Source: Methylocystis sp. Sn-Cys
GTDB lineage: Bacteria > Pseudomonadota > Alphaproteobacteria > Rhizobiales > Beijerinckiaceae
Length of the DNA stretch: 64,000 nucleotides
Direction of reading: 5' to 3'
Assembly (NCBI RefSeq): GCF_016745395.1
Contig: NZ_JAERVJ010000002.1
Span: 62,001-126,000, forward strand
Part shown: positions 1-64,000 of the stretch, piece by piece
How the letters are laid out: each line of letters starts with the position of its first letter
Position numbering within the stretch: the stretch's first letter is position 1
Position numbers and translations under genes: made by a program
Notes under the pieces: model-generated
The model's database searches: none
Seen by the model: the letters and a program-made list of their open reading frames with translations, nothing else
What the model was told of the DNA's origin: nothing

Positions 1-862
1 CGAACATCGCCTCCATTTGTTCCCCGCCCGCCGTCGCGCGCCAATGATGCGTCAAGGCGCGCGCCAGAAAGAGAAAGCCGATCGCTGCGCCGCCGCCGAT
101 CAGCGCGCCGCGGAACCCCAAGGCGAGAAAGCGGCGCTGGAACTCGCGCGCGATAAAAGTGTCGGCCGCGCCGACGATATGCAGCACTTCGACGATCTCG
201 CGGTTGGTGGCGACGGCTGCGCGCGTCGCTGATGCAACAGCGATGCCCATGGCGCCGAGGATGAGGACGAAAATCATCGTCGAGACGGCGACGGCCGCGC
301 GCGCCATATCTCCGAGCCGTTCGAGAAACAGGCGGTGGTCATCGAGCACGGCGTTGGGGACAGCCTCGGTCAGCTCCGCGCGTAGAACCAAGAGATCGGG
401 CCGCTCCTTGGGATCGAGCTTCACCACGATCATGCGCGGCGTGGGAAGCTCGGAAAGGTCGAGGCCCTCGCCGAGCCAGGGCGACAGCAGCGATTCCGAC
501 TCGGCCTTCGTATAGACCTGCGCCTCGCGCACGCCGGGGGTTTTTCGCAAAAGTTCGGCCGCCGTCGCGAGATCGGCGTCGATGTCGCGACCCGGCGTGG
601 GCCGTACCTGGACGCTGGCTTCGCTCGACGCCTCGGCGCGCCATTCGACGCTCGCCTGTGAGACGAGCAGCGCGGCGCCGGCGGCGAGGGCCGCGAGGAA
701 GGTCATGATCGCAATGACGATGACGAGCGAGCGGCCGGCGACAGAATCGGTCGGCACGAGCGGCGAGCGGAAGGCGGCGGCGTCCTCCTCGGCGGCGGGC
801 GCCGGCTGGCGCAGGACGCCGGCGCGCGCGAGGAGATCGGCGACGAAAGGCGGCAGCTCCAT
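1..862 (-). CDS. ftsX: Cell division ABC transporter permease FtsX (3' end cut by window edge)
   Basis: Membrane subunit of the FtsEX complex, which couples septal-ring ATP hydrolysis to activation of peptidoglycan hydrolases. The frame is open from an ATG at 862 to the left edge, giving 287 residues. A cytoplasmic N-terminus is followed by a first membrane segment (about residues 45-67), an extracytoplasmic domain (70-185), a second segment (190-211) and the start of a third (about 249-268). This matches the four-helix FtsX topology with the last helix missing. It starts 5 bp after the ftsE stop, so the two are co-transcribed. FtsX is far more likely than a generic MacB-type permease because of the small size and the ftsE partner. 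Confidence 0.9.
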   Translation of the reverse strand, partial: MELPPFVADLLARAGVLRQPAPAAEEDAAAFRSPLVPTDSVAGRSLVIVIAIMTFLAALAAGAALLVSQASVEWRAEASSEASVQVRPTPGRDIDADLATAAELLRKTPGVREAQVYTKAESESLLSPWLGEGLDLSELPTPRMIVVKLDPKERPDLLVLRAELTEAVPNAVLDDHRLFLERLGDMARAAVAVSTMIFVLILGAMGIAVASATRAAVATNREIVEVLHIVGAADTFIAREFQRRFLALGFRGALIGGGAAIGFLFLARALTHHWRATAGGEQMEAMF

Positions 863-867
863 TCGCC

Positions 868-1530
868 TCACTCGAAAATATGCAGACGGCCGTCCGCGAG
901 CACGAGGCGCCGCGCGGCTTCATATTGGTCCATCAGGCTCAGATCATGCGTCGCGATCACGACCGCCGTCCCGGATTTGTGCAGCTCCACAAAGAGCCGC
1001 AAAATGCGGCGGGCGAGAGTCGGATCGACATTTCCGGTCGGCTCGTCGGCGAGCAGGAGCTTTGGCTGCGAGATCAGCGCCCGCGCGATGGAGGCGCGCT
1101 GCTTCTCGCCGCCCGAGAGCACGGTGGGCAGGCTATGCTTTCGCTCGCCGAGGCCGACCCATTTCAGGAGCTCGATGACCTCCGAGCGATAGCTTGCCTC
1201 CTCGCGCCCCAGAACGCGTAGCGGCAGCGCCACATTCTCATAGACGGTCAAATGGTCGAGAAGGCGGAAGTCCTGGAAGACGACGCCGATCCGCCGGCGG
1301 GCGTCGGCGATCTCATCCGTCTCGAGCGTCGCCGCGTCCCGGCCGAAAATATTGATAAGACCGCGCGTCGGCTTCAGCGCCATGATGATGAGCCGCATCA
1401 GCGTCGTCTTGCCAGCGCCCGACGGGCCGGTAAGGAACTGGAAGGACCGCGGCGCGATCTGGAAGGTGAGGTCGCGTAGGGTTTCCGGGCCGACGCCATA
1501 GCGCAAGCCGACATTCTCGAAGCTCAGCAC
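868..1530 (-). CDS. ftsE: Cell division ATP-binding protein FtsE
   Basis: ATPase subunit of FtsEX at the division septum. All ABC landmarks are present in 220 residues, the usual FtsE length: Walker A GPSGAGKTT (35-43), Q-loop Q86, signature LSGGEKQR (138-145), Walker B LLLADEPT (158-165) and H-loop H195. The start is a GTG at 1530, with GGAG about 10 nt upstream. The gene is followed directly by ftsX, the conserved order. Confidence 0.95.
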   Translation of the reverse strand: MLSFENVGLRYGVGPETLRDLTFQIAPRSFQFLTGPSGAGKTTLMRLIIMALKPTRGLINIFGRDAATLETDEIADARRRIGVVFQDFRLLDHLTVYENVALPLRVLGREEASYRSEVIELLKWVGLGERKHSLPTVLSGGEKQRASIARALISQPKLLLADEPTGNVDPTLARRILRLFVELHKSGTAVVIATHDLSLMDQYEAARRLVLADGRLHIFE

Positions 1531-1885
1531 CGGTTTGCCGCTCCAGGCGATCGAGCCGCGTCAAAAGCGGCGGTTGGGTTGCTGGGAATCAGCGTCGAAG
1601 GATAGCAGTTCACGCGCTCTTAACCATAACAGCGCCTAATGGACGCAGGGCCATCGGGTGAATGGCGCGCCGGTATCGTTAGCCCAGATACCTCCCCTTT
1701 ACGGGGAGGCGCCGGGTGGGGCTCGCGCCGCAACGGTAGCGGTGGGGCTTTGCCCCATCCGACCCCGCTTACGCGGGGCCACCCTCCCCGTAAAGGGGAG
1801 GGATCGGCTGACGTCCGGCATTCATCCGGTTGCCCTGCCGGTGGCGACGGCTCGCCGATCAGCGTTGCGACAGCGGGAACCTGAA
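1531..1885. other. Intergenic region between divergent ftsE and the DUF3426-like gene
   Basis: This 355-bp gap must hold the promoters for ftsEX (leftward) and the DUF3426-like gene (rightward). The only structure I can name is the family B repeat at 1691-1802. An open frame in phase with the downstream gene runs back to 1658, but that extension translates the repeat and is probably not expressed. Confidence 0.6.
1691..1802. repeat. Family B paired-palindrome repeat, copy 1
   Basis: CCTCCCC-TTTAC-GGGGAGG forms one hairpin at the left end and CCCTCCCCG-TAAA-GGGGAGGG another at the right. They are joined by a segment rich in GGGTGGGG/CCCCATCC that can itself pair. The same architecture recurs in the array at 9880-10640, inside dnaE2 (27757-27881) and, diverged, at 12845-12957. 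Confidence 0.8.
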
Positions 1886-2485
1886 ATGAGCTTTACTCGA
1901 GAGGACATCCACCGGAGCAGCGCGCAGCGGGAAATCGCGGCCGAAGCCTCGAGCGAGTTCCCGCACGCTCCAAGCTATGAGGAGATGTGGGGCAGGCCCC
2001 CGCGTCCCGTCGCGCATCAGGCGCGGCAGGTCAAGCGGGACCGTGCGCCAATCGTGGCCGCCATCATCGCGATCATCATGGGCGCCACGGCGATGATCGC
2101 CATGCGGGAGCGGATCGTCCGCATCGCCCCGCCACTCGCGTCGAGCTATCGCGCGCTCGGCATGCCGGTCAATCTCGCGGGGCTGGAGCTGCGCGAGGTG
2201 CGCTCGCGCATCGTGATGGACGGCGCGCGCCGGGTGCTCGTCACCGAGGGCGAGATCGTCAATATCCGCCGCGAGCGCAACGCCGTCCCCGCCATCTCGC
2301 TTGCCGTGCGGGGGGCGAATGGCCTCGATCGCTACCGCTGGACGACTTCGGCGCCGAAGTCGCGGTTGGACGCCGGCGAGAAGATCGCGTTCCGCGCCCG
2401 CCTTGCGTCGCCGCCGGAAGACGGCGCCGAGGTGCTGGTCCGCTTCGCCAAGCTGGAGGCGCAGAAGGGTCGAGCGTCAGACTAA
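1886..2485 (+). CDS. DUF3426-like single-pass membrane protein
   Basis: 199 residues starting MSFTREDIH. The N-terminus is hydrophilic, one membrane segment lies at about 55-73 (IVAAIIAIIMGATAMIAM), and the C-terminal domain (from about 88) has the GxxVNL.GLELR pattern seen in DUF3426 proteins. In Hyphomicrobiales a zinc-ribbon/DUF3426 protein often lies divergent from ftsE, and the context fits. Unlike those relatives this one shows no N-terminal CxxC zinc ribbon, so it is either a shorter form or has lost the ribbon; a repeat lies immediately upstream. The ATG at 1886 is preferred over the in-frame opening at 1658 because the extension is repeat-encoded. The 3' end overlaps the convergent murJ by 9 bp. 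Confidence 0.7.
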   Translation: MSFTREDIHRSSAQREIAAEASSEFPHAPSYEEMWGRPPRPVAHQARQVKRDRAPIVAAIIAIIMGATAMIAMRERIVRIAPPLASSYRALGMPVNLAGLELREVRSRIVMDGARRVLVTEGEIVNIRRERNAVPAISLAVRGANGLDRYRWTTSAPKSRLDAGEKIAFRARLASPPEDGAEVLVRFAKLEAQKGRASD

Positions 2486-4033
2486 AGCCGGCGATCGCTT
2501 CACGCGCGCACGCAGAGCGCCGATTTTGATTCCCATAAGGTGCAGCGCGCCAGCAAGGGCCGCGCCATAGACGACCGCGCCCGCCGCGCCCAAAAGAATG
2601 AGCGCCGCCAGATTGGCCTGAGAGCCGAAATGCGCCCCGAAGGCCAGCGCGGGCGCCCGGCCGAAAGCCGCGACCATCGCCAGCAGCGCGCAGCCGACGA
2701 CGGTCGCCCCCAGCGTCTTGGCGAAAGCGCGGTCGAAGTCGACAAATCCTCGCTCGATGGCGATCGCCAGGAGCGCGCCGAGATTGACCCAGACCTGGAC
2801 CGAGGTCCCCGTCGCGAGCCCGACCGCGCCGAGCGGCTGGAAAAGCACAATTTTGAGCGCGACATTCACGGCGAGCGCCGCAAGCGCGATCTTCATCGGC
2901 GTCGCCGTGTCGCCGCGCGACTGAAAGCTCGCCTTTGCAGACGCGATCAGCACCAGCGCCATCAGCCCGCCGCCGTAAGCGGCGAGCACGTCGCCGGCGG
3001 CAATGGCGTCGGCGGCGGTAAATCTGCCGCGCATAAAAAGCCCGGCGACGATGAGCTCCGGGATTGTCACGAAGGCGATGAAGAAGGGCGCGGCGAGCGC
3101 GATGGTCAGCGCCATTGTGCGGCTCTGCGCTTGATGCGCGCCGTCGACGTCGCCGGCGGCGATGCGGCGGCTCATCTCGGGGAGCAGCACGGTGCCTGCC
3201 GCAATCCCGATAACGCCGATGGGAAGCTGATACAGCCGCTCGGCATAGGAGATCGCCGATACGCCGCCATCCGCGAGCATGGAGGAAAGAATCGTGTCGG
3301 CGAAGACGGCGATCTGCGGGCTGGCCGATCCGATCACGGCCGGGCCAAGATTGATGAAAAACTCGCGCACGCGCGGCCAATGCGGCTTGCGCAGGCCGCG
3401 CAACACGCCGATGCGCCGCGCCCCCCACATGAGGAGGCCCAATTCCAGCGCGCCGGAGATCGTGACGCCCCAGCTCGCCGCATAGCCGGCGTTCGGAAAC
3501 AGAAAGGCGACGGCGAGCGCCGCCATCACCGTGAGATTCATGAGGTTGGGCGCAAAGGCCGGCAGCGCGAAACGGCCATGGGCGTTGAGCGTGCCCATGT
3601 GCAGCGCGAAGAGCGTCATGAAGAGGAGGTAGGGAAAGGTGATGCGCGTCAGGCTCACGGCCAGCGCGAATTTCTCCGGCCGATCGCCGAGCCCCGGCGC
3701 CAGCAGCCCGACGAATTGCGGCGCGAAGAGCCAGACGAGGGCAAGCAGCACGATCTGCGAGACGAGGAGCAGCGTATAGACCTCGCCGGCGAATTCCTCC
3801 GCCGGCTCGGCGCCGTCCTGTTCCAGCGCCTTGGCGTAGCAGGGGATATAAGCGGCGTTGAAAGCGCCCTCGCCGAAAATGCTGCGGAAACTGTTGGGCA
3901 GGCGCTGTGCAATGAAGAAAGCGTCGGAAACGACGCCCGCGCCCATGATCGCCGATTGCATCGCGAGCGACAGAAAGCCCGTGAGCCGCGAGAGCAGGGT
4001 GAAACCGCCGACCGAGAGAAGATTGCGAATCAT
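2477..4033 (-). CDS. murJ: Lipid II flippase MurJ (MviN)
   Basis: 518-residue polytopic membrane protein of the MOP/MviN family, which moves lipid II across the inner membrane for peptidoglycan synthesis. The N-terminus (RNLLSVGGFTLLSRLTGF) and the SIFGEGAFNAAYIP segment are characteristic, and the length is that of typical MurJ (510-530) with about 14 hydrophobic segments. It starts at an ATG at 4033. Its neighbours are envelope and division genes. Confidence 0.95.
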   Translation of the reverse strand: MIRNLLSVGGFTLLSRLTGFLSLAMQSAIMGAGVVSDAFFIAQRLPNSFRSIFGEGAFNAAYIPCYAKALEQDGAEPAEEFAGEVYTLLLVSQIVLLALVWLFAPQFVGLLAPGLGDRPEKFALAVSLTRITFPYLLFMTLFALHMGTLNAHGRFALPAFAPNLMNLTVMAALAVAFLFPNAGYAASWGVTISGALELGLLMWGARRIGVLRGLRKPHWPRVREFFINLGPAVIGSASPQIAVFADTILSSMLADGGVSAISYAERLYQLPIGVIGIAAGTVLLPEMSRRIAAGDVDGAHQAQSRTMALTIALAAPFFIAFVTIPELIVAGLFMRGRFTAADAIAAGDVLAAYGGGLMALVLIASAKASFQSRGDTATPMKIALAALAVNVALKIVLFQPLGAVGLATGTSVQVWVNLGALLAIAIERGFVDFDRAFAKTLGATVVGCALLAMVAAFGRAPALAFGAHFGSQANLAALILLGAAGAVVYGAALAGALHLMGIKIGALRARVKRSPALV

Positions 4034-4171
4034 TGCCTGCCTTTTAACAGGATCATTCTCGAAATCAGCGTCTCTTCCGCTGCCGGTGGCGCGCCGCGTC
4101 GAGAATCTCTAATTTCCGGATCGGGCGTTTCTCTGGCGCGGTTCTTAAGCGCGCCGCGTCGACTGGGCCAG

Positions 4172-4304
4172 TAATACGAGATCCACTTGATCGGTTCGGT
4201 GTCATTCCCGACGTTCGCGCAGCGAGCGATCGGGAAACCAGAGCAAAACCAGCGCTTCTGTGGCTCTGGATTCCCGGTCGGGCTTTCAGCCTGCCGGGAA
4301 TGAC
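4172..4304. repeat. Family D interspersed repeat, copy 1
   Basis: Begins TAATACGAGATCCACTTGAT and contains CATTCCCGACGTTCGCGC, then a GCGAGCGATCGGGAA arm and a second GGATTCCCGG...CCGGGAATGAC hairpin. The left arm is the reverse complement of the right arm of the copies at 25338-25383 and 58478-58524. It fills most of the 310-bp gap between murJ and the DUF2845 gene (4034-4344). Nothing else was recognised in that gap. Confidence 0.7.
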
Positions 4305-4344
4305 AAGCCCCAATGCAAGCTGCTCAAATGGGAATAAGTATCAC

Positions 4345-4698
4345 ATGAGATTAAACCTGCTCCTTGCCATCCCTTTGCTTGCGGCGAGTGTTGTCCCCGC
4401 CGCGGCGCTACGCTGCGGCTCGGAGCTTGTCGTTGAGGGGCAGTCCAAGTTCGAGGTGCTGCAGCGCTGCGGCGCGCCAGCCTATACGGATGAACATACA
4501 GAATATCGGGCCGGCGGGACGAACCCGACCATACCGAGGCCGCTCGACTCGCTCGAGCAAACCTATCCGCTTCCCGTGGCGCGCGAAGTGCGGATCGAGC
4601 AATGGGTCTATAATTTCGGCCCGACCCGGCTCATGCCGACGCTCACCTTCGAAAATGGCCGCCTCATCAAGATCGAGACGCTCGGCTACGGGAGATAG
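4345..4698 (+). CDS. DUF2845-type small secreted protein
   Basis: 117 residues with a cleavable signal peptide (MRLNLLLAIPLLAASVVPAAA) and a small domain holding two cysteines (C24 and C42, in the contexts LRCGS and LQRCGAP) that probably form a disulfide in the periplasm. The ..WVYNFGP...L.FENG.L..IE..GYG pattern is that of DUF2845 proteins, whose function is unknown. The ATG at 4345 is chosen because it begins the signal peptide; an in-frame opening 45 nt upstream lies in repeat sequence. Confidence 0.75.
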   Translation: MRLNLLLAIPLLAASVVPAAALRCGSELVVEGQSKFEVLQRCGAPAYTDEHTEYRAGGTNPTIPRPLDSLEQTYPLPVAREVRIEQWVYNFGPTRLMPTLTFENGRLIKIETLGYGR

Positions 4699-4710
4699 CC
4701 GCGCGCCGCC

Positions 4711-5790
4711 TCAGACGTGGCTGGGGGTGACGCGGTTGCGGCCCGAGGATTTCGACGCATAGAGGCAGGAGTCGGCGCGTTTGATGAGTTCGTCGGGCGT
4801 ATCATTGGCGCGCGATTGGGCGACGCCGAACGACGCCGTTATTTTCTGGGTCTGTGGCTTGCCGGCGATCTTCCAATTATTGCCATAGAGCCATCGCCGC
4901 ATTTTCTCGGCGACCGCGACGGCGGCCTCGATGTTGGCGTGGGGAAGGATGACCGCGAATTCCTCGCCGCCGAAACGGGCGACGGTGTCCTCCGCCCGCA
5001 CATGCTTCTGCATCTGATCGGCGAACATCTTCAGCACCTCGTCGCCCGCAAGATGCCCATGCTCGTCATTTATGCTCTTGAAGTGGTCGAGATCGGCCAG
5101 GATCAAGCTGATCGATGTTGCGCGCCGGTTGGCGTCCGCCAGGACATTGGCGAGCTTGGCGTCGAAATATCGCCGGTTAAAGGCCGACGTCAGAGTGTCC
5201 TTCTGAGTCTCGGCCTGCTTTTCCGCCAGCTCGAAGCGAAGCTTGCTGATCTGATCGCGCGAGTTGCGCAGGCTTGCCTGATAGGCCTCGGTCTCCTTCA
5301 ACATCTTCTGGTTTTCGGAGATCAGGAATTCGATGGCGGATCTCAGGCGTTCCGGGCTGCTCGCTTTCGCGAGCTCGGCGCTGCCTCTGAGCACGGAATC
5401 CGCGAATTTCTGATTGCGTTCCGCATAGCCCTGGAGGAGATCGATGATGGCGCCGATCCCCTCGTCGAGCTGGCCCCGCATGATCGCGAGCTTGGCCGGC
5501 GTGATTTTCGAGGCGCTCGATTTTTCCGTCACCAGTATCGTCCCGCCGATCATCGTCAGCGCGATCAGGGCGAGATTCCGGGTCAAGGCGAAAGGCTCGT
5601 GAACGACCTTGATGATCCTGCCGTCGGCTGTGGTTTCGGTCGTCCAGGACTGGACCGCCCACGACCAAAGGCTCGAAATGTCCGACGCGCCTTGCGCTTG
5701 CGCCTTCACCGTCATTCCAGCGAAGAACGCCGCGCAGAAAATGAGCGCGAAAATCGAAAGTAAGGGGGCGATGGACCGTAGGGATCTCAC
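4711..5790 (-). CDS. Diguanylate cyclase (GGDEF) with periplasmic and coiled-coil regions
   Basis: Predicted to make cyclic di-GMP from two GTP. Counting from the GTG at 5790 there are 359 residues: signal-like hydrophobic segment (8-26), short periplasmic loop, second membrane segment (about 73-87), a helical stretch likely to be coiled coil (160-197), and a GGDEF domain from about 198. The active site is GGEEF (274-278). An RAED inhibitory site lies exactly five residues before it, so product feedback is likely. The GTG start has GGAAG just upstream and gives a clean signal anchor; an ATG at 5901 is possible but would add 37 residues with a misplaced hydrophobic patch. Confidence 0.85.
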   Translation of the reverse strand: MRSLRSIAPLLSIFALIFCAAFFAGMTVKAQAQGASDISSLWSWAVQSWTTETTADGRIIKVVHEPFALTRNLALIALTMIGGTILVTEKSSASKITPAKLAIMRGQLDEGIGAIIDLLQGYAERNQKFADSVLRGSAELAKASSPERLRSAIEFLISENQKMLKETEAYQASLRNSRDQISKLRFELAEKQAETQKDTLTSAFNRRYFDAKLANVLADANRRATSISLILADLDHFKSINDEHGHLAGDEVLKMFADQMQKHVRAEDTVARFGGEEFAVILPHANIEAAVAVAEKMRRWLYGNNWKIAGKPQTQKITASFGVAQSRANDTPDELIKRADSCLYASKSSGRNRVTPSHV

Positions 5791-5996
5791 GGGGCTTCCA
5801 ATTCGCTCGACAACCAAAAGAAAGAAGAAGGCCGACGCATGGGGATCCGACCCGACACGCCGGCGTCCGCTTCCCGACTGCAGGAAGGAATCGGGAAGCA
5901 TCGGCGAGGATGGATCGGTAGCCTTGCTGGAAGCTGACGCTCCATTTCAAGGCCATCCCCAAAACGGGGATTTATCGCGCTCTTGTTAAGCAAGCG

Positions 5997-6413
5997 CTAA
6001 TGAGTTGGGCAATGCTGATAATAGCCGCCCGTGAGCTTGGTCACGCGCCCGGCGGCGTCGGCGCTCCACCGCAGGTTTCCACTGCGTCGGCATTTGTCGT
6101 TCAACCCCGCGCCGCGATCGTAAGTCGCGACGCGCTCCGGCGCGGCGGCGCGGGTGAAGCCCTGCGCGGCCAGCGCATCCAGAAGGTCCGATTCGGCGAA
6201 GCCCGCGGGAAAGGCGCGATCGAGGCGGGCGAGGAAGATTTCTTGATCCGCTTCGGTTTTCGAATCCGGCAGATTTTCGAGAAGCGGGGGCAAGGGCGCT
6301 TCTGCCCCGAACCAGACGAGGCGTAGCCCGAAGGCGAACGCCAGGAAAAGCAGGGCCGAGAAACCGAGAATAATTCCCAGCCGAGAGCCGGCGGGGCGCG
6401 CTGCGATCGTCAT
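5997..6413 (-). CDS. Hypothetical membrane-anchored protein
   Basis: 138 residues, not recognised. One N-terminal membrane segment (about 12-34) follows a short basic cytoplasmic tail, with an extracytoplasmic domain of about 100 residues after it. Two cysteines near the C-terminus (KCRRSG and YYQHCPTH) could form a disulfide. Composition and codon use match the neighbours. It starts with an ATG at 6413. Confidence 0.6.
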   Translation of the reverse strand: MTIAARPAGSRLGIILGFSALLFLAFAFGLRLVWFGAEAPLPPLLENLPDSKTEADQEIFLARLDRAFPAGFAESDLLDALAAQGFTRAAAPERVATYDRGAGLNDKCRRSGNLRWSADAAGRVTKLTGGYYQHCPTH

Positions 6414-6784
6414 GATCGGATCAAAATATCACCCTTCTATCCGGAGAGCGACTGTCCTTCCGGCCAACCGACCGAGCGCCGCTCCGGGGTAAGGAAGGGG
6501 AAACCAAACCGGCAAACATGTGAAATCCAATCGGTTTATCCGCGCGAAACACAATACGGGCGCGTTTTCGCAATAGTCTTGGACCGCTGATCAGGCATTA
6601 TGGCCAAGCTTACGTCGGCTCGAGGCACAATCAGGCCGGGGCGCGGCGGTGGGTCGGCGCGAGAGCAGGAGGAGCCACGCAAATCCCAGGGCGGATGCCC
6701 GGTCTGGGAAAATTACGGATCAGACAGATGCGTTGTTCGACGTCTCGTAGTTTCCATTTCAGATATGTCGCCAGGAGCTGAAAT
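6414..6784. other. Intergenic region with no recognised feature
   Basis: About 370 bp between a leftward gene and a small rightward gene; it presumably contains both promoters. No repeat-family copy or convincing reading frame was seen. A short frame at 6600-6830 has an unremarkable arginine-rich translation and no ribosome-binding site. Confidence 0.5.
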
Positions 6785-7000
6785 ATGTCCGACGTTAGCC
6801 TCGAGCCGCAATTTCAGGAAGACTCTGTAATCTATATCAGCGACATGAGCGCCGAGCTCGCCGACATGGCGATACGGTCCCAGTTGCCGACGGTCGCCCA
6901 TCTTCTTCAACTGGCCAGAATCGAAGCCCTGTCCGTGCTCGACAGAATTCCTGGCCCGAACGGCGCCGATCAATCCAGCGGCGACAAGGCCGCCGCTTGA
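6785..7000 (+). CDS. Small hypothetical protein (71 residues)
   Basis: Not recognised. A well-placed ribosome-binding site (CAGGAGCTGAAATATG) precedes the ATG at 6785. The central part (residues 20-55) looks like two amphipathic helices, and the C-terminus is polar and probably disordered. It is acidic, with no cysteine and no membrane segment. The initiation signal argues it is a real gene. Confidence 0.55.
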   Translation: MSDVSLEPQFQEDSVIYISDMSAELADMAIRSQLPTVAHLLQLARIEALSVLDRIPGPNGADQSSGDKAAA

Positions 7001-7023
7001 GCCGCGAGACGCAGTTGCGTGGG

Positions 7024-7042
7024 TGAAGGCGCGGCGCGCCTT
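7024..7042. terminator. GC-rich hairpin between convergent genes
   Basis: GAAGGCGCG and its complement form an almost perfect hairpin between the convergent ends of the small gene at 7000 and the glycosyltransferase at 7045. There is no long T-run, so it is only a candidate terminator. Confidence 0.4.
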
Positions 7043-7044
7043 CC

Positions 7045-8016
7045 TCATTCTTTGGCGCGTCGAGATTGCTTGTTTGCTTCCACCCGCTCCGCCACGAGAT
7101 AAAGCGGCCGTCCTTTCACCTCGTTGAAGATGCGCGCGACATATTCGCCGAGCACGCCAAGCGAGATGAGCTGGACGCCCGAGAAGAAGGCGATCGAGAC
7201 GACGAGCGTCGGAAAGCCGGGCGTATCGACGCCGAAAAGCATGGTCCGCACCCAATAATAGCCGGCGAGGCCCAGCGCGAAGATCGAGATCGCGAGCCCT
7301 ACATAAGTCCAGACTTTGAGCGGGATCGAGGAGAAGGACATGAGCCCGTCCAGAGCGAAGCTGACGAGACGGGTGAAGTTGAATTTCGATACGCCGCTCG
7401 CCCGCGCGTCGACCTCGAAAGGCACGCCGATCGATTTGAAGCCGATCCAGGCGTAGAGGCCTTTATTGAAACGGGCGCGTTCGCGCATGGAGAGCAAGGC
7501 GTCGACCGCCTGCCGATCGAGCAGACGAAAGTCGCCGGCGCCGGGCGGCAGCGAGACGTCGCCGAATTTTGCCAGCAGCCGGTAGAAAACCTCCGTGAAG
7601 ATGGTGCGCATCTTCGGGTCGCTCGCCCGGTCCGTGCGTTGGCCATAGACGTTTTTATAGCCCTCGCGCCATTTCTCGACGAATTGGATGATGACCTCGG
7701 GCGGATGCTGCAGGTCGGAATCCATGATGACGGCGGCGCGGCCGCGCGCATCGTCGAGACCCGCCGCAATCGCGACTTCCTTGCCGAAATTGCGCGAGAA
7801 GGAGAGGGCGCGAAAACGCGGCTCCTGTGCGCACAGGGCGCGCAATTCGTCCATGCTGGCGTCATGCGAGCCGTCGTCGACGAAGATCGCTTCGAAGCTC
7901 ACGCCCGCCTGCGCCAATGCGTGCGTGAGCCGCGCCGCAAGCGGGCGCAAATTGGCGCGCTCGTTGAAGACAGGGATGACGACCGATATATCGGGGGTCT
8001 CGATGGTGTCGCTCAT
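7045..8016 (-). CDS. GT2-family membrane glycosyltransferase (DPM1/ArnC/GtrB-like)
   Basis: Predicted to move a sugar from a nucleotide donor to a polyprenyl phosphate or a lipid at the inner membrane. The GT-A domain shows SVVIPVFNE (11-19), VDDGS (46-50), the metal-binding DSDLQHPPE (99-107) and the QRTDR/KMRTIF region. Two C-terminal membrane helices (about 233-257 and 270-292) are typical of the ArnC/GtrB subgroup. The start at 8016 (MSDTIETPD) fits family alignments; ATGs at 8052 or 8079 would overlap the divergent gene's initiation region. It is divergent from a YdjC/ChbG deacetylase with a gap of about 50 bp, so the pair may add and then deacetylate an N-acetyl sugar. The acceptor cannot be told from the sequence. 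Confidence 0.85.
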   Translation of the reverse strand: MSDTIETPDISVVIPVFNERANLRPLAARLTHALAQAGVSFEAIFVDDGSHDASMDELRALCAQEPRFRALSFSRNFGKEVAIAAGLDDARGRAAVIMDSDLQHPPEVIIQFVEKWREGYKNVYGQRTDRASDPKMRTIFTEVFYRLLAKFGDVSLPPGAGDFRLLDRQAVDALLSMRERARFNKGLYAWIGFKSIGVPFEVDARASGVSKFNFTRLVSFALDGLMSFSSIPLKVWTYVGLAISIFALGLAGYYWVRTMLFGVDTPGFPTLVVSIAFFSGVQLISLGVLGEYVARIFNEVKGRPLYLVAERVEANKQSRRAKE

Positions 8017-8066
8017 GACGCAGGCTTCAAGCAGAAATTCGTCGCGCGGCATAGATGGGAGGCGGG

Positions 8067-8927
8067 ATGGCCAAGGCAAATGAGCGGATCGTCGCCCTCT
8101 GCGCGGATGATTATGGCCTCTCCCAAGGGGTTTCGGTCGGCATTTTGAAAGCGCTCGACGCCGGGAGGTTGACGGCCGTCTCGGCGCTGGTGAACGGATC
8201 GCATTGGCCGGCGATGGGCCGTGACCTCCTGCGCCATTGCGAAAACGCCGACGTCGGCCTGCATTTCAACCTCACGCTCGGCCGCCCGCTCTCGCCCATG
8301 CCGAAGCTTGCGCCGACCGGGGCGTTTCCCGCAGTCCGGCAGGTCATTGGCCTCGCTATGAGCGGCAAGCTCCCCATGGAGGAGATTCGCGCCGAAATAG
8401 AGCGTCAGCTCGACCGTTTTGAGGCGGTGATGGAGCGCCGGCCCGATTTCGTCGACGGGCATCAACATATCCATGGGCTGCCGGGGATTCGCGAAGCGCT
8501 GCTCGACGCCATGGCGGCGCGTAAGCTCGCCGGCCGCGCCTGGGTGCGCGACGCCGCCGATGGGCCGCACCGCATCGCGTTGCGCCGCGCCCATATCGGC
8601 AAGGCGCTCGCGGTGCGCGCCCTGACCTCGGGCCTGCGCCGCGCCGCCAAATGGCGCGGCTTTGCGGTGAACGACGGTTTTTCCGGCTTTTCCGATTTCG
8701 ATCCGGGGAAGGATTACGCCAAGGCCTTCGAGACCTTTCTGCGCGCGCCAGGGCGGCGTCACCTCATCATGTGCCACCCGGGCCATGTGGACGACGAGCT
8801 GAAGGCGCTCGACCCGGTGACGATCACGCGGGAGCAGGAGCTGGCGTTTCTGTTGTCGCCGCGCATGCCGGAGATGCTGGAGAGGCGGGGGCTGAAACTC
8901 GGGCGGCTGAGCGCGGCGTTGAGGTGA
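8067..8927 (+). CDS. ChbG/YdjC (HpnK-like) carbohydrate deacetylase
   Basis: 286 residues of the YdjC family, metal-dependent deacetylases of N-acetylated sugars. The family metal and catalytic motifs are visible: ADDYGLS near residue 13, HFNLTLGRPL, DGHQHIHGLP, and CHPGH near the C-terminus. Start chosen at 8067 because GGGAGGCGGG lies 5 nt upstream; an ATG 12 nt earlier is embedded in that site. Divergent from the glycosyltransferase, so a joint role in glycolipid or hopanoid decoration is possible, but HpnK identity is not shown. Confidence 0.8.
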   Translation: MAKANERIVALCADDYGLSQGVSVGILKALDAGRLTAVSALVNGSHWPAMGRDLLRHCENADVGLHFNLTLGRPLSPMPKLAPTGAFPAVRQVIGLAMSGKLPMEEIRAEIERQLDRFEAVMERRPDFVDGHQHIHGLPGIREALLDAMAARKLAGRAWVRDAADGPHRIALRRAHIGKALAVRALTSGLRRAAKWRGFAVNDGFSGFSDFDPGKDYAKAFETFLRAPGRRHLIMCHPGHVDDELKALDPVTITREQELAFLLSPRMPEMLERRGLKLGRLSAALR

Positions 8928-8934
8928 TCGAACG

Positions 8935-8990
8935 GACCGCGCGCCTTCAGGCGCGCATTTTTTTGAGCGCGCCTGAAGGCGCGCGGTCCA
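8935..8990. terminator. Long inverted repeat (family F), probable bidirectional terminator
   Basis: GGACCGCGCGCCTTCAGGCG and its complement, about 24 bp per arm, enclose a short T-rich loop. It lies between the convergent chbG-like and nadC genes, an ideal place for a shared terminator. A second copy is at 30367-30422, with GCGAGCC replacing GCGCGCC in both arms, so pairing is kept by compensating changes. Confidence 0.7.
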
Positions 8991-8994
8991 GCGC

Positions 8995-9846
8995 TCAAGC
9001 GATTTCTATATCGAGCCCGAGGTCCAGAACCTTCGCCGAATGCGTCAGCGCGCCGACCGAGATGAGATCGACGCCGGTCTCGGCAATCTCGGCGACGGTG
9101 TCGAGCGTGACGCCGCCCGAGGCTTCGCAGATCATTCGGCCGCCGACCATCTCGACGGCGCGCCGCAGATCGTCGGGCGTCATATTGTCGAGCAGCACGG
9201 CGTCGGCGCCCTCAGTGAGGACGTCTTTTAGCTGAGCGAGCGTGTCCACCTCGATCTCGATCTTGACGAGATGGCCGACGAAGCGCTTCGCCGCGCGCAG
9301 GGCGGGGACCACGCCGCCGGCGACTGCGATGTGATTGTCCTTGATCAGCACGGCGTCGTCGAGGCCAAAGCGGTGATTAGCGCCGCCGCCGCAGCGCACG
9401 GCGTATTTCTCGAAGGCGCGCAGCAGCGGCGTCGTTTTGCGCGTGTCGCAGACCTTGGCTTTCGTATGGGCGATGCGGGCGGCATATTGGGCCGTGAGCG
9501 AGGCGACGCCGGAGAGCCGGCCCAGGTAATTCAGCGCGACGCGTTCGGCGGAGAGAATGGCGCGCGCCGGCCCGTCGATGCGTGCGACGATGGCGCGGGG
9601 GACCACATTGGCGCCGTCCTCGAGCCACGCTTCAAAGCCGATATTTTGATCCATCCGCCGGAAGGCCGCGCGCGCCAAGGGCAGGCCGGCGACGACGCCC
9701 GTCTCCCGCGCGGCGATGACGGCGCGGGCGGTGGCGCGCGCGGGGATCGTGGCCTGCGTCGTTATATCGCCGGCGCGGCCGAGATCTTCCGCCAAAGCGG
9801 CGCGGATGGCGTCGTCGACGAGAAGAGGAGAGAGGTCGAAGCTCAT
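8995..9846 (-). CDS. nadC: Nicotinate-nucleotide pyrophosphorylase (carboxylating)
   Basis: Converts quinolinate and PRPP to nicotinate mononucleotide, the last dedicated step of de novo NAD synthesis. 283 residues, usual length, with [14 protein letters not shown] near the N-terminus, the RKTTPLLR quinolinate-binding motif and DAVLIKDNH. It starts at the ATG at 9846 (MSFDLSP); the reading frame stays open through the repeat array upstream, but that part is not coding. It is the last gene of nadA-DUF4202-nadB-nadC and is separated from nadB by about 810 bp of repeats. Confidence 0.95.
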
Positions 9847-9879
9847 ACGCCGTCTCCCGTGAGCCACTCTGCTTGCCAC

Positions 9880-10640
9880 ATCCCTCCCTCCCCCTTGCGG
9901 GGAGGGGCAGGGGTGGGGGTCGACAATCTCGGGCGTGAATGCGGCCGGGCCCCACCCGACCCGGCTTCGCCGGGCCACCCTCCCCGCGAGGGGGAGGGAT
10001 GGGGATCGCGGGCGAGATTGTCCTCGGCGCGGTTGCGAAGGGCGTCTCTCGCTCGCGCGTCCAAGTTATGCATCGCCGGCGCCCGCAGCATCCCTCCCTC
10101 CCCCTTGCGGGGAGGGGCAGGGGTGGGGGGCGACAATCTCGGGCGTGATCGGGCTCGGGCCCCACCCGGCCCCGCTGCGCGAGGCCACCCTCCCCGCAAG
10201 GGGGAGGGATGGGGATCACGGGCGAGAGTGTCGTCGGCGCGTTTGCGAAGAGCGTCTCTCGCTCGCGCGTCCAAGTTATGCATCGCCGGCGCCCGCAGCA
10301 TCCCTCCCTCCCCCTTGCGGGGAGGGGCAGGGGTGGGGGTCGACAATCTTGGGCGTGATCGGGCTCGGGCCCCACCCGGCCCCGCGGCGCGAGGCCACCC
10401 TCCCCGCAAGGGGGAGGGATGGGGATCGCGGGCGAGATTGTCCTTGGCGCGGTTGCGAAGGGCGTCTCGCGCTCGCGCATCTAAGTTACGTATCGCCGGC
10501 GCCCGCAGCATCGCTCCCTCCCCCTTGCGGGGAGGGGCAGGGGTGGGGGTCGACAATCTCGGGCGTGACTGGGCTCGGGCCCCACCCGTCCCGGCTTCGC
10601 CGGGCCACCCTCCCCGCAAGGGGGAGGGATGGGAATCGCG
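9880..10640. repeat. 210-bp tandem repeat array (about 3.6 units) of family B palindromes
   Basis: Units begin at about 9881, 10091, 10301 and 10511 with a constant 210-bp period, and the last ends after about 130 bp. Each unit has a CCCTCCCCCTTGCGGGGAGGG hairpin, a GGGGTGGGG/CCCCACCC pairing region, a second CCCTCCCCGCAAGGGGGAGGG hairpin, and a spacer of about 80 bp containing CAAGTTATGCATCGCCGG. Units are nearly identical, so amplification is recent. The array fills the gap between nadB and nadC and would be transcribed with the operon. Confidence 0.95.
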
Positions 10641-10660
10641 ACGCCGATTAGCGCGCACCG

Positions 10661-12205
10661 TCACGTTCCGACCTCGTCCGCGATCCGCAGGGCCTCGGCG
10701 AGCGTCATCTGCGAGCGCCGGGCGAAGGCGGGGTCCGGCTGTGGATAATCCGAGCGGAACTGCGCGCCGCGACTCTCGCGCCGCATCAGCGCCGAGGCGG
10801 AGATCATCAGCGCCGTGGTCAGCATATTCGAGACCTCGATATCCCGCGCCCGGCTCGATAGCCGGCGGATCGCTTTGATCGCGCCGGAGAGCCCGGCGAC
10901 GTCGCGGATGACGCCGACATTGGCGGACATGAGGTCGCGCAATTCCTCGATGATCGCAAAATCGCTTTCGCGCGCGGAAGCCTCGGCGCGCTCGGCGGCG
11001 ACGCGCGAATCGATGTCCTGCAAAGGCGTCGCGCCGATGTCGGCCGCCACGCGCGCGCCGAAGACAACGGCTTCCAGAAGAGAATTGGAGGCGAGACGAT
11101 TCGCCCCATGCACGCCTGTCGAGGCGACTTCGCCGATCGCCCAGAGGCCGGCGACGCTCGTGCGGCCGCGCGCGTCGGTCCACACGCCGCCCATGTGGTA
11201 ATGGGCCGCGGGCGCGATCGGGATGGGTTCGCGCACCGGGTCGATTCCCGCCGCCTTGCAGCTCGCGTAAACGGTCGGGAAACGCGCGGGGAATTCGGCG
11301 CCGACGGCGGCGCGGGCGTCGAGGAAGGCGCCGCGTCCCGCCTTGACGCTGGCGAAGACGCTGCGGGCGACGATGTCGCGTGGGCCCAGCTCTCCCGCCG
11401 GGTCGACGTCGAGCAGGAAGCGCCGCCCGTCCCGGTCGACGATGATGGCGCCTTCGCCGCGCAGCGCTTCGGTCGCGAGCGGGGCCGGGTCGGCGTTTAT
11501 ATCGATCGCGGTGGGGTGGAACTGCACAAATTCCGCGTCCGCGACGATGGCCCCAGCGCGCGCCGCCATGGCGAGGCCGACGCCGCGCGACTCGATGGGG
11601 TTGGTGGTGAGCCGGTAGAGGTGGCCGACGCCGCCGGTCGCGAGCACCAGCGCGGAGCAGGGGATGTCGCAGATGCGTCCCGACGCATGGCGCGCGCGCA
11701 CGCCGACGACGCGACGGTCGCGGGTGATGATTTCCTGCGCGGAATAGCCGTCGACGACGGTGATCGACGGGGTCTCGGCGACCTTTCTCTCCAGCGTCTC
11801 CATGATGGCGCGGCCGGCTCCGTCGCCCATGACGCGCACGACGCGGCGCCGGGAATGGGCGGCCTCGCGAGACGGCGAGAAAGCGCCGCAATCCTTGCGA
11901 TCGAAGGGCGCCCCCATGGCGGCGAGATCCTCGACGCGCGCGCGCGCCTCCTGCGCCATGCCGAGCGCAATTTCAGCGTCCACGACGCCGCCGCCTGCCG
12001 CAACCGTATCCTCGGCGTGCCGTTCCGGCGTGTCGCCCTCCTCGACCGCCGCCGCAATGCCGCCCTGCGCCCAATAGGAGGAGCCGCTCGAGCCGAGCGG
12101 CGTCGGCGCCAGAATGGCCACGGGATGCGGCGCGAGCTTCAGCGCGCAGAAAACCCCGGCGAGGCCGCCGCCGACGATGACGATGGGAGGAAGCTGTTTC
12201 GGCAT
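10661..12205 (-). CDS. nadB: L-aspartate oxidase
   Basis: FAD enzyme that oxidises L-aspartate to iminoaspartate, the substrate of NadA. 514 residues: dinucleotide-binding VGGGLAG (11-17), SSYWAQGGIAAA, and HYHMGGVWTD in the capping/active-site region, matching the NadB/SdhA/FrdA flavoprotein family. Size and NAD-operon setting exclude succinate dehydrogenase. It begins 3 bp after the DUF4202 stop, so the two are translationally close. Confidence 0.95.
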   Translation of the reverse strand: MPKQLPPIVIVGGGLAGVFCALKLAPHPVAILAPTPLGSSGSSYWAQGGIAAAVEEGDTPERHAEDTVAAGGGVVDAEIALGMAQEARARVEDLAAMGAPFDRKDCGAFSPSREAAHSRRRVVRVMGDGAGRAIMETLERKVAETPSITVVDGYSAQEIITRDRRVVGVRARHASGRICDIPCSALVLATGGVGHLYRLTTNPIESRGVGLAMAARAGAIVADAEFVQFHPTAIDINADPAPLATEALRGEGAIIVDRDGRRFLLDVDPAGELGPRDIVARSVFASVKAGRGAFLDARAAVGAEFPARFPTVYASCKAAGIDPVREPIPIAPAAHYHMGGVWTDARGRTSVAGLWAIGEVASTGVHGANRLASNSLLEAVVFGARVAADIGATPLQDIDSRVAAERAEASARESDFAIIEELRDLMSANVGVIRDVAGLSGAIKAIRRLSSRARDIEVSNMLTTALMISASALMRRESRGAQFRSDYPQPDPAFARRSQMTLAEALRIADEVGT

Positions 12206-12208
12206 AGG

Positions 12209-12829
12209 CTAATCGAGTGAGACGGCGGCGAGCCGTTCGAGCGCGGCGGCTTCGCGCGCCACGGCGGCGGCGGCGAGCGCGCGGGCGCGCTCGGGCAGGG
12301 GTAAAGCAAGCGCTGCAGCATGGCCCTTGGGGGACATCTTGCAAAGGGTCTTGCCGAGAATATCGACGATCTTGTCGTCGGAGTAGCCGTCGTATTTGGC
12401 GAGGAACTCGTCGAAGTAATGTTCGAGGAAGACGACCGCCGCGACATTCTCCAAAGCCTGCGATTCCGGGTCTTTTTTCAATTGTTCCTTCCGGATCAGC
12501 GCGCCGACATGGGCGATCGCCGCTTCGTCATAGCCATTGGCGCGCATGATCCTGCCGGCGAGTTCGGCGTGATGGGCGCGGCACGTGCGTCGCCAGTCAT
12601 TGTAGCCCTTGCGCCCTTCGGGGTAATCGCCGCGCGCAATCTCCCAGCGGCGCAGATGCTGCGCGCGGGCGGCGATTTTCAAAAGGTCCGAGGCGTTGGG
12701 GTAGAGCGCGGCGAGACGCGCGCTCATGCGCTCTGCATATACTGTCTCGACGGCGCGGCCGTCGACTTTGCGGGGGTCTTCGGCGTTGGCGGCGTCGATG
12801 GCGGCGAGAACCGCGTCGAGAGAGGGCAT
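12209..12829 (-). CDS. DUF4202 protein inside the NAD operon
   Basis: 206 residues matching DUF4202: an alpha-helical protein with conserved histidines (AQHLRRWEIARGDYPEGRKG, then CRAHHAELAG) that suggest an HD-like metal site, although the family has no assigned activity that I know of. The start is the ATG at 12829; the frame upstream runs into repeat sequence. Placed between nadA and nadB with only 3 bp to nadB, it is probably co-regulated with NAD synthesis. A hydrolase acting on a nicotinamide or phosphate compound is a guess from context only. Confidence 0.75.
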   Translation of the reverse strand: MPSLDAVLAAIDAANAEDPRKVDGRAVETVYAERMSARLAALYPNASDLLKIAARAQHLRRWEIARGDYPEGRKGYNDWRRTCRAHHAELAGRIMRANGYDEAAIAHVGALIRKEQLKKDPESQALENVAAVVFLEHYFDEFLAKYDGYSDDKIVDILGKTLCKMSPKGHAAALALPLPERARALAAAAVAREAAALERLAAVSLD

Positions 12830-12844
12830 GTGGTCTTCCCGTTG

Positions 12845-12957
12845 CGCCCCCTCCCCAACCCTCCCCCGCAAGCGGGAGAGGGAGCAGGTTGGGGCCTTCA
12901 TCGACAGCGCCGATCGCGAGCGTCCCCTCTCCCACTTGCGGGGGAGGGACAGGGAGG
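12845..12957. repeat. Diverged family B repeat between nadA and the DUF4202 gene
   Basis: CCCTCCCCAACCCTCCCCCG...GCGGGAGAGGGAGCAGGTTGGGG is followed by CCCCTCTCCCACTTGCGGGGGAGGGACAGGGAGGGG (quoted in parts). It is two hairpins of the same design as the nadB-nadC array, but more diverged. Confidence 0.7.
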
Positions 12958-12961
12958 GGCT

Positions 12962-14062
12962 TCACCCCAGATCGATCATCCGTTGCACGCTTTGCCGCGC
13001 GCGGGCGGCCACGGCCGGGTCTACCAAGACCTCCTCGCGGATGTCGAGCAGCGCGTCGAGAATCTTCGGCAGCGTGATCCGTTTCATATGCGGGCAGAAA
13101 TTGCAGGGGCGCACGAATTGCGTGCCCGTCGTCTCCGCCGCGATATTATCCGCCATGGAGCATTCGGTGACGAGCAGCACGCGCGCCGGCTTTTTCGTGC
13201 GCACATAATCGATCATCGCCGCCGTGGAGCCGGAGAAATCGGAGACTTCCACGACTTCGCGCGGGCATTCCGGATGGGCGATGACCTTGAGGCCCGGATG
13301 ATCGGCCTTGAAGCCGAGGATTTCTTCGGCCGTGAAAAGCTCGTGCACTTCGCAGGCGCCGTTCCAGGCGATGATCTTCACCTTGGTTTGCACGGCGACG
13401 TTCTGCGCCAGGAAACGGTCGGGAACCATGATGACGCGGTCGACGCCGAGGCTCTCCACCACCTTCACGGCGTTGGAGGAGGTGCAGCAGATGTCGACCT
13501 CGGCCTTCACCTCCGCGGAGGTATTCACATAGGCGACCACCGGCACGCCCGGATATTTGCGGCGCAGCGCGCGAATGTCGGCGGCCGTGATCGAGGCGGC
13601 GAGCGAGCAGCCGGCTTCGGCGTCGGGGATCAGCACGGTCTTTTCGGGGTTCAGGATCTTCGACGTCTCGGCCATGAAATAGACGCCGCCCTGGACGATG
13701 ACCTCGGCGTCGGATTTCGCCGCCAGCTTGGCGAGCTGCAGGCTGTCGCCGATATAGTCCGAGACGCAGTGGTAGATTTCCGGCGTCTGGTAATTATGCG
13801 CCAGAATCACCGCATTGCGCGTCTTCTTGATGTCATTGATCGCCTTTACGTAAGGCGCGTGAAACGGCCATTCGATCGCCGGAATCACCTTGGAGACGCG
13901 CTCATAGAGATGCGCCGTCGCCGCCTCGACCTCCGGGGTCCATTCCAGATTGGGGCGGGGAATGATCGGAAAGCGGCCGTCGGGCCCCAGGCCCAGCGCG
14001 CGCGGGCGGATCGTCGGCGCGGGCGCGAGGTCTCTCGTCAGTTCGGCGGTTTGGGACGTCAT
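12962..14062 (-). CDS. nadA: Quinolinate synthase NadA
   Basis: [4Fe-4S] enzyme condensing iminoaspartate with dihydroxyacetone phosphate to quinolinate. 366 residues from the ATG at 14062. The family motifs are present: [17 protein letters not shown], the cluster cysteines in [17 protein letters not shown] and [10 protein letters not shown], and [12 protein letters not shown] 18 nt upstream is an alternative start. It is the first gene of the NAD operon, with a palindromic operator 43 bp upstream. Confidence 0.95.
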
Positions 14063-14394
14063 GGCTCGCTTGCCCCTCACAGTAGTCGACGTCTACGCGG
14101 CCTATATACTCAAAGTGAGTATAAGGTGGCCCTACAAAAACTCCGCGGCGAACCCCGCCCGGAGCGCTCATTCGCCAGAGCTTAATGATACTTGTCCGCA
14201 CCCGCAACCCTAGCAATCCGACACATGTTCTCGCGGCGAGCATAAGTCAAGGCCAGACCCCGGAAAAGGAAACATTAACTCCTTTTCAGGCGCGCGCCCG
14301 GCACAGCTTTAACAATTGTCAACGTCTGCGGCGGAACATCCGATCGGATTCTCTCCCGGCATGACGCCGAGGGAAAAATGGGCCGCGGGATGGC
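14063..14394. promoter_or_regulatory. Divergent control region between nadA and the GGDEF-EAL gene
   Basis: 332 bp containing the promoter region for the leftward NAD operon, with its operator at 14105-14123, and the upstream region of the rightward GGDEF-EAL gene. No repeat-family copy was seen. The promoter hexamers cannot be fixed with confidence. Confidence 0.5.
14105..14123. promoter_or_regulatory. Palindromic operator upstream of nadA (8-3-8)
   Basis: TATACTCA-AAG-TGAGTATA is a perfect 8-bp inverted repeat with a 3-bp spacer, ending 43 bp before the nadA start and overlapping a possible -10 element (TATACT) on the minus strand. A/T-rich palindromes of this size are typical operators of Nudix-HTH regulators of NAD genes (NrtR/NadQ type) in alphaproteobacteria. 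Assignment to that family is inference; no regulator gene is in the window. Confidence 0.65.
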
Positions 14395-16452
14395 ATGATG
14401 TTTTTATCCGCATTTTCTGGCGCGCTGTCGCGCCTGCGCGCTTACTTTTTCGATTCCGACAGATCATGCCTCGCGCGTCTACGCCATTTTCTCGAGGGCG
14501 ACCCGCTGGCTTTCGAGGCTTGTCCGCTCTCGCCTTCCGTTCGGGGGCGTTTCCGCGCCGAGCAACTCACCGATCTCGAACGGGGGACGCCGGTCATTTT
14601 GCTCGTTTCCTGTTTCAGCGCGCTGACCTTTTTGCTGCTGATGTGGGAAACCCCCGTCGCCGGGCAGGTCGAAGTCTGGACAGCGCTGGTATTTTGCCTT
14701 GCGGGAATCGTTTACGCCCGGCGGGTGAGCGCGCCGCAGCGTCACCGCAGCGCCGTTTCCGCGAATGGCGTGTGGCGGGCCACGGCGAATGCGTTTCTGC
14801 ATGGTGCGCTATGGGGCGTTTTTCCGGCCTTTTTCTTCGCCGACTCGCCGCTGCCGCAGCAACTTGTCATCGTCGGATTTGTCTTGTCGACCTTGTTCGG
14901 CGGCGGTTTTGCGCTGTGCATGATCCCCGGCGCTTTGCTGGCCCATGTCGCGCCGATCTGGGCGGGCTTCGCCGTCGCGCTCTTGAGCAAGCACGATCCT
15001 GTGTTCGACGTTGTCGGCTTCGCCACGACTCTCTACAGCCTGGTGATGATCAACGGCGCGTTCAAACGCGCGGAGGCGGCGGCGCAGCGTTGCGCGGCCG
15101 AGGCGGCGGCGCAGGAAGGGGCCCTCCGCGACGAGCTGACCCTTTTGCCCAACCGGGTCGCTTTTCGTGAAGAGCTTGCGCGGTCCTTCGCGCGTTTGGC
15201 GCGCAAGGACGAACGCTTCGCGCTGATGTGCCTCGATCTCGACGGCTTCAAAAACGTCAACGACTCGATGGGACATGAGGCGGGCGACCTCGTTCTTGTC
15301 GAAGCCGCGCGTCGGTTGAAGGCGTCCACGCGCGAAAACGATCTTGTCGCGCGCCTCGGCGGCGACGAGTTCGCGCTCATTGCGGTCGATATTCGCAACG
15401 TCGAAGACGCGGTGACGATCGCGCGACGCATCCTGGCCAGCTTTCGCGCGCCATTCGAGGTCGAGGGACGCAGCCTGCAAATCTCCACCAGCATCGGCGT
15501 CGCCATCGCGCCGAGCGACGGCGTCGATCCGGAAAGCATCATGCGTAGCGCCGACAGCGCAATGTATGCAACGAAGCAGGCCGGCCGTTGCGGATATACG
15601 CTATTTCGCGACCGATTCGGCTTCATCGCCGAGCGAAACACGCTCGGCGCCGAGCTCGACCGCGCCTTCGCCGAGCACGAACTCTTCATGGTCTATCAGC
15701 CCTTCGTCGATTCGCAGAGCTGTGAAACAACGGGCTTCGAAGCGCTCTTGCGCTGGCGCCATCCGGTGCGCGGCGTGCTCAGCGCCGCGGAGATCGTGCC
15801 GCTCTTCGAGCGTGAAGGCCAGATCGAGCGGGTCGGCTCCTGGGCGCTGCGGGAAGCGACCGCCGCGGCGCAAGAATGGCCGTCGCATCTCAGGCTCGCG
15901 GTCAATGTTTCCGCGCTGCAATTGCGCAAACATGATTTCGAGGAGATTGTCCGCGAGGCGCTGAATGCGAGCGGCCTCGAGCCGGGCAGGCTGGAGCTCG
16001 AGCTCACCGAAACGGCGATGATCCTCGACGGCGAAAAAGCCTACGACATGCTCGCCAACCTGCGCCAGCTCGGCGTGAAGACGGCGCTCGACGATCTTGG
16101 AACAGGCTATTCCTCCCTGGCCAATCTCGTGGGCCTGCCGCTCGACAGGCTGAAAATCGACCGCTCTTTCGTGGCCAATCTGGAAACCAATCCGATGTGC
16201 GCCTCGGTGGTGAAGCTGACGATCGAGCTGGCGCGCTCCCTCTCGCTTTCGGTCACCGCCGAGGGCGTCGAAACCGCGCGCCAACTGAAAATGCTCAGCG
16301 AATTCGGCTGCCGCGAGGTTCAGGGCTATCTGTTCAGCGCGCCGCGCCCGGTGCGGCAGATCGGCGACCTATTCGGCGGCTTTCCGATCGTCGAGGAGGC
16401 GCGAGCGCCGACGTCCCAGCACGAGCCCGGACGCCTCGCTGCGGCGGGGTGA
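14395..16452 (+). CDS. Membrane GGDEF-EAL protein (cyclic di-GMP turnover)
   Basis: 685 residues. About six hydrophobic segments (between about 65 and 220) form an N-terminal membrane sensor without a recognised input domain. A short linker leads to a GGDEF domain with intact GGDEF (322-326) and an RxxD inhibitory site five residues upstream (REND, 313-316), then an EAL domain with EAL at 449-451, ELTE, DDLGTGYSSL, KIDRSFV and AEGVE. Both catalytic halves look intact, so it may be bifunctional or regulated between synthesis and breakdown. It sits alone between the divergent NAD operon and pyrB, 51 bp before pyrB. Confidence 0.9.
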   Translation: MMFLSAFSGALSRLRAYFFDSDRSCLARLRHFLEGDPLAFEACPLSPSVRGRFRAEQLTDLERGTPVILLVSCFSALTFLLLMWETPVAGQVEVWTALVFCLAGIVYARRVSAPQRHRSAVSANGVWRATANAFLHGALWGVFPAFFFADSPLPQQLVIVGFVLSTLFGGGFALCMIPGALLAHVAPIWAGFAVALLSKHDPVFDVVGFATTLYSLVMINGAFKRAEAAAQRCAAEAAAQEGALRDELTLLPNRVAFREELARSFARLARKDERFALMCLDLDGFKNVNDSMGHEAGDLVLVEAARRLKASTRENDLVARLGGDEFALIAVDIRNVEDAVTIARRILASFRAPFEVEGRSLQISTSIGVAIAPSDGVDPESIMRSADSAMYATKQAGRCGYTLFRDRFGFIAERNTLGAELDRAFAEHELFMVYQPFVDSQSCETTGFEALLRWRHPVRGVLSAAEIVPLFEREGQIERVGSWALREATAAAQEWPSHLRLAVNVSALQLRKHDFEEIVREALNASGLEPGRLELELTETAMILDGEKAYDMLANLRQLGVKTALDDLGTGYSSLANLVGLPLDRLKIDRSFVANLETNPMCASVVKLTIELARSLSLSVTAEGVETARQLKMLSEFGCREVQGYLFSAPRPVRQIGDLFGGFPIVEEARAPTSQHEPGRLAAAG

Positions 16453-16503
16453 GCGCGCGGATATTTCGAGGGGTCGCGGCGGCGGTCAAACCCCGCTATA
16501 GAC

Positions 16504-17457
16504 ATGGCCATGCAGCCAGATGTCCCAACCGTTTTCCCGCGCCGCCATCTCCTCGGCATCGAAGGCCTGTCGAGGCCGACGATCGAAATGCTTCTCGACA
16601 TGGCCGAGCAGGCGGTCGAAGTGTCGCGGCAGGTCGAGAAGAAGCGGTCGATCCTGCGCGGGCGCACGCAGATCAATCTCTTCTACGAAGCCTCGACGCG
16701 CACGCAGGCCTCCTTCGAGATCGCCGGCAAGCGCCTCGGCGCGGATGTGATGAATATGTCGGTGGCGCGCTCGTCGGAATCCAAAGGAGAGACGCTGCTC
16801 GATACGGCGATGACCCTCAACGCCATGCGCCCGGACATCATCGTGGTGCGGCATGCGCAGGCCGGCGCGGCGCATCTTCTGGCGCGAAAGGTCGACTGCT
16901 CGGTCGTCAACGCCGGCGACGGCGCGCATGAACACCCGACTCAGGCGCTGCTCGACGCGCTGACCATTCGCCGCAACAAGGGGCGCATCGAGGGGCTCAT
17001 TATCGCGATCTGCGGCGATATTCTCCATTCGCGCGTGGCGCGCTCGAATATTCTGCTGCTGTCGGCGCTTGGGGCGCGGCTCCGGGTGGTCGGGCCGTCG
17101 ACGCTCGCCCCCGACAGCCTCTCTCGTCTCGGGGTCGAGGTCCATCACGACATGCGCAGCGGGCTCGACGGCGCAGATATTGTGATGATGCTGCGGCTGC
17201 AGCGCGAGCGCATGGCCGGCGCGCTCACGCCAAGCGCCCGGGAATATTATCATTTCTTCGGCCTTGACGAGGAAAAGCTCGCTTTTGCCGCGCCCGACGC
17301 GCTGGTTATGCACCCGGGCCCGATGAACCGCGGCGTGGAGATCGACTCCGCCGTCGCGGACAGCGGCCGTTCCTTGATCCGCGAGCAGGTCGAAATGGGC
17401 GTCGCGGTCCGCATGGCCGTTCTGGAGGCCCTCGCGCAGCACCTGCCCAATGTGTAA
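16504..17457 (+). CDS. pyrB: Aspartate carbamoyltransferase catalytic subunit
   Basis: First committed step of pyrimidine synthesis: carbamoyl phosphate plus aspartate to carbamoyl aspartate. 317 residues with carbamoyl-phosphate-binding [31 protein letters not shown], the aspartate-domain R.QRER and HPGPMNRG. No pyrI follows. The usual partner in such organisms is a non-catalytic dihydroorotase-like protein; a candidate lies 33 kb away at 50599-51918. Confidence 0.95.
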
Positions 17458-17490
17458 GATCGGTCGAAAAGAACCAAGAAGGGGCGCGAA

Positions 17491-17835
17491 ATGCTCAAAT
17501 TGATCCGCTTCATCGGATTAGTGTCTCAGTCGATCATGATCCAGTTCGCTCATGTGTTCGGCTTCGTCGCCTTCGCGGCGGCAGCGGCGATCGGCTATTT
17601 TCGGTTGCCGTCGTGGTCGGTGCCGATTCTCGCCGTCGTCTGCGGCGTCGTTTCAGACAAATTGCTCGATCAGGAGTCTGTCACCGGGCTTTTGGAGAAG
17701 GCGCATTCCGCCAATCAGCGCGGCGGCTTTCTGATCGTCGTGTATTTCGTAATCTGCGCGGTCGGCTATATCGTCGGCGCCTATGGGCGCCATTATCAGC
17801 GCAAGCGCGTCACGGCGGCGGCCGCGAAGGAGTGA
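17491..17835 (+). CDS. Hypothetical inner-membrane protein
   Basis: 114 residues with three hydrophobic segments (about 17-40, 45-60 and 80-100) and a basic C-terminal tail (GRHYQRKRV). Not assigned to a family. It starts 33 bp after pyrB, with GGGGCG upstream of the ATG, and may be co-transcribed. Confidence 0.6.
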   Translation: MLKLIRFIGLVSQSIMIQFAHVFGFVAFAAAAAIGYFRLPSWSVPILAVVCGVVSDKLLDQESVTGLLEKAHSANQRGGFLIVVYFVICAVGYIVGAYGRHYQRKRVTAAAAKE

Positions 17836-17847
17836 CCTTCTCCCAGC

Positions 17848-17929
17848 CGTCATTGCGAGCGAAGCGAAGCAATCCAGGGCCGCAACGCGGCTCTGGATTG
17901 CTTCGTCGCTTACGCTCCTTGCAATGACA
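17848..17929. repeat. Family A palindromic repeat, copy 1
   Basis: CGTCATTGCGAGCGAAGCGA at the left end and its near complement ending CTTGCAATGAC at the right, with inner arms CAATCCAGGGC / CTCTGGATTG. About 82 bp. Nine further copies occur in the window. Confidence 0.9.
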
Positions 17930-17954
17930 GCGAGATTTGCGTCGCCTGTCGCGC

Positions 17955-18830
17955 TCAATTGTGAGCAATCGCCGTCAGCGATCCGCTGATGTTGACGCCG
18001 TTCCGGATGAAGCTGTTGTCGCCATAAGTGGAGGCGAAACCGCCTGAGACTTTGACGCCGGTCGGGTTTCCAACGGCAGTCGATTTCGTGAGGTAGATAA
18101 AGCCGTTATTCGTGACCGAAAGGCCGGTGGCCGCGTTCGCGGTCGCGTCGACCTGGTCGATTTCGACATAGGCGAGGCTCGTCGCGAGCACGCCGACCCC
18201 ATTGGCGTTCGCCTTCACGCGCGTCAGCGTTCCGGTCGGCTGCACATAGTTCATATTCTGCGCGTTTGCGATATTGCCCTGCACGAGAACGCCAGTCCCG
18301 TTGTCGCGCACGAGGGTATCGGCGACAGCGAAGAGGCCAGGGCCCGCCTGCGGGACGATGGCGAGGCCATTGCCCTTGAACCCGATGACCGTGCAATCCT
18401 GGATGGCGATGTTGCCGAAGCCCGTGGCGTTGACGCCATTGGTGGCGGTTCCACCCCCGTCGATGACGAGACCCTTGATGAGAATCGAGGCCGTCGTCGG
18501 GGCCTGGACGGCGATTGCGTCGCCGGAGGAGACCGACACGCTGGCGTCGCCGACGTTCGCATTGACGATCGACAGCGCATTCTTGATCACGACTGGCCCA
18601 TAGGCTCCCGGATCGCGCACCAGAATCGCGCCGCCGACGGCGACGATGGCGTCGTGCATATATTGGAAGGTCTTACAGGGGCTCGTAAGGGCGCCGCAGC
18701 TCGCGCTGTCGGCGCCGAACTGGGCAGACGCCCAGGCGCGCGGGAGCGCGCCCGAGGCATGAGAAATATTCGGGGCGAGACTCTCCGTAGCGAGGATCGC
18801 CGCAAAGAAAGCTGAAGATGATTTGCGCAT
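17955..18830 (-). CDS. Secreted right-handed parallel beta-helix protein
   Basis: 291 residues from the ATG at 18830, which has GGAG upstream. A signal peptide (about 1-27) precedes a conserved-looking opening with C..LTSPCKTFQ. Short repeats rich in N, G, V and I follow (TNGVNATGFGNIAIQDCTV, NGTGVLVQGN, NANGVGVLATS), the pattern of pectate-lyase-like beta-helices (PbH1 repeats). No catalytic motif is evident, so it may be an adhesin or polysaccharide-binding protein. It is flanked by family A repeats on both sides. Confidence 0.7.
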   Translation of the reverse strand: MRKSSSAFFAAILATESLAPNISHASGALPRAWASAQFGADSASCGALTSPCKTFQYMHDAIVAVGGAILVRDPGAYGPVVIKNALSIVNANVGDASVSVSSGDAIAVQAPTTASILIKGLVIDGGGTATNGVNATGFGNIAIQDCTVIGFKGNGLAIVPQAGPGLFAVADTLVRDNGTGVLVQGNIANAQNMNYVQPTGTLTRVKANANGVGVLATSLAYVEIDQVDATANAATGLSVTNNGFIYLTKSTAVGNPTGVKVSGGFASTYGDNSFIRNGVNISGSLTAIAHN

Positions 18831-18964
18831 AACCAACTCCTGACCGCGCAATTCCACTGCGCAATTCGCAATGGTAGCCAGGCGTCCAGAGAGTTCCGTG
18901 CGTCCGCTCACTTGGCGAACGCGAATGCAGCAGATGGCCGGAGAGGGATCGCTCGAGTTTAGCC

Positions 18965-19046
18965 CGTCATTGCGAGCGGGGCGAAGCAATCCAGGGCCGT
19001 GATAGCTGCTCTGGATTGCTTCGTCGCTTCGCTCCTCGCAATGACG
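18965..19046. repeat. Family A palindromic repeat, copy 2
   Basis: Same ends (CGTCATTGCGAGCGGGGCGA...CTCCTCGCAATGACG) and the same inner CAATCCAGGGC / CTCTGGATTG arms. It occupies the gap between the beta-helix gene and cysK. Confidence 0.9.
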
Positions 19047-19065
19047 GCGAGGCAGCTAGGTTTGC

Positions 19066-20046
19066 TTACAGCCCCTCGAACAGCGCCGTGGAAAGATAGC
19101 GCTCGGCGAAGGAGGGGATGATCAGGACGATATTCTTGCCCTCGGCCTCCGGCCGTCCGGCGATTTCCAGCGCCGCGGCCACGGCCGCGCCCGAGGAAAT
19201 GCCCACCGGAATGCCCTCCACGCGCGCGAGCAGGCGCGCCGTGTCGAAGGCGGTCTGATTGCCGATGGTGACGATCTCGTCGATGACGCCGCGATCGAGG
19301 ATCGGCGGCACGAAGCCGGCGCCGATGCCCTGAATCTTGTGCGGTCCCGGCGGGCGGCCGGAGAGCACCGCCGAATCTTCCGGCTCCACCGCCACCACGC
19401 GCAACGCCGGATTATGCTGCTTGAGCACCTGACCCACGCCGGTGATCGTGCCGCCGGTGCCGACGCCCGAGACAAAATAATCGACGTGGCCCTGGGTGTC
19501 GTTCCAGATCTCCTGCGCCGTGGTGACGCGGTGAATCTCGGGGTTCGCGGGGTTTTCGAACTGCTGCGGAATAACGGCGCCGGGGGTTTCGGCGGCCAGC
19601 TCCGACGCTTTGGCGAGCGCGCCCTTCATGCCTTGGGCGGCGGGCGTCAGCACCAGCTCGGCGCCGAGCAATGCGAGCATCTTGCGCCGCTCGATCGACA
19701 TCGATTCCGGCATGACGAGGATAAGCCGGTAGCCGCGCGCCGCCGCGACAAAGGCGAGAGCAATGCCCGTATTGCCGGAGGTCGGCTCGATGAGCACGGA
19801 TTGGCCGGGGGTGATCTTGCCGCTCTTTTCCAGCGCGTCGATCATGGCGACGCCGATACGGTCCTTGACGCTGGCGATCGGATTGAAGAATTCGAGCTTG
19901 GCCAGAAGGTTGCCCTTCACGCCTTTTTCTTTCGCCAGTCGGTCGAGCCGTACGAGCGGCGTGTCGCCGATCGTCTGGGTGATGGAGTCGTAAATGCGGC
20001 CGCGGCCCGGCTTTGCGGGTGGCGTGAACGGCGTGTCTTTCGACAT
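19066..20046 (-). CDS. cysK: Cysteine synthase A (O-acetylserine sulfhydrylase)
   Basis: PLP enzyme converting O-acetylserine and sulfide to cysteine. 326 residues from the ATG at 20046, which has CCGGAG upstream. The PLP lysine lies in NPIASVKDR, the phosphate-binding loop is TSGNTG, and [10 protein letters not shown] and [11 protein letters not shown] follow. The reading frame stays open further upstream through the tauE-like gene, but that is a shadow. It lies 20 bp downstream of the exporter gene, so the pair forms a sulfur operon. Confidence 0.95.
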
Positions 20047-20066
20047 GTCTTGCTCCGGAACGAGTT

Positions 20067-20870
20067 TCAGATCGACAGCTTGGCCCCCACCGCCGCCATC
20101 ATTGTCGCAAGCGCGGGCCTCAAATAGTGGTCGGGAACGCGAGCGGCCAGATGACTTCCCAGCCAGATGCCGGGCAGCGAGCCCACAAGCAGGGAGAACA
20201 GCAACAGCCAGTCGACGCCGCCCATCAGCCAATGCCCGAAGCCGGCGACCAGCGTCAATGGCACCGCGTGAGCAATATCGGAGCCAACGAGGCGCACCGT
20301 CGGCATGCGCGGGTAAAGGGCGAGCAACACCGTCATGCCGACGGCGCCGGCGCCCACCGAGGAGACCGAGACCAGCACGCCGATGAACGCGCCGAGCACG
20401 ATTGTCAGAAAGCGTGCGCGGCTGTCGGTCAGATTGTCGGTGTGGCGCGCAATGTAATTGAGGATCCAGCCGCGGAAGAGAATCGCCACGGCGGTCAGCA
20501 ACAGGGCGACGCCGAGCGCCGATGTGATGAGGCCGTTCGCCGCATGGCCGGCCGTCTTGCCGAGCCAGGAGAGCAGGAGGAGCGACGCGATCGTCGTCGG
20601 AACCGAGCCACAGGCGAGCCGCCGCGTAATGCGCCAATCGACCGTATCGTTGCGCGCATGGACGATCGTGCCGCCGCTCTTGGTGACGGCGGCGTAGAGC
20701 AGGTCCGTCCCCACCGCCGTCGTCGGCGCAATGCCGAAAAGCAGCACGAGGATCGGCGTCATCAAGGATCCGCCGCCGACGCCAGTGAGCCCGACGAGCG
20801 AGCCGACGACAAATCCTGACAGCGAATATAGAGGGTTGAAGGCATGGAGCGCATCGGCGACCGAGACCAT
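20067..20870 (-). CDS. TauE/SafE-family sulfite or sulfur-anion exporter
   Basis: 267 residues with about eight membrane helices and the family signature near the N-terminus ([19 protein letters not shown]) repeated in the second half ([19 protein letters not shown]). The family moves sulfite or organosulfonates across the inner membrane. Co-transcription with cysK, and an Rrf2 regulator divergent from it, support a role in sulfur balance. The substrate is inferred. Confidence 0.85.
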
Positions 20871-20935
20871 TGGGATGGGCTCCTTTCTTTTTCACATCCG
20901 CTTCCCGTGCAAACACGGGAGCCACCATCTTCTAA

Positions 20936-20994
20936 TGTATATTGTCGGAAAAGTTTGTCGCGTCAAATGTCTACTGTTCTAGTTGAAAGCTAGA
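20936..20994 (-). promoter_or_regulatory. Candidate promoter and small inverted repeat upstream of tauE-cysK
   Basis: On the minus strand, TTGACG (20966-20961) and TATACA (20941-20936), spaced 19 bp, resemble a sigma-70 promoter about 65 bp before the exporter gene. A TCTAG-N7-CTAGA inverted repeat (20978-20994) lies just upstream and could bind the divergent Rrf2 protein. Both are pattern matches only. Confidence 0.35.
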
Positions 20995-21135
20995 GTGACT
21001 GGAGGGAGGCCGTCAAGCTCTTATATGAAAGGCGTCGAATATGTGATTTAGTCGCGCCGCCGAGCGGGAGAATAGGGTAAGCCTCCCGACGCGGCGGGGG
21101 CCGCGCCTGGCGCGAAATCTGTGGTAAGCTGTCGA

Positions 21136-21621
21136 ATGCTCACGAAAAAAGCAAAATACGGACTGAAGGCGATGTCCTATCTCGCTGGGATTGAGCCGGG
21201 CCAGACGGCGCTTGTCGCGGATATTGCCGCCAGCAATCAAATCCCCAAGAAATTTTTGGACGCCATCCTCAGCGAATTGCGCAACGCCGGCTTTGTCCAT
21301 TCCAAGAAGGGGAAGGGCGGCGGCTATATGCTCGCCCGCCTGCCGGAGCAGATCGCCGTCGGCGACCTCGTGCGCGTTCTCGACGGGCCGCTCGCGCCGA
21401 TTCAATGCGCCAGCAAGCGGCTTTATCGCAAATGCGACGACTGTCCGGACGAGTGTCGCTGCCCCGTCCGCCTGGTCATGCTCAAAGCGCGCGACGCCAT
21501 CGCTCAGGTGCTCGACAACACCTCGCTCGCTCAAATGCGCGCGCTCGGAGAGGCGGGTTTGGCGCCGGCCGAAGGCAAAGCGGCGAAATCCGCGCCGGCT
21601 GCGGCCATGGACATGGCGTGA
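21136..21621 (+). CDS. Rrf2-family transcriptional regulator
   Basis: 161 residues: winged HTH (residues 1-65, ending KGKGGGYMLAR, the Rrf2 signature) and a cysteine-rich segment with C91, C100, C103, C107 and C109. This is more cysteines than the three of IscR and could hold an Fe-S cluster or sense thiols. It is divergent from the tauE-like gene and cysK, so a CymR-like control of cysteine synthesis is plausible. The ATG at 21136 gives the usual N-terminus (MLTKKAKYGLKA); a GTG 15 nt upstream is less likely. Confidence 0.85.
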   Translation: MLTKKAKYGLKAMSYLAGIEPGQTALVADIAASNQIPKKFLDAILSELRNAGFVHSKKGKGGGYMLARLPEQIAVGDLVRVLDGPLAPIQCASKRLYRKCDDCPDECRCPVRLVMLKARDAIAQVLDNTSLAQMRALGEAGLAPAEGKAAKSAPAAAMDMA

Positions 21622-21703
21622 GGCTGAACCTATAAAGCCCGCGCCGGCTTTTCGCGCCGGGCGATCTTGCGAAATTAGAGGCCGGCCTGACGCCGGGAAT
21701 TGA

Positions 21704-22420
21704 ATGTCGGAAGCAGCGGTGGCGACGGTTCGTCGGGATGCGGAGCAGGGACAAGCGGCGGCTGCGTTGCGCCGCACGATGGTCGAGCGTCAGCTTCGTC
21801 CCTTCGATGTCACGGACGTGCCGCTCCTCGCGCGCTTCCTCGAGATTCCCAGAGAGCTCTTCCTGCCTGCGAGCCAGGCGCCGCTGGCCTATTCGGACCT
21901 CGCCATCACGGTGAACGGCGCTGGCGGAAACAAGCGCACGCTGTTGCCGCCGCTCGTTCTCGCCCGCCTCCTGCAAGGGGGCGAACCCCGCCCGGGCGAG
22001 AGGGCGCTCGACATCGGCGGCGCCGGCTATTCGGCGGCGCTTCTTGCCGGCCTTGTCGGCGAGGTGGTCGCGCTCGAATCCGATCCGGAGCTCGCCGCGC
22101 GCGCCAAGGATGGCCTGTCGGCGCTCGGCGCCGCCAATGCGCGCGTCGTGACGGGTCCGCATCAGCAGGGCTTCGCCGCCGCGGCGCCTTATGACGTCAT
22201 CTTTGTCCATGGCGCGGTCGAGGCGGGTCTCGACACGCTCTTCGCTCAGTTGACGCCGAACGGCCGTCTTCTTGCGATCGTGACGCCGGAGACGGGCGCC
22301 GGACAGCATGTTGTGCGGTTCGAGCGTCAGGATGGCCAGCTCGCCGGACGAATCTCATTGCTCAGCGCGAATGCGCCGGTTCTCGAGGGTTTTGCGAAGG
22401 CGCCGTCTTTCGTCTTCTGA
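21704..22420 (+). CDS. Protein-L-isoaspartate O-methyltransferase family protein
   Basis: 238 residues with the SAM-binding motif ALDIGGAGYSAALLA and the N-terminal VERQLRPFDVTD seen in the Pcm-like proteins that precede tolC in many alphaproteobacteria. Repair of isoaspartyl residues is the family activity; the classical motif I (VLEIGTGSGY) is modified here to ALDIGGAGYS, so the substrate may differ. The ATG is at 21704. Confidence 0.8.
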   Translation: MSEAAVATVRRDAEQGQAAAALRRTMVERQLRPFDVTDVPLLARFLEIPRELFLPASQAPLAYSDLAITVNGAGGNKRTLLPPLVLARLLQGGEPRPGERALDIGGAGYSAALLAGLVGEVVALESDPELAARAKDGLSALGAANARVVTGPHQQGFAAAAPYDVIFVHGAVEAGLDTLFAQLTPNGRLLAIVTPETGAGQHVVRFERQDGQLAGRISLLSANAPVLEGFAKAPSFVF

Positions 22421-22552
22421 CGCGCCTACATTCAGCTTTTTCGCGTACCTTGCGTTCCTTGTGCCGCGTCTTGTGGAGAATCGCCTGCTGGGCAGGGCGT
22501 TCTCGCTGTCGTGCTTCTGGCGGAAGCCGGATTGTGATGAGGAGCGTTCAGT

Positions 22553-23998
22553 ATGGATGTGGCGTCTAAACGGTCGCCGGGGCAGGGCCTTGCGACTGTT
22601 GCGCAGAGCGCCCTCATCGCGGCGGCGCTGATTTCGGCTTCGATCAGCGACGCACAGGCCGAATCGCTTCTCTCGGCGCTCGCTCGGGCTTACGCCGGCA
22701 ATCCAGATCTCAATCAGAGCCGCGCGAATGTGCGCGTGCGCGACGAGGAGACGCCCAAGGCCGCCGCCGGCATGCGGCCGAAAGCGAACATCCAGGCCTC
22801 TGCCGGCCCCCAATACGGTAATCTGCGCATTCCCGGCGGGCGAAATACGACGACCGGCCAACGGCAATATTTCGGCGACGAATTTGTCGGCTGGCCGCGC
22901 GGCGCCACGCTCAACATCACGCAGAATGTCTTCGACGGCGGACGCACCGCAAATTCCATGCGCCAGGCCGAGTCCGGCGTCTTCGCCGCGCGCGCCACGA
23001 TGCGTCTCACCGAGCAGGCGATCCTGCAAAACGGCGCCACCGCTTATATGAATGTGCTGCGCGACACGGCGGTCGTCAATCTGCGCAAGAACAACATCTC
23101 CGTTCTCGAGCAGCAGCTCAAGCAGACCCGCGATCGATTCGACGTCGGCGAGGTGACGCGCACCGACGTGGCGCAGGCCGAAGCCTCGCTCGCCCAGGCG
23201 CGCTCCGATCTCTACGCCGCGCAAGCGCAGCTCAAGACGAGCATCGCCAACTATCATCAGCTCATCGGCAATGACCCGAGCCATCTCGAGCCCGGCCGTT
23301 CGCTGGAGCCGCTTCTTCCCAAATCGCTGAACGAGGCCATCGCCATCGCGCTCGCGGAGCACCCGGGCGTCGTTTCGGCGCTGCATCAGGTCGATGCGGC
23401 GGAGCTCGCCGTGAAGGTCGCGGAGAGCGCGTTGTCGCCGACCCTGTCGGTCAATGCGCAGGTCTCGAACCAATATGATTCATTCCTGGGCTTTCCGGGA
23501 TCGAGGCAGTTTTCGGCCGCAGCGACCGGCCAGTTGAACGTGCCGCTCTATCAGGGCGGCGCCGAATACGCCTCGATCCGCCAGGCCAAGGAACAGCTCG
23601 GGCAGGCGCGCTTGAACGCCGACCTGCAACGCGACAGCGTGCGCGCCAGCGTGGTGTCGAGCTACGGATTGCTCGAGACGGCGAAGGCCTCCATCATCTC
23701 CCAGCAGGCGGCTGTGAAGGCGGCGGAGACCGCGCTTTCCGGCGTGCGCGAAGAGGCGAAGGTCGGCCAGCGCACGACGCTGGACGTGCTCAACGCCCAG
23801 CAGGCGTTGCTCAATGCGCGCGTGGGGCTGGTGATTTCGCAGCGTGATCGCGTGGTGGCGTCTTACGCCGCGCTCGGCTCCATTGGCCGTTTGTCGGCGC
23901 AGGAGATCAATCTCGACGTGGCGCTTTACGACCCTGGCGTCCATTACGAACAAGTCAAATTGAAGTGGATCGGAACGGACACGCCGGACGGGCGATGA
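22553..23998 (+). CDS. tolC: TolC-family outer membrane efflux/secretion channel
   Basis: 481 residues: signal peptide (to about DAQA, 35) and two outer-membrane-efflux repeats, with the typical ...NLRKNNISVLEQQLKQTRDRFDVGEVTRTDVAQAEA region (shown here only as a description) and GQRTTLDVLNAQQALLNARV near the end of the second repeat. It forms the outer-membrane exit duct for type I secretion or RND efflux. A GAGGAGCG site precedes the ATG. Pcm-tolC-popZ is a conserved alphaproteobacterial order. Confidence 0.92.
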   Translation: MDVASKRSPGQGLATVAQSALIAAALISASISDAQAESLLSALARAYAGNPDLNQSRANVRVRDEETPKAAAGMRPKANIQASAGPQYGNLRIPGGRNTTTGQRQYFGDEFVGWPRGATLNITQNVFDGGRTANSMRQAESGVFAARATMRLTEQAILQNGATAYMNVLRDTAVVNLRKNNISVLEQQLKQTRDRFDVGEVTRTDVAQAEASLAQARSDLYAAQAQLKTSIANYHQLIGNDPSHLEPGRSLEPLLPKSLNEAIAIALAEHPGVVSALHQVDAAELAVKVAESALSPTLSVNAQVSNQYDSFLGFPGSRQFSAAATGQLNVPLYQGGAEYASIRQAKEQLGQARLNADLQRDSVRASVVSSYGLLETAKASIISQQAAVKAAETALSGVREEAKVGQRTTLDVLNAQQALLNARVGLVISQRDRVVASYAALGSIGRLSAQEINLDVALYDPGVHYEQVKLKWIGTDTPDGR

Positions 23999-24134
23999 TC
24001 TGAAATGGTGACAGCGTGACCCGAAAGGTGTGGAATTCGGTACCGCCGTGTTGATTCGGAGGCGGGCGAGGGTCACTGATTAATCGACCTTTGCGTCGTA
24101 AGACACAACGCTAACCATTTCGAGAAAGCACTCC

Positions 24135-24830
24135 ATGAGCGCAGCGAACGCTTCCGCCCCGTCGCCCTCAATCCATGAAGAGATGCGCGCGCACGAGCCG
24201 TCGATGGAGGAAATTCTCGCTTCCATCCGCCGCATCATCGCCGACGACGACACGCTTCCTGGCGCGCGTCGCGAGCGCGAGGAACGTCGTCGCCGCGACG
24301 CCGAGCGCGCCATCGCAGAGCAATCCGCCGCTCTCGTCCCGGAGGCTGTTGCGCCGGAAGCCGCCCTGCAGCCGGCGCCTGCCGCCGAAGAAGAGCCGCA
24401 TCTCGCTTCCGCGGCCAAGATCAGATCGCTGCCGCTGCGTCTGAACCGCGCGCCGGAACCCGTCCAACTGGTCGAGGAGACGGACGCGCAAGAAGAAGAC
24501 GATTATCTCGAGGAACCGGAGCTTTCCGAGCCGGTGGATTTCGCCCCCGAAGCCCCGACGGACGACGTCGACGACGACAGCGCCGACATCGTCGAATATG
24601 AAGCCGAAGACGCGCCGTTGGTCTCGGCCGAGGCCGCCTCCTCGGTCGCTTCGCAATTCCAGACGCTCGCGGCGAGCATGATCCTCAACGACAGCGGCCT
24701 CCTTCAGAAATACGCGCAGGAGATGCTGCGCCCGATGCTCAAACAATGGCTCGACGACAATCTTCCGGTCATTGTCGAGCGGCTGGTGCGCGCCGAGATC
24801 GAGCGCGTGGCGAGAGGCGGGCGCCGATAA
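24135..24830 (+). CDS. popZ: PopZ (DUF2497) polar organising protein
   Basis: 231 residues. The N-terminal helix has the family motif EPSMEEILASIRRIIADDD (about 20-38). A long acidic, proline-rich disordered middle (about 60-170) follows, then C-terminal oligomerisation helices (LRPMLKQWLDDNLPVIVERLVRAEIERV). PopZ self-assembles at cell poles and anchors chromosome and signalling proteins. The motif, architecture and tolC context agree. Confidence 0.92.
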   Translation: MSAANASAPSPSIHEEMRAHEPSMEEILASIRRIIADDDTLPGARREREERRRRDAERAIAEQSAALVPEAVAPEAALQPAPAAEEEPHLASAAKIRSLPLRLNRAPEPVQLVEETDAQEEDDYLEEPELSEPVDFAPEAPTDDVDDDSADIVEYEAEDAPLVSAEAASSVASQFQTLAASMILNDSGLLQKYAQEMLRPMLKQWLDDNLPVIVERLVRAEIERVARGGRR

Positions 24831-24893
24831 AGCAGGCCCGGCTTTGACGGCCCGTTAACGATAACGATAGGAGTCGGCGCTAGCGTTTTGCTC

Positions 24894-25223
24894 ATGCACC
24901 GACTCCGCCTGTTTCTTCGCTCGCTGATCTTGCCCGTCACACTGTTTTGTGCGGCCGGCGCGGTCGCGAGCTATTTTGTCTGGCACGGCGTCCACGGCCA
25001 GCGCGGCCTCAAGACCGGCGAAGAATATGAGCAGAAGCTCGCGCAGCTCCGCCTCGAACGCGACATGCTGAAGCTGCAGCGCATGCAATGGGAAGCCAGA
25101 ATCGCGCTTATCAAGGGCGAGAATATCGACGCCGATATTCTCGACGAGGAAACGCGCAAGAGCCTCGGTCGCGTGCACAAGAACGAGGTGGTGATATTGC
25201 TCCCGGAAGGCGAGACGCCGTAA
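24894..25223 (+). CDS. FtsB/DivIC-like septum formation initiator protein
   Basis: 109 residues: one N-terminal membrane helix (about 13-33) followed by a coiled coil (KTGEEYEQKLAQLRLERDML region, 45-75) and a short tail, the architecture of FtsB/septum formation initiator proteins that recruit FtsQLB at the divisome. In many alphaproteobacteria this gene lies near eno/pdhA; here it follows popZ. The ATG at 24894 is used; a TTG at 24888 is closer to the AGGAG at 24869-24873 and may be the true start. Confidence 0.75.
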   Translation: MHRLRLFLRSLILPVTLFCAAGAVASYFVWHGVHGQRGLKTGEEYEQKLAQLRLERDMLKLQRMQWEARIALIKGENIDADILDEETRKSLGRVHKNEVVILLPEGETP

Positions 25224-25229
25224 TCCGCT

Positions 25230-25383
25230 CATACCGCTTCCGTTTGAACAGCTCGCATCGGGCAATCCAGGGCGGCGATGCGGCCCTGGATTGCTTCGTC
25301 GGCTCCGCCTCCTCGCAATGACGGTGGCGACCGAACGGCGCGAGCGTCGGGAATGACGCTGGACCAATCGAGCGAATCTCATA
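25230..25383. repeat. Composite repeat: family A core with family D right arm
   Basis: A shortened family A copy (GGCAATCCAGGGCGGCGATG...CTCCTCGCAATGACG, 25261-25324) is followed by the family D right arm GCGCGAGCGTCGGGAATGAC... ending AATCTCATATTA (25338-25383). The left family D arm is degenerate (CATACCGCTTCCGTTTGAAC, as at 63537). Confidence 0.75.
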
Positions 25384-26265
25384 TTACCTGAGCGAATATC
25401 GTCCCGCGGGTCGCGGCGGGCCCTCGCTTTCGACCAATCCGCGCCCGACCAAATCCTCCAAATGCGCGAAGACATTCATGGCCGCGGCGCCGTGGAGTCG
25501 CTTGTCGACGCCCTCATAAAGGCGCGCGACCATCTGGGGGATGGTGTCGTCGCCCTCGGCCAGGCGTTGCAGGATCGCCGCCTCGCGGGCGTGGCGATGG
25601 TGGACGAGGGCGCGAAGATAGCGGGCGGGATCGCGCACGGGCTCGCCATGGCCCGGCCAGAAAATGCGATCGTCGCGCAGCCGCAGATTTTCGAGCGATT
25701 CCATGTAGTCGGCCATGGAGCCGTCCGGCGGCGCCACCACCGTGGTCGACCACCCCATGATATGGTCGCCGGTGAAAAGCGCTTTCTCCTCCAGCAGGGC
25801 GAAGCAGAGATGGTTCGCCGTATGGCCGGGCGTCTCCAGCGTTTCGATCGTCGCGTCGGGAAGATCGAGACGGTCGCCCTCTCCGAGAATGACATCGGGC
25901 GCATAGGCCGCGTCATGCGAGGCGTCGAGGCCGGGGCCGACGATGGCGATGTTGGGCGAGGGGGTATAGGGCGCGCAGCCGGCGATCGTCGCGCCAGTGG
26001 CTTCCTTCAAGGCGCGGGCCGCCGGCGAATGGTCGCGATGCGTGTGGGTGACGAGAATATATTTCAGCCGCTCGCCCGCGATCGCGGCGCGCAGGGCGGC
26101 GAGGTGGCGCGGATCGGCGGGCCCGGGGTCGATAATGGCGACCTCGCCGTGGCCGACGATATAGCTGCAGGTTCCCTTATAGGTGAAGGGCCCGCCGTTC
26201 GGCGCGACGATGCGGCGCAGCAGCGGAGAGACGCGCTCGGCGGCATGTTGGACTGGCGCGTTCAT
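25384..26265 (-). CDS. Metallo-beta-lactamase-fold hydrolase (LACTB2-like)
   Basis: 293 residues with the zinc motif THTHRDHS (HxHxDH), EGD..., TPGHTANHLCF and FTGDHIMGW, plus a C-terminal winged helix-like region typical of LACTB2/RNase-like MBL proteins. Members cleave esters, thioesters or RNA; the substrate cannot be decided. GGGAG lies 6 nt before the ATG at 26265. Confidence 0.85.
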   Translation of the reverse strand: MNAPVQHAAERVSPLLRRIVAPNGGPFTYKGTCSYIVGHGEVAIIDPGPADPRHLAALRAAIAGERLKYILVTHTHRDHSPAARALKEATGATIAGCAPYTPSPNIAIVGPGLDASHDAAYAPDVILGEGDRLDLPDATIETLETPGHTANHLCFALLEEKALFTGDHIMGWSTTVVAPPDGSMADYMESLENLRLRDDRIFWPGHGEPVRDPARYLRALVHHRHAREAAILQRLAEGDDTIPQMVARLYEGVDKRLHGAAAMNVFAHLEDLVGRGLVESEGPPRPAGRYSLR

Positions 26266-26339
26266 CTCTTTCTCCCTGGATAGGGTGGAAGATAGAAGTT
26301 TTGCGCCAGTCTTTCAAAAGGCGGATGCGAGCCGCCGGC

Positions 26340-26825
26340 TCACATCGGGAAGAGGGCGCCTTCGCGCTGCAGCAGGCTTTCCATCATATAGCCCACCGTG
26401 CCGTTGTAATTGACCTGGCACCAGTTCGCCTGCCAGCCCGCATAGCAGGCGCCCTTATTGACTCTCGAACCGCCCGGCACCGCGCCGATGACCTTATATT
26501 TCATGCCCGGGCCCTTATAGAGATTGGCGAGCTCCGAGGTGACGACCGGCGCGATCTCGACATTATTGCCGGACGGCGCGAGCACGCCCGCCGCGATATA
26601 GCCGCTGATTTGCCCGAAGGAGACCTTGCACCAGTCGCGCTTCCAGCCGCCCCCGCATTGCAGGACCTGCACATCGGCGCCGGCCGGGATGGTGGCGATG
26701 ACGGGCCATTTCGGGCTCGGGCCCGAGCGCACATTGACGGGGCTCGTGACGGGCGCGGCCGAGGCGGCGCTCGCCAGGAGCGGCAAAAAGATCGCAGTAA
26801 GAGCGAGGCTTTTGTTGAGTCGCAT
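26340..26825 (-). CDS. Secreted protein with two bacterial SH3 domains
   Basis: 161 residues: signal peptide (1-23, ending ASAA) and two SH3b repeats, each with an NVRSGP/NLYKGPG start and a GGWK..WCKV / AGWQANWCQV middle, ending in G(Y)I / GYM. SH3b domains bind peptidoglycan or proteins in the periplasm. The ATG at 26825 has GGGAG 7 nt upstream; the reading frame continues upstream but overlaps dnaE2 and is not coding there. Confidence 0.8.
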   Translation of the reverse strand: MRLNKSLALTAIFLPLLASAASAAPVTSPVNVRSGPSPKWPVIATIPAGADVQVLQCGGGWKRDWCKVSFGQISGYIAAGVLAPSGNNVEIAPVVTSELANLYKGPGMKYKVIGAVPGGSRVNKGACYAGWQANWCQVNYNGTVGYMMESLLQREGALFPM

Positions 26826-26913
26826 TCGAATACTCCCTTCGAAAAATCTGTTTTGGTTTCGGCCAAGCAGCCGAGTGATAATGCTTTTAATGTGAAAAGG
26901 TTTCGCTTGCGTT

Positions 26914-30303
<3,390 letters not shown>

Positions 30304-30322
30304 GGCGCGGACGGAGGTTTTT

Positions 30323-30337
30323 GTTCTCCTAATGTTC
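30323..30337. promoter_or_regulatory. SOS box (LexA site) upstream of dnaE2
   Basis: GTTC-TCCTAAT-GTTC is an exact match to the alphaproteobacterial LexA consensus GTTC-N7-GTTC. It lies 20-34 bp before the dnaE2 start, so damage-induced expression is expected. Confidence 0.85.
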
Positions 30338-30366
30338 TAGGTATTTTCTCCCGGCGTCAAGTGGCA

Positions 30367-30422
30367 GGACCGCGAGCCTTCAGGCTCGCATTTCCTCGAG
30401 CGAGCGTGAAGGCTCGCGGTCC
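30367..30422. repeat. Family F inverted repeat, copy 2
   Basis: GGACCGCGAGCCTTCAGGCT and its complement around a TTTCCTCGAGC loop. It is the partner of 8935-8990. It lies between dnaE2's promoter side and the small membrane gene, so here it is not obviously needed as a terminator. Confidence 0.75.
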
Positions 30423-30432
30423 ATGGCCGGAC

Positions 30433-30462
30433 AAAAAAGGCCCCGCCGCGGGAGCGAGGCCT
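30433..30462 (-). terminator. Rho-independent terminator of the small membrane gene
   Basis: Read on the minus strand: AGGCCTCGC, loop, GCGGGGCCT, then TTTTTT. It ends transcription of the gene at 30554-30754. Confidence 0.7.
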
Positions 30463-30553
30463 CAAGTAGGCGATTACGCGCAGAAAACGATAAGTTATTT
30501 TTCGAGCAACACGCGCTCAAATGCTTACGCCTGAAGACGCCCTCCGACTGTTC

Positions 30554-30754
30554 TCAGTCGAAGACCGAGCCAAGTCCCACGCCGAGGACGCCGACCATGA
30601 CGGCGATCGGGAGGACGGCGTAAGCGCCGAGCAGGATGGCGCCGATCGCGCCGCCAATTACGGCGCCGACCAGGCCGCCGGCGATCTTGCCCGTGTAGCT
30701 TTCTTTCTTTTCCGCCGAACCGGCGCCGGCGTTCCGCGTCGTCTCATTCGCCAT
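30554..30754 (-). CDS. Small glycine-rich membrane protein
   Basis: 66 residues. A polar N-terminus with KKESYTGKIAGG is followed by one or two glycine-zipper-like membrane stretches (GGLVGAVIGGAIGAILLGAYAV in part, then IAVMVGVLGVGLG). GGGGGA precedes the ATG at 30754, and a terminator follows. No family assigned. Confidence 0.65.
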   Translation of the reverse strand: MANETTRNAGAGSAEKKESYTGKIAGGLVGAVIGGAIGAILLGAYAVLPIAVMVGVLGVGLGSVFD

Positions 30755-30975
30755 GACATTCCCCCGATTGTTGGAATGGCGCGACTTCCGGGTGACCAGA
30801 AAGCGCGCGATCGCACCGCATCGCCAGATTGCTAGCGGCGTCATGTGAGAGAGCCATGAGAGTTTTGTGGAGCTGCGATGATCGTTCGATGAATTGAACG
30901 TCACCTGCTGGTCGCCGAAGTTTCGCAGGGGCGCGTAAGCCGCGCGCGGTTCAGGCTGCTTCCGACAAGCTTAGC

Positions 30976-31002
30976 AAAACGGCCGGCGCTGGGCGCCGGC
31001 CG
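30976..31002 (-). terminator. Rho-independent terminator after the KP-rich gene
   Basis: Perfect CGGCCGGCG / CGCCGGCCG stem with a CCCAG loop, followed on the minus strand by TTTT. It sits 17 bp after the stop of the gene at 31019-31531. Confidence 0.65.
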
Positions 31003-31018
31003 AAATATTTTTAGCCGA

Positions 31019-31531
31019 TTACTGCTGCGGCGCGGGCGCCTCGGCCGGCGCGTCGGCGGGAGCCGCTTTGGGCTTGGCCTTCGGCTTGGGCTTGGGCTTC
31101 GGCTTGGGTTTCGGCTTCGCCTCGGCTTTAGGAGCGGCTTCCGGCGCGGGCGCCTCGGCGGCGGCCGGCTCGCTTTGAAGCGGCGCGGCGGCAGGCGCGG
31201 GAAGCGGCGCGGGGGTAAAGGTCTCGGCAGCGGCGGGAGCAGGCTGCGGCTCCTGCGGCGCGGGCGCCTCGACGGCCGCCGGCGTCTCGGCGGGGGCGGA
31301 CTCGGCCGCGGGGGCGGTCGAAACGTCTGGCTCCTTCGGCGCTTCCTCCGCCGCGGCGGGCTCCGCGGGGGCCGTTCCAGCAGGCGCCTCTTCGGTCTTC
31401 GGCGCCGTCAATTTCTCGATCGCCGCCCTCAGAGAGGCGACGCCCTCGCTCGGCGCCGCATAGACGCCGAGGCCGAAGCCGATCGCGCCTGCGACGAGAG
31501 CCGTCACAATGGTCGATAAAACACGCGCCAT
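31019..31531 (-). CDS. Membrane-anchored alanine/proline/lysine-rich protein
   Basis: 170 residues. One N-terminal membrane helix (about 4-25) is followed by a low-complexity periplasmic tail of AP/EA repeats and a run of KP dipeptides (about 135-152), ending in APADAPAEAPAPQQ. TonB and some cell-wall-spanning proteins use such rigid KP/EP rods, but no TonB C-terminal domain is present. It may span the periplasm or bind peptidoglycan or acidic polymers. The ATG at 31531 is chosen because it begins the membrane helix. Confidence 0.65.
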   Translation of the reverse strand: MARVLSTIVTALVAGAIGFGLGVYAAPSEGVASLRAAIEKLTAPKTEEAPAGTAPAEPAAAEEAPKEPDVSTAPAAESAPAETPAAVEAPAPQEPQPAPAAAETFTPAPLPAPAAAPLQSEPAAAEAPAPEAAPKAEAKPKPKPKPKPKPKAKPKAAPADAPAEAPAPQQ

Positions 31532-31951
31532 TCGATGCGTTCCTCCCAAAAAATCGCTGTGCTCATGCTACCGTGTCAAGCAGCCTCACAGATACGTGTA
31601 TTGGAGGATCGTAGCAATTCTGAGACTTTGTTCGTGGGCGCCAAGCGGTTTCAGGCCCTTGCCGCCGCCAGCCGACAAGTGGCCTTTCACCCTGGATTTT
31701 CATGGCTTTCGTCGAACGCGGGCGCCGTGCCCGGCGGGCGGCGCCGTTGGCGTCTCAAACGCCCTGCGCGCTTTTTCCGATCGGCCAAAAGCGCCTCCGG
31801 GCGCGAATCGGCCCCTTTTTGACGCCGTGGCGGCCATGCGCGACACTCGCCCGTTCATCGCCGCTAGAGCGCATTCCGCAAAAGTTGGTAGACTCTTGCG
31901 AAAAGAATGCGCTCCAGCTTTTGAATCTGGGCGTTAGGGAGGAATGACGAG
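31532..31951. other. Intergenic region, 420 bp, mostly unassigned
   Basis: Holds divergent promoters for the KP-rich gene and the EF-hand gene, and the inverted repeat at 31867-31914. Overlapping short frames are present but show no initiation signals or recognisable products. Confidence 0.5.
31867..31914. repeat. Inverted repeat GAGCGCATTC...GAATGCGCTC
   Basis: 10-bp outer arms plus a partly paired CGCAAAAG/CTCTTGCG inner part. A related half-site (TAGAGCGCATTCG) follows tgt at 56465. It is a probable mobile palindrome or a transcription terminator element. Confidence 0.5.
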
Positions 31952-32227
31952 ATGAGGAAAGGATACGCCGGCCTGTCAATGGCCGTTGGTGCGACGATCT
32001 TTATCGGACTGGGCGCCGCGCAGGCGCAGAACGCCGCACAGCTCGCCGCCATGGAGAGCAAATTCGCCGCCGCCGATAAGGACGGCGACGGCAAGCTCAC
32101 CGCGGAAGAGGCCAAGGCCGGCATGCCGCGCGTTTCGGCAAATTTCGAGAAGATCGACAAGGGTCGCAAAGGCTTCGTGACCGTCGAGGACATCAAGGAC
32201 GCGATGGCGGTCATGATGGGCAGGTAG
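31952..32227 (+). CDS. Secreted EF-hand protein
   Basis: 91 residues: signal peptide (to AQA, about 25) and a pair of EF-hands. The first has a canonical loop (DKDGDGKLTAEE, about 42-53); the second (DKGRKGFVTVED) lacks the acidic residues at positions 3 and 5 and may not bind calcium. GGGAGGA precedes the ATG. It probably binds calcium in the periplasm; the role is unknown. Confidence 0.8.
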   Translation: MRKGYAGLSMAVGATIFIGLGAAQAQNAAQLAAMESKFAAADKDGDGKLTAEEAKAGMPRVSANFEKIDKGRKGFVTVEDIKDAMAVMMGR

Positions 32228-32666
32228 ACGCAAGGGCAAGTAGACGCATGGGCAAGTAGACGCGCGGCGATCGGCGCACCGTCACTTTATTTACGGAAAT
32301 ACGCCGGCCCCGTTGCGCGCTGCTTCGGGGCCTGTTTGTTGAACTTGCCGGGGTAAGGCCGATGGCGCCCTCGCGCGCGTCGCAAGAGCGGGAGTATCGA
32401 ACGGCCACAGCATTCGATCGAGCATGATTGCTGCGCCACTTCCAGGCGTTTGCTATGGCTCGACGCTACGCGATCACCCGCTTTGCAGGCAATCGGCTAG
32501 CAGCGGCGCTGCTGGCGGATCTGCGCATCGCGCCAAGCGATATTCGTATGAGCGCACACGATCGATTGCAGATAAAGCGCCTGCTCGCCGCTGTGTCGAA
32601 GCAACTCAGCCGACGCTTGATACCAAATCTGTCCAACTTTTGATGCGCCGCCTTCAGACAGTAGCG
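32228..32666. other. Intergenic region, 439 bp
   Basis: Apart from the terminator at 32306-32340, no repeat-family copy was found. A 71-codon frame at 32428-32643 starts with TTG, lacks a ribosome-binding site and is not called. Confidence 0.45.
32306..32340 (+). terminator. Candidate terminator after the EF-hand gene
   Basis: GGCCCCG...CGGGGCC stem followed by TGTTTGTT, about 80 bp after the EF-hand stop. Confidence 0.5.
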
Positions 32667-32861
32667 TTAGGCGATGCGCTCGACCCTCGCGCCTTTTTTT
32701 GTCTCGGTGATCTCGAAGCGCATTTTATTGCGAGAGCCGTACATTTTGGCCGCGTTGCGCACGCGCTCGAACGGGACGCCGAGATAAATGAACGCATCGC
32801 CGCGGCGATACTCGTTGAAGCCGTAAAGATAAGACGACCGCTTGTTTGTCACTCTAGCCAC
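32667..32861 (-). CDS. Small basic hypothetical protein
   Basis: 64 residues from a GTG at 32861 that has AGGAG 6 nt upstream. It is rich in Arg, Lys and aromatics (KRSSYLYGFNEYRRGD, then KMYGSRNKMRFEI), compact and without a membrane segment. It looks like a small nucleic-acid-binding or stand-alone domain, but no family is recognised. The frame extends upstream without a better start. Confidence 0.55.
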   Translation of the reverse strand: MARVTNKRSSYLYGFNEYRRGDAFIYLGVPFERVRNAAKMYGSRNKMRFEITETKKGARVERIA

Positions 32862-33027
32862 TCGTTTCTCCTGTTCCTGTGTAAGCCCGAACCGGAAGAC
32901 GCTCCGGCGTCTCACCCCGTTCCGGCGCTTCCAAGCCAAATATCGGCCATACAGCCAAAGATAAGTATCCGATTGGTTATTAAAAGATGCTCAAGAGCGG
33001 GCAGTCGATTCTCCGCCCGTCCGACTG

Positions 33028-34761
33028 TCACCGCGTTCGGTTCTGGCCAGTTTTTTGACTTTTGCTTCTTGGTTCTTTTTGCCTTTTGGGCGTCGCGTCA
33101 TTGCGCGCCTTGCCCTCAGAGGAACCGCTCAATCTCTCGACGCGAATATTGTCGCCGCCAGGACGGCGCATGTTCGCGGCGAATTGAGCCGCCGCGCGCG
33201 ACGAGATTTCGACTTTCGTTTCATGGTCGAAAATACGAATGACGCCAATATCCTGCCTTGCAACGTCGCCTTTCCGGCAGAGCATCGGCAACAGCCATTT
33301 CGGATCGGCGTTCTTCTTGCGGCCGATATCGAGGCGGAACCACACGCCGGGTTCGGACAGGCTGACGGAAGGCGGGCGTTTGCGCGCCTCTTCACACATT
33401 TGAGTGGCGGAGAGACGCGGCTTGCTGCGCGTATCGCGGCGGGCAGGCTCCTCCCCGGGATCCACGACTTCCTCGATCGACGGAAGACGCGAGCGATAGA
33501 GCCGGACCAGCGCTACGCCGATCTGCTCCGGCGTACGTTCGGCGAGAAGCAATTCCGCCACGCGAAAATCTTCTTCCGCGGGCGTTTCCGTCAGAAGCGG
33601 ATCCTTCAGCATCCGGTCCTGGTCCAAATCCAGGATTTGCTGGGCGGTTGGCGGCCCGCTCCAATGCGCTCCCACGCCCGCGTCCGCCAACAGCCGCTCG
33701 GCGCGCCGGCGCCGCGAGGCGGGGATGAGCAGGGCGCTGACGCCCTTGCGGCCGGCGCGGCCGGTGCGCCCGCTGCGATGTTGCAGGGCTTCGACGTCGT
33801 GCGGAAGGTCTGCGTGGATCACCAAATCCAGATTCGGCAGGTCGATGCCGCGCGCCGCCACATCCGTGGCGACACAGACGCGCGCCCGCCCGTCGCGTAG
33901 CGCCTGCATCGAGTGGTTTCGCTCGTGCTGGCTGAGTTCGCCCGACAAAAGCGCCGCTGAAAACCCGCGCTCGAGCAAGGTTGCGTGTAAATGCCTGACC
34001 GACTCGCGCGTGTTGCAAAAGACGATCGCGGTCGGCGCCTCAAAGTAGCGCAAGAGATTGACGGTCACCAGCTCCGTCTCGTGCGGCGCCACGCGGATCG
34101 CCCTGTATTCGATGTCGGAGTGGCCGCGCGAACCGCCGGCGACGTCGATCCGCTGCGCGTCGCGCTGATAGCGCCGGGCGAGCGCGGCGATGCCTTTCGG
34201 CATGGTGGCCGAGAACATCAAGGTGCGTCGCTCGACAGGCGACGCTTCCAGGATGAACTCGAGGTCCTCGCGAAATCCGAGGTCGAGCATTTCATCGGCT
34301 TCGTCGAGTACGACCGCCTTGAGCATCGACGCATTCAATCCGCCGCGCTCGATGTGATCGCGCAGACGTCCCGGCGTCCCGACGACGATATGGGCGCCCT
34401 CCGACAGCTTGCGTCTTTCGAGGCGCGCATCCATGCCGCCGACGCAAGCGACGATGCGCGCTCCCGCATATTTGTAGAGCCAGCTCAACTCGCGCTCGAC
34501 CTGAAGCGCGAGCTCGCGCGTCGGCGCGACAATGAGCGTGATGGGCGCGCGCGCGTCGGCGATCTGCCCGGTGTCGCCGAGAATCGTGGGGGCGATGGCC
34601 AATCCATAGGCGACCGTCTTGCCCGAGCCGGTCTGCGCCGACACGAGCATGTCGCCGCTGCGCGCCTGCGCCAGGACCGCGGCCTGAACGGGCGTGGCCG
34701 CTGTGTAGTTGCGCTCTTCGAGCGCACGGGCGAGCGCGGGGCTCGCGTCGAAGAAAGTCAT
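33028..34761 (-). CDS. DEAD-box RNA helicase with DbpA-type RNA-binding tail
   Basis: 577 residues from the ATG at 34761. The Q motif region (NYTAATPVQAAVL), Walker A AQTGSGKT, PTRELALQV, DEADEMLD, SAT, ATDVAARGIDL and HRSGRTGRAGR are all present. The C-terminal region (about 470-550) resembles the RRM-like DbpA domain of DbpA/CsdA helicases, followed by a basic tail. It probably remodels rRNA during ribosome assembly or at low temperature. It stands alone. Confidence 0.9.
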   Translation of the reverse strand: MTFFDASPALARALEERNYTAATPVQAAVLAQARSGDMLVSAQTGSGKTVAYGLAIAPTILGDTGQIADARAPITLIVAPTRELALQVERELSWLYKYAGARIVACVGGMDARLERRKLSEGAHIVVGTPGRLRDHIERGGLNASMLKAVVLDEADEMLDLGFREDLEFILEASPVERRTLMFSATMPKGIAALARRYQRDAQRIDVAGGSRGHSDIEYRAIRVAPHETELVTVNLLRYFEAPTAIVFCNTRESVRHLHATLLERGFSAALLSGELSQHERNHSMQALRDGRARVCVATDVAARGIDLPNLDLVIHADLPHDVEALQHRSGRTGRAGRKGVSALLIPASRRRRAERLLADAGVGAHWSGPPTAQQILDLDQDRMLKDPLLTETPAEEDFRVAELLLAERTPEQIGVALVRLYRSRLPSIEEVVDPGEEPARRDTRSKPRLSATQMCEEARKRPPSVSLSEPGVWFRLDIGRKKNADPKWLLPMLCRKGDVARQDIGVIRIFDHETKVEISSRAAAQFAANMRRPGGDNIRVERLSGSSEGKARNDATPKRQKEPRSKSQKTGQNRTR

Positions 34762-35015
34762 TGCGTGAGGGGCCTGGAAAGTTGAGTGTCTCGCCGACAG
34801 GGCGCTTCTGTCGTGCGCGGATAGGGGCGAATCACCGTCAGTCTGCGGTGACAAGAGCGTCAGGGGCGCGGAAAACCAGGAAATTGCGGCGCAGCCGCAT
34901 GCTGGTCAAGGCCATTTTAGGCTTTGCCCTTATGGAGCACGCTTTAATCATTCGCGCAACTGCGGTCTTTGCACGCTCAGGGCTCCGATCCAGGTTAACA
35001 AACCCCACGCAACCG

Positions 35016-35155
35016 CGTCATGCCCGCGCTTGTCGCGGGCATCCACGCCAGGACATGACGACACGCGGGGAGAAGAAGCGGCGTTGCTCCCGCTCATGTT
35101 CGCAGCTTTCTGCGTCGGCGCGGCGTGGATGGCCGCGACAAGCGCGGCCATGACG
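35016..35155 (-). repeat. Family C 140-bp element, copy 1 (reverse orientation)
   Basis: Ends CGTCATGCCCGCGCTTGTCG and GCGACAAGCGCGGCCATGACG (in parts) form about 33-bp imperfect inverted ends around a unique core of about 70 bp (GCGTTGCTCC...). Copies at 36569 and 62087 lie in the opposite orientation. Confidence 0.85.
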
Positions 35156-35262
35156 GGGTTCGCCGCCATTCCAGATCGCTCGCGGGCGAGCGATCGAATC
35201 CAGAGCAAACCAGCGCTTTTGTGGCTCTGGTTCCCGGTCGGGCTGCCCGCCCAGAATGGAAG
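35156..35262. repeat. Family D fragment
   Basis: GATCGCTCGCGGGCGAGCGATC hairpin followed by CCAGAGCAAACCAGCGCTTTTG and GGTTCCCGGTCGGGCTGCC, as in 4229-4296. Confidence 0.6.
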
Positions 35263-35543
35263 TTGTATGAAAATGCGGTCATAGGCGCCGATTGGCCCAA
35301 AATGAGCGGGCGCCGGGAAAACGCCGCCAATTATCCCGGTTAGGCGCTGTTAGACTGGCGCTCGCCGGCGCAGTACCATACAGGAGAGGGGACAGGGTCG
35401 TTCGGCGGTCGAACGTGAAGTCCCCACCCTGAGATCTTCCCGATATCCGAGTTCTCGCAGCTTTCGCTTCGATGCCGGAGCATCGGGGCGCGTCATGTGG
35501 CGTCTCAGTAGGGGCCGTCCCTCACTTTCAGATCGGAGAACTC

Positions 35544-35822
35544 GTGCAGGTTCTGGTTCGCGACAACAATGTCGATCAAGCGCTTCGTGTGCTCAAGAAG
35601 AAGTTGCAGCGCGAAGGCGTGTTTCGGGAAATGAAGCTGCGCCGCGCTTACGAAAAGCCTTCGGAGAAGCGCGCGAGAGAGAAGGCGGAAGCCGTTCGCC
35701 GCTCCCGCAAGCTTGCCCGCAAGCAGGCGCAGCGCGAGGGGCTCCTGCCGTCGCCCAAGAGTAAGGCTCGCCCCACGAAGCCGCGTCTGGCGGCGCCTGC
35801 GCCCGCAGCCCAGGCCAATTGA
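35544..35822 (+). CDS. rpsU: 30S ribosomal protein bS21
   Basis: 92 residues from a GTG at 35544, with GGAG 5 nt upstream: [20 protein letters not shown] is the bS21 N-terminus and [20 protein letters not shown] its core, with an Ala/Pro/Lys-rich C-terminal extension typical of alphaproteobacteria. Annotation pipelines may take a start 72 nt upstream; the ribosome-binding site and family alignment favour 35544. Confidence 0.9.
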
Positions 35823-35829
35823 CGCTCAC

Positions 35830-35851
35830 GCCGGCCACGGTCGTGGCCGGC
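35830..35851 (+). terminator. GC hairpin after rpsU
   Basis: GCCGGCCACG-GT-CGTGGCCGGC, a perfect 10-bp stem 8 bp after the rpsU stop, followed by a second nested hairpin (AGCGCGCTTTC...GAAAGCGCGCT, to about 35906). No T-run follows. Confidence 0.5.
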
Positions 35852-35930
35852 TGCTAGCGCGCTTTCCGCTCGCATGGAAACATGCGGGCGATGAGAAAGC
35901 GCGCTAATTGCACCAAAGGAGAGCCCAGCC

Positions 35931-36149
35931 ATGGCTCGTAAACCGGCTTCGAAGAGCGAATTCGTCCTTTTCGATGTGATCTATGAAGACGGCAGCCAGC
36001 GCTCCAATCGCCGCGTTCCGAAGGAAATTCTCGGCGGGCTCGACGGCGACGCGCCCGCGCGCGCAGCCCTCGAAGCGCAGGATCGGGAGATCGCCGAGCG
36101 CTCGGGGCAGCCGATGGCGGCGATCAAGACGGTGCGGCGCTCGTCCTGA
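35931..36149 (+). CDS. Small conserved-looking hypothetical protein
   Basis: 72 residues with a strong ribosome-binding site (AAAGGAGAGCCC) before the ATG. An N-terminal KPASKSEFVLFDVIYEDGS strand region is followed by a charged helix (APARAALEAQDREIAERSG). No membrane segment. Unknown function; it lies downstream of rpsU. Confidence 0.65.
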   Translation: MARKPASKSEFVLFDVIYEDGSQRSNRRVPKEILGGLDGDAPARAALEAQDREIAERSGQPMAAIKTVRRSS

Positions 36150-36161
36150 CCCGTTTCTAGT

Positions 36162-36422
36162 TCAATTCGCTTTGGTAAGCGGCTTCCCAGCTTGGATCTG
36201 ATTCCAGATGGTCCAGCGGAATAGCTCGGCCCCGGATTCGTCAATCGCGCGAACCGCTTCGGGCCATTCCCAGATATTGGGGCTTGCGCGTCTGTCAGGA
36301 AGCTCCTCCTGCGCCCATGCAACGAACGCCAGTTCATCGGCGAATGGCGGCATGGAGACGCTCCCCACGAGGCGCCCAACGCCACCGCCAATCGCTAATT
36401 TGTAAAACTGGATACGGGCCAT
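36162..36422 (-). CDS. Small hypothetical protein
   Basis: 86 residues from the ATG at 36422. Aromatic-rich C-terminal half (FVAWAQEELP, NIWEWPEAV, RWTIWNQI) suggesting a folded domain. Not recognised. It converges on the preceding gene with 12 bp between the stops. Confidence 0.5.
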   Translation of the reverse strand: MARIQFYKLAIGGGVGRLVGSVSMPPFADELAFVAWAQEELPDRRASPNIWEWPEAVRAIDESGAELFRWTIWNQIQAGKPLTKAN

Positions 36423-36818
36423 TTCTCGCCTGCGCTTTCCTGACAAGCATGCGAGGGGAAATCGGTGGGCGCTGGCCGTAATCAACCCTGCCTACATTCA
36501 AATTGCCGTCTGCGGCGCCGTCACTGAAGGCGACGCTGACGCAGGGCTCCGAATTCGGATTATCCCGACGTCATGGCCGCGCTTGTCGCGGCCATCCACG
36601 CCGCGCCGACGCGGAAAAGCTAAAAAGATGAGCGGAACAACGCCGTTTCTTTTCCTCGCGTGTCGCAATGTCCTGGCGTGGATGCCCGCGACAAGCGCGG
36701 GCATGACGTGGCTGATGGACGCTGGCCAAAGGCAGGCGGACGCTCGCCCGTCGATTGAGCGACATTGTCACGGACGCAAAGACGCCCTGGGCCCAAACAG
36801 ATCACGAAGAGGGCCGCC
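36423..36818. other. Intergenic region containing a family C element
   Basis: The family C copy at 36569-36708 takes up a third of this 396-bp gap; the remainder shows nothing recognisable. Confidence 0.5.
36569..36708 (+). repeat. Family C 140-bp element, copy 2
   Basis: CGTCATGGCCGCGCTTGTCG...core with CGCCGTTTCTTTTCCTCGCG...ACAAGCGCGGGCATGACG. About 85-90% identical by eye to 62087-62226, with the same length. Confidence 0.9.
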
Positions 36819-36959
36819 ATGAATTACAGACTTGCGATCATCGTCCTGGGCGTCGCGATGTTTATCGTCGCGATGATCCCTTATGCCTACAAGCCGAGGT
36901 GCGCGACGCCCGACTGCCCGCCGGAGCCTCCGTATTTTGGTGAGCGCGGCAGCCGCTAA
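36819..36959 (+). CDS. Small single-pass membrane protein (46 residues)
   Basis: One membrane helix (LAIIVLGVAMFIVAMIPYAY) followed by a short tail with two cysteines and prolines (CATPDCPPEPP). AGAGGG precedes the ATG. Too small to classify, but the initiation site and composition are convincing. Confidence 0.5.
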   Translation: MNYRLAIIVLGVAMFIVAMIPYAYKPRCATPDCPPEPPYFGERGSR

Positions 36960-36977
36960 GGCGGACAGCCGCAGAGG

Positions 36978-37244
36978 TTATTTACCGCGTTTAATCGCGA
37001 TACCGGCGCTCGCCAGAAGCAGAAGACCGGCGAAGACCCGCACCGAAAGCAGTGGCGCGTCGCTCCTCGTCGCCAAGCCCTGAATGACGCTCCCGGCGCC
37101 GAAGAGTCCGCAAAAGAGCAGGAAAGCCCGGCGTTCTCGCTCGTCCGGGCGCCAGTCGCGAGACAGGGCGCGGCGCATGCAAATTCCGCCGACGCAAACC
37201 ATGATGAGTGCGACGATAAGAGCGCTCACACCGCCCCTCGCCAT
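36978..37244 (-). CDS. Hypothetical membrane protein with two or three helices
   Basis: 88 residues from the ATG at 37244: hydrophobic segments at about 7-25, 43-60 and 67-84, with a charged loop (RDWRPDERERR) between the first two. No family recognised. The frame continues upstream through a family A repeat, which is not coding. Confidence 0.5.
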   Translation of the reverse strand: MARGGVSALIVALIMVCVGGICMRRALSRDWRPDERERRAFLLFCGLFGAGSVIQGLATRSDAPLLSVRVFAGLLLLASAGIAIKRGK

Positions 37245-37342
37245 TCCTGGTGAACTAGACGCCTGCCTGGCAGAGCAGTGGTCTTTTCGAACTTGGATCG
37301 CGTAGCCGGCGAGGTGGGAGGCGAGGGCAATTGTCGCGCGAT

Positions 37343-37423
37343 CGTCATTGCGAGGCGCGAAGCGACGCGGCAATCCAGGGCAGGGACGGGGCTCTGGATT
37401 GCTTCGCCGCGCTCGCAACGACG
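37343..37423. repeat. Family A palindromic repeat, copy 4
   Basis: CGTCATTGCGAGGCGCGAAG...GCTCGCAACGACG with CAATCCAGGGC / CTCTGGATTG inner arms. Confidence 0.85.
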
Positions 37424-37491
37424 CGTTCGCGCGCACTTTCCCGTCGCCTTGAGGCGCTTCTTTCTTTGCCTATGATTTCGTTGGGGTCTTT

Positions 37492-37567
37492 TGGTGGAGC
37501 TGGGGGGATTCGAACCCCCGACCTCTGCAGTGCGATTGCAGCGCTCTCCCATCTGAGCTACAGCCCC
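37492..37567 (-). tRNA. tRNA-Ala (anticodon CGC)
   Basis: Minus strand reads GGGGCTGTAGCTCAGATGGG (acceptor and D arm), the anticodon arm CTGCA-ATCGCAC-TGCAG with anticodon CGC, the T arm GGGGGTTCGAATCCCCC, and an encoded CCA end. The acceptor stem keeps the G3:U70 pair that identifies alanine tRNAs. 76 nt. Confidence 0.97.
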
Positions 37568-37727
37568 GCTCCGAGGCGGGTGGATAAAGGTCGCGCCTTT
37601 CTCTGTCAATCGCCGATCGACGCCGAACGTCATTTTTCGCACATAAGCTTGCGGCGTCGCAAAAGGTTGCCGCGCGGGGGCGGGGAGGCTAGGAAGGCGC
37701 CGAGCCCATCATTTGCGGGACGAAGGC

Positions 37728-38015
37728 ATGTCTTACGCGGTTGCGAATCTGCTTCTCACCATCATCGACCTCTATTGGTGGGTGTTGATCATCTCTGTCA
37801 TCCTGTCCTGGCTCGCCGCCTTCGACGTGATCAATATGCGCTCCCAGGCTGCGCAGACGATCTGGCGCGCAATCGACGCCCTCACCGAGCCGGCGCTGCG
37901 GCCGATCCGCTCCATCGTGCCGGCGTTCGGCGGCCTCGACATCTCGCCGCTGATTCTGCTGCTCGCCCTGCAGTTCCTGCGCGACGTCATTTCCCGCACC
38001 CTGGTCTATGGCTGA
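37728..38015 (+). CDS. YggT-family membrane protein
   Basis: 95 residues with two hydrophobic regions separated by the family's IDALTEPALRPIRSIVPAFG segment (the LxxPxxRPI.P motif). YggT proteins are inner-membrane proteins linked to division and ion stress. The ATG at 37728 follows GAAGG; the stop overlaps the DUF167 start by 8 bp. Confidence 0.9.
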   Translation: MSYAVANLLLTIIDLYWWVLIISVILSWLAAFDVINMRSQAAQTIWRAIDALTEPALRPIRSIVPAFGGLDISPLILLLALQFLRDVISRTLVYG

Positions 38016-38331
38016 GCCGCCCTGGTCGGTTGAACCCGACGGCGTCACGCTCTGGCTGCGGCTGACGCCCAAGGGCGGGCGCGACGCCATAGACGGGATC
38101 GAAACGCTGTCGGACGGCAAAAGCGTGCTCAAGGCGCGGGTGCGCGCTGCGCCGGAGGACGGGCGCGCCAACGCGGCTCTGATCGAGCTGATCGCCAAGG
38201 CGTTGTCGGCGCCCAAAAAAGCGGTGACGATTCGCTCCGGCGAAACGAGCCGCGTGAAGAAGCTTTTTGTCGCGGGCGACCCCGCGCGCTACCTCGATGC
38301 GCTGGCAAAGCTGGCGCCAACAAACGGCTAG
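38008..38331 (+). CDS. DUF167 (YggU-type) protein
   Basis: 107 residues with LRLTPKGGRDAIDG near the N-terminus and the KARVRAAPEDGRANAALIELIAKAL core of DUF167. YggT-YggU is a widespread operon; the function is unknown. It overlaps yggT by 8 bp and ends 4 bp before the next start. Confidence 0.9.
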   Translation: MAEPPWSVEPDGVTLWLRLTPKGGRDAIDGIETLSDGKSVLKARVRAAPEDGRANAALIELIAKALSAPKKAVTIRSGETSRVKKLFVAGDPARYLDALAKLAPTNG

Positions 38332-38335
38332 AAAT

Positions 38336-39394
38336 ATGAGCAAGTCGAAAATCAACGTCGGCAATTTCTTCGAGGACTTCAAAATCGGCCAGGTGCTGCG
38401 CCACGCCGCGCCGCGCACTGTCACAGTCGGCGAGGTCGCGCTTTATACGGCGCTCTATCTGCCGCGTTTTGCCGTGCAGTCTTCCAAGGCCTTCGCCCAG
38501 GCGATCGGCTATCAGGAAGCGCCGATCGACGACATGCTGGTGTTTCATCTGGTGCTCGGCAAGACGGTGCCCGACGTTTCGCTCAACGCGCTCGCCAATC
38601 TCGGCTACGCCGATTTCAAATTCCTCGCGCCGGTCTATCCGGGCGACACGCTCGACGCGACCTCCGAGGTCATCGGCCTCAAGGAGAACTCCAACAAGGA
38701 GACCGGCGTCGTCTATGTGCGCACGACAGGCAAGAATCAGCGTGGCGAAACGGTGCTCTCCTACGCACGCTGGGTGATGGTGAAGAAGCGCGACAAGGAC
38801 GCGCCCGTTGGCCCGACCGTCGTGCCGGACCTCCCCAAGGCCGTTACGCCGTCCGAGCTCGGCAAGGCCGTCCCGTCGCTCAATGTCGCGGCTTATGACA
38901 AGGCGCTCGCCGGCTCGCCCTTCTTCTGGGGCGACTATGAGGTGGGCGAGAAGATCGACCATATCGACGGCATGACCGTCGAGGAGGCCGAGCATATGCT
39001 CGCGACGCGCCTCTACCAGAACAACTCCAAGGTTCACTTCAACCAGTATTACGAATCGCAGGGCCGCTTCGGAAAGCGCATCATCTATGGCGGCCATGTG
39101 ATCTCCATGGCGCGCGCGCTGTCCTTCAACGGGCTGGAGAATGTCTTCCACGTCTCGGCGGTGAATGGCGGCAAGCACGTCAATCCGCTCTTCGCCGGCG
39201 GCACCATCTTCGCCTGGAGCGAGGTGCTGGATAAGGCGGAGATCCCCGGCCGCAGCGACATTGGCGCGCTGCGCCTGCGCCTCGTCGCGACCAAGGACAA
39301 GCCCTGCGCCGAGTTCCCGCTGAACGCCGCCGACGGCAAGCCGGATCCGGCGGTGCTGCTCGACCTCGATTACTGGGCCGTGCTGCCGCGGTAA
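38336..39394 (+). CDS. mch: Mesaconyl-CoA hydratase (MaoC-type double hot-dog), ethylmalonyl-CoA pathway
   Basis: 352 residues. Two MaoC-like hot-dog domains. The sequence follows bacterial mesaconyl-CoA hydratases closely: GNFFEDFKIGQ, HAAPRTVTVGE, FGKTVPDVSLNALANLGYA-type (here LGKTV), VIGLKENSN, NQRGETVLSYARWVMV, DHIDGMTVEEAEHM, YGGHVISMARALSFNGL and LDLDYWAVLP. The enzyme interconverts mesaconyl-CoA and methylmalyl-CoA in glyoxylate regeneration of serine-cycle methylotrophs and acetate assimilators. No other pathway genes are nearby. The start at 38336 is 4 bp after the DUF167 stop, which suggests co-transcription. Confidence 0.85.
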   Translation: MSKSKINVGNFFEDFKIGQVLRHAAPRTVTVGEVALYTALYLPRFAVQSSKAFAQAIGYQEAPIDDMLVFHLVLGKTVPDVSLNALANLGYADFKFLAPVYPGDTLDATSEVIGLKENSNKETGVVYVRTTGKNQRGETVLSYARWVMVKKRDKDAPVGPTVVPDLPKAVTPSELGKAVPSLNVAAYDKALAGSPFFWGDYEVGEKIDHIDGMTVEEAEHMLATRLYQNNSKVHFNQYYESQGRFGKRIIYGGHVISMARALSFNGLENVFHVSAVNGGKHVNPLFAGGTIFAWSEVLDKAEIPGRSDIGALRLRLVATKDKPCAEFPLNAADGKPDPAVLLDLDYWAVLPR

Positions 39395-39411
39395 GCCGTT
39401 GCGGGCCTAAC

Positions 39412-39492
39412 CGTCATTGCGAGAAGCGAAGCGACGAAGCAATCCAGAGCCCAATCGCGGCCCTGGATTGCTTCGCTGCGCTCGCAATGACG
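39412..39492. repeat. Family A palindromic repeat, copy 5
   Basis: CGTCATTGCGAGAAGCGAAG...CGCTCGCAATGACG immediately after the mesaconyl-CoA hydratase gene; it may also act as its terminator. Confidence 0.9.
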
Positions 39493-39562
39493 AGTTGCAA
39501 GATCGCTTCGTCTTCCCAACCCCGCCAAGCTAGGAACAACGCCCGAGCCCGTCTGTTGTAGG

Positions 39563-39588
39563 GGCACGTGACACTAGTCTCACGTGCC
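39563..39588. promoter_or_regulatory. Palindrome upstream of the PRC-barrel gene
   Basis: GGCACGTGA-N8-TCACGTGCC, perfect 9-bp arms, about 87 bp before the gene start. It is a candidate operator or a leader hairpin; no T-run follows. Confidence 0.4.
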
Positions 39589-39674
39589 TAGAGCCTCGAA
39601 GAGCGTGAAGTCATGAAACGGGTGCGCGACATCGCACGCTCGCGGCTCGCGCTTGCGACGACGGAGTAACAGAC

Positions 39675-40154
39675 ATGTTGAAAGCGATTATGTTCGCGGC
39701 TGCGCTGGCGACGGCGGGGGCCGGCGCCGTCTATGCACAGGCGACGGGCGGCACGACCATGGGGCCGGGCGCCGGATCGAGCACGCGCGGACCGAACGCG
39801 ACCATGGGGACGACAGGCGCCCCGGCGCAATTGATGACGACGCTGCCGCAGCACGCCTCGGCGGTCTCCAATTGGTACGATCAGAACGTCTATGACCAGC
39901 AGGATAACAAGCTCGGCGAGATCAAGGACATGCTCCTCGATCGCGAGGGCAAGGTGCAGGCGGTGATCGTGTCGGTCGGCGGCTTCCTCGGCATGGGCGA
40001 GAAGGATGTCGCCGTTTCGTTCGACGCCGTGACGCCGACGCAGCGCGAGAACAAGTTCTGGCTCGCAATGAACGTCAACAAGGATCAGCTCCGCTCGGCC
40101 CCGGGCTTCCGCTACGATCGGTCGAAACAGACGTGGACGGTCGCGGAGCGCTGA
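39675..40154 (+). CDS. Secreted PRC-barrel protein
   Basis: 159 residues: signal peptide (to YAQA, about 22), a Gly/Thr-rich linker and a PRC-barrel domain (SNWYDQNVYDQQDNKLGEIKD, then VQAVIVSVGGFLGMGEKDVAV). PRC-barrels in exported proteins of Hyphomicrobiales are often stress-induced; the ligand is unknown. GGAG precedes the ATG and a clear terminator follows. Confidence 0.85.
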   Translation: MLKAIMFAAALATAGAGAVYAQATGGTTMGPGAGSSTRGPNATMGTTGAPAQLMTTLPQHASAVSNWYDQNVYDQQDNKLGEIKDMLLDREGKVQAVIVSVGGFLGMGEKDVAVSFDAVTPTQRENKFWLAMNVNKDQLRSAPGFRYDRSKQTWTVAER

Positions 40155-40181
40155 CGGCGAAAGACGCTTCGATATGATATT

Positions 40182-40209
40182 GGGCCTCGCTCTTTGGCGG
40201 GGCCTTTTT
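40182..40209 (+). terminator. Rho-independent terminator of the PRC-barrel gene
   Basis: GGCCTCGC-TCTTTG-GCGGGGCC stem followed by TTTTT. It overlaps the stop of the convergent DUF2442 gene by 2 bp. Confidence 0.75.
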
Positions 40210-40453
40210 ACGTCGGCAGTCCGAGGAGGGCGTTGACGGAGACATCCTCATCGATGTCTGGCCAATGTATGCCTTCCCCCTTGCCGATCGGACGCCAGTT
40301 TCTCCGTTGCTCCGCCGAAGCATCGCGCAGGCGAGGAAGCCACTCTAGCGGGGTCGCCAGCTCGCGGCCGTCTGCAAGGAAAAGGCGCAGGGAGTGCTCG
40401 TCGAACTCCAAGCCGACAACCGAAGCATCACGTTTGACTGCGGAAATGGGCAT
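40208..40453 (-). CDS. DUF2442 protein (probable antitoxin-like partner)
   Basis: 81 residues: FDEHSLRLFLADGRELATPLEWLPRL is the DUF2442 core, with a WRPIGKGEGIHWPDIDEDVSV end. DUF2442 genes are commonly paired with DUF4160 genes in an arrangement resembling toxin-antitoxin modules. The start (ATG 40453) overlaps the DUF4160 gene by 26 bp. Confidence 0.85.
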   Translation of the reverse strand: MPISAVKRDASVVGLEFDEHSLRLFLADGRELATPLEWLPRLRDASAEQRRNWRPIGKGEGIHWPDIDEDVSVNALLGLPT

Positions 40454-40670
40454 CCCAGGCCTCCTGGAAGCGCGCACGATTTTCGATCACGAGCGCCCGC
40501 AGCTTTGTCAGCTCCTGAGCGCGAAACCCCTGCGATCGAGCCAATTCCACTGGCGACAGCCAGTATTTCGCGGTGCTCGTGCCGCACTCGATATGGATAT
40601 GAGGCGGCTCGCCCGTTTCCAGACTGTAGAAGAAAAACCGATAGGGACCAACCCTGAGAACGGTCGGCAT
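40428..40670 (-). CDS. DUF4160 protein (putative toxin-like partner)
   Basis: 80 residues: MPTVLRVGPYRFFFYSLETG then EPPHIHIE (the DUF4160 signature with the PHIH motif) and YWLSPVELA. It starts 8 bp after the dnaB stop, so the pair is transcribed behind dnaB. The activity of the family is unproven. Confidence 0.85.
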   Translation of the reverse strand: MPTVLRVGPYRFFFYSLETGEPPHIHIECGTSTAKYWLSPVELARSQGFRAQELTKLRALVIENRARFQEAWDAHFRSQT

Positions 40671-40678
40671 CGTCAGCC

Positions 40679-42184
40679 TCACATCGGCGCCGGCAGCTTG
40701 TCCTCGTCCGCGAGATTCGAGAAGCGGGTCACCTCGGCCTCGAAGGCCAGCGCCACCGTGCCCGTGGGGCCGTGGCGCTGCTTGCCGATGATCGCCTCGG
40801 CGCGGCCATAGGCGCGCTCCATCTCGGCCTGCCATTGGATATGCTCTTCGGTGCCTTCGCGCGGTTCGCGGTTCTTCAGATAATATTCCTCGCGATAGAC
40901 GAAGAGCACGACGTCGGCGTCCTGCTCGATCGAGCCGGATTCGCGAAGGTCGGAGAGTTGCGGGCGCTTGTCGTCGCGCGCTTCGACCTGACGCGAGAGC
41001 TGGGAGAGCGCGATCACCGGCGCGTTCAGTTCCTTGGCGAGCGCCTTCAGGCCCGTGGTGATTTCGGTGAGTTCCTGCACGCGATTGTCGCCGCGCGATT
41101 TCGAGCCGGAGAGGAGCTGCAAATAGTCGACGACGAGGAGATCCAGTCCCTTTTGGCGTTTCAGCCGCCGGGCGCGGGCGACAAGCTGCGCGATGGAAAT
41201 GCCGCCGCTCTGGTCGATGTAAAAGGGAATGCTTTGCATCTCGCGCGAGGCGTCGACGATGCGGCGGAAGTCTTCTTCGTTGAGATCGCCGCGGCGGATT
41301 TTGTAGCTCGCGACGCCGGATTGCTCGGCGATGACGCGGGTGGCCAATTGCTCGGCCGACATTTCGAGCGAGAAAAAGCCGACGATCCCGCCGTTGATGG
41401 TCTTGTGCGAACCGTCCGGTTCGGTCTCATATTGATAGGCTTTGGCGATATTGAAAGCGATGTTGGTCGCCAGCGCCGTCTTGCCCATGCCGGGGCGGCC
41501 GGCGACGATGATGAGGTCGGACTTCTGCAGGCCGCCCATTTTCTCGTCGAGATCGGCAAGCCCTGTGGAAACGCCCGAGAGGTGGCCGTCGCGCATATAG
41601 GCGCTCGACGCCATGTCGATGGCGATGGTGAGCGCGTCGGCGAAGCGCTGGAAGCCGCCTTCGTAGCGTCCCGTCTCGGCAATCGAATAAAGCTTGCGCT
41701 CGGCCTCTTCGATCTGGGCGCGCGGGCTCGCGTCGACGGGCGAGTCGAAGGCGGTGTTGACGATGCTTTCGCCGATGCTGATGAGGTCGCGCCGCGTCGC
41801 GAGGTCGTGGACGATGCGGCCGTAATCCTCGGCGTTGATGATTGTCGTCGCTTCCGCCGCGAGGCGCGCGAGATAGGCCTGTATGGTGACGCCGGCCGGC
41901 AGCTCGATGTCGGCGAGAAAGGTCTTCAGGGTGACGACGGTCGCGAGCTTGCCGGAGCGGATGAGCTGGCCCGTCGTCTCATAGATGCGGCGGTGCAGCT
42001 CCTCGGAGAAATGCTCGGGCTTGAGAAAATCCGAGACGCGGTCGAAGGCGTCGTTGTTGACGAGAATCGCGCCGAGCAGCGCCTGTTCGGCCTCGATATT
42101 GTGGGGCGGCGTGCGATAGGCGGGCGTCTCGGGCTGCGCGACCTGAAAGGCGCGGCGGCCCGCCAATTGTTCGATCGGCGGCAT
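40679..42184 (-). CDS. dnaB: Replicative DNA helicase DnaB
   Basis: 501 residues from the ATG at 42184 (MPPIEQLAG). N-terminal domain with PHNIEAEQALLGAILVN, RecA-like domain with Walker A GRPGMGKTAL, FSLEMSAEQL, VVDYLQLL and the LSRQVEARDDKRPQLSDLRESGSIEQDAD block (described, not quoted in full). Unwinds DNA at the fork. An upstream ATG at 42229 would add 15 residues without family support. rplI lies upstream. Confidence 0.95.
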   Translation of the reverse strand: MPPIEQLAGRRAFQVAQPETPAYRTPPHNIEAEQALLGAILVNNDAFDRVSDFLKPEHFSEELHRRIYETTGQLIRSGKLATVVTLKTFLADIELPAGVTIQAYLARLAAEATTIINAEDYGRIVHDLATRRDLISIGESIVNTAFDSPVDASPRAQIEEAERKLYSIAETGRYEGGFQRFADALTIAIDMASSAYMRDGHLSGVSTGLADLDEKMGGLQKSDLIIVAGRPGMGKTALATNIAFNIAKAYQYETEPDGSHKTINGGIVGFFSLEMSAEQLATRVIAEQSGVASYKIRRGDLNEEDFRRIVDASREMQSIPFYIDQSGGISIAQLVARARRLKRQKGLDLLVVDYLQLLSGSKSRGDNRVQELTEITTGLKALAKELNAPVIALSQLSRQVEARDDKRPQLSDLRESGSIEQDADVVLFVYREEYYLKNREPREGTEEHIQWQAEMERAYGRAEAIIGKQRHGPTGTVALAFEAEVTRFSNLADEDKLPAPM

Positions 42185-42407
42185 AGAAGCTCGTTTATTG
42201 CGAATGAAATTCCGGGGGCTTTCAAACACGCGACGCGGAAGCCGGCCGGTTCGAGTGTGACCTTCGCATGAACGAGGTAAGGGCGCCAGCCTTGACTCTT
42301 AAGCGAAGGTTTAGCGGCGCCAGTTGCGAGTCTTTTCCACAGAGCAGAAAAGAATCAGGCTGCGGGGAAGCGCTAGGGCTTGCAGCCCGCGCGAATCACT
42401 TCGCGAT

Positions 42408-42488
42408 CGTCACTGCGAGGAGCGCAGCGACGAAGCAATCCAGCACACCGGTGCGGCTCTGGGTTGCATCGCTTCGCTCGCAATGACG
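42408..42488. repeat. Family A palindromic repeat, copy 6
   Basis: CGTCACTGCGAGGAGCGCAG...CTCGCAATGACG, with CAATCCAGCAC / TCTGGGTTGC inner arms, slightly diverged. Confidence 0.85.
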
Positions 42489-42514
42489 GGTTCGGGCTGG
42501 AAGGCGGGGCAACG

Positions 42515-42546
42515 AAAAAAGCCCGGCGGTCTTGCGAGCGCCGGGC
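42515..42546 (-). terminator. Rho-independent terminator of rplI
   Basis: Minus strand: GCCCGGCG, loop, CGCCGGGC, then TTTTTT, 27 bp after the rplI stop. Confidence 0.8.
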
Positions 42547-42572
42547 CAAACGACAAAAACGGGAAGAGCTTC

Positions 42573-43136
42573 TTACAGCTCCACGTCGCCGGCTTCCGCC
42601 AGCGCCGCGCCGATCTCGAGGCCGAGATCGTCCATAGAGGTCTCTTCGCGCGCCGTGGCCGATTCACCGCGCGCCTGGCGCTCGGCTTCTTCTTCCGAAC
42701 GGGCGACGTTGAGCGTGATCTTGACGTCGACTTCCGGGTGCAGATGCACCGGCACGCTGTGCAGGCCCAGCGCCTTGATCGGATGGGTCAGCACGATCTG
42801 GTTGCGGTTGAGCGAGAAGCCGCCGGCCGTCGCGGCCTCGGCGACGTCGCGCGTGGCGACCGAGCCATAGAGATGGCCGCTCTCGCCCGCCTGGCGGATG
42901 ATCACGAAGGTCTGGCCGTCGAGCTTCTCGGCGACGGCCTCGGCTTCCTTCTTGGCCTCGAGATTGCGGGCCTCGATCTGAGCGCGCTGGGTCTCGAAAT
43001 GGCCCTTATTGCCTTCCGTGGCGCGCAGCGCCTTGCCGCGCGCAAGGAGGAAATTGCGCGCGTAGCCGTCGCGCACGCGCACCGTGTCGCCCATCTGGCC
43101 GAGCTTGGCCACGCGTTCGAGCAGAATGACTTCCAT
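42573..43136 (-). CDS. rplI: 50S ribosomal protein bL9
   Basis: 187 residues: [21 protein letters not shown] and [17 protein letters not shown] form the N-terminal domain, with a long connecting helix and a C-terminal domain extended by an acidic tail, as in other alphaproteobacterial bL9. The DUF2232 gene lies 50 bp upstream. Confidence 0.95.
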
Positions 43137-43186
43137 TTTCTTCTTCTCCGAGAGTTGGCGCCTTTGTCAGGAAAATCCGGCTTCTG

Positions 43187-44173
43187 TCAATCGCTTTTCG
43201 CCGGATTTTGGGGCGCCGCGGCCGTCTTGCGGTCGCGATAGTTGAAGATTGTGTCGGCGCCGCCGAGCACTGTGAGCGGCACGATCGGCCATCCGAGGAA
43301 GCCGAGCATGAAATAGAGAATCGCGAGGACCAATGCGCTGGACTTGGAGCCGCGCACTAAAATGTGAACGACAGCAAGGCCCTGCAGCATCAGCAGCATG
43401 CCCATGGTGGCGGCCAGAACCAGGCCGATCGCCCCCGACGGGCCAGGGAAAAACGTCAGAGCGAGGCCGGTCAGGAACAGCCCGCCCACGCTACGCGGAA
43501 GGCGGAACTCCATGGCGATGTCGGGCCAGGGACGCGTCAGAAGGCCGGAGGCGCGGGCGATTGCCGCTCCGAGCCAGATGTTGGCGACATGCACGAAGAG
43601 CCCGTAACCCGCCAGAAAGGCCGGCACGGCGAGGGCGACCTGGCCTGAAAGCTCGGTCGGGTTCAAGGATTCGGGCAGTTGGTGGTCGCGCCGCATATTG
43701 TCGAGCAATATGAAGGCGCGGGCGCGGATCGGGTTCAGCGCCTCGTCGAGCGAGCCATTGCTGACGGAGGCGACGACGAGCCACAGGATGACGGCGAAGG
43801 CGATCGCGCCGCCGGCGGCGAGACAGGCCCAGCTCGAAAAATTCGCCCGGATCAGATCGCGGCCGCTGCGCGGCGCGCCCGACGCCGCATAGGCGGCGAG
43901 CCAGGCCGGGCCGGCGACCAGCAAGCCATAGCCCATGCCCACGACAGGGTGGGGATAGATCGAGAGGATCAGCGTCGCGAGAATCGCAGAGGTCGCGCCG
44001 TGGACGATTCCAAAGCCGAAGGCCACGATGAGGATTGGCAGCGGCGCGAGATGGGCGAAGATCAGCCCGCCGACGCCGCCGCGCGTGACGACGAGCGCGA
44101 TCGTCGCGGCGGCGAGGCCAGCGAGGATCGAAACGCCGATATTCTGCAGCGAAAACACGCTCTTGTCTGGCAC
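43187..44173 (-). CDS. DUF2232 multi-pass membrane protein
   Basis: 328 residues from a GTG at 44173, with GGAAG upstream; about eight hydrophobic segments, including LIFAHLAPLPILIVAFGFG, the recognisable N-terminal part of DUF2232 (YybS-like) proteins. Commonly placed between rpsR and rplI in Hyphomicrobiales, where it may relate to S component-type membrane proteins. The longer frame back to 44425 has a proline/arginine-rich translation and is not coding. Confidence 0.8.
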   Translation of the reverse strand: MPDKSVFSLQNIGVSILAGLAAATIALVVTRGGVGGLIFAHLAPLPILIVAFGFGIVHGATSAILATLILSIYPHPVVGMGYGLLVAGPAWLAAYAASGAPRSGRDLIRANFSSWACLAAGGAIAFAVILWLVVASVSNGSLDEALNPIRARAFILLDNMRRDHQLPESLNPTELSGQVALAVPAFLAGYGLFVHVANIWLGAAIARASGLLTRPWPDIAMEFRLPRSVGGLFLTGLALTFFPGPSGAIGLVLAATMGMLLMLQGLAVVHILVRGSKSSALVLAILYFMLGFLGWPIVPLTVLGGADTIFNYRDRKTAAAPQNPAKSD

Positions 44174-44423
44174 GGGCGTCAGCTTCCGGGTCGAAGTCCG
44201 CGGCCCGCCCGCGGGATACGGCGCGGTCAAGCCAAAAAGCGCCGATACGGCCTCTCGGCCGGCGGCGCATCGCGTGCTTTTAGTCCGGCGCGGGCGGAAG
44301 GGCAAGGGCGAGCGTCGCGGCAGCCTTTTAGAAAAATTCAAAACTGGAAACGAACAACGGCTCAGCCCAGACGTTTGAATCACATGGGCCGCGATAGGCG
44401 GCGGCCTTGCAGGAGGAAGGCTC

Positions 44424-44825
44424 ATGATGCTGCCTCAGACGGTCGCCCTTGCCGCGCTCGCCTTGGCTGCAACGCAGGTTTCAGCTCTGGCTCACGCTTA
44501 TCTGATCGACTCGGTTCCGGCGAAGAAGCAGGAGGTGATGCATCCGTTGTCACGGATCAAGCTGGCCTTCTCGGCTACGGCCGATGCGCATTTCTCGGTC
44601 GTGAAGCTCACCGACGACAAGGGCGCCGTGATCGCCGAGACGACGCAGCAAACAGCCTCGCGAGAGATGACCCTTCCAGCGCCGGCGCTGAAGCCGGGGC
44701 CCTATCAAATTCGTTACCGGGTGCTATCGACCGACGGCGATATTGTGGAAGGAAAGGTAGATTTCGTGGTGCGCGCCGCGGCGGACCCGGCGCGGGATTT
44801 CCAGGATGAGCGGCCGCAAAGTTGA
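44424..44825 (+). CDS. copC: CopC-domain periplasmic copper protein with altered Cu(II) site
   Basis: 133 residues. The signal peptide ends ALA/HAYL, so the mature protein starts with the histidine used as the N-terminal copper ligand (H24 in the precursor). The CopC beta-barrel is recognisable (AHAYLIDSVPA, LPAPALKPGPYQIRYRVLSTDG). The usual D-G-H pair of Cu(II) ligands appears as D104-G105-D106, so one histidine ligand is replaced by aspartate. AGGAGGAAGG precedes the ATG. No copD or pmo gene is adjacent. Confidence 0.85.
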   Translation: MMLPQTVALAALALAATQVSALAHAYLIDSVPAKKQEVMHPLSRIKLAFSATADAHFSVVKLTDDKGAVIAETTQQTASREMTLPAPALKPGPYQIRYRVLSTDGDIVEGKVDFVVRAAADPARDFQDERPQS

Positions 44826-44893
44826 GGCGGCTGGCCGGCTCCTCGCCGCGCGCCCTGTCCTATGATAGGTTACGCGCGAGGAGCCGTCGCTCA

Positions 44894-45460
44894 ATGCCGT
44901 CGACCATCACCAAAGCCGCCGAGGGATATTACCGCCGCGCCTTCACGGTCGACGAGATTATCGCCATGCAGGACGCCGGCATCATTTCCGAAGATGAGAA
45001 TTTCGAGCTGATCGAGGGGGAAATTGTCCCCATGGGGCCGAAGTATTCTGCGCATGAGCGCATCAAGTCCAAAGTTGCAATGGCGCTTGTGCGCGCTTGC
45101 CCGCCTGAATTGATCGTCGGTTTCGAAACCTCGATCTTTCTTTCGTCGGATACGTTTGTCGAGCCCGATATCTCGGTTTACCCCGAGCGTCTGAGGTCAC
45201 AAGAAGTCCGCGGCCCCGATGTTTCGCTCGCGATCGAAGTCGCCGCCTCCAGCCTCGCTTATGATCTCAACCTGAAGGCCAAGCTCTATGCCAGGCATGG
45301 CGTGCGCGAATATTGGGTCGTCGACGCCAATGAGCGCGTGGCCTTCGTCCATCTTGGCCCGAGCGAAACGGGCTGGGGCAGCGTGACGCGGAAGGGGCCG
45401 GAAGAGGTTCTCCGCAGCGCCGCCGTTCCGGATTTCAAATTCCGGCTCGTCGACGCCTGA
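44894..45460 (+). CDS. Uma2-family (DUF820) putative endonuclease
   Basis: 188 residues: FTVDEIIAMQDAGIISEDENFELIEGEI, then the PD-(D/E)XK-like core EPDISVYPE...LAIEVAASSLAYDL.LKAKLYA..GVREYWVVDA (in parts). The fold is that of restriction-like nucleases, but no biological substrate is known for the family. The start MPSTITKA at 44894 is preferred over an upstream frame opening at 44822. Confidence 0.8.
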   Translation: MPSTITKAAEGYYRRAFTVDEIIAMQDAGIISEDENFELIEGEIVPMGPKYSAHERIKSKVAMALVRACPPELIVGFETSIFLSSDTFVEPDISVYPERLRSQEVRGPDVSLAIEVAASSLAYDLNLKAKLYARHGVREYWVVDANERVAFVHLGPSETGWGSVTRKGPEEVLRSAAVPDFKFRLVDA

Positions 45461-45463
45461 GGC

Positions 45464-48021
45464 TCACAACTCCCGCAGCTCCGGTCCCGGACGACGCGAC
45501 AGAACGCGCCAGGTGCCCGCAAGGCCGAGCGCGATCGTGACCGCAAGGGCCGCTGCTGTTGTCGCCGCCACGGCGCCCACCGGGAAAACGAAGTCGATCT
45601 TCATCAGCATGGTCGTCATTGCGAAGGCCGCGCCCGCGCCCGCCAGGAGCGCAATCAGCGAGGCGACGAGCCCGACGAGGCCGAATTCCAGCGCATAGGT
45701 CGTCGCAAGCCATCCGCGCGTCGCGCCCAGGGTCTTCAGCACCACGGCGTCATGCAGCCGCGCCCGCTGGCCGCTCGCCACGGCGCTGGCGAGGGCGAGA
45801 ATAGCCGTGACGATGGCGAGCCCGGCCGCTGCGCGAGCGGCCAGCGCCAATTGCCCGGCGATTTTATCGACTGCCTGCAAGGCGTCCTTCACGCGCACCG
45901 ACACGATCATCGGGAAGCGCTTCGCCGCCTCGCGCGCGAGGCGCGCATCCATTGCGTCGCGCGCCGCGACGCTCGGCGCGCCATAGGAGATGGTGAAAAG
46001 CTCCATGTAGGGCGCGGCGGCGAATGTGTTCGGCGAAAACACCATCACGAAGTTGATGCCGAAGCTGCGCCAATCGACCTTGCGCAGGCTGGTAATCTTC
46101 GCGACCGTCTCGCGGCCCAGCACATTCACCTTGATCTCGTCGCCCAGCGAAAGCCCCAGCCCCTCCGCGACCCGCTCCTCGAGCGAGACCAGCGGTGGGC
46201 CCTTATAATCCGCCGGCCACCATTCGCCCGCGGCGAGGCGAGAATTTGCAGGTAGGTCGGTCGAGAAGGTCACGCCGCGATCGCCGTCGAGCGCCCATTT
46301 GGCGTCCTCCGCGACGGTTATTTTCTCGACGGGAACGCCCTTCATCTCGATGATGCGGCCGCGCATCATCGGCACATGCTCGATCTTGGCGCCGGGCGCC
46401 TGCTCGGCCAGAAAGGCGGCGAAAGCCGGCGCCTCCGCTTTCGGCGCGTCAATGAAATAGAAATTGGGGATTTCCCCGGCGTCGGCGCGCGCGAGCTCAT
46501 TGTGGATCGAGCCTTCCACGAGCGCGAGGGCGACGAGCAAGGTCTGGGTCAGGCCGATCGAGACGACGAGCGCCGGCGTGAGGCTCTTTGGCCGCCAGAT
46601 ATTGGCGAGGGCGAAACGCACACGCGCATCGCGCGGACGCGGCACGGCGCGGGCTGCGCGCATGGTGAGCCAGGCGGCGCCGCGTAAGGCGCCGAAGGCG
46701 AGGGCGGCGGCCCCGACATAAGCGAGCCCCAGCTTGAGATCGGAAGAGGAGAGGACGATCAGCGCGGCCAGCAACGCCGCAGCCGCCCAGGCGCCGGCGC
46801 GGTAGCGCGTGAGCTTGATGCTGCGGGTATCGTCGCGCAGCAGCGCCGCGACCGGGACTTCATGGGCGCGTCCGAGCGGAACGAGCGCGAAGATCAGCGT
46901 CACGAGCAGTCCATAGAGCGCGCCGAAAGACGCGCCGCGCATATCGAGAGACGCCGATACGGGAAGCTCGGCAAGCTGCTTCAAAGTCTCCGCGGCGGCG
47001 ACAGGTATAACGGCGCCCACCGCGAGGCCGAGCAGGATCGCGAAAACCGCCGCGGCCAGGACCTGCGCAAGCGCGATGACGAAGACATGCGAGCCCGTCG
47101 CGCCCAACGCCTTCAGCACGGCGAATTGCATGCGCTTGCGCTCGACGAAGCCCTGCACGGCGTTGGCGACGCCGGCGCCGCCCGCGACCAGCGCCGTCAG
47201 CGCGACCAGCGTCAGCAATTGGGTGAAGCGATCGAGGTTGCGTGAGAATTGCGGGGAGACCGCGTCGCGCGTGCGCAGATCCCAACCGGCCTGCGGGAAA
47301 GCGGCGTCGGCGGATTTGGCGAAGGCTTTCACCTCCTCGTCGCTGGCGTTTCCGCTCAGCGTAATGCGCGTGGCGTTGCGCACCACAGAGCCCGGCGACA
47401 CGAGCCCCGCGGCGACAAGCGTTTTGCGCGTCATCATCACGCGCGGGCCGAAGCCGACGCCGCCAGCGAGCTTATCGGGCTCGCTCATGAGCAGCGCGCG
47501 CAATCTCATCCGACTATTGCCGATCAAGAGCGTATCGCCGAGCTTCACGTCGAGCCGCGCCAGCAGGATCGGATCGACGGCGATTCCGTCGACGCCGTCT
47601 TTCTCCGCCAGCGCCTCGGCGAGTGGGACGGCGGGATCGAGCGCGACAGCGCCGAAGGCGGGATAGGTCGCGGGATCGACGGCTTTGATTTCGATCATCG
47701 CCGCCTCGCCGTCGTCGCGCCGGGCCATAGCGCGCATCAGCGAGATTTCCGAGAGGCGTCCGCGCGCCTGGAAAAACGCCCGCTGTTCGGGCGTCAGCTC
47801 CCGCGCGATAACGCTGAAAGATGCGTCGCCGCCGAGAATGGTGCGGCCCTCGCGAGCGAGGCCCTGAGAGAGCGAACGCGACAGGCCCGAGACGCCCGAG
47901 ATCGCGGCGACGCCGATGACGATGCAGGCGATGAAGATCGAAAAGCCGCGCGGATCGCCGAGGAGATCGCGCAACGCGAAGCGCAGGCCAAAGGGGAGGG
48001 AGCGAAAGCGCGCGCCGGCCA

Positions 48022-48022
<1 letters not shown>
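45464..48022 (-). CDS. ABC transporter permease, YbbP type (two FtsX domains)
   Basis: 852 residues with a cytoplasmic amphipathic start, a first membrane helix (about 25-45), a large periplasmic domain, then two blocks of three helices with FtsX-type permease signatures (LVALTALVAGGAGVANAVQGFVERKR and its C-terminal counterpart LASAVASGQRARLHDAVVLKTLGA, in parts). Partner of the ATPase whose stop codon overlaps its start by 1 bp. The E. coli counterparts ybbA-ybbP lie divergent from tesA as here; the substrate is unknown but is probably a lipid or membrane protein. Confidence 0.88.
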
Positions 48023-48699
<677 letters not shown>

Positions 48700-48712
48700 G
48701 GAGAGACGATCC

Positions 48713-49411
48713 TTGAACGACGCGCCGCTTCAGACGCCTTTTGCTTCGCCCTTATATCGCCTCTTCGGGGGCTGGCTCCAAATCTTGAGCGTTTCCATGG
48801 CGTTGTTTTCGGGCGGCGCCGAGGCGGCGCAAAAGCGGGTTCTGGCCTTCGGCGACAGCCTGACTGCGGGCTTCGGGCTGCCCGCCGGGGATTCGCTGCC
48901 CTCCCAGTTGAAAAAGCGTCTACAGGCCGACGGTTACGACGTCGATGTGATCAATGCTGGCGTTTCCGGCGACACGACCGCCACCGGCCTCGCGCGCCTC
49001 GACTACACATTGTCCGACGGCCACGTGGACGTCGCGATCCTGGAGCTCGGCGCCAATGACATGCTGCGCGGCTCACCCCCCCAGGAAGCCCGGGCCAATC
49101 TTTCGAAGATCATCGAAAGTTTTCAGTCGAAAGGCGCCACTGTCATTTTGGCGGCCATGGTCTCGAGCAACAATTGGGGGCAAGCTTACCGACAGGAATT
49201 CGATTCGATCTATCCCGACCTCGCCGCCAAATATGGAGTGACGATGGTTCCGTTTTTCATGGAAGGGATCTGGGGCGAGCCCAAGCTGCTGCTCGGCGAC
49301 GGCTTGCATCCCAACCCGGCGGGCGTCGCCAAGGTCGTGACGAAAATAGCCCCTTATGTCGAAAAGGTTCTCGCGTCCCCGGACGCGAAGGTGCAGTCGC
49401 GCGCGCAATAG
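48713..49411 (+). CDS. tesA: TesA-like GDSL esterase/lysophospholipase
   Basis: SGNH-hydrolase with all four blocks: FGDSLTAGFG (catalytic Ser), GVSGDTT, LGANDMLRG and DGLHPN (catalytic Asp/His). Exported: a hydrophobic leader (LYRLFGGWLQILSVSMALF) ends near GGAEAA. Hydrolyses acyl or aryl esters in the periplasm. A TTG at 48713 with GGAGAG upstream covers the full leader; an ATG at 48797 would truncate it. The frame is open further upstream, but there it overlaps ybbA. Confidence 0.85.
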   Translation: MNDAPLQTPFASPLYRLFGGWLQILSVSMALFSGGAEAAQKRVLAFGDSLTAGFGLPAGDSLPSQLKKRLQADGYDVDVINAGVSGDTTATGLARLDYTLSDGHVDVAILELGANDMLRGSPPQEARANLSKIIESFQSKGATVILAAMVSSNNWGQAYRQEFDSIYPDLAAKYGVTMVPFFMEGIWGEPKLLLGDGLHPNPAGVAKVVTKIAPYVEKVLASPDAKVQSRAQ

Positions 49412-49443
49412 CGCGGGATGTTCACAGCATCGAGGAGGAGCGC

Positions 49444-50013
49444 ATGCCTAGACTCTTTACGGCCCTGGAAGTTCCTCCCCACATCGCTGACAGTCTGGCG
49501 CGGCTGCGCGGGGGCGTCTCCGGCGCGCGCTGGATCGACGTCGAAAACTATCACATCACGCTACGCTTCCTCGGCGACGTCGACGACCGCTTCGCCCATG
49601 ATGTGGCCAATGCGCTGTCCTTCATCCGCCGGCCCGAGGTCGTGGTGACGATCGATCAGCTCGCCTCTTTCGGCGGCGGCAAGCCGCGCGCCATCGTGGC
49701 GCGCGTGCGGCCGGACCCGGCGGTGTTGGAGATGCAGGCCGAGCAGGAGAGGCTGATGCGCCGCCTCGGCGCGCCGCCGGAGCCGCGCAAGTTTTCGCCG
49801 CATGTGACGCTGGCGCGGCTGCGCGGGTCGAACGCCGCCTCCGTTGCGGCCTATCTCGGCGCGCGCGGCTATTTCCCGCCGCTGCGGTTCACGGCCGAGC
49901 GCTTCGTGCTCTACTCGTCGCGCGATTCGGTGGGCGGCGGACCTTACGTCGTCGAAGCGGAATATCCGCTTTATGAGGCGCGACCGGCGCTGACCGGGGC
50001 GGTAGGGTTATAG
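49444..50013 (+). CDS. thpR: RNA 2',3'-cyclic phosphodiesterase ThpR (2H family)
   Basis: 189 residues with the two HxTx motifs of the 2H phosphoesterase fold (HITLRFLG and HVTLARL) and the N-terminal PRLFTALEVPP typical of ThpR. Opens 2',3'-cyclic RNA ends. GAGGAGGAG precedes the ATG; a terminator follows. Confidence 0.9.
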   Translation: MPRLFTALEVPPHIADSLARLRGGVSGARWIDVENYHITLRFLGDVDDRFAHDVANALSFIRRPEVVVTIDQLASFGGGKPRAIVARVRPDPAVLEMQAEQERLMRRLGAPPEPRKFSPHVTLARLRGSNAASVAAYLGARGYFPPLRFTAERFVLYSSRDSVGGGPYVVEAEYPLYEARPALTGAVGL

Positions 50014-50031
50014 GCAAGCAGATAGAGAATC

Positions 50032-50069
50032 GGGCGTTCCGGGCGGATCGGTTCCTGGAACGCCCTTTT
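50032..50069 (+). terminator. Rho-independent terminator of thpR
   Basis: GGGCGTTCC...GGAACGCCC (9-bp stem) followed by TTTT, 19 bp after the thpR stop. Confidence 0.7.
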
Positions 50070-50077
50070 GCACGCGC

Positions 50078-50242
50078 TTATTGCACCATGCGCGCGGTCG
50101 AGCCCGTGTTGCCCGTGATATTTGCCGAGTCGGGTGAGATCCACGCGGGGACCCAAGTCATCGCGACAATGACGAAGGCGACAAATCCGGCGATGTAGAT
50201 CAGGACTTTTCCGACTTCGCCGGTATGGACGTTAACAGCCAT
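50078..50242 (-). CDS. Small single-pass membrane protein (54 residues)
   Basis: ATG at 50242 with GGGAGGG 5 nt upstream, stop TAA at 50078. A polar start (MAVNVHTGEVGK), one membrane helix (VLIYIAGFVAFVIVAMTWV) and a short tail (PAWISPDSANITGNTGSTARMVQ, shown in part) predicted outside. Not recognised; it resembles accessory subunits of membrane complexes only in size. The ribosome-binding site is among the best in the window. Confidence 0.6.
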   Translation of the reverse strand: MAVNVHTGEVGKVLIYIAGFVAFVIVAMTWVPAWISPDSANITGNTGSTARMVQ

Positions 50243-50598
50243 GTTTCCCTCCCTTTAGTTGATTGTTTGCGAATTCCGCCTGTCGACGAGGGAGCGACGG
50301 CCGGCTCCCAAGGCCTCGCGGGAGGCCGGCCGTCGCTCGCCAACAAGGCAACAGGGGGAACGCCGTCTCGTTGACGCCGGCAGGTTGAGCGAGAAAACGT
50401 CCAAGCAAAAGGACCACAGACGCACAAACAGATGGGCAATTTATTTGGATCTATCAGATTTATACTGGCTGGATTCAAGACGAGACTGGTCTTACGAAAG
50501 TGGAGGGATGTGGCTGGGCCTTGCGCCGTCGCGGCGCCGCCGGACATTCATCGCCTCGGCGCATTCCCAACCCCGGCAAAATGCCCTAATCAGGCGCC
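50243..50598. other. Intergenic region with strong hairpin (356 bp)
   Basis: The upstream region of the 54-residue gene and of the dihydroorotase-like gene. Contains the hairpin at 50292-50338; no other recognised feature. Confidence 0.5.
50292..50338. repeat. Strong inverted repeat
   Basis: GAGCGACGGCCGGC-TCCC...GGGA-GGCCGGCCGTCGCTC: arms of about 18 bp with a 10-nt loop. On the minus strand it lies about 50 bp upstream of the 54-residue gene and may be a leader structure. Confidence 0.55.
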
Positions 50599-51918
50599 AT
50601 GTCGCCTCATCAGCCGTCGCCGCGGCCCTCCGCGCCGCTCCTTTTCGTCAACGCCCGCTTGATCGACCCCGCCGCGGGGAGCGAGACGCGCGGCGGGCTG
50701 CTCGCCGTGGATGGCCGCATCGCCGATCTTGGGCCGGCGTTGACCGCGCAAAACGCCCCCGACGGCGCCCGAGTCATTGACTGCGCGGGCGACGTCCTCG
50801 CGCCCGGCCTCATCGACATGCAGGCCTTCGTCGGCGAGCCCGGCGCCGAGCATCGCGAGACCATCGCCAGCGCCACACTGTCCGCCGCCGCCGGCGGCGT
50901 GACGACACTTGTCGCCACGAGCGCGACCTTCCCGGCGGTCGACGACCCCGCAGTGGTCGATTTCGTCCTGCGCCGCGCGCGCGATACGGGGCGCGTTCGC
51001 GTTCTGCCCATGGCGGCGCTCACCAAGGGCCGCGAGGGTAAGGAGATCGCCGAGCTGGGCCTTCTGCAGCAGGCGGGCGCCGTGGCCTTTTTCGATGGCG
51101 CGCGCTCGGTCAAAAACGCCCTCGTCATGCGTCGCGCCATGAGCTATGCGCGCGACTTCGGCGCGCTGGTGGTGCATTTCCCCCAGGACCCGGACCTTGC
51201 CGGCGGCGTGATGAACGAAGGGGATTTCGCCCTGCGCCTGGGGCTTGCGGGCGTGCCGCGCGAAGCGGAGGCGCTCATGCTGGATCGCGATTTGCGGCTC
51301 GTCGCGCTCACCGGCGCGCGCTATCACGCGGCCATTGTCACGACGACGCTGTCGCTCGACGCGCTGCGCGCCGCCAAGGCGGCGGGGCTTCCCGTCACCT
51401 GCGGCGTGACGATCAACCACCTCACGCTCAATGAAAACGACATTGGCGATTACCGAACCTTCCTGAAGCTGCGCCCGCCGCTGCGCCTGGAGGACGAACG
51501 CAAGGCGCTTGTCGCCGCGCTCGCCGAGGGGCTGATCGACGTGGTCGTCTCCGACCATGATCCGCAGGACGTGGAAATGAAGCGCCTGCCTTTTGCGGAA
51601 GCCGAGTTCGGCGCCATCGGCACGGAGACAATGCTCGCTGCCGGCTTGAGGCTTGTCCATTCCGGCGATATTGCGCTTCCCAAGCTCCTCGCCGCCATGT
51701 CGTCGCGCCCTGCGGAAGTCCTCGGATTGGAGCAGGGCCGTCTGCAAAAGGGCGCGCCGGCCGATCTCATCCGCTTCGATCCCGACGAGCCCTTCGTCGT
51801 CGATCCCGAAAAGCTCCATTCGCGGTGCCGTAACACGCCCTTCGACGGCGCCTTGTTGCAGGGCGCGCCAAAGACCACTGTGGTCGCTGGCGAGATCGTC
51901 TACGAGCGCGCCTCATGA
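50599..51918 (+). CDS. Non-catalytic dihydroorotase homologue (PyrC'/PyrX type)
   Basis: 439 residues with the amidohydrolase fold of class I dihydroorotase, but the metal motif HxH of PGLxDxHxHxREPG reads [14 protein letters not shown]: both histidines and the substrate-binding Arg are gone (Q75, F77, G79). Later landmarks ([31 protein letters not shown]) remain. Such proteins act as structural partners of aspartate carbamoyltransferase in several proteobacteria; the pyrB candidate is at 16504. Its 3' end overlaps coaD by 4 bp. Confidence 0.85.
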
Positions 51919-52412
51919 GCCGCACCGCCCTCTATTCCGGCACTTTCGATCCGCTGACCAACGGTCATCTGGATATTCTCCGCCAGGGCGTCGCGCTTTT
52001 CGACAAGGTCGTCGTCGCCATCGGCGTGCATCCCGGCAAGGCGCCGTGGCTGACTTTCGAGGAGCGGGCCGAAACAATCCGGACGGTCGTTGCCCAGGAG
52101 GGTTTCGGCGAGAAGGTCGCGGTCGTAAGCTTCGACGGCCTCGTGGTCGAGGCTGCGAAAGAGCAGGGGGCCGGCGCGATCCTGCGCGGATTGCGCGACG
52201 GCTCGGATTTCGACTATGAAATGCAAATGGCGGGGATGAACGGGACGCTCGCGCCCGGCATTCGCACGGTTTTCCTGCCGGCCTCGCCAGGGCTCCGCCA
52301 CATCAGCGGCACCCTCGTGCGCCAGATCGCGGCGCTCGGCGGCGACGTGTCGGCCTTCGCGCCGGCCGCTTCCGTCGAGGCCCTGAAACGCGCCATCACA
52401 AGGCGCGGATAA
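51915..52412 (+). CDS. coaD: Phosphopantetheine adenylyltransferase
   Basis: 165 residues: [14 protein letters not shown] (nucleotidyltransferase TxGH motif), [36 protein letters not shown]. Fourth step of coenzyme A synthesis. ATGA overlap with the preceding gene and a cyclophilin pair 27 bp downstream suggest one operon. Confidence 0.95.
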
Positions 52413-52439
52413 AACCAAGGCCTAAAGGGAGGCATTTCC

Positions 52440-52994
52440 ATGAAACTTACCCGCCGCCTGCTGCTCGCTACCGTGGCTTTTTCGGCCGCGCTGGGAACCG
52501 CTTCGATCGTCCGCGCGGAAGACGAGCTTCTTTACCTCGACACGAAAGACGGACGCGTCACCATCAAGCTGCGGCCTGATCTGGCGCCCAAGCATGTCGA
52601 GCGCATCAAGCGCCTCGCCAAGGAACACTTCTATGATGGGATCGTCTTTCACCGCGTGATCGACGGCTTCATGGCGCAAGCCGGCGACCCGGAAGGCACG
52701 GGCATGGGCAGCTCGCGCTATCCCGATCTCAAGGCCGAGTTCAGCGATCTGCCCTTCAAGCGCGGCACGGTCGCGATGGCCCGCCAGCCGGGCGACAAGG
52801 ACTCCGCCAATTCGCAATTCTTCATCTGCTACGCCGACGCGCCGCAGCTCCAGGGCAAATATACGATCTGGGGCGAGGTGATCTCGGGCATGGACGTCGT
52901 CGACAAGATCAAGAAGGGCGACAAATCCAACAATGGCATGGTCGTTGCCCCGGACAAGATCGTGAAGATGCGCGCCGCGGGCGACGAAAGCTAA
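52440..52994 (+). CDS. Periplasmic peptidyl-prolyl isomerase (cyclophilin)
   Basis: 184 residues: signal peptide (to about VRAED, 22), then a minimal cyclophilin domain with YDGIVFHRVIDGFMAQAGD, MARQPGDKDSANSQFFIC and IWGEVISGMDVVDKI. Catalyses proline isomerisation during folding of exported proteins. Paired with a cytoplasmic paralogue 145 bp downstream. Confidence 0.92.
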   Translation: MKLTRRLLLATVAFSAALGTASIVRAEDELLYLDTKDGRVTIKLRPDLAPKHVERIKRLAKEHFYDGIVFHRVIDGFMAQAGDPEGTGMGSSRYPDLKAEFSDLPFKRGTVAMARQPGDKDSANSQFFICYADAPQLQGKYTIWGEVISGMDVVDKIKKGDKSNNGMVVAPDKIVKMRAAGDES

Positions 52995-53007
52995 TCAAGG
53001 TGAAAAG

Positions 53008-53118
53008 CCCTCTTGCTGAGGAGCCGCCGTAGGCGGCGTTTCGAAGCAGGAGGGCGTTCTGCAACGGCTCCCTCGCCCTTCGAGACGCGGCTCCGCCGCT
53101 CCTCAGGGTGAGGGAGCC
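53008..53118. repeat. Family E palindromic repeat
   Basis: CCCTCTTGCTGAGGAGCCGC...GGCGGCGTTTCGAAGC, then CCTCGCCCTTCGAGACGCGG...GCTCCTCAGGGTGAGGG: two linked hairpins between the cyclophilin genes. Confidence 0.8.
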
Positions 53119-53138
53119 TTTCTCTAAGGAAAACGAGA

Positions 53139-53597
53139 ATGACTGAAGCCGCCGACACCATGACGCTGGAGACCACCAAGGGCCCGGTCGTCATCAAACT
53201 CCGCCCCGATCTCGCGCCCAAGCATGTCGAGCGCATCAAGAAGCTCGTTTCCGAGGGCTTCTATGACGGGATTGTCTTCCATCGCGTGATCGAGGGCTTC
53301 ATGGCCCAGACCGGCTGCCCGCGAGGCACCGGCACGGGCGGTTCACAATATCCGAACCTGGAAGCCGAGTTCAATGACGCGCCGCATCTGCGCGGAACCT
53401 GCTCCATGGCGCGCGCGTCGCACCCCGACACCGCTAATTCGCAGTTCTTCATCTGCTTCACCGACGCCCGTTTCCTCGATCGCCAATATACGGTGTGGGG
53501 CGAGGTGATCTCCGGCATGGAGAATGTCGATAAGATCAAGCGCGGCGAGCCGGTGAAGGATCCCGACAAGATCATCAAGGCGACGCTGGGCGGCTGA
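53139..53597 (+). CDS. Cytoplasmic peptidyl-prolyl isomerase (cyclophilin)
   Basis: 152 residues, no signal peptide. Over 60% identical by eye to the upstream paralogue: KLRPDLAPKHVERIK, YDGIVFHRVIEGFMAQTG, NSQFFICFTDA and VWGEVISGMENVDKI. Probably arose by tandem duplication, with loss or gain of the signal peptide. AAGGA precedes the ATG. Confidence 0.92.
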   Translation: MTEAADTMTLETTKGPVVIKLRPDLAPKHVERIKKLVSEGFYDGIVFHRVIEGFMAQTGCPRGTGTGGSQYPNLEAEFNDAPHLRGTCSMARASHPDTANSQFFICFTDARFLDRQYTVWGEVISGMENVDKIKRGEPVKDPDKIIKATLGG

Positions 53598-53623
53598 GTT
53601 CCACACAGTCCGCTGACAAAGGC

Positions 53624-53749
53624 GGCCTCGTCCTTCGGGACGCGAGCGTCGCTCGCTCCTCAGGATGAGGCCGAAGTGTTTTGGCGCAGATGCAGAAGCC
53701 CCTCATGCTGAGGAGCCTGCGCAGCAGGCGTCTCGAAGCGCGAGGGGCG
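53624..53749. repeat. Family E palindromic repeats (two adjacent copies)
   Basis: GGCCTCGTCCTTCGGGACGC...CTCCTCAGGATGAGGCC followed by CCCCTCATGCTGAGGAGCCT...GCGTCTCGAAGCGCGAGGGG. A short family B-like remnant (CCGACCTCCCGGCAAGCGGG) follows at about 53800. Confidence 0.8.
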
Positions 53750-53861
53750 TCGACGCGGGCTCTTCGCAGCGAAAGAGCCCCCGGCGGTCTCCGACCACCG
53801 ACCTCCCGGCAAGCGGGGGATGGCGCGCCTCGCCTGCCGCCCGTTTGATCGAGCAACAAAC

Positions 53862-55001
53862 ATGCGCGTCGATCTCTTCGACTTCGAGCTTCCCCAAGAC
53901 CGCATCGCGCTGCGGCCCGTAGAGCCGCGCGATGGCGCACGCATGCTCGTCGTTCCGCCGTCAGGCTCTTTAGAAGACCGGATCGTGCGCGACCTTCTCT
54001 CCTATTTGCGGCCCGGCGACGCTCTCGTCATCAACGACACGCGCGTCATTCACGCGCGGCTTTCGGGAAAGCGCATTCGCGGCGAATTGAGCGCGGGCGT
54101 CGAGGCGACGCTGATCGAGCGGCTCGACGCATCACGCTGGCGCGCGCTCATGCGCCCGGCAAAGAAGCTCGTCGTCGGCGACGAAATTCGTTTCTTCCGT
54201 CATTGCGAGCGAAGCGAAGCAATAGAGAGCGCCAACCCGACTCTGGATTGCTCCGTGGCTGACGCTCCTCGCAATGACGAGGCTGCGTCCCTTGTGGCTC
54301 ACGTCGAGGCGAAAGGCGCGGAAGGCGAGATCACTCTGAGTTTCGCCCTCTCTGGCCCCGCTCTCGACGCAGCAATCGAAGCCTTCGGCGAAATGCCTTT
54401 GCCGCCTTACATCGCCGGCAAGCGGGCGGCGGATGAGCGCGACGAGACGGACTATCAAACGGTTTTCGCGCGCGAGGCGGGCGCCGTCGCCGCGCCGACG
54501 GCGGGGCTGCATTTCACGCCGGCGCTCCTTTCAAAGATAGAAGCGATGGGCGTGACGCTTCACCGCGTGACGCTCCACGTCGGGGCCGGCACCTTTCTGC
54601 CCGTGAAGGCGGATGACACCGACGCGCATAAAATGCACGGGGAATTCGCCCGCATCGACGCGAACACGGCCCAGGCGTTGAACGCCGCGCGCAGCAAGGG
54701 CGGCCGCATCGTCGCCGTCGGCACGACGGCATTGCGCACGCTCGAAAGCGCTGCGAGCGAGGAGGGACAGATCCTTCCTTACGCTGCGCGTACGAGCATC
54801 TTCATCACGCCGGGCTATAAATTCCGCGCGACGGACATGCTGCTCACCAATTTCCATTTGCCGCGCTCGACGCTCTTCATGCTGGTCTGCGCCTTTTGCG
54901 GCGTCGAGCGCATGAAGGCCGCCTATGCGCACGCCATTGCCAATGGCTATCGCTTCTATTCCTACGGCGACGCCAGCCTTCTCTACCGCGCCGACCGATG
55001 A
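53862..55001 (+). CDS. queA: tRNA preQ1 ribosyltransferase-isomerase QueA with in-frame repeat insertion
   Basis: Adds the cyclopentenyl ring precursor to preQ1 in tRNA using SAM. 379 residues from the ATG at 53862 ([11 protein letters not shown]); conserved [49 protein letters not shown] and [10 protein letters not shown]. Residues 113-140 ([20 protein letters not shown] and following) are encoded by a family A palindrome at 54198-54279, placed between the conserved VGDEIRF and [10 protein letters not shown] segments, so the protein is about 30 residues longer than its relatives there but the frame is intact. It overlaps the next gene by ATGA. Confidence 0.94.
54198..54279. repeat. Family A palindromic repeat inside queA (copy 7)
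   Basis: CGTCATTGCGAGCGAAGCGA at the left and CTCCTCGCAATGACG at the right, inner arms CAATAGAGAGC / CTCTGGATTG. It is read through in frame. Confidence 0.95.
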
Positions 55002-55333
55002 GCGAGGCGCGTGACCTACGTCTAATCGCGCAATGGCGGGACGATCCCACCGAGGCGCGTATGACCGTTGATCTGCGGATCGAGGATTTACGCGTTGCGT
55101 CAACATGGGATGTCTTCGGCGCCTTCGACCTCGACGGCGCCGCGCCGCTCCCCTTTATTCTGCGACGCGACGGGCAGATCGATTTCGGCAAGAGCGCCGA
55201 CCCGTGGCATACCGACTTACGGAAGACGGAAATAAGAGTGGGCGAGATCTTCTCCGTGTGGTTCAACGAGACGGATTACGGACAGTATAAAATCGTCAAG
55301 CTCGCCGAGCTCGGCGCCAAGGAACGAAAATGA
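54998..55333 (+). CDS. Hypothetical protein between queA and tgt
   Basis: 111 residues, overlapping queA and tgt by 4 bp at each end (ATGA both times), so translationally coupled to both. Hydrophilic, no cysteine, mostly beta by eye ([24 protein letters not shown]). Not recognised. The placement suggests a link with queuosine tRNA modification, but this is inference. Confidence 0.75.
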
Positions 55334-56466
55334 GCGATGAATTCTCCTTCGCCGTGCAGGCGGCAGACGGTGCGGCGCGCAAGGGTGAGATTTTTACGTC
55401 GCGCGGAACAATCCGCACGCCCGCCTTTATGCCAGTCGGAACGGCGGCGACGGTGAAAGCCATGTTTCCGCAGGACGTGCGCGCGACCGGCGCGGATATT
55501 CTGCTCGGCAACGTCTATCATCTGATGCTGCGGCCGGGCGCCGAGCGGGTCGCCAAGCTCGGCGGCCTGCACGAATTCATGCGCTGGCCTTATCCGATCC
55601 TGACGGATTCGGGCGGCTTTCAAGTCATGTCGCTCGCCAAGCTGCGCAAGCTCGATGAAAGCGGCGTCACTTTCCAATCGCATATCGACGGCTCGCGCCA
55701 TCATCTATCGCCCGAGCGCTCGATGGAGATCCAGCATTTGCTGGGCTCCGATATTCAGATGCAATTCGACGAATGCGTGCGCCTGCCCTGCTCCGACGAA
55801 GAGGCCGAACGCGCCATGCGCCTGTCGCTGCGCTGGGCCGAGCGTTCGCGCAAGGCTTTCCAGGAACAGCCGGGCAGGGCGATCTTCGGCATCGTTCAGG
55901 GCGGCGCAAACAAAACCTTGCGCGTCGAAAGCGCCCGGGCGCTCGCCGATATGGATTTCCACGGCTTGGCGGTCGGCGGCCTCGCGGTTGGAGAGCCGCA
56001 AGAGGTCATGCTCGACATGCTGGAGACGACCGTTCCGCATCTCCCGGCCGGAAAGCCCCGTTACCTCATGGGCGTCGGCACGCCGGACGACATTATGCAG
56101 GCGGTCGCGCGCGGGATCGACATGTTCGATTGCGTGATGCCCACGCGCGCCGGCCGCCATGGCCTCGCTTATACGCGCTTCGGAAAAATCAACATCAAGA
56201 ACTCCCGCCATGCGGAAGATTTGCGCCCGCTCGACCCCGACTCCTCATGCCCGGCCGCGCGCGATTACTCGCGCGCCTATCTCCACCATCTCGTAAAGGC
56301 TGGGGAAATCTTGGGAATGATGCTGCTGACCCAGGCCAATGTGGCATATTATCAGCGTTTGATGGTCGGGTTGCGCGCCGCGATCGTCGAGGGCCGGCTT
56401 TCCGATTTCATTGCCGAGACCCGCGCGCAATGGGCCGAGGGCGAGGGGTCGCATCTCGCACCCTAG
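55330..56466 (+). CDS. tgt: tRNA-guanine transglycosylase Tgt (zinc ligands mostly lost)
   Basis: Exchanges guanine-34 for preQ1 in GUN tRNAs. 378 residues with the active-site regions [31 protein letters not shown] and the nucleophile aspartate in [10 protein letters not shown]. The usual C-x-C-x2-C...H zinc site appears as S305-x-C307-x2-A310 and A336, so only one of four ligands remains. The surrounding fold signature ([11 protein letters not shown]...YYQRLM) is intact. It probably works without structural zinc. Confidence 0.94.
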
Positions 56467-56521
56467 AGCGCATTCGAATCTACGCGCTTTACGGAGCGCG
56501 TAATAATTGAGGAGGGTGCGA

Positions 56522-57055
56522 GTGGAGCCTATCGCGGGCACTTACTACGAGGCGCTCACCCGCCTTCTTCTGACCGGCGGCTTCCGAGCGCGCGCCGATC
56601 GCTCGCCGCCGCAGGCCCAGGCCAGCGCTGCCGTCGCTTCTGCGCCAGCGCGCAAAGCGCCGACTATTGCTGCCGCGCCGCGTCGCGCCGCCGCCAAGGA
56701 AGCCGCGCCGAGCGCCTCGCTTCGCCGCACGAATCGCCAGCTCAGTTTCGAGCTCTCGTCTGCGGAGGAGGGAATAACCCACCCGGGCCGCATTCTCGCG
56801 CAACATCTCTTCGACCTTGGTTTGACGGCATCCGATCTCGCCAGAGACATCGGCGTGCCGGTCAATCGCGTGACGGCCATTCTCAATGGCCAGCGCGGCG
56901 TCACCGCGGACACGGCGCTGCGCTTTGGTCATTGGTTTGGAGTCGATCCGGAACAATGGCTGGATTTGCAGTTGCAATATGAGCTGGCCCTTGCGCGCGC
57001 GGAGCTTGGCGCTGAGATCAAGGGGCGCCCCCGGCTTGCCGATCGCATCGCGTAA
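56522..57055 (+). CDS. HigA-like XRE regulator with long N-terminal extension
   Basis: 177 residues. The C-terminal part (86-155) is a HigA/VapI-type HTH domain: THPGRILAQHLFDLG, TASDLARDIGVPVNRVTAILNGQRGVTADTALRFGHWFG in parts, then the WLDLQLQYEL signature. The N-terminal 75 residues are an unusual extension: a short helical start (EPIAGTYYEALTRLLLTGG) and an Ala/Pro/Arg-rich linker. No HigB toxin lies beside it; instead the methyltransferase gene overlaps its end. The GTG at 56522 has AGGAGG 7 nt upstream. It may control the methyltransferase, like the controller proteins of restriction-modification systems. Confidence 0.8.
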   Translation: MEPIAGTYYEALTRLLLTGGFRARADRSPPQAQASAAVASAPARKAPTIAAAPRRAAAKEAAPSASLRRTNRQLSFELSSAEEGITHPGRILAQHLFDLGLTASDLARDIGVPVNRVTAILNGQRGVTADTALRFGHWFGVDPEQWLDLQLQYELALARAELGAEIKGRPRLADRIA

Positions 57056-58256
57056 ATCCGCGCGCCCGGCGGCGGAGAGCGATTTCCTCACGGCGTTGCG
57101 CGCCTTCGATGCTTTCGGCGCGCCCACGCAAGTGGTGGAAGAGCGCGGTATTACGTATTACGTAAACGAATATTGGGGGGCCGCGCAGCGCTCGGCGCAT
57201 TCGCTGCACGAGGTCAGCTACCGCGCCTGCTTCAAGCCGCAGCTTCCGGCTTTTTTCATCGAGCGGCTGACCAAACAAGGCGACGTGGTTTGCGATCCCT
57301 TCATGGGGCGCGGCACGACGCCGCTCCAGGCGGCGTTGCTGGGGCGCCGCGCGGTCGGTTCCGACGCTAATCCGCTTTCCGTAATGTTGACGCGGCCGCG
57401 GCTGCGCCCGCCGGCGATAGAGGATGTGGTTGCGCGCCTTGCCGAGGCGCCGCTGGACGCCGGCCAGATCGAGCGAGACGATCTTCTTGCCTTCTACCAT
57501 CCGGAAACGTTGCGGCAGATCTGCGCCTTGCGCGCCTGGCTCATCGCGCGCCTGCCGCCCGAGGTCGCGCCTGATCCGGTCGATGACTGGATTAGAATGG
57601 TCGCGCTCAACCGTCTGACCGGCCATTCGCCGGGCTTTTTTTCCGTCTACACCATGCCTCCTAATCAGGCTGTGAGTGTAAAGGCGCAGTTAAAGATCAA
57701 CGAACGCCGTGTGCAAACGCCGCCCATGCGCGACGTCGCCGCCTTGATTTCGAGAAAGTCGCGGTCGCTTCTCTCCGATGGCGCGCCGCCGCCGGGACCG
57801 AGTGCGATTCTTGCTGTGGCCGATGCAGCTAGGCTTGCGCATTTGCATGAGGCCTCCGTCGATCTGGTCGTGACGTCGCCGCCCTTTCTCAACGTCGTGG
57901 ATTATCGCGGGGACAACTGGCTGCGCAATTGGTTCGCGGGCGTCGATGCCGATGGGATTGCTTTCTCGCAATTGCGGAGCCCCGACGCCTGGACGCGCAT
58001 GACGCGCGCCGTTTTTGAAGAACTGGCGCGCGTCGTCAGGCCTGGCGGCCATGTCGCTTATGAAGTCGGCGAGGTGCGCGGCGGCGCGGTGCTGCTCGAG
58101 CGTCTCGTTTGGGAAGCCATGGAAGGCCTGCCTTTCGAAAGGCTGTGCGTTATGGTCAATCGCCAGCGTTTCACCAAGACCAGCAATTGCTGGGGCGTCG
58201 CCAACAACAGCAAAGGCGTCAACAGCAACCGCATCGTTGTGGCCTGGCGCATTTAG
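57036..58256 (+). CDS. Solitary DNA N4/N6-methyltransferase
   Basis: 406 residues if started at the TTG at 57036, which overlaps the HigA-like gene by 20 bp; no better start is in frame. SAM-binding motif I VCDPFMGRGTT (about 85-95) precedes the catalytic motif TSPPF (280-284, the TSPPY type of N4-cytosine/N6-adenine enzymes) by about 190 residues, a region that should hold the target-recognition part. VRPGGHVAYEVGEVRGG and NNSKGVNSNRIVVAW close the domain. No recognisable restriction enzyme is adjacent. Confidence 0.82.
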   Translation: MPIASRKSARPAAESDFLTALRAFDAFGAPTQVVEERGITYYVNEYWGAAQRSAHSLHEVSYRACFKPQLPAFFIERLTKQGDVVCDPFMGRGTTPLQAALLGRRAVGSDANPLSVMLTRPRLRPPAIEDVVARLAEAPLDAGQIERDDLLAFYHPETLRQICALRAWLIARLPPEVAPDPVDDWIRMVALNRLTGHSPGFFSVYTMPPNQAVSVKAQLKINERRVQTPPMRDVAALISRKSRSLLSDGAPPPGPSAILAVADAARLAHLHEASVDLVVTSPPFLNVVDYRGDNWLRNWFAGVDADGIAFSQLRSPDAWTRMTRAVFEELARVVRPGGHVAYEVGEVRGGAVLLERLVWEAMEGLPFERLCVMVNRQRFTKTSNCWGVANNSKGVNSNRIVVAWRI

Positions 58257-58649
58257 CGCCGTATATCCTCCCCGCTTGATCGATACGAGATCCGCTCGAT
58301 TGGTTCGGCGCCATCCCCGACGCTCGCGCCGTTTGGATACACAGGGTATCACCGCCGTCATTGCGAGGAGGCGGAGCCGACGAAGCAATCTAGGGCCGCA
58401 TCGCCGCCCTGGATTGCTTCGCTTCGCTCGCAATGACGGGCGCTGGTTTTGCTCTGGATTCCCGATCGCTCGCTTAAGCGAGCGTCGGGGATGGCGCCGG
58501 TCCAATCAAGCGAATCTCGTATTAATCAGTCATTAATCCTACCAAGCTCCGACACGCTTTTTTAAAGACAAGATTCACGCGCGAAGCCTAGCAAGATGAG
58601 AACAGCCCGAGCGCGGCCCGGGCTGCTCTTGCCTGATAGGAAATCGAAC
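58257..58649. other. Intergenic region filled by a composite repeat
   Basis: The nested D/A element (58283-58524) fills most of this gap. The remaining 125 bp before the next gene contains an AGCCCG...CGGGCT hairpin at about 58606-58631 and the gene's ribosome-binding site. Confidence 0.6.
58283..58524. repeat. Composite element: family D (MITE-like) with family A copy nested inside
   Basis: Left arm ATACGAGATCCGCTCGATTG...CGACGCTCGC (58283-58328) and right arm GCGAGCGTCGGGGATGGCGC...AATCTCGTAT (58478-58523) are inverted copies of about 45 bp. A full family A palindrome (58356-58438) sits between them. Confidence 0.85.
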
Positions 58650-59162
58650 ATGCAGGGCGACCCACTTTCGAGCGATTTGGACGAACTCTTCGCGTCGACG
58701 TTGGCGACGTCGCATGAATTCCGCTCCTGGTTCCTTAGCCGAACCAAGTTTGCGCGTCTTTGGCCCCTTGTTCGGTTGCTTCAAGCGGAGCAGCAGGAGG
58801 CTCAGGGGCCGGACCCCTGGTGGCGCAACTGGCGTTCGGAATCCACCGGGCGCGTCTCGACGAAAATGCTCTTTATCTTCGAAGTGGAGCAGACAAAGCT
58901 GCGCTTTGCGCTGCATGCCGAAAGAGCGATGCGCGCGGAGGAGCTGGCGGCTTTCGAAAGGGGCTCGCACCGCGCCGTGGCGAAGGCGATGATGAAACAG
59001 GAGTGTTTCCAGAATTACATGGATTTCGAGACGGTGCTGCTCGCGCCTCAGGCGCTCATCGTCGCCGACGCCCGCACGCTGAATTTCGACCGTCGCATCC
59101 CCTTCGAGACGGTCGCAGGCTTTCTCCCCGGATTCGGTCGCCTCGGGCAGGCGGCGGCGTAG
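58650..59162 (+). CDS. Hypothetical protein downstream of the methyltransferase
   Basis: 170 residues, not recognised. N-terminal helical segment (FASTLATSHEFRSWFLSRT) followed by a mixed alpha/beta part with LFIFEVEQTKLRFALHAERA and QALIVADARTLNFD. AGGAA precedes the ATG at 58650. Acidic and lysine residues in a beta-strand context (FEVEQTK) could suggest a nuclease fold, but this is weak. It is separated from the methyltransferase by about 390 bp of repeats. Confidence 0.65.
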   Translation: MQGDPLSSDLDELFASTLATSHEFRSWFLSRTKFARLWPLVRLLQAEQQEAQGPDPWWRNWRSESTGRVSTKMLFIFEVEQTKLRFALHAERAMRAEELAAFERGSHRAVAKAMMKQECFQNYMDFETVLLAPQALIVADARTLNFDRRIPFETVAGFLPGFGRLGQAAA

Positions 59163-59164
59163 TT

Positions 59165-61267
59165 TTACCCTGCGCGTAAAAGCTTGATCGCTTCATCGCG
59201 CTCAAAAAGATAGAGCAGGGCGCGTAGCGCCTCGCCGCGTTCGCTCGTCAGTTCCGGGTCTCGTCTCAGAATGATCTCGGCGTCGTCTCGCGCGATGGCG
59301 AGGAGGCGGGCGTGGGCGGTAAGATCGGCGAGACGAAAGCCCGGCAAACCAGCCTGCCGCGTGCCGAGCAGCTCGCCTTCGCCGCGGAGCCGTAAATCTT
59401 CTTCCGCGATACGGAATCCGTCTTCCGTCTGGCGTAAAACCATCAGGCGCGCCTTTGCGGCTTCGCTCAGCGGGCCCTTGTAGAGCAGAAGGCAGCTCGA
59501 TTTGCCCGAACCGCGGCCGACGCGGCCGCGGAGCTGATGCAATTGCGCAAGGCCGAAGCGCTCGGCGTGTTCGATCACCATGATCGTCGCTTCGGGCACG
59601 TCGACGCCGACCTCCACCACTGTCGTGGCGACGAGCAGGCGCGTGTCGCCGCGCTGGAAAGCCTCCATGGCCGCGTCTTTTTCAGGCCCTTTCATTTGTC
59701 CGTGGAGGAGACCGACGGCGTCGCCGAAATAATGACGCAGATCGGCGGCGCGGGCTTCGACGGCGGCGAGATCGAGGTCTTCATTCTCCTCCACAAGCGG
59801 GCATACCCAATAGGCGCGGGCGCCTTCGGCCAGCGCGCGCTGAAGCCCCGCGACAACTTCGCCGATGCGCGACGCGGGCAGGGCGCGGGTCGAGATTGGC
59901 GTGCGGCCCGGCGGCTTTTCGTCGAGGGCCGAGGAGTCCATGTCGCCGAAGGCCGTGAGCGCCAGCGTGCGTGGAATAGGCGTCGCCGTCATCACCAGCA
60001 CATCGACCGCCGCGCCCTTGGCGCCGAGCGCAAGCCTCTGCTGCACGCCGAAGCGATGCTGCTCGTCGACGACGGCAAGGCCGAGATCGTGGAAGGCGAG
60101 ATCGCTCTGCACCAGCGCATGCGTGCCGACCACCACGTCGATCTCGCCGGCCGCAATGGCGGCGTGCGCCGCGGCGCGCTCGCTCTGCTTCAAGCGTCCG
60201 GTGAGAAGCTTCACGCGCACGCCCGCGGGCTCCATGAGCGGCGCAAGGCGTTCGTAATGCTGGCGCGCCAGGATTTCGGTCGGCGCCATCAAGGCCGCCT
60301 GTCGCCCGCACTCGACGACGCTCGCCATGGCGAGGGCCGCGACAACCGTCTTGCCGGAGCCGACGTCGCCCTGGACAAGCCGCAGCATGCGCATCTCGGA
60401 AGCGAGGTCGGCGCGAATATCGGCGAGCGCGCGTTGCTGCGCGCCGGTGAGGCGGTAGGGAAGGGCGGCCTCGATGGCCTGCGAGATGCGCCCGTCGCCT
60501 TTGTTCTCGCGGCCCGGCAGACGGCGCATTTTCGCGCGCATCAGACGCAACGCCAATTGGCTTGCGAGCAGCTCATCGAGGGCCAGGCGCTGCCGCGCCG
60601 GATGCTGCGGCGAGAGAGCCGCGGGGCTCTCCGGGCGGTGCGCCGCGCGTAGGGCGTCAGCGAAGGCCGGGAGCTTATTGGCGGCAAGCACGGTCGGCTC
60701 CTGCCATTCAGGCAGCGCAGGAAGGCGCGCCAACGCCTCTTCCGTGGCCCTCGTAACAAAGCGCGCCTGCAACCCTTCGGTCAGTCCATAGACAGCTTCA
60801 TAGGGCGGCAATTTGGCGAGGCCGGCCCCGTCGAGCACGCGGTCGGGATGCACCATCTGGCGACGGCCGTCGTAAAGCTCGATGCGGCCCGAGATCCAGC
60901 GCGTTGCGCCCAGCGGCAGGCTGCGTTCGATCCAGTCGGCGTTGGCCAGAAAGAAGACGAGCTCCACATCGCCCGTGTCGTCCTCGACGAGCACTCGATA
61001 CGGCTGCTTGGCGTAGCGCCCCTGTGGCCGGCGATGCGCGGCGACGCGCGCCTGGATGACCACCATGGTCTCCAGCGGCGCCTCGGCGATGGTCGGGCGC
61101 TGGCTGCGGTCGATGATGTTCGTGGGCAGATGGAAAAGAATATCGACAAGGCGCGCCTGCTGGCCGGGTCTGGCCAACAGACGATCGAAAAGCGGCGCGG
61201 TCTTCGGACCGACGCCGGGAAGGGCTGCAATGCGGCCAAAGAGCGGAGCGAGGATATCGGGGCGCAT
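59165..61267 (-). CDS. recG: ATP-dependent DNA helicase RecG
   Basis: 700 residues: N-terminal wedge (OB) domain, Walker A GDVGSGKT, Walker B/motif II DEQHRFGVQQR, motif III TATPIPRTLALT, and the C-terminal QLRGRVGRGSGKS motif VI. Remodels stalled forks and Holliday junctions. Its stop lies 2 bp from the convergent upstream gene. It starts at an ATG at 61267. Confidence 0.95.
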   Translation of the reverse strand: MRPDILAPLFGRIAALPGVGPKTAPLFDRLLARPGQQARLVDILFHLPTNIIDRSQRPTIAEAPLETMVVIQARVAAHRRPQGRYAKQPYRVLVEDDTGDVELVFFLANADWIERSLPLGATRWISGRIELYDGRRQMVHPDRVLDGAGLAKLPPYEAVYGLTEGLQARFVTRATEEALARLPALPEWQEPTVLAANKLPAFADALRAAHRPESPAALSPQHPARQRLALDELLASQLALRLMRAKMRRLPGRENKGDGRISQAIEAALPYRLTGAQQRALADIRADLASEMRMLRLVQGDVGSGKTVVAALAMASVVECGRQAALMAPTEILARQHYERLAPLMEPAGVRVKLLTGRLKQSERAAAHAAIAAGEIDVVVGTHALVQSDLAFHDLGLAVVDEQHRFGVQQRLALGAKGAAVDVLVMTATPIPRTLALTAFGDMDSSALDEKPPGRTPISTRALPASRIGEVVAGLQRALAEGARAYWVCPLVEENEDLDLAAVEARAADLRHYFGDAVGLLHGQMKGPEKDAAMEAFQRGDTRLLVATTVVEVGVDVPEATIMVIEHAERFGLAQLHQLRGRVGRGSGKSSCLLLYKGPLSEAAKARLMVLRQTEDGFRIAEEDLRLRGEGELLGTRQAGLPGFRLADLTAHARLLAIARDDAEIILRRDPELTSERGEALRALLYLFERDEAIKLLRAG

Positions 61268-61335
61268 GGGGCGGGCAGTTTATCCACCGGCGGCCATTTG
61301 TCATGTTGCCGCCGTCATCCGCGTGTTTTAACTTT

Positions 61336-61360
61336 CGTATTAACGACGATTGTTAATACG
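61336..61360. promoter_or_regulatory. Operator of the AbrB/Doc operon
   Basis: CGTATTAAC-N7-GTTAATACG, perfect 9-bp inverted repeat 11 bp before the antitoxin start. Position and symmetry fit autoregulation by the AbrB-fold antitoxin. Confidence 0.75.
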
Positions 61361-61371
61361 GGAGTTCGAAC

Positions 61372-61620
61372 GTGACTGAGAAAAATGGCGAAGCCTTCGG
61401 CGCGCTCAAGGTCATCCGTATCGGCAATTCCCTCGGCGTGGTGCTGCCGCGCGAGATCGTCGCCGATCTCGCGGTCGAAAAAGGCGACCGGCTGTATCTG
61501 ACGCGCTCGCCCGAGGGCTATCGAATCACGAAGAGCGATCCGGATTTCGAACGCCGCGCAGCGCTGGCGCGGCGCATCATCAGCCAGCGTCACAATGCGC
61601 TGCGCCAGCTCGCGAAATGA
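61372..61620 (+). CDS. AbrB/MazE-fold antitoxin
   Basis: 82 residues from a GTG at 61372 with GGGAG upstream. The swapped-hairpin DNA-binding domain VIRIGNSLGVVLPREIVADLAVEKGDRLYL is recognisable (given in outline), with a helical C-terminal tail (ERRAALARRIISQRHNALRQ) likely to wrap the toxin. Stop overlaps the toxin start by 4 bp. Typical Doc partners are Phd-type, but AbrB-type partners are also common. Confidence 0.85.
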   Translation: MTEKNGEAFGALKVIRIGNSLGVVLPREIVADLAVEKGDRLYLTRSPEGYRITKSDPDFERRAALARRIISQRHNALRQLAK

Positions 61621-62018
61621 CCGGCTGGCGCTTTCTCGACCGCAATATCGCGCTTGCGATTCACGAGGAGGCGCTTGCGGCGCATGGCGGCGCCGTCGGC
61701 GTCATCAGCGAAGCGGCGCTGACGAACGCAATCATGCGCCCGCGCGATACTGCACGGAAGGAGGCGGCATGCGACGCCGCGCGCCTTGCAGCGGCCAACG
61801 CCGCAGGTTTCATCCGCTGCCATCCGTTTGTCGACGGCAAGAAGCGTGTCGCGCTCGTGGCGATGGAGCTGTTTCTTGTGGATAATGGCTATGAGCTGAC
61901 GGCGAGCGACGAGGAATGTTTCGTTCTGATGTCGCAATTCGCCAATCGCGAGATCGACGAAATGACTTTGGCGGCCTGGATTCGGGAGAATTGTCGGGCG
62001 CAGAATGGGGAGGCGTGA
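61617..62018 (+). CDS. Doc/Fic-family toxin
   Basis: 133 residues of the death-on-curing group: WRFLDRNIALAIHEEALAAHGG start and the Fic-like motif HPFVDGKKR (69-77). Doc proteins usually have HxFx(D/N)(A/G)NKR; here the Asn is Lys (K75), while the Doc-type Lys (K76) and Arg (R77) are kept. Doc phosphorylates EF-Tu and blocks translation. Translationally coupled to the antitoxin. Confidence 0.88.
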   Translation: MTGWRFLDRNIALAIHEEALAAHGGAVGVISEAALTNAIMRPRDTARKEAACDAARLAAANAAGFIRCHPFVDGKKRVALVAMELFLVDNGYELTASDEECFVLMSQFANREIDEMTLAAWIRENCRAQNGEA

Positions 62019-62359
62019 GCGCCGAAACACGGAGGCGGCAATGCCGGCGGCCCCTCGGTAACACACTTAACGAGAAGACGTTCCGGCGTCATGGCCGCGC
62101 TTGTCGCGGCTATCCACGCCGCGCCGACGCTGAAAGCTTGAGGGCATGAGCGAAATAACGCCGTTTCTTCTCCCCGCGTGTCGTAACGTCTTGGCGTGGA
62201 TGCCCGCGACAAGCGCGGGCATGACGCGGCTGCGTAGGGTTTGTTAAACTGGATTCCGAGCCCTGATGGGGGAGCCAAAGGGCTCGCAATTCAAGAACTG
62301 CTGCCTTAATCTGCGGTCATTATCTGACGACGCAGCTATCCATTTTCGGAAGAAGAATA
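62019..62359. other. Intergenic region with a family C element
   Basis: 341 bp, of which 62087-62226 is a family C copy. The rest presumably holds the promoter of the next gene. Confidence 0.55.
62087..62226 (+). repeat. Family C 140-bp element, copy 3
   Basis: CGTCATGGCCGCGCTTGTCG...core with AATAACGCCGTTTCTTCTCC...ACAAGCGCGGGCATGACG. Confidence 0.9.
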
Positions 62360-62716
62360 ATGAGCCGGATATTCGTAGTCGTTCTGATTGGTTTCCTGCT
62401 CCCGGCGGAAGCCCTTGCTGGGGCAAGGGATGCGGGCCAAGGGGCCGCAGCGTCTGGCGGCGTAAGTTCGCCGCAAATGACGTGCCTTCCCGCCATCGTG
62501 GAATCTATGCGGCGTCACACGCCACGATCGACAGGCCTTGGGCCGGGAACTGCTCGTGTGGCCTTTCGCGTAGAACCCGGAGGAAAAATTTCTGTGATTG
62601 CCGCTTCTGGCTCGACGCCTGAGCACGCGTCCGCCGCGCAATTCATCGTAGCGGAGTCTCGCGGGCCAAAAAGCTGCGGCGCCGCTTTTGGATCACAGGC
62701 TTTTACGTTTCATTGA
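62360..62716 (+). CDS. Secreted TonB-C-like small protein
   Basis: 118 residues: signal peptide (to ALA, about 20), a cysteine pair (C42 and C106, probable disulfide) and a beta-alpha unit resembling the TonB C-terminal fold (GTARVAFRVEPGGKISVIAAS then AAQFIVAES). No membrane anchor or proline rod, so it is not a canonical TonB. Function unknown. Confidence 0.65.
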   Translation: MSRIFVVVLIGFLLPAEALAGARDAGQGAAASGGVSSPQMTCLPAIVESMRRHTPRSTGLGPGTARVAFRVEPGGKISVIAASGSTPEHASAAQFIVAESRGPKSCGAAFGSQAFTFH

Positions 62717-62812
62717 GCAACGCTACGGCGAGGCAGCGACGGCAAAGACCGCGTGGGCTCCTCTGCATAACCTCAAAGGGGCGGTGGAAGAACGCCATCA
62801 ATGCGCGTCAGT

Positions 62813-63457
62813 CTATTTTACTTCCTCGTCATGGGCCCGCACGTCGCCCGCGCCCTTGAAGGCGTAATGCCACCATTCGCGCGGATAATTCTCGAAGCCG
62901 TGGCGTTTCATCAAAGCGACCAGGGCGTCGCGATGCGCGCGGGCGTCTCCGGCGACTTTTGATTTCGTCCAGGAGCGCGGATCGAAGAAATCGAAGGGCG
63001 TGCCGAAATCCCAGCCGACGACGCCGAGATCGACGGCGAGGCCCGTCGAATGGGTGGATTGCGCGGCGATATAGCCCTGGGCAAAGAGCTGGCTTTTATC
63101 GAGATTGGGATAATAGGCGGGCTTGGTTCCCTGGTCGGCGTTGCGCGACCAGTCGACGAATGAGGCGACGGCGCGCATGGGCCGGTAGCAGTCATAGACG
63201 ACGAGAGAAAAGCCCTGGGCCTTCGCTTCCTTCTGCGCGGCGGCAAGCGCCATGGCGGCCTCGGCCCGCAACCAGCATTGCGGCGCGCGATAACCGGGAA
63301 CGGGATGGCCGGTGAAATTATCCGACCCCGCATAGCGCATGTCCTGCGCAATATCTGGCGCAACGTCTGCGAGGCGCGTGAAGCCGGGCGGCGGCTCGGC
63401 GCGGGCGGTCGTGGCGGCGAGGGCGAGGAGGCAGGCGAAAGGGGCGGTCTTGTTCAT
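62813..63457 (-). CDS. D-alanyl-D-alanine dipeptidase (VanX-like, M15)
   Basis: 214 residues with a signal peptide (to ARA, about 20), zinc motif STHSTGLAVDL (SxHxxGxAxD) and EWWHY near the C-terminus, as in M15D dipeptidases. Hydrolyses D-Ala-D-Ala, here in the periplasm; likely used to recycle peptidoglycan. No vancomycin-resistance neighbours (vanH/vanA) are present. Confidence 0.9.
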   Translation of the reverse strand: MNKTAPFACLLALAATTARAEPPPGFTRLADVAPDIAQDMRYAGSDNFTGHPVPGYRAPQCWLRAEAAMALAAAQKEAKAQGFSLVVYDCYRPMRAVASFVDWSRNADQGTKPAYYPNLDKSQLFAQGYIAAQSTHSTGLAVDLGVVGWDFGTPFDFFDPRSWTKSKVAGDARAHRDALVALMKRHGFENYPREWWHYAFKGAGDVRAHDEEVK

Positions 63458-63877
63458 CGGAAGCTCTCATGCGCCCGCGCAAAGGCGCGCGGGGTGATTA
63501 TAGCGGATTGCGCAGATCGAGGAGGTCCGAGACTGATACGAGTTCCGCTTGAGTGGTTCGGCGCCAGTCCCGTTTGAACAGCGCGCATCGGGCGCGTGTC
63601 CGGAGCCACAAGAGCGCTGCATTTGCCCAGAGCCCGTCATTGCGAGCGAAGCGAAGCAATCCAGGGCGGCGGCGGCCCTGGATTGCTTCGTCGGCTCCGC
63701 CTCCTCGCAATGACGGCGGTGATTCCCTGGGTGCGGCTCGGCTGGGGCTATCGGGAGTTCATCAGTTGCTATTGAAGGCCCGTCGTTGCGAGGAGCGTCA
63801 GCGACGAAGTAATCCATAGCCGAGATGGGGCTCTGGATTGCTTCGCTTCGCTCGCAATGACGGTCAGGCGAGGGGGA
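63458..63877. other. Intergenic region filled with repeats (420 bp)
   Basis: A family D fragment and two family A copies (63537-63862) fill most of this gap; nothing else is recognisable. Confidence 0.6.
63537..63862. repeat. Repeat cluster: family D fragment and two family A copies
   Basis: TGATACGAGTTCCGCTTGAG (left family D arm), a family A copy at 63635-63715 and another at 63781-63862, separated by 65 bp. Confidence 0.85.
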
Positions 63878-64000
63878 TTAAGCCTTCGGCTTGTCCGCGC
63901 CGCCATGCGCGGCCGACCAGGCGATGGGATCGGCGATGAAAGCCTCGATCTCCTTCAGCGCATGCTCGGGGAAATAGCCGTGCTCCCGCGCTACCGCCAG
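63878..64000 (-). CDS. C-terminal 40 residues of an unidentified gene
   Basis: Minus-strand frame entering from the right edge and ending at TAA 63878-63880. It contains GYFPEHALKEIEAFI and ends WSAAHGGADKPKA. Codon use matches neighbours. Too short to name; the 5' part is outside the window. Confidence 0.55.
   Translation of the reverse strand: MAVAREHGYFPEHALKEIEAFIADPIAWSAAHGGADKPKA

Follow-up and report, generated by a model that had tools for sequence, protein, structure and literature searches.

An in-frame palindromic repeat as a probable passenger in a length-variable loop of Methylocystis QueA

The queA gene of Methylocystis sp. Sn-Cys (53862..55001, + strand, 379 codons plus stop), which encodes the S-adenosylmethionine:tRNA ribosyltransferase-isomerase, contains an in-frame palindrome. 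All positions refer to the window, the 64,000-nucleotide stretch of DNA that was analyzed. The palindrome (54198..54279, + strand) is an 82-nt inverted dimer of CGTC-tagged, REP-like units. With a probability of roughly 0.8, we consider it a passenger that was inserted into a length-variable loop of a working QueA. According to this interpretation, a CGTC-tagged REP-type inverted dimer would have entered the loop between two QueA strands, either in a Methylocystis ancestor or in the donor of the allele. The ribosome would read through the hairpin, and QueA would fold with about 28 additional residues in a disordered loop. The loop would be a neutral passenger, which may persist since clean in-frame removal is rare. 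Drift would cause the palindrome to decay, so that the hairpin becomes weaker, and the frame would be held through selection on the downstream part of QueA.

The queA frame is open from the ATG at 53862 to the stop codon at 54999-55001 (379 aa). The open reading frame as listed begins 14 codons further upstream, at 53820; the start was taken as 53862 because the conserved QueA sequence starts there. The protein matches PF02547 (Queuosine_synth) with 402.7 bits, covers the full-length domain and has the conserved residues. There is a single queA in the genome, and the adjoining tgt also has an open frame. QueG, which catalyzes a later step of the queuosine pathway, was found in all six genomes searched. 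As the first-pass annotation had stated, the palindrome can be translated in frame without a stop. It encodes residues 113-139 completely, and contributes the first base of codon 140. Since the terminal CAATGACG closes one frame per strand, the open frame alone is unsurprising, and four of the six frames are open in 103 of 150 dimer copies. The point that needs explanation is that the host gene is still in frame and under selection. Also in the window, two adjacent genes (52440-52994 and 53139-53597), presumably peptidyl-prolyl isomerase-like, share stretches of 71% and 79% identity, and look like a tandem duplication.

The queA palindrome is a copy of a repeat family of the window, as had been proposed, with 87% identity between 54197-54278 and 17847-17928. 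Other copies of the dimer in the window are located at about 17847, 18964, 37343, 39412, 42408, 58356, 63634 and 63782. The unit pattern CGTCATTGCGAG-N4-GCGANGCAATCCA has nine matches in the window when up to three mismatches are allowed, and none in 100 window shuffles at the same tolerance. A covariance model of the dimer, built from 15 copies, was run on nine genomes, with 150 candidates scored per genome, so that high copy counts are lower bounds. At least 150 dimer copies are present in the genome of the window (G000, 4.02 Mb), and the copy in queA scores 85.3 bits (E 5.5e-18). Passing copies number at least 149 in G002, 113 in G009, 60 in G011, 54 in G031 and 48 in G023, and 2-4 in each of G021, G026 and G010. 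In the aligned copies, a short arm and a dissimilar long arm are joined as an inverted dimer, and both arms have the CGTC tag on the outside and the CCA tail on the inside. In queA, the short arm (54198..54226, + strand) consists of the CGTC tag, the stem and a tail that reads AGA instead of CCA. The long arm (54243..54279, - strand) has the CGTC tag, the stem and the CCA tail. An Rfam search with 54000-54500 yielded nothing near the gathering score, and two matches at chance level (E 4.4 and 7.4, one of them across the element) were dismissed.

One dimer copy of the window is embedded in a unit (58277-58528) with 51-bp terminal inverted repeats, which are 88% complementary and 150 nt apart. 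In the G000 genome, 19 copies with scores of 86.7-87.5 bits, among them C8:949803, C13:245271 and C14:125033, have a near-identical core, and 14 of the 19 are identical over 84 nt. A longer common stretch, of 122-249 nt, is found in 17 of the 18 others of this set when they are compared with C8:949803. A composite MITE-like unit that carries the dimer thus seems to have multiplied recently. A second palindrome family, CCACCCTCCCCG...GGGGAGGG, occurs in an array of 210-bp units at 9879-10598 of the window, with 91-93% identity between units, and recurs at 1734.

Dimer copies within genes are rare. Copies were classified as intragenic when both 150-nt flanks looked coding in one open frame, a criterion with a sensitivity of 88%, as determined for positions within those 181 of 203 long ORFs that looked coding themselves (the other 22 were left out). 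Only one clear intragenic copy, the one in queA, was found among the 150 examined in G000. At a lax threshold, ten frames in eight copies pass, queA included, the seven others weakly; C18:179151 and C1:67050 could be N-terminal in-gene cases. With one of 150 copies passing, an abundance of in-gene copies as in Rickettsia is not supported for G000, at least for the 150 copies scored, a set from which older in-gene copies may be missing. The dimer family thus appears to be normally kept out of genes, with QueA as the exception.

For comparison with relatives, 51 QueA sequences were aligned. They comprise all 35 QueAs from 37 genomes of the same genus, with that of the window among them, and 16 of the 23 QueAs that other families of the order provided; the 7 of 58 QueA-bearing genomes that were left out all belong to other families. 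The element is present in four of the 35 same-genus QueAs, from G000, G002, G009 and G023, in each case as an open 82-nt insert at the same codon site and in the same phase. The remaining 31 same-genus QueAs of the alignment and all 16 from other families are without it. Repeat-free relatives aligned with the window QueA are without the extra residues, in agreement with the earlier proposal that these residues were added by the palindrome. When the insert-bearing QueA stretch was searched against 397 genomes of the order, no further element-bearing QueA was found among the matches listed; 326 genomes had no match, and from the genus the matches listed show G000 and G010 only. A literature search found no report that pairs queA with a palindromic element. 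The QueAs of G008 (L032) and G028 (L057), two genomes of 2.1-2.2 Mb with the same genus label, are just 59% identical to the window QueA, and the genus label may therefore be loose.

The QueA of G025 (C1:453667-453710, L049) carries a different dispersed palindrome, in frame and in the same loop. When up to three mismatches are allowed, the pattern of this palindrome has 22 matches in the genome of G025, one of which is the copy in queA, and the reversed control pattern has no match there. A BLAST search with the G025 insert against the available DNA of G000 gave no match.

The orientation of the element differs among the carriers. The short arm comes first in G000, G002 and G023, and the long arm comes first in G009; the element is open in the QueA frame in both orientations. 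At C8:515067-515149 of G000 and L246 of G002, the flanks are collinear, and the dimer aligns much better when it is inverted (score 142 vs 70). This is the one inverted dimer in 20 filled orthologous pairs between G000 and G002, with queA counted. The case indicates that in-place inversion of dimers happens, and the G009 orientation is thus explicable without a second insertion, though this is not proven. Most simply, it would have arisen by in-place inversion between the dimer arms.

The number of insertions is a separate question. We favour a single insertion, followed by allele exchange between species. Two independent insertions at one site, in the G000/G002 and in the G009/G023 lineages, would also be compatible with a passenger role of the element, and we give them somewhat less than even odds. 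They would explain the results for rpoB and for the C-terminal part of queA (13 species): both are at odds with a clade of the four carriers (rejected with AU p 0.005 and 0.038, respectively), and the best trees for both place the empty G011 with G000/G002. The entry of a different palindrome family into the same loop in G025 also points in this direction. In view of the rpoB result, a single vertical insertion requires loss or allele exchange in G011. However, the carrier clade has the equal best likelihood for the 5' part of queA, and is rejected neither for the stretch beside the insert (AU p 0.31) nor for the complete queA body (AU p 0.125). The carriers are alike in position and phase of the insert, and in the preceding residues, which are GD[E/D] in all four compared to GDL in G011, G031, G021, G026 and G010. 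The loop of G011 resembles those of the other four genomes of the latter group, and all five also have an ACLxG[A/V]LD stretch, which is missing in all four carriers. As this stretch is missing in short empty loops as well, for example in G001 and G024, the argument from shared absence is only moderate.

In G002 (L130) and G009 (L128), a dimer is found about 20 nt past the rpoB stop codon. The same spacer has other sequence, in part another GC-rich palindrome, in G011 (L124) and in G000 (L127), the sister of G002. The patchy presence of the element is not peculiar to queA. It is tempting, but speculative, to regard the QueA loop as a recurrent landing place in Methylocystis for palindromes of two unrelated families, one of them in both orientations and still in frame, with an inserted allele that moves between species by recombination, and as an evolutionary test bed for the origin of protein sequence from selfish palindromes.

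The location of the insert in the protein is consistent with the passenger interpretation. An AlphaFold2 model (32 aligned QueAs, mean pLDDT 88.6, pTM 0.86) places it in a hairpin (54183..54314, + strand) that is formed by strand 108-111, the length-variable loop with the insert and strand 144-151. Between the strands, residues 117-137 have pLDDT values below 50, and the model suggests that they are probably a disordered surface loop. The loop has 4-18 residues in the 46 QueAs without either palindrome. It is extended to 33-34 residues in the carriers of the dimer, and G025 has a loop of 28. The solved QueAs 1yy3, 1vky and 1wdi were the sole structure matches at E <=0.001. The TM-scores are 0.51-0.69 and the rmsd values 8-10.5, presumably as a result of domain placement.

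Strong purifying selection acts on QueA both upstream and downstream of the insert. Outside the element, dN/dS is 0.108 for the G000-G002 pair and 0.099 for the G009-G023 pair, and it is 0.106-0.124 in four pairs of empty alleles. For G000-G002, the values are 0.105 before and 0.107 after the insert. The pre-insert part thus evolves as coding sequence, which argues against a translation start after the element, a scenario that had been named as one that would refute the original claim. Among the other 50 QueAs, 109 columns are near-invariant (uniformity of at least 97%). The window QueA conforms to every one of them, as do G009 and G023, and G002 departs from them in one. The inserted peptide behaves differently, at least in the one species pair and the six changed codons on which the comparison is based. 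In G000-G002, five of the six changed codons in the element alter the amino acid, compared to 20 of 76 outside (Fisher p 0.009), which fits an unconstrained peptide.

Alternatively, the inserted peptide could have been recruited, so that it alters the activity, tRNA binding or stability of QueA and is kept by selection. The insert is kept in four species with a constant length of 82 nt, and all four inserted peptides start with RHCE and end with RND. Moreover, the element has changed less than the third positions of queA (7 of 81 sites vs 65 of 343). Nevertheless, recruitment appears unlikely. The changes within the element are mostly amino-acid changing, its centre varies freely among the carriers, it is flipped in G009, and the segment is modelled at very low confidence. 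Other orthologous dimer copies diverge about equally little: the divergence of the element between G000 and G002 is 0.084, compared to 0-0.159 (mean 0.076) in 18 same-orientation orthologous copies, although this comparison is biased because the pairs were chosen around high-scoring copies. Gaps are present in four of these 18 copies, and the queA element has none.

It is still less probable that the RNA or DNA hairpin, and not the peptide, matters, for instance by tuning queA-tgt expression. In its favour, the outer arms are still complementary in all four carriers, and the fold z-score is -5.3. However, of the 150 hairpins compared, only one is weaker than that of the queA copy (-37.5 kcal/mol vs a median of -54.9 kcal/mol). 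The hairpins in G002 (-36.6 kcal/mol) and G023 (-41.7 kcal/mol) are weak too, and the one in G009 is stronger (-51.3 kcal/mol).

Finally, the first-pass annotation had considered both that the repeat supplies peptide without destroying QueA, which agrees with the data, and that this queA is damaged and merely tolerated, a reading that, like translation from behind the element, is very improbable, since nothing favours it except the insertion itself, whereas dN/dS of about 0.1 before as well as after the insert, the conservation of 109 of 109 near-invariant columns, the single queA, the open tgt frame and the presence of QueG argue against it. To judge from the sequence, the peptide should be made and the enzyme should work.

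Methylocystis is a free-living methanotroph, unlike the obligate intracellular Rickettsia. By mode of life, the queA element can be considered, by analogy, a Rickettsia-type in-frame palindrome. As for the Rickettsia palindromic elements, there is an in-frame insertion of a dispersed palindrome into a conserved gene, relatives are without the insert, and the gene is still selected. The Rickettsia elements are predicted to be compatible with protein fold and function, according to two papers (PMC10969869, PMC3733652). One of them gives a length of about 150 bp and 44 insertions in R. conorii, and reports that almost half of them lie within reading frames (PMC10969869). In contrast, the Methylocystis dimer has 82 bp and a single clear intragenic copy among 150 examined. 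The parallel to Rickettsia drawn in the first-pass annotation is thus valid in kind, but not in frequency.

By sequence, the element appears close to the CGTC-1 REPs, and R. conorii CGTC-1 has been equated with RPE-6 in the paper that describes them (Di Nocera 2013, PMC3733652). As characterized there, CGTC-1 REPs have a CGTC tag, a stem that starts with A-T pairs and a CCA tail, and form inverted dimers (PMC3733652). The same source describes CGTC REPs as mostly intergenic, with some dimers or groups in genes, where they add 20-30 residues, and as having no known dedicated transposase (PMC3733652). The Methylocystis dimer is alike in its CGTC tag, A-T stem start, CCA tail and mostly intergenic location. 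CGTC is found at both outer ends of the dimer, and is unpaired in three of four unit folds; partial pairing is seen in the short arm from queA, which is degenerate. The family consensus has the CCA tail, and so does the long arm from queA, with AGA instead in the short one. The stem may differ, with five contiguous and 2-3 inner pairs and a loop of 3-4 predicted for the Methylocystis unit, compared to a stem of 8-9 and a loop of 4 in CGTC-1. The at least 150 copies in G000 are full-length inverted dimers, as found with a search model of the dimer only.

The Methylocystis dimer also resembles the RAYT-mobilised GTAG REPs and REPINs, which are inverted pairs of short palindromes, but lacks the GTAG tag. 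A Y1 transposase domain was found in two of nine genomes; the match in G000 is partial, and the one in G010 contains a stop. The other seven, including the element-rich G002 and G009, had no match, and mobilisation by a Y1 (RAYT-type) transposase is thus unsupported. With respect to Y1 transposases, the dimer is in this way like the CGTC-1 REPs.

In-frame palindromes inside proteins have precedents in Rickettsia and in several REP-rich species. Intragenic REPs listed in the CGTC REP paper include cases in tRNA pseudouridine synthase genes (PMC3733652). The main text of this paper does not name Methylocystis (PMC3733652). In the Methylocystis case, one site has been held through species divergence and in both orientations; the one similar case in the paper is recB of two Xanthomonas species, which has different REPs at about the same site (PMC3733652). 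In the passages considered, both papers leave open whether in-frame inserts affect proteins (PMC3733652, PMC10969869). With five insert-bearing loops (four with the dimer, one with the other palindrome) and 30 without in one genus, the ageing of such inserts can be followed. The picture that emerges is that of a fully constrained gene with an apparently unconstrained peptide and a weakened hairpin, in both orientations, and of a loop that a second palindrome family has entered as well. The question of whether protein sequence can be gained from repeats without harm thus becomes directly testable in a free-living genus.
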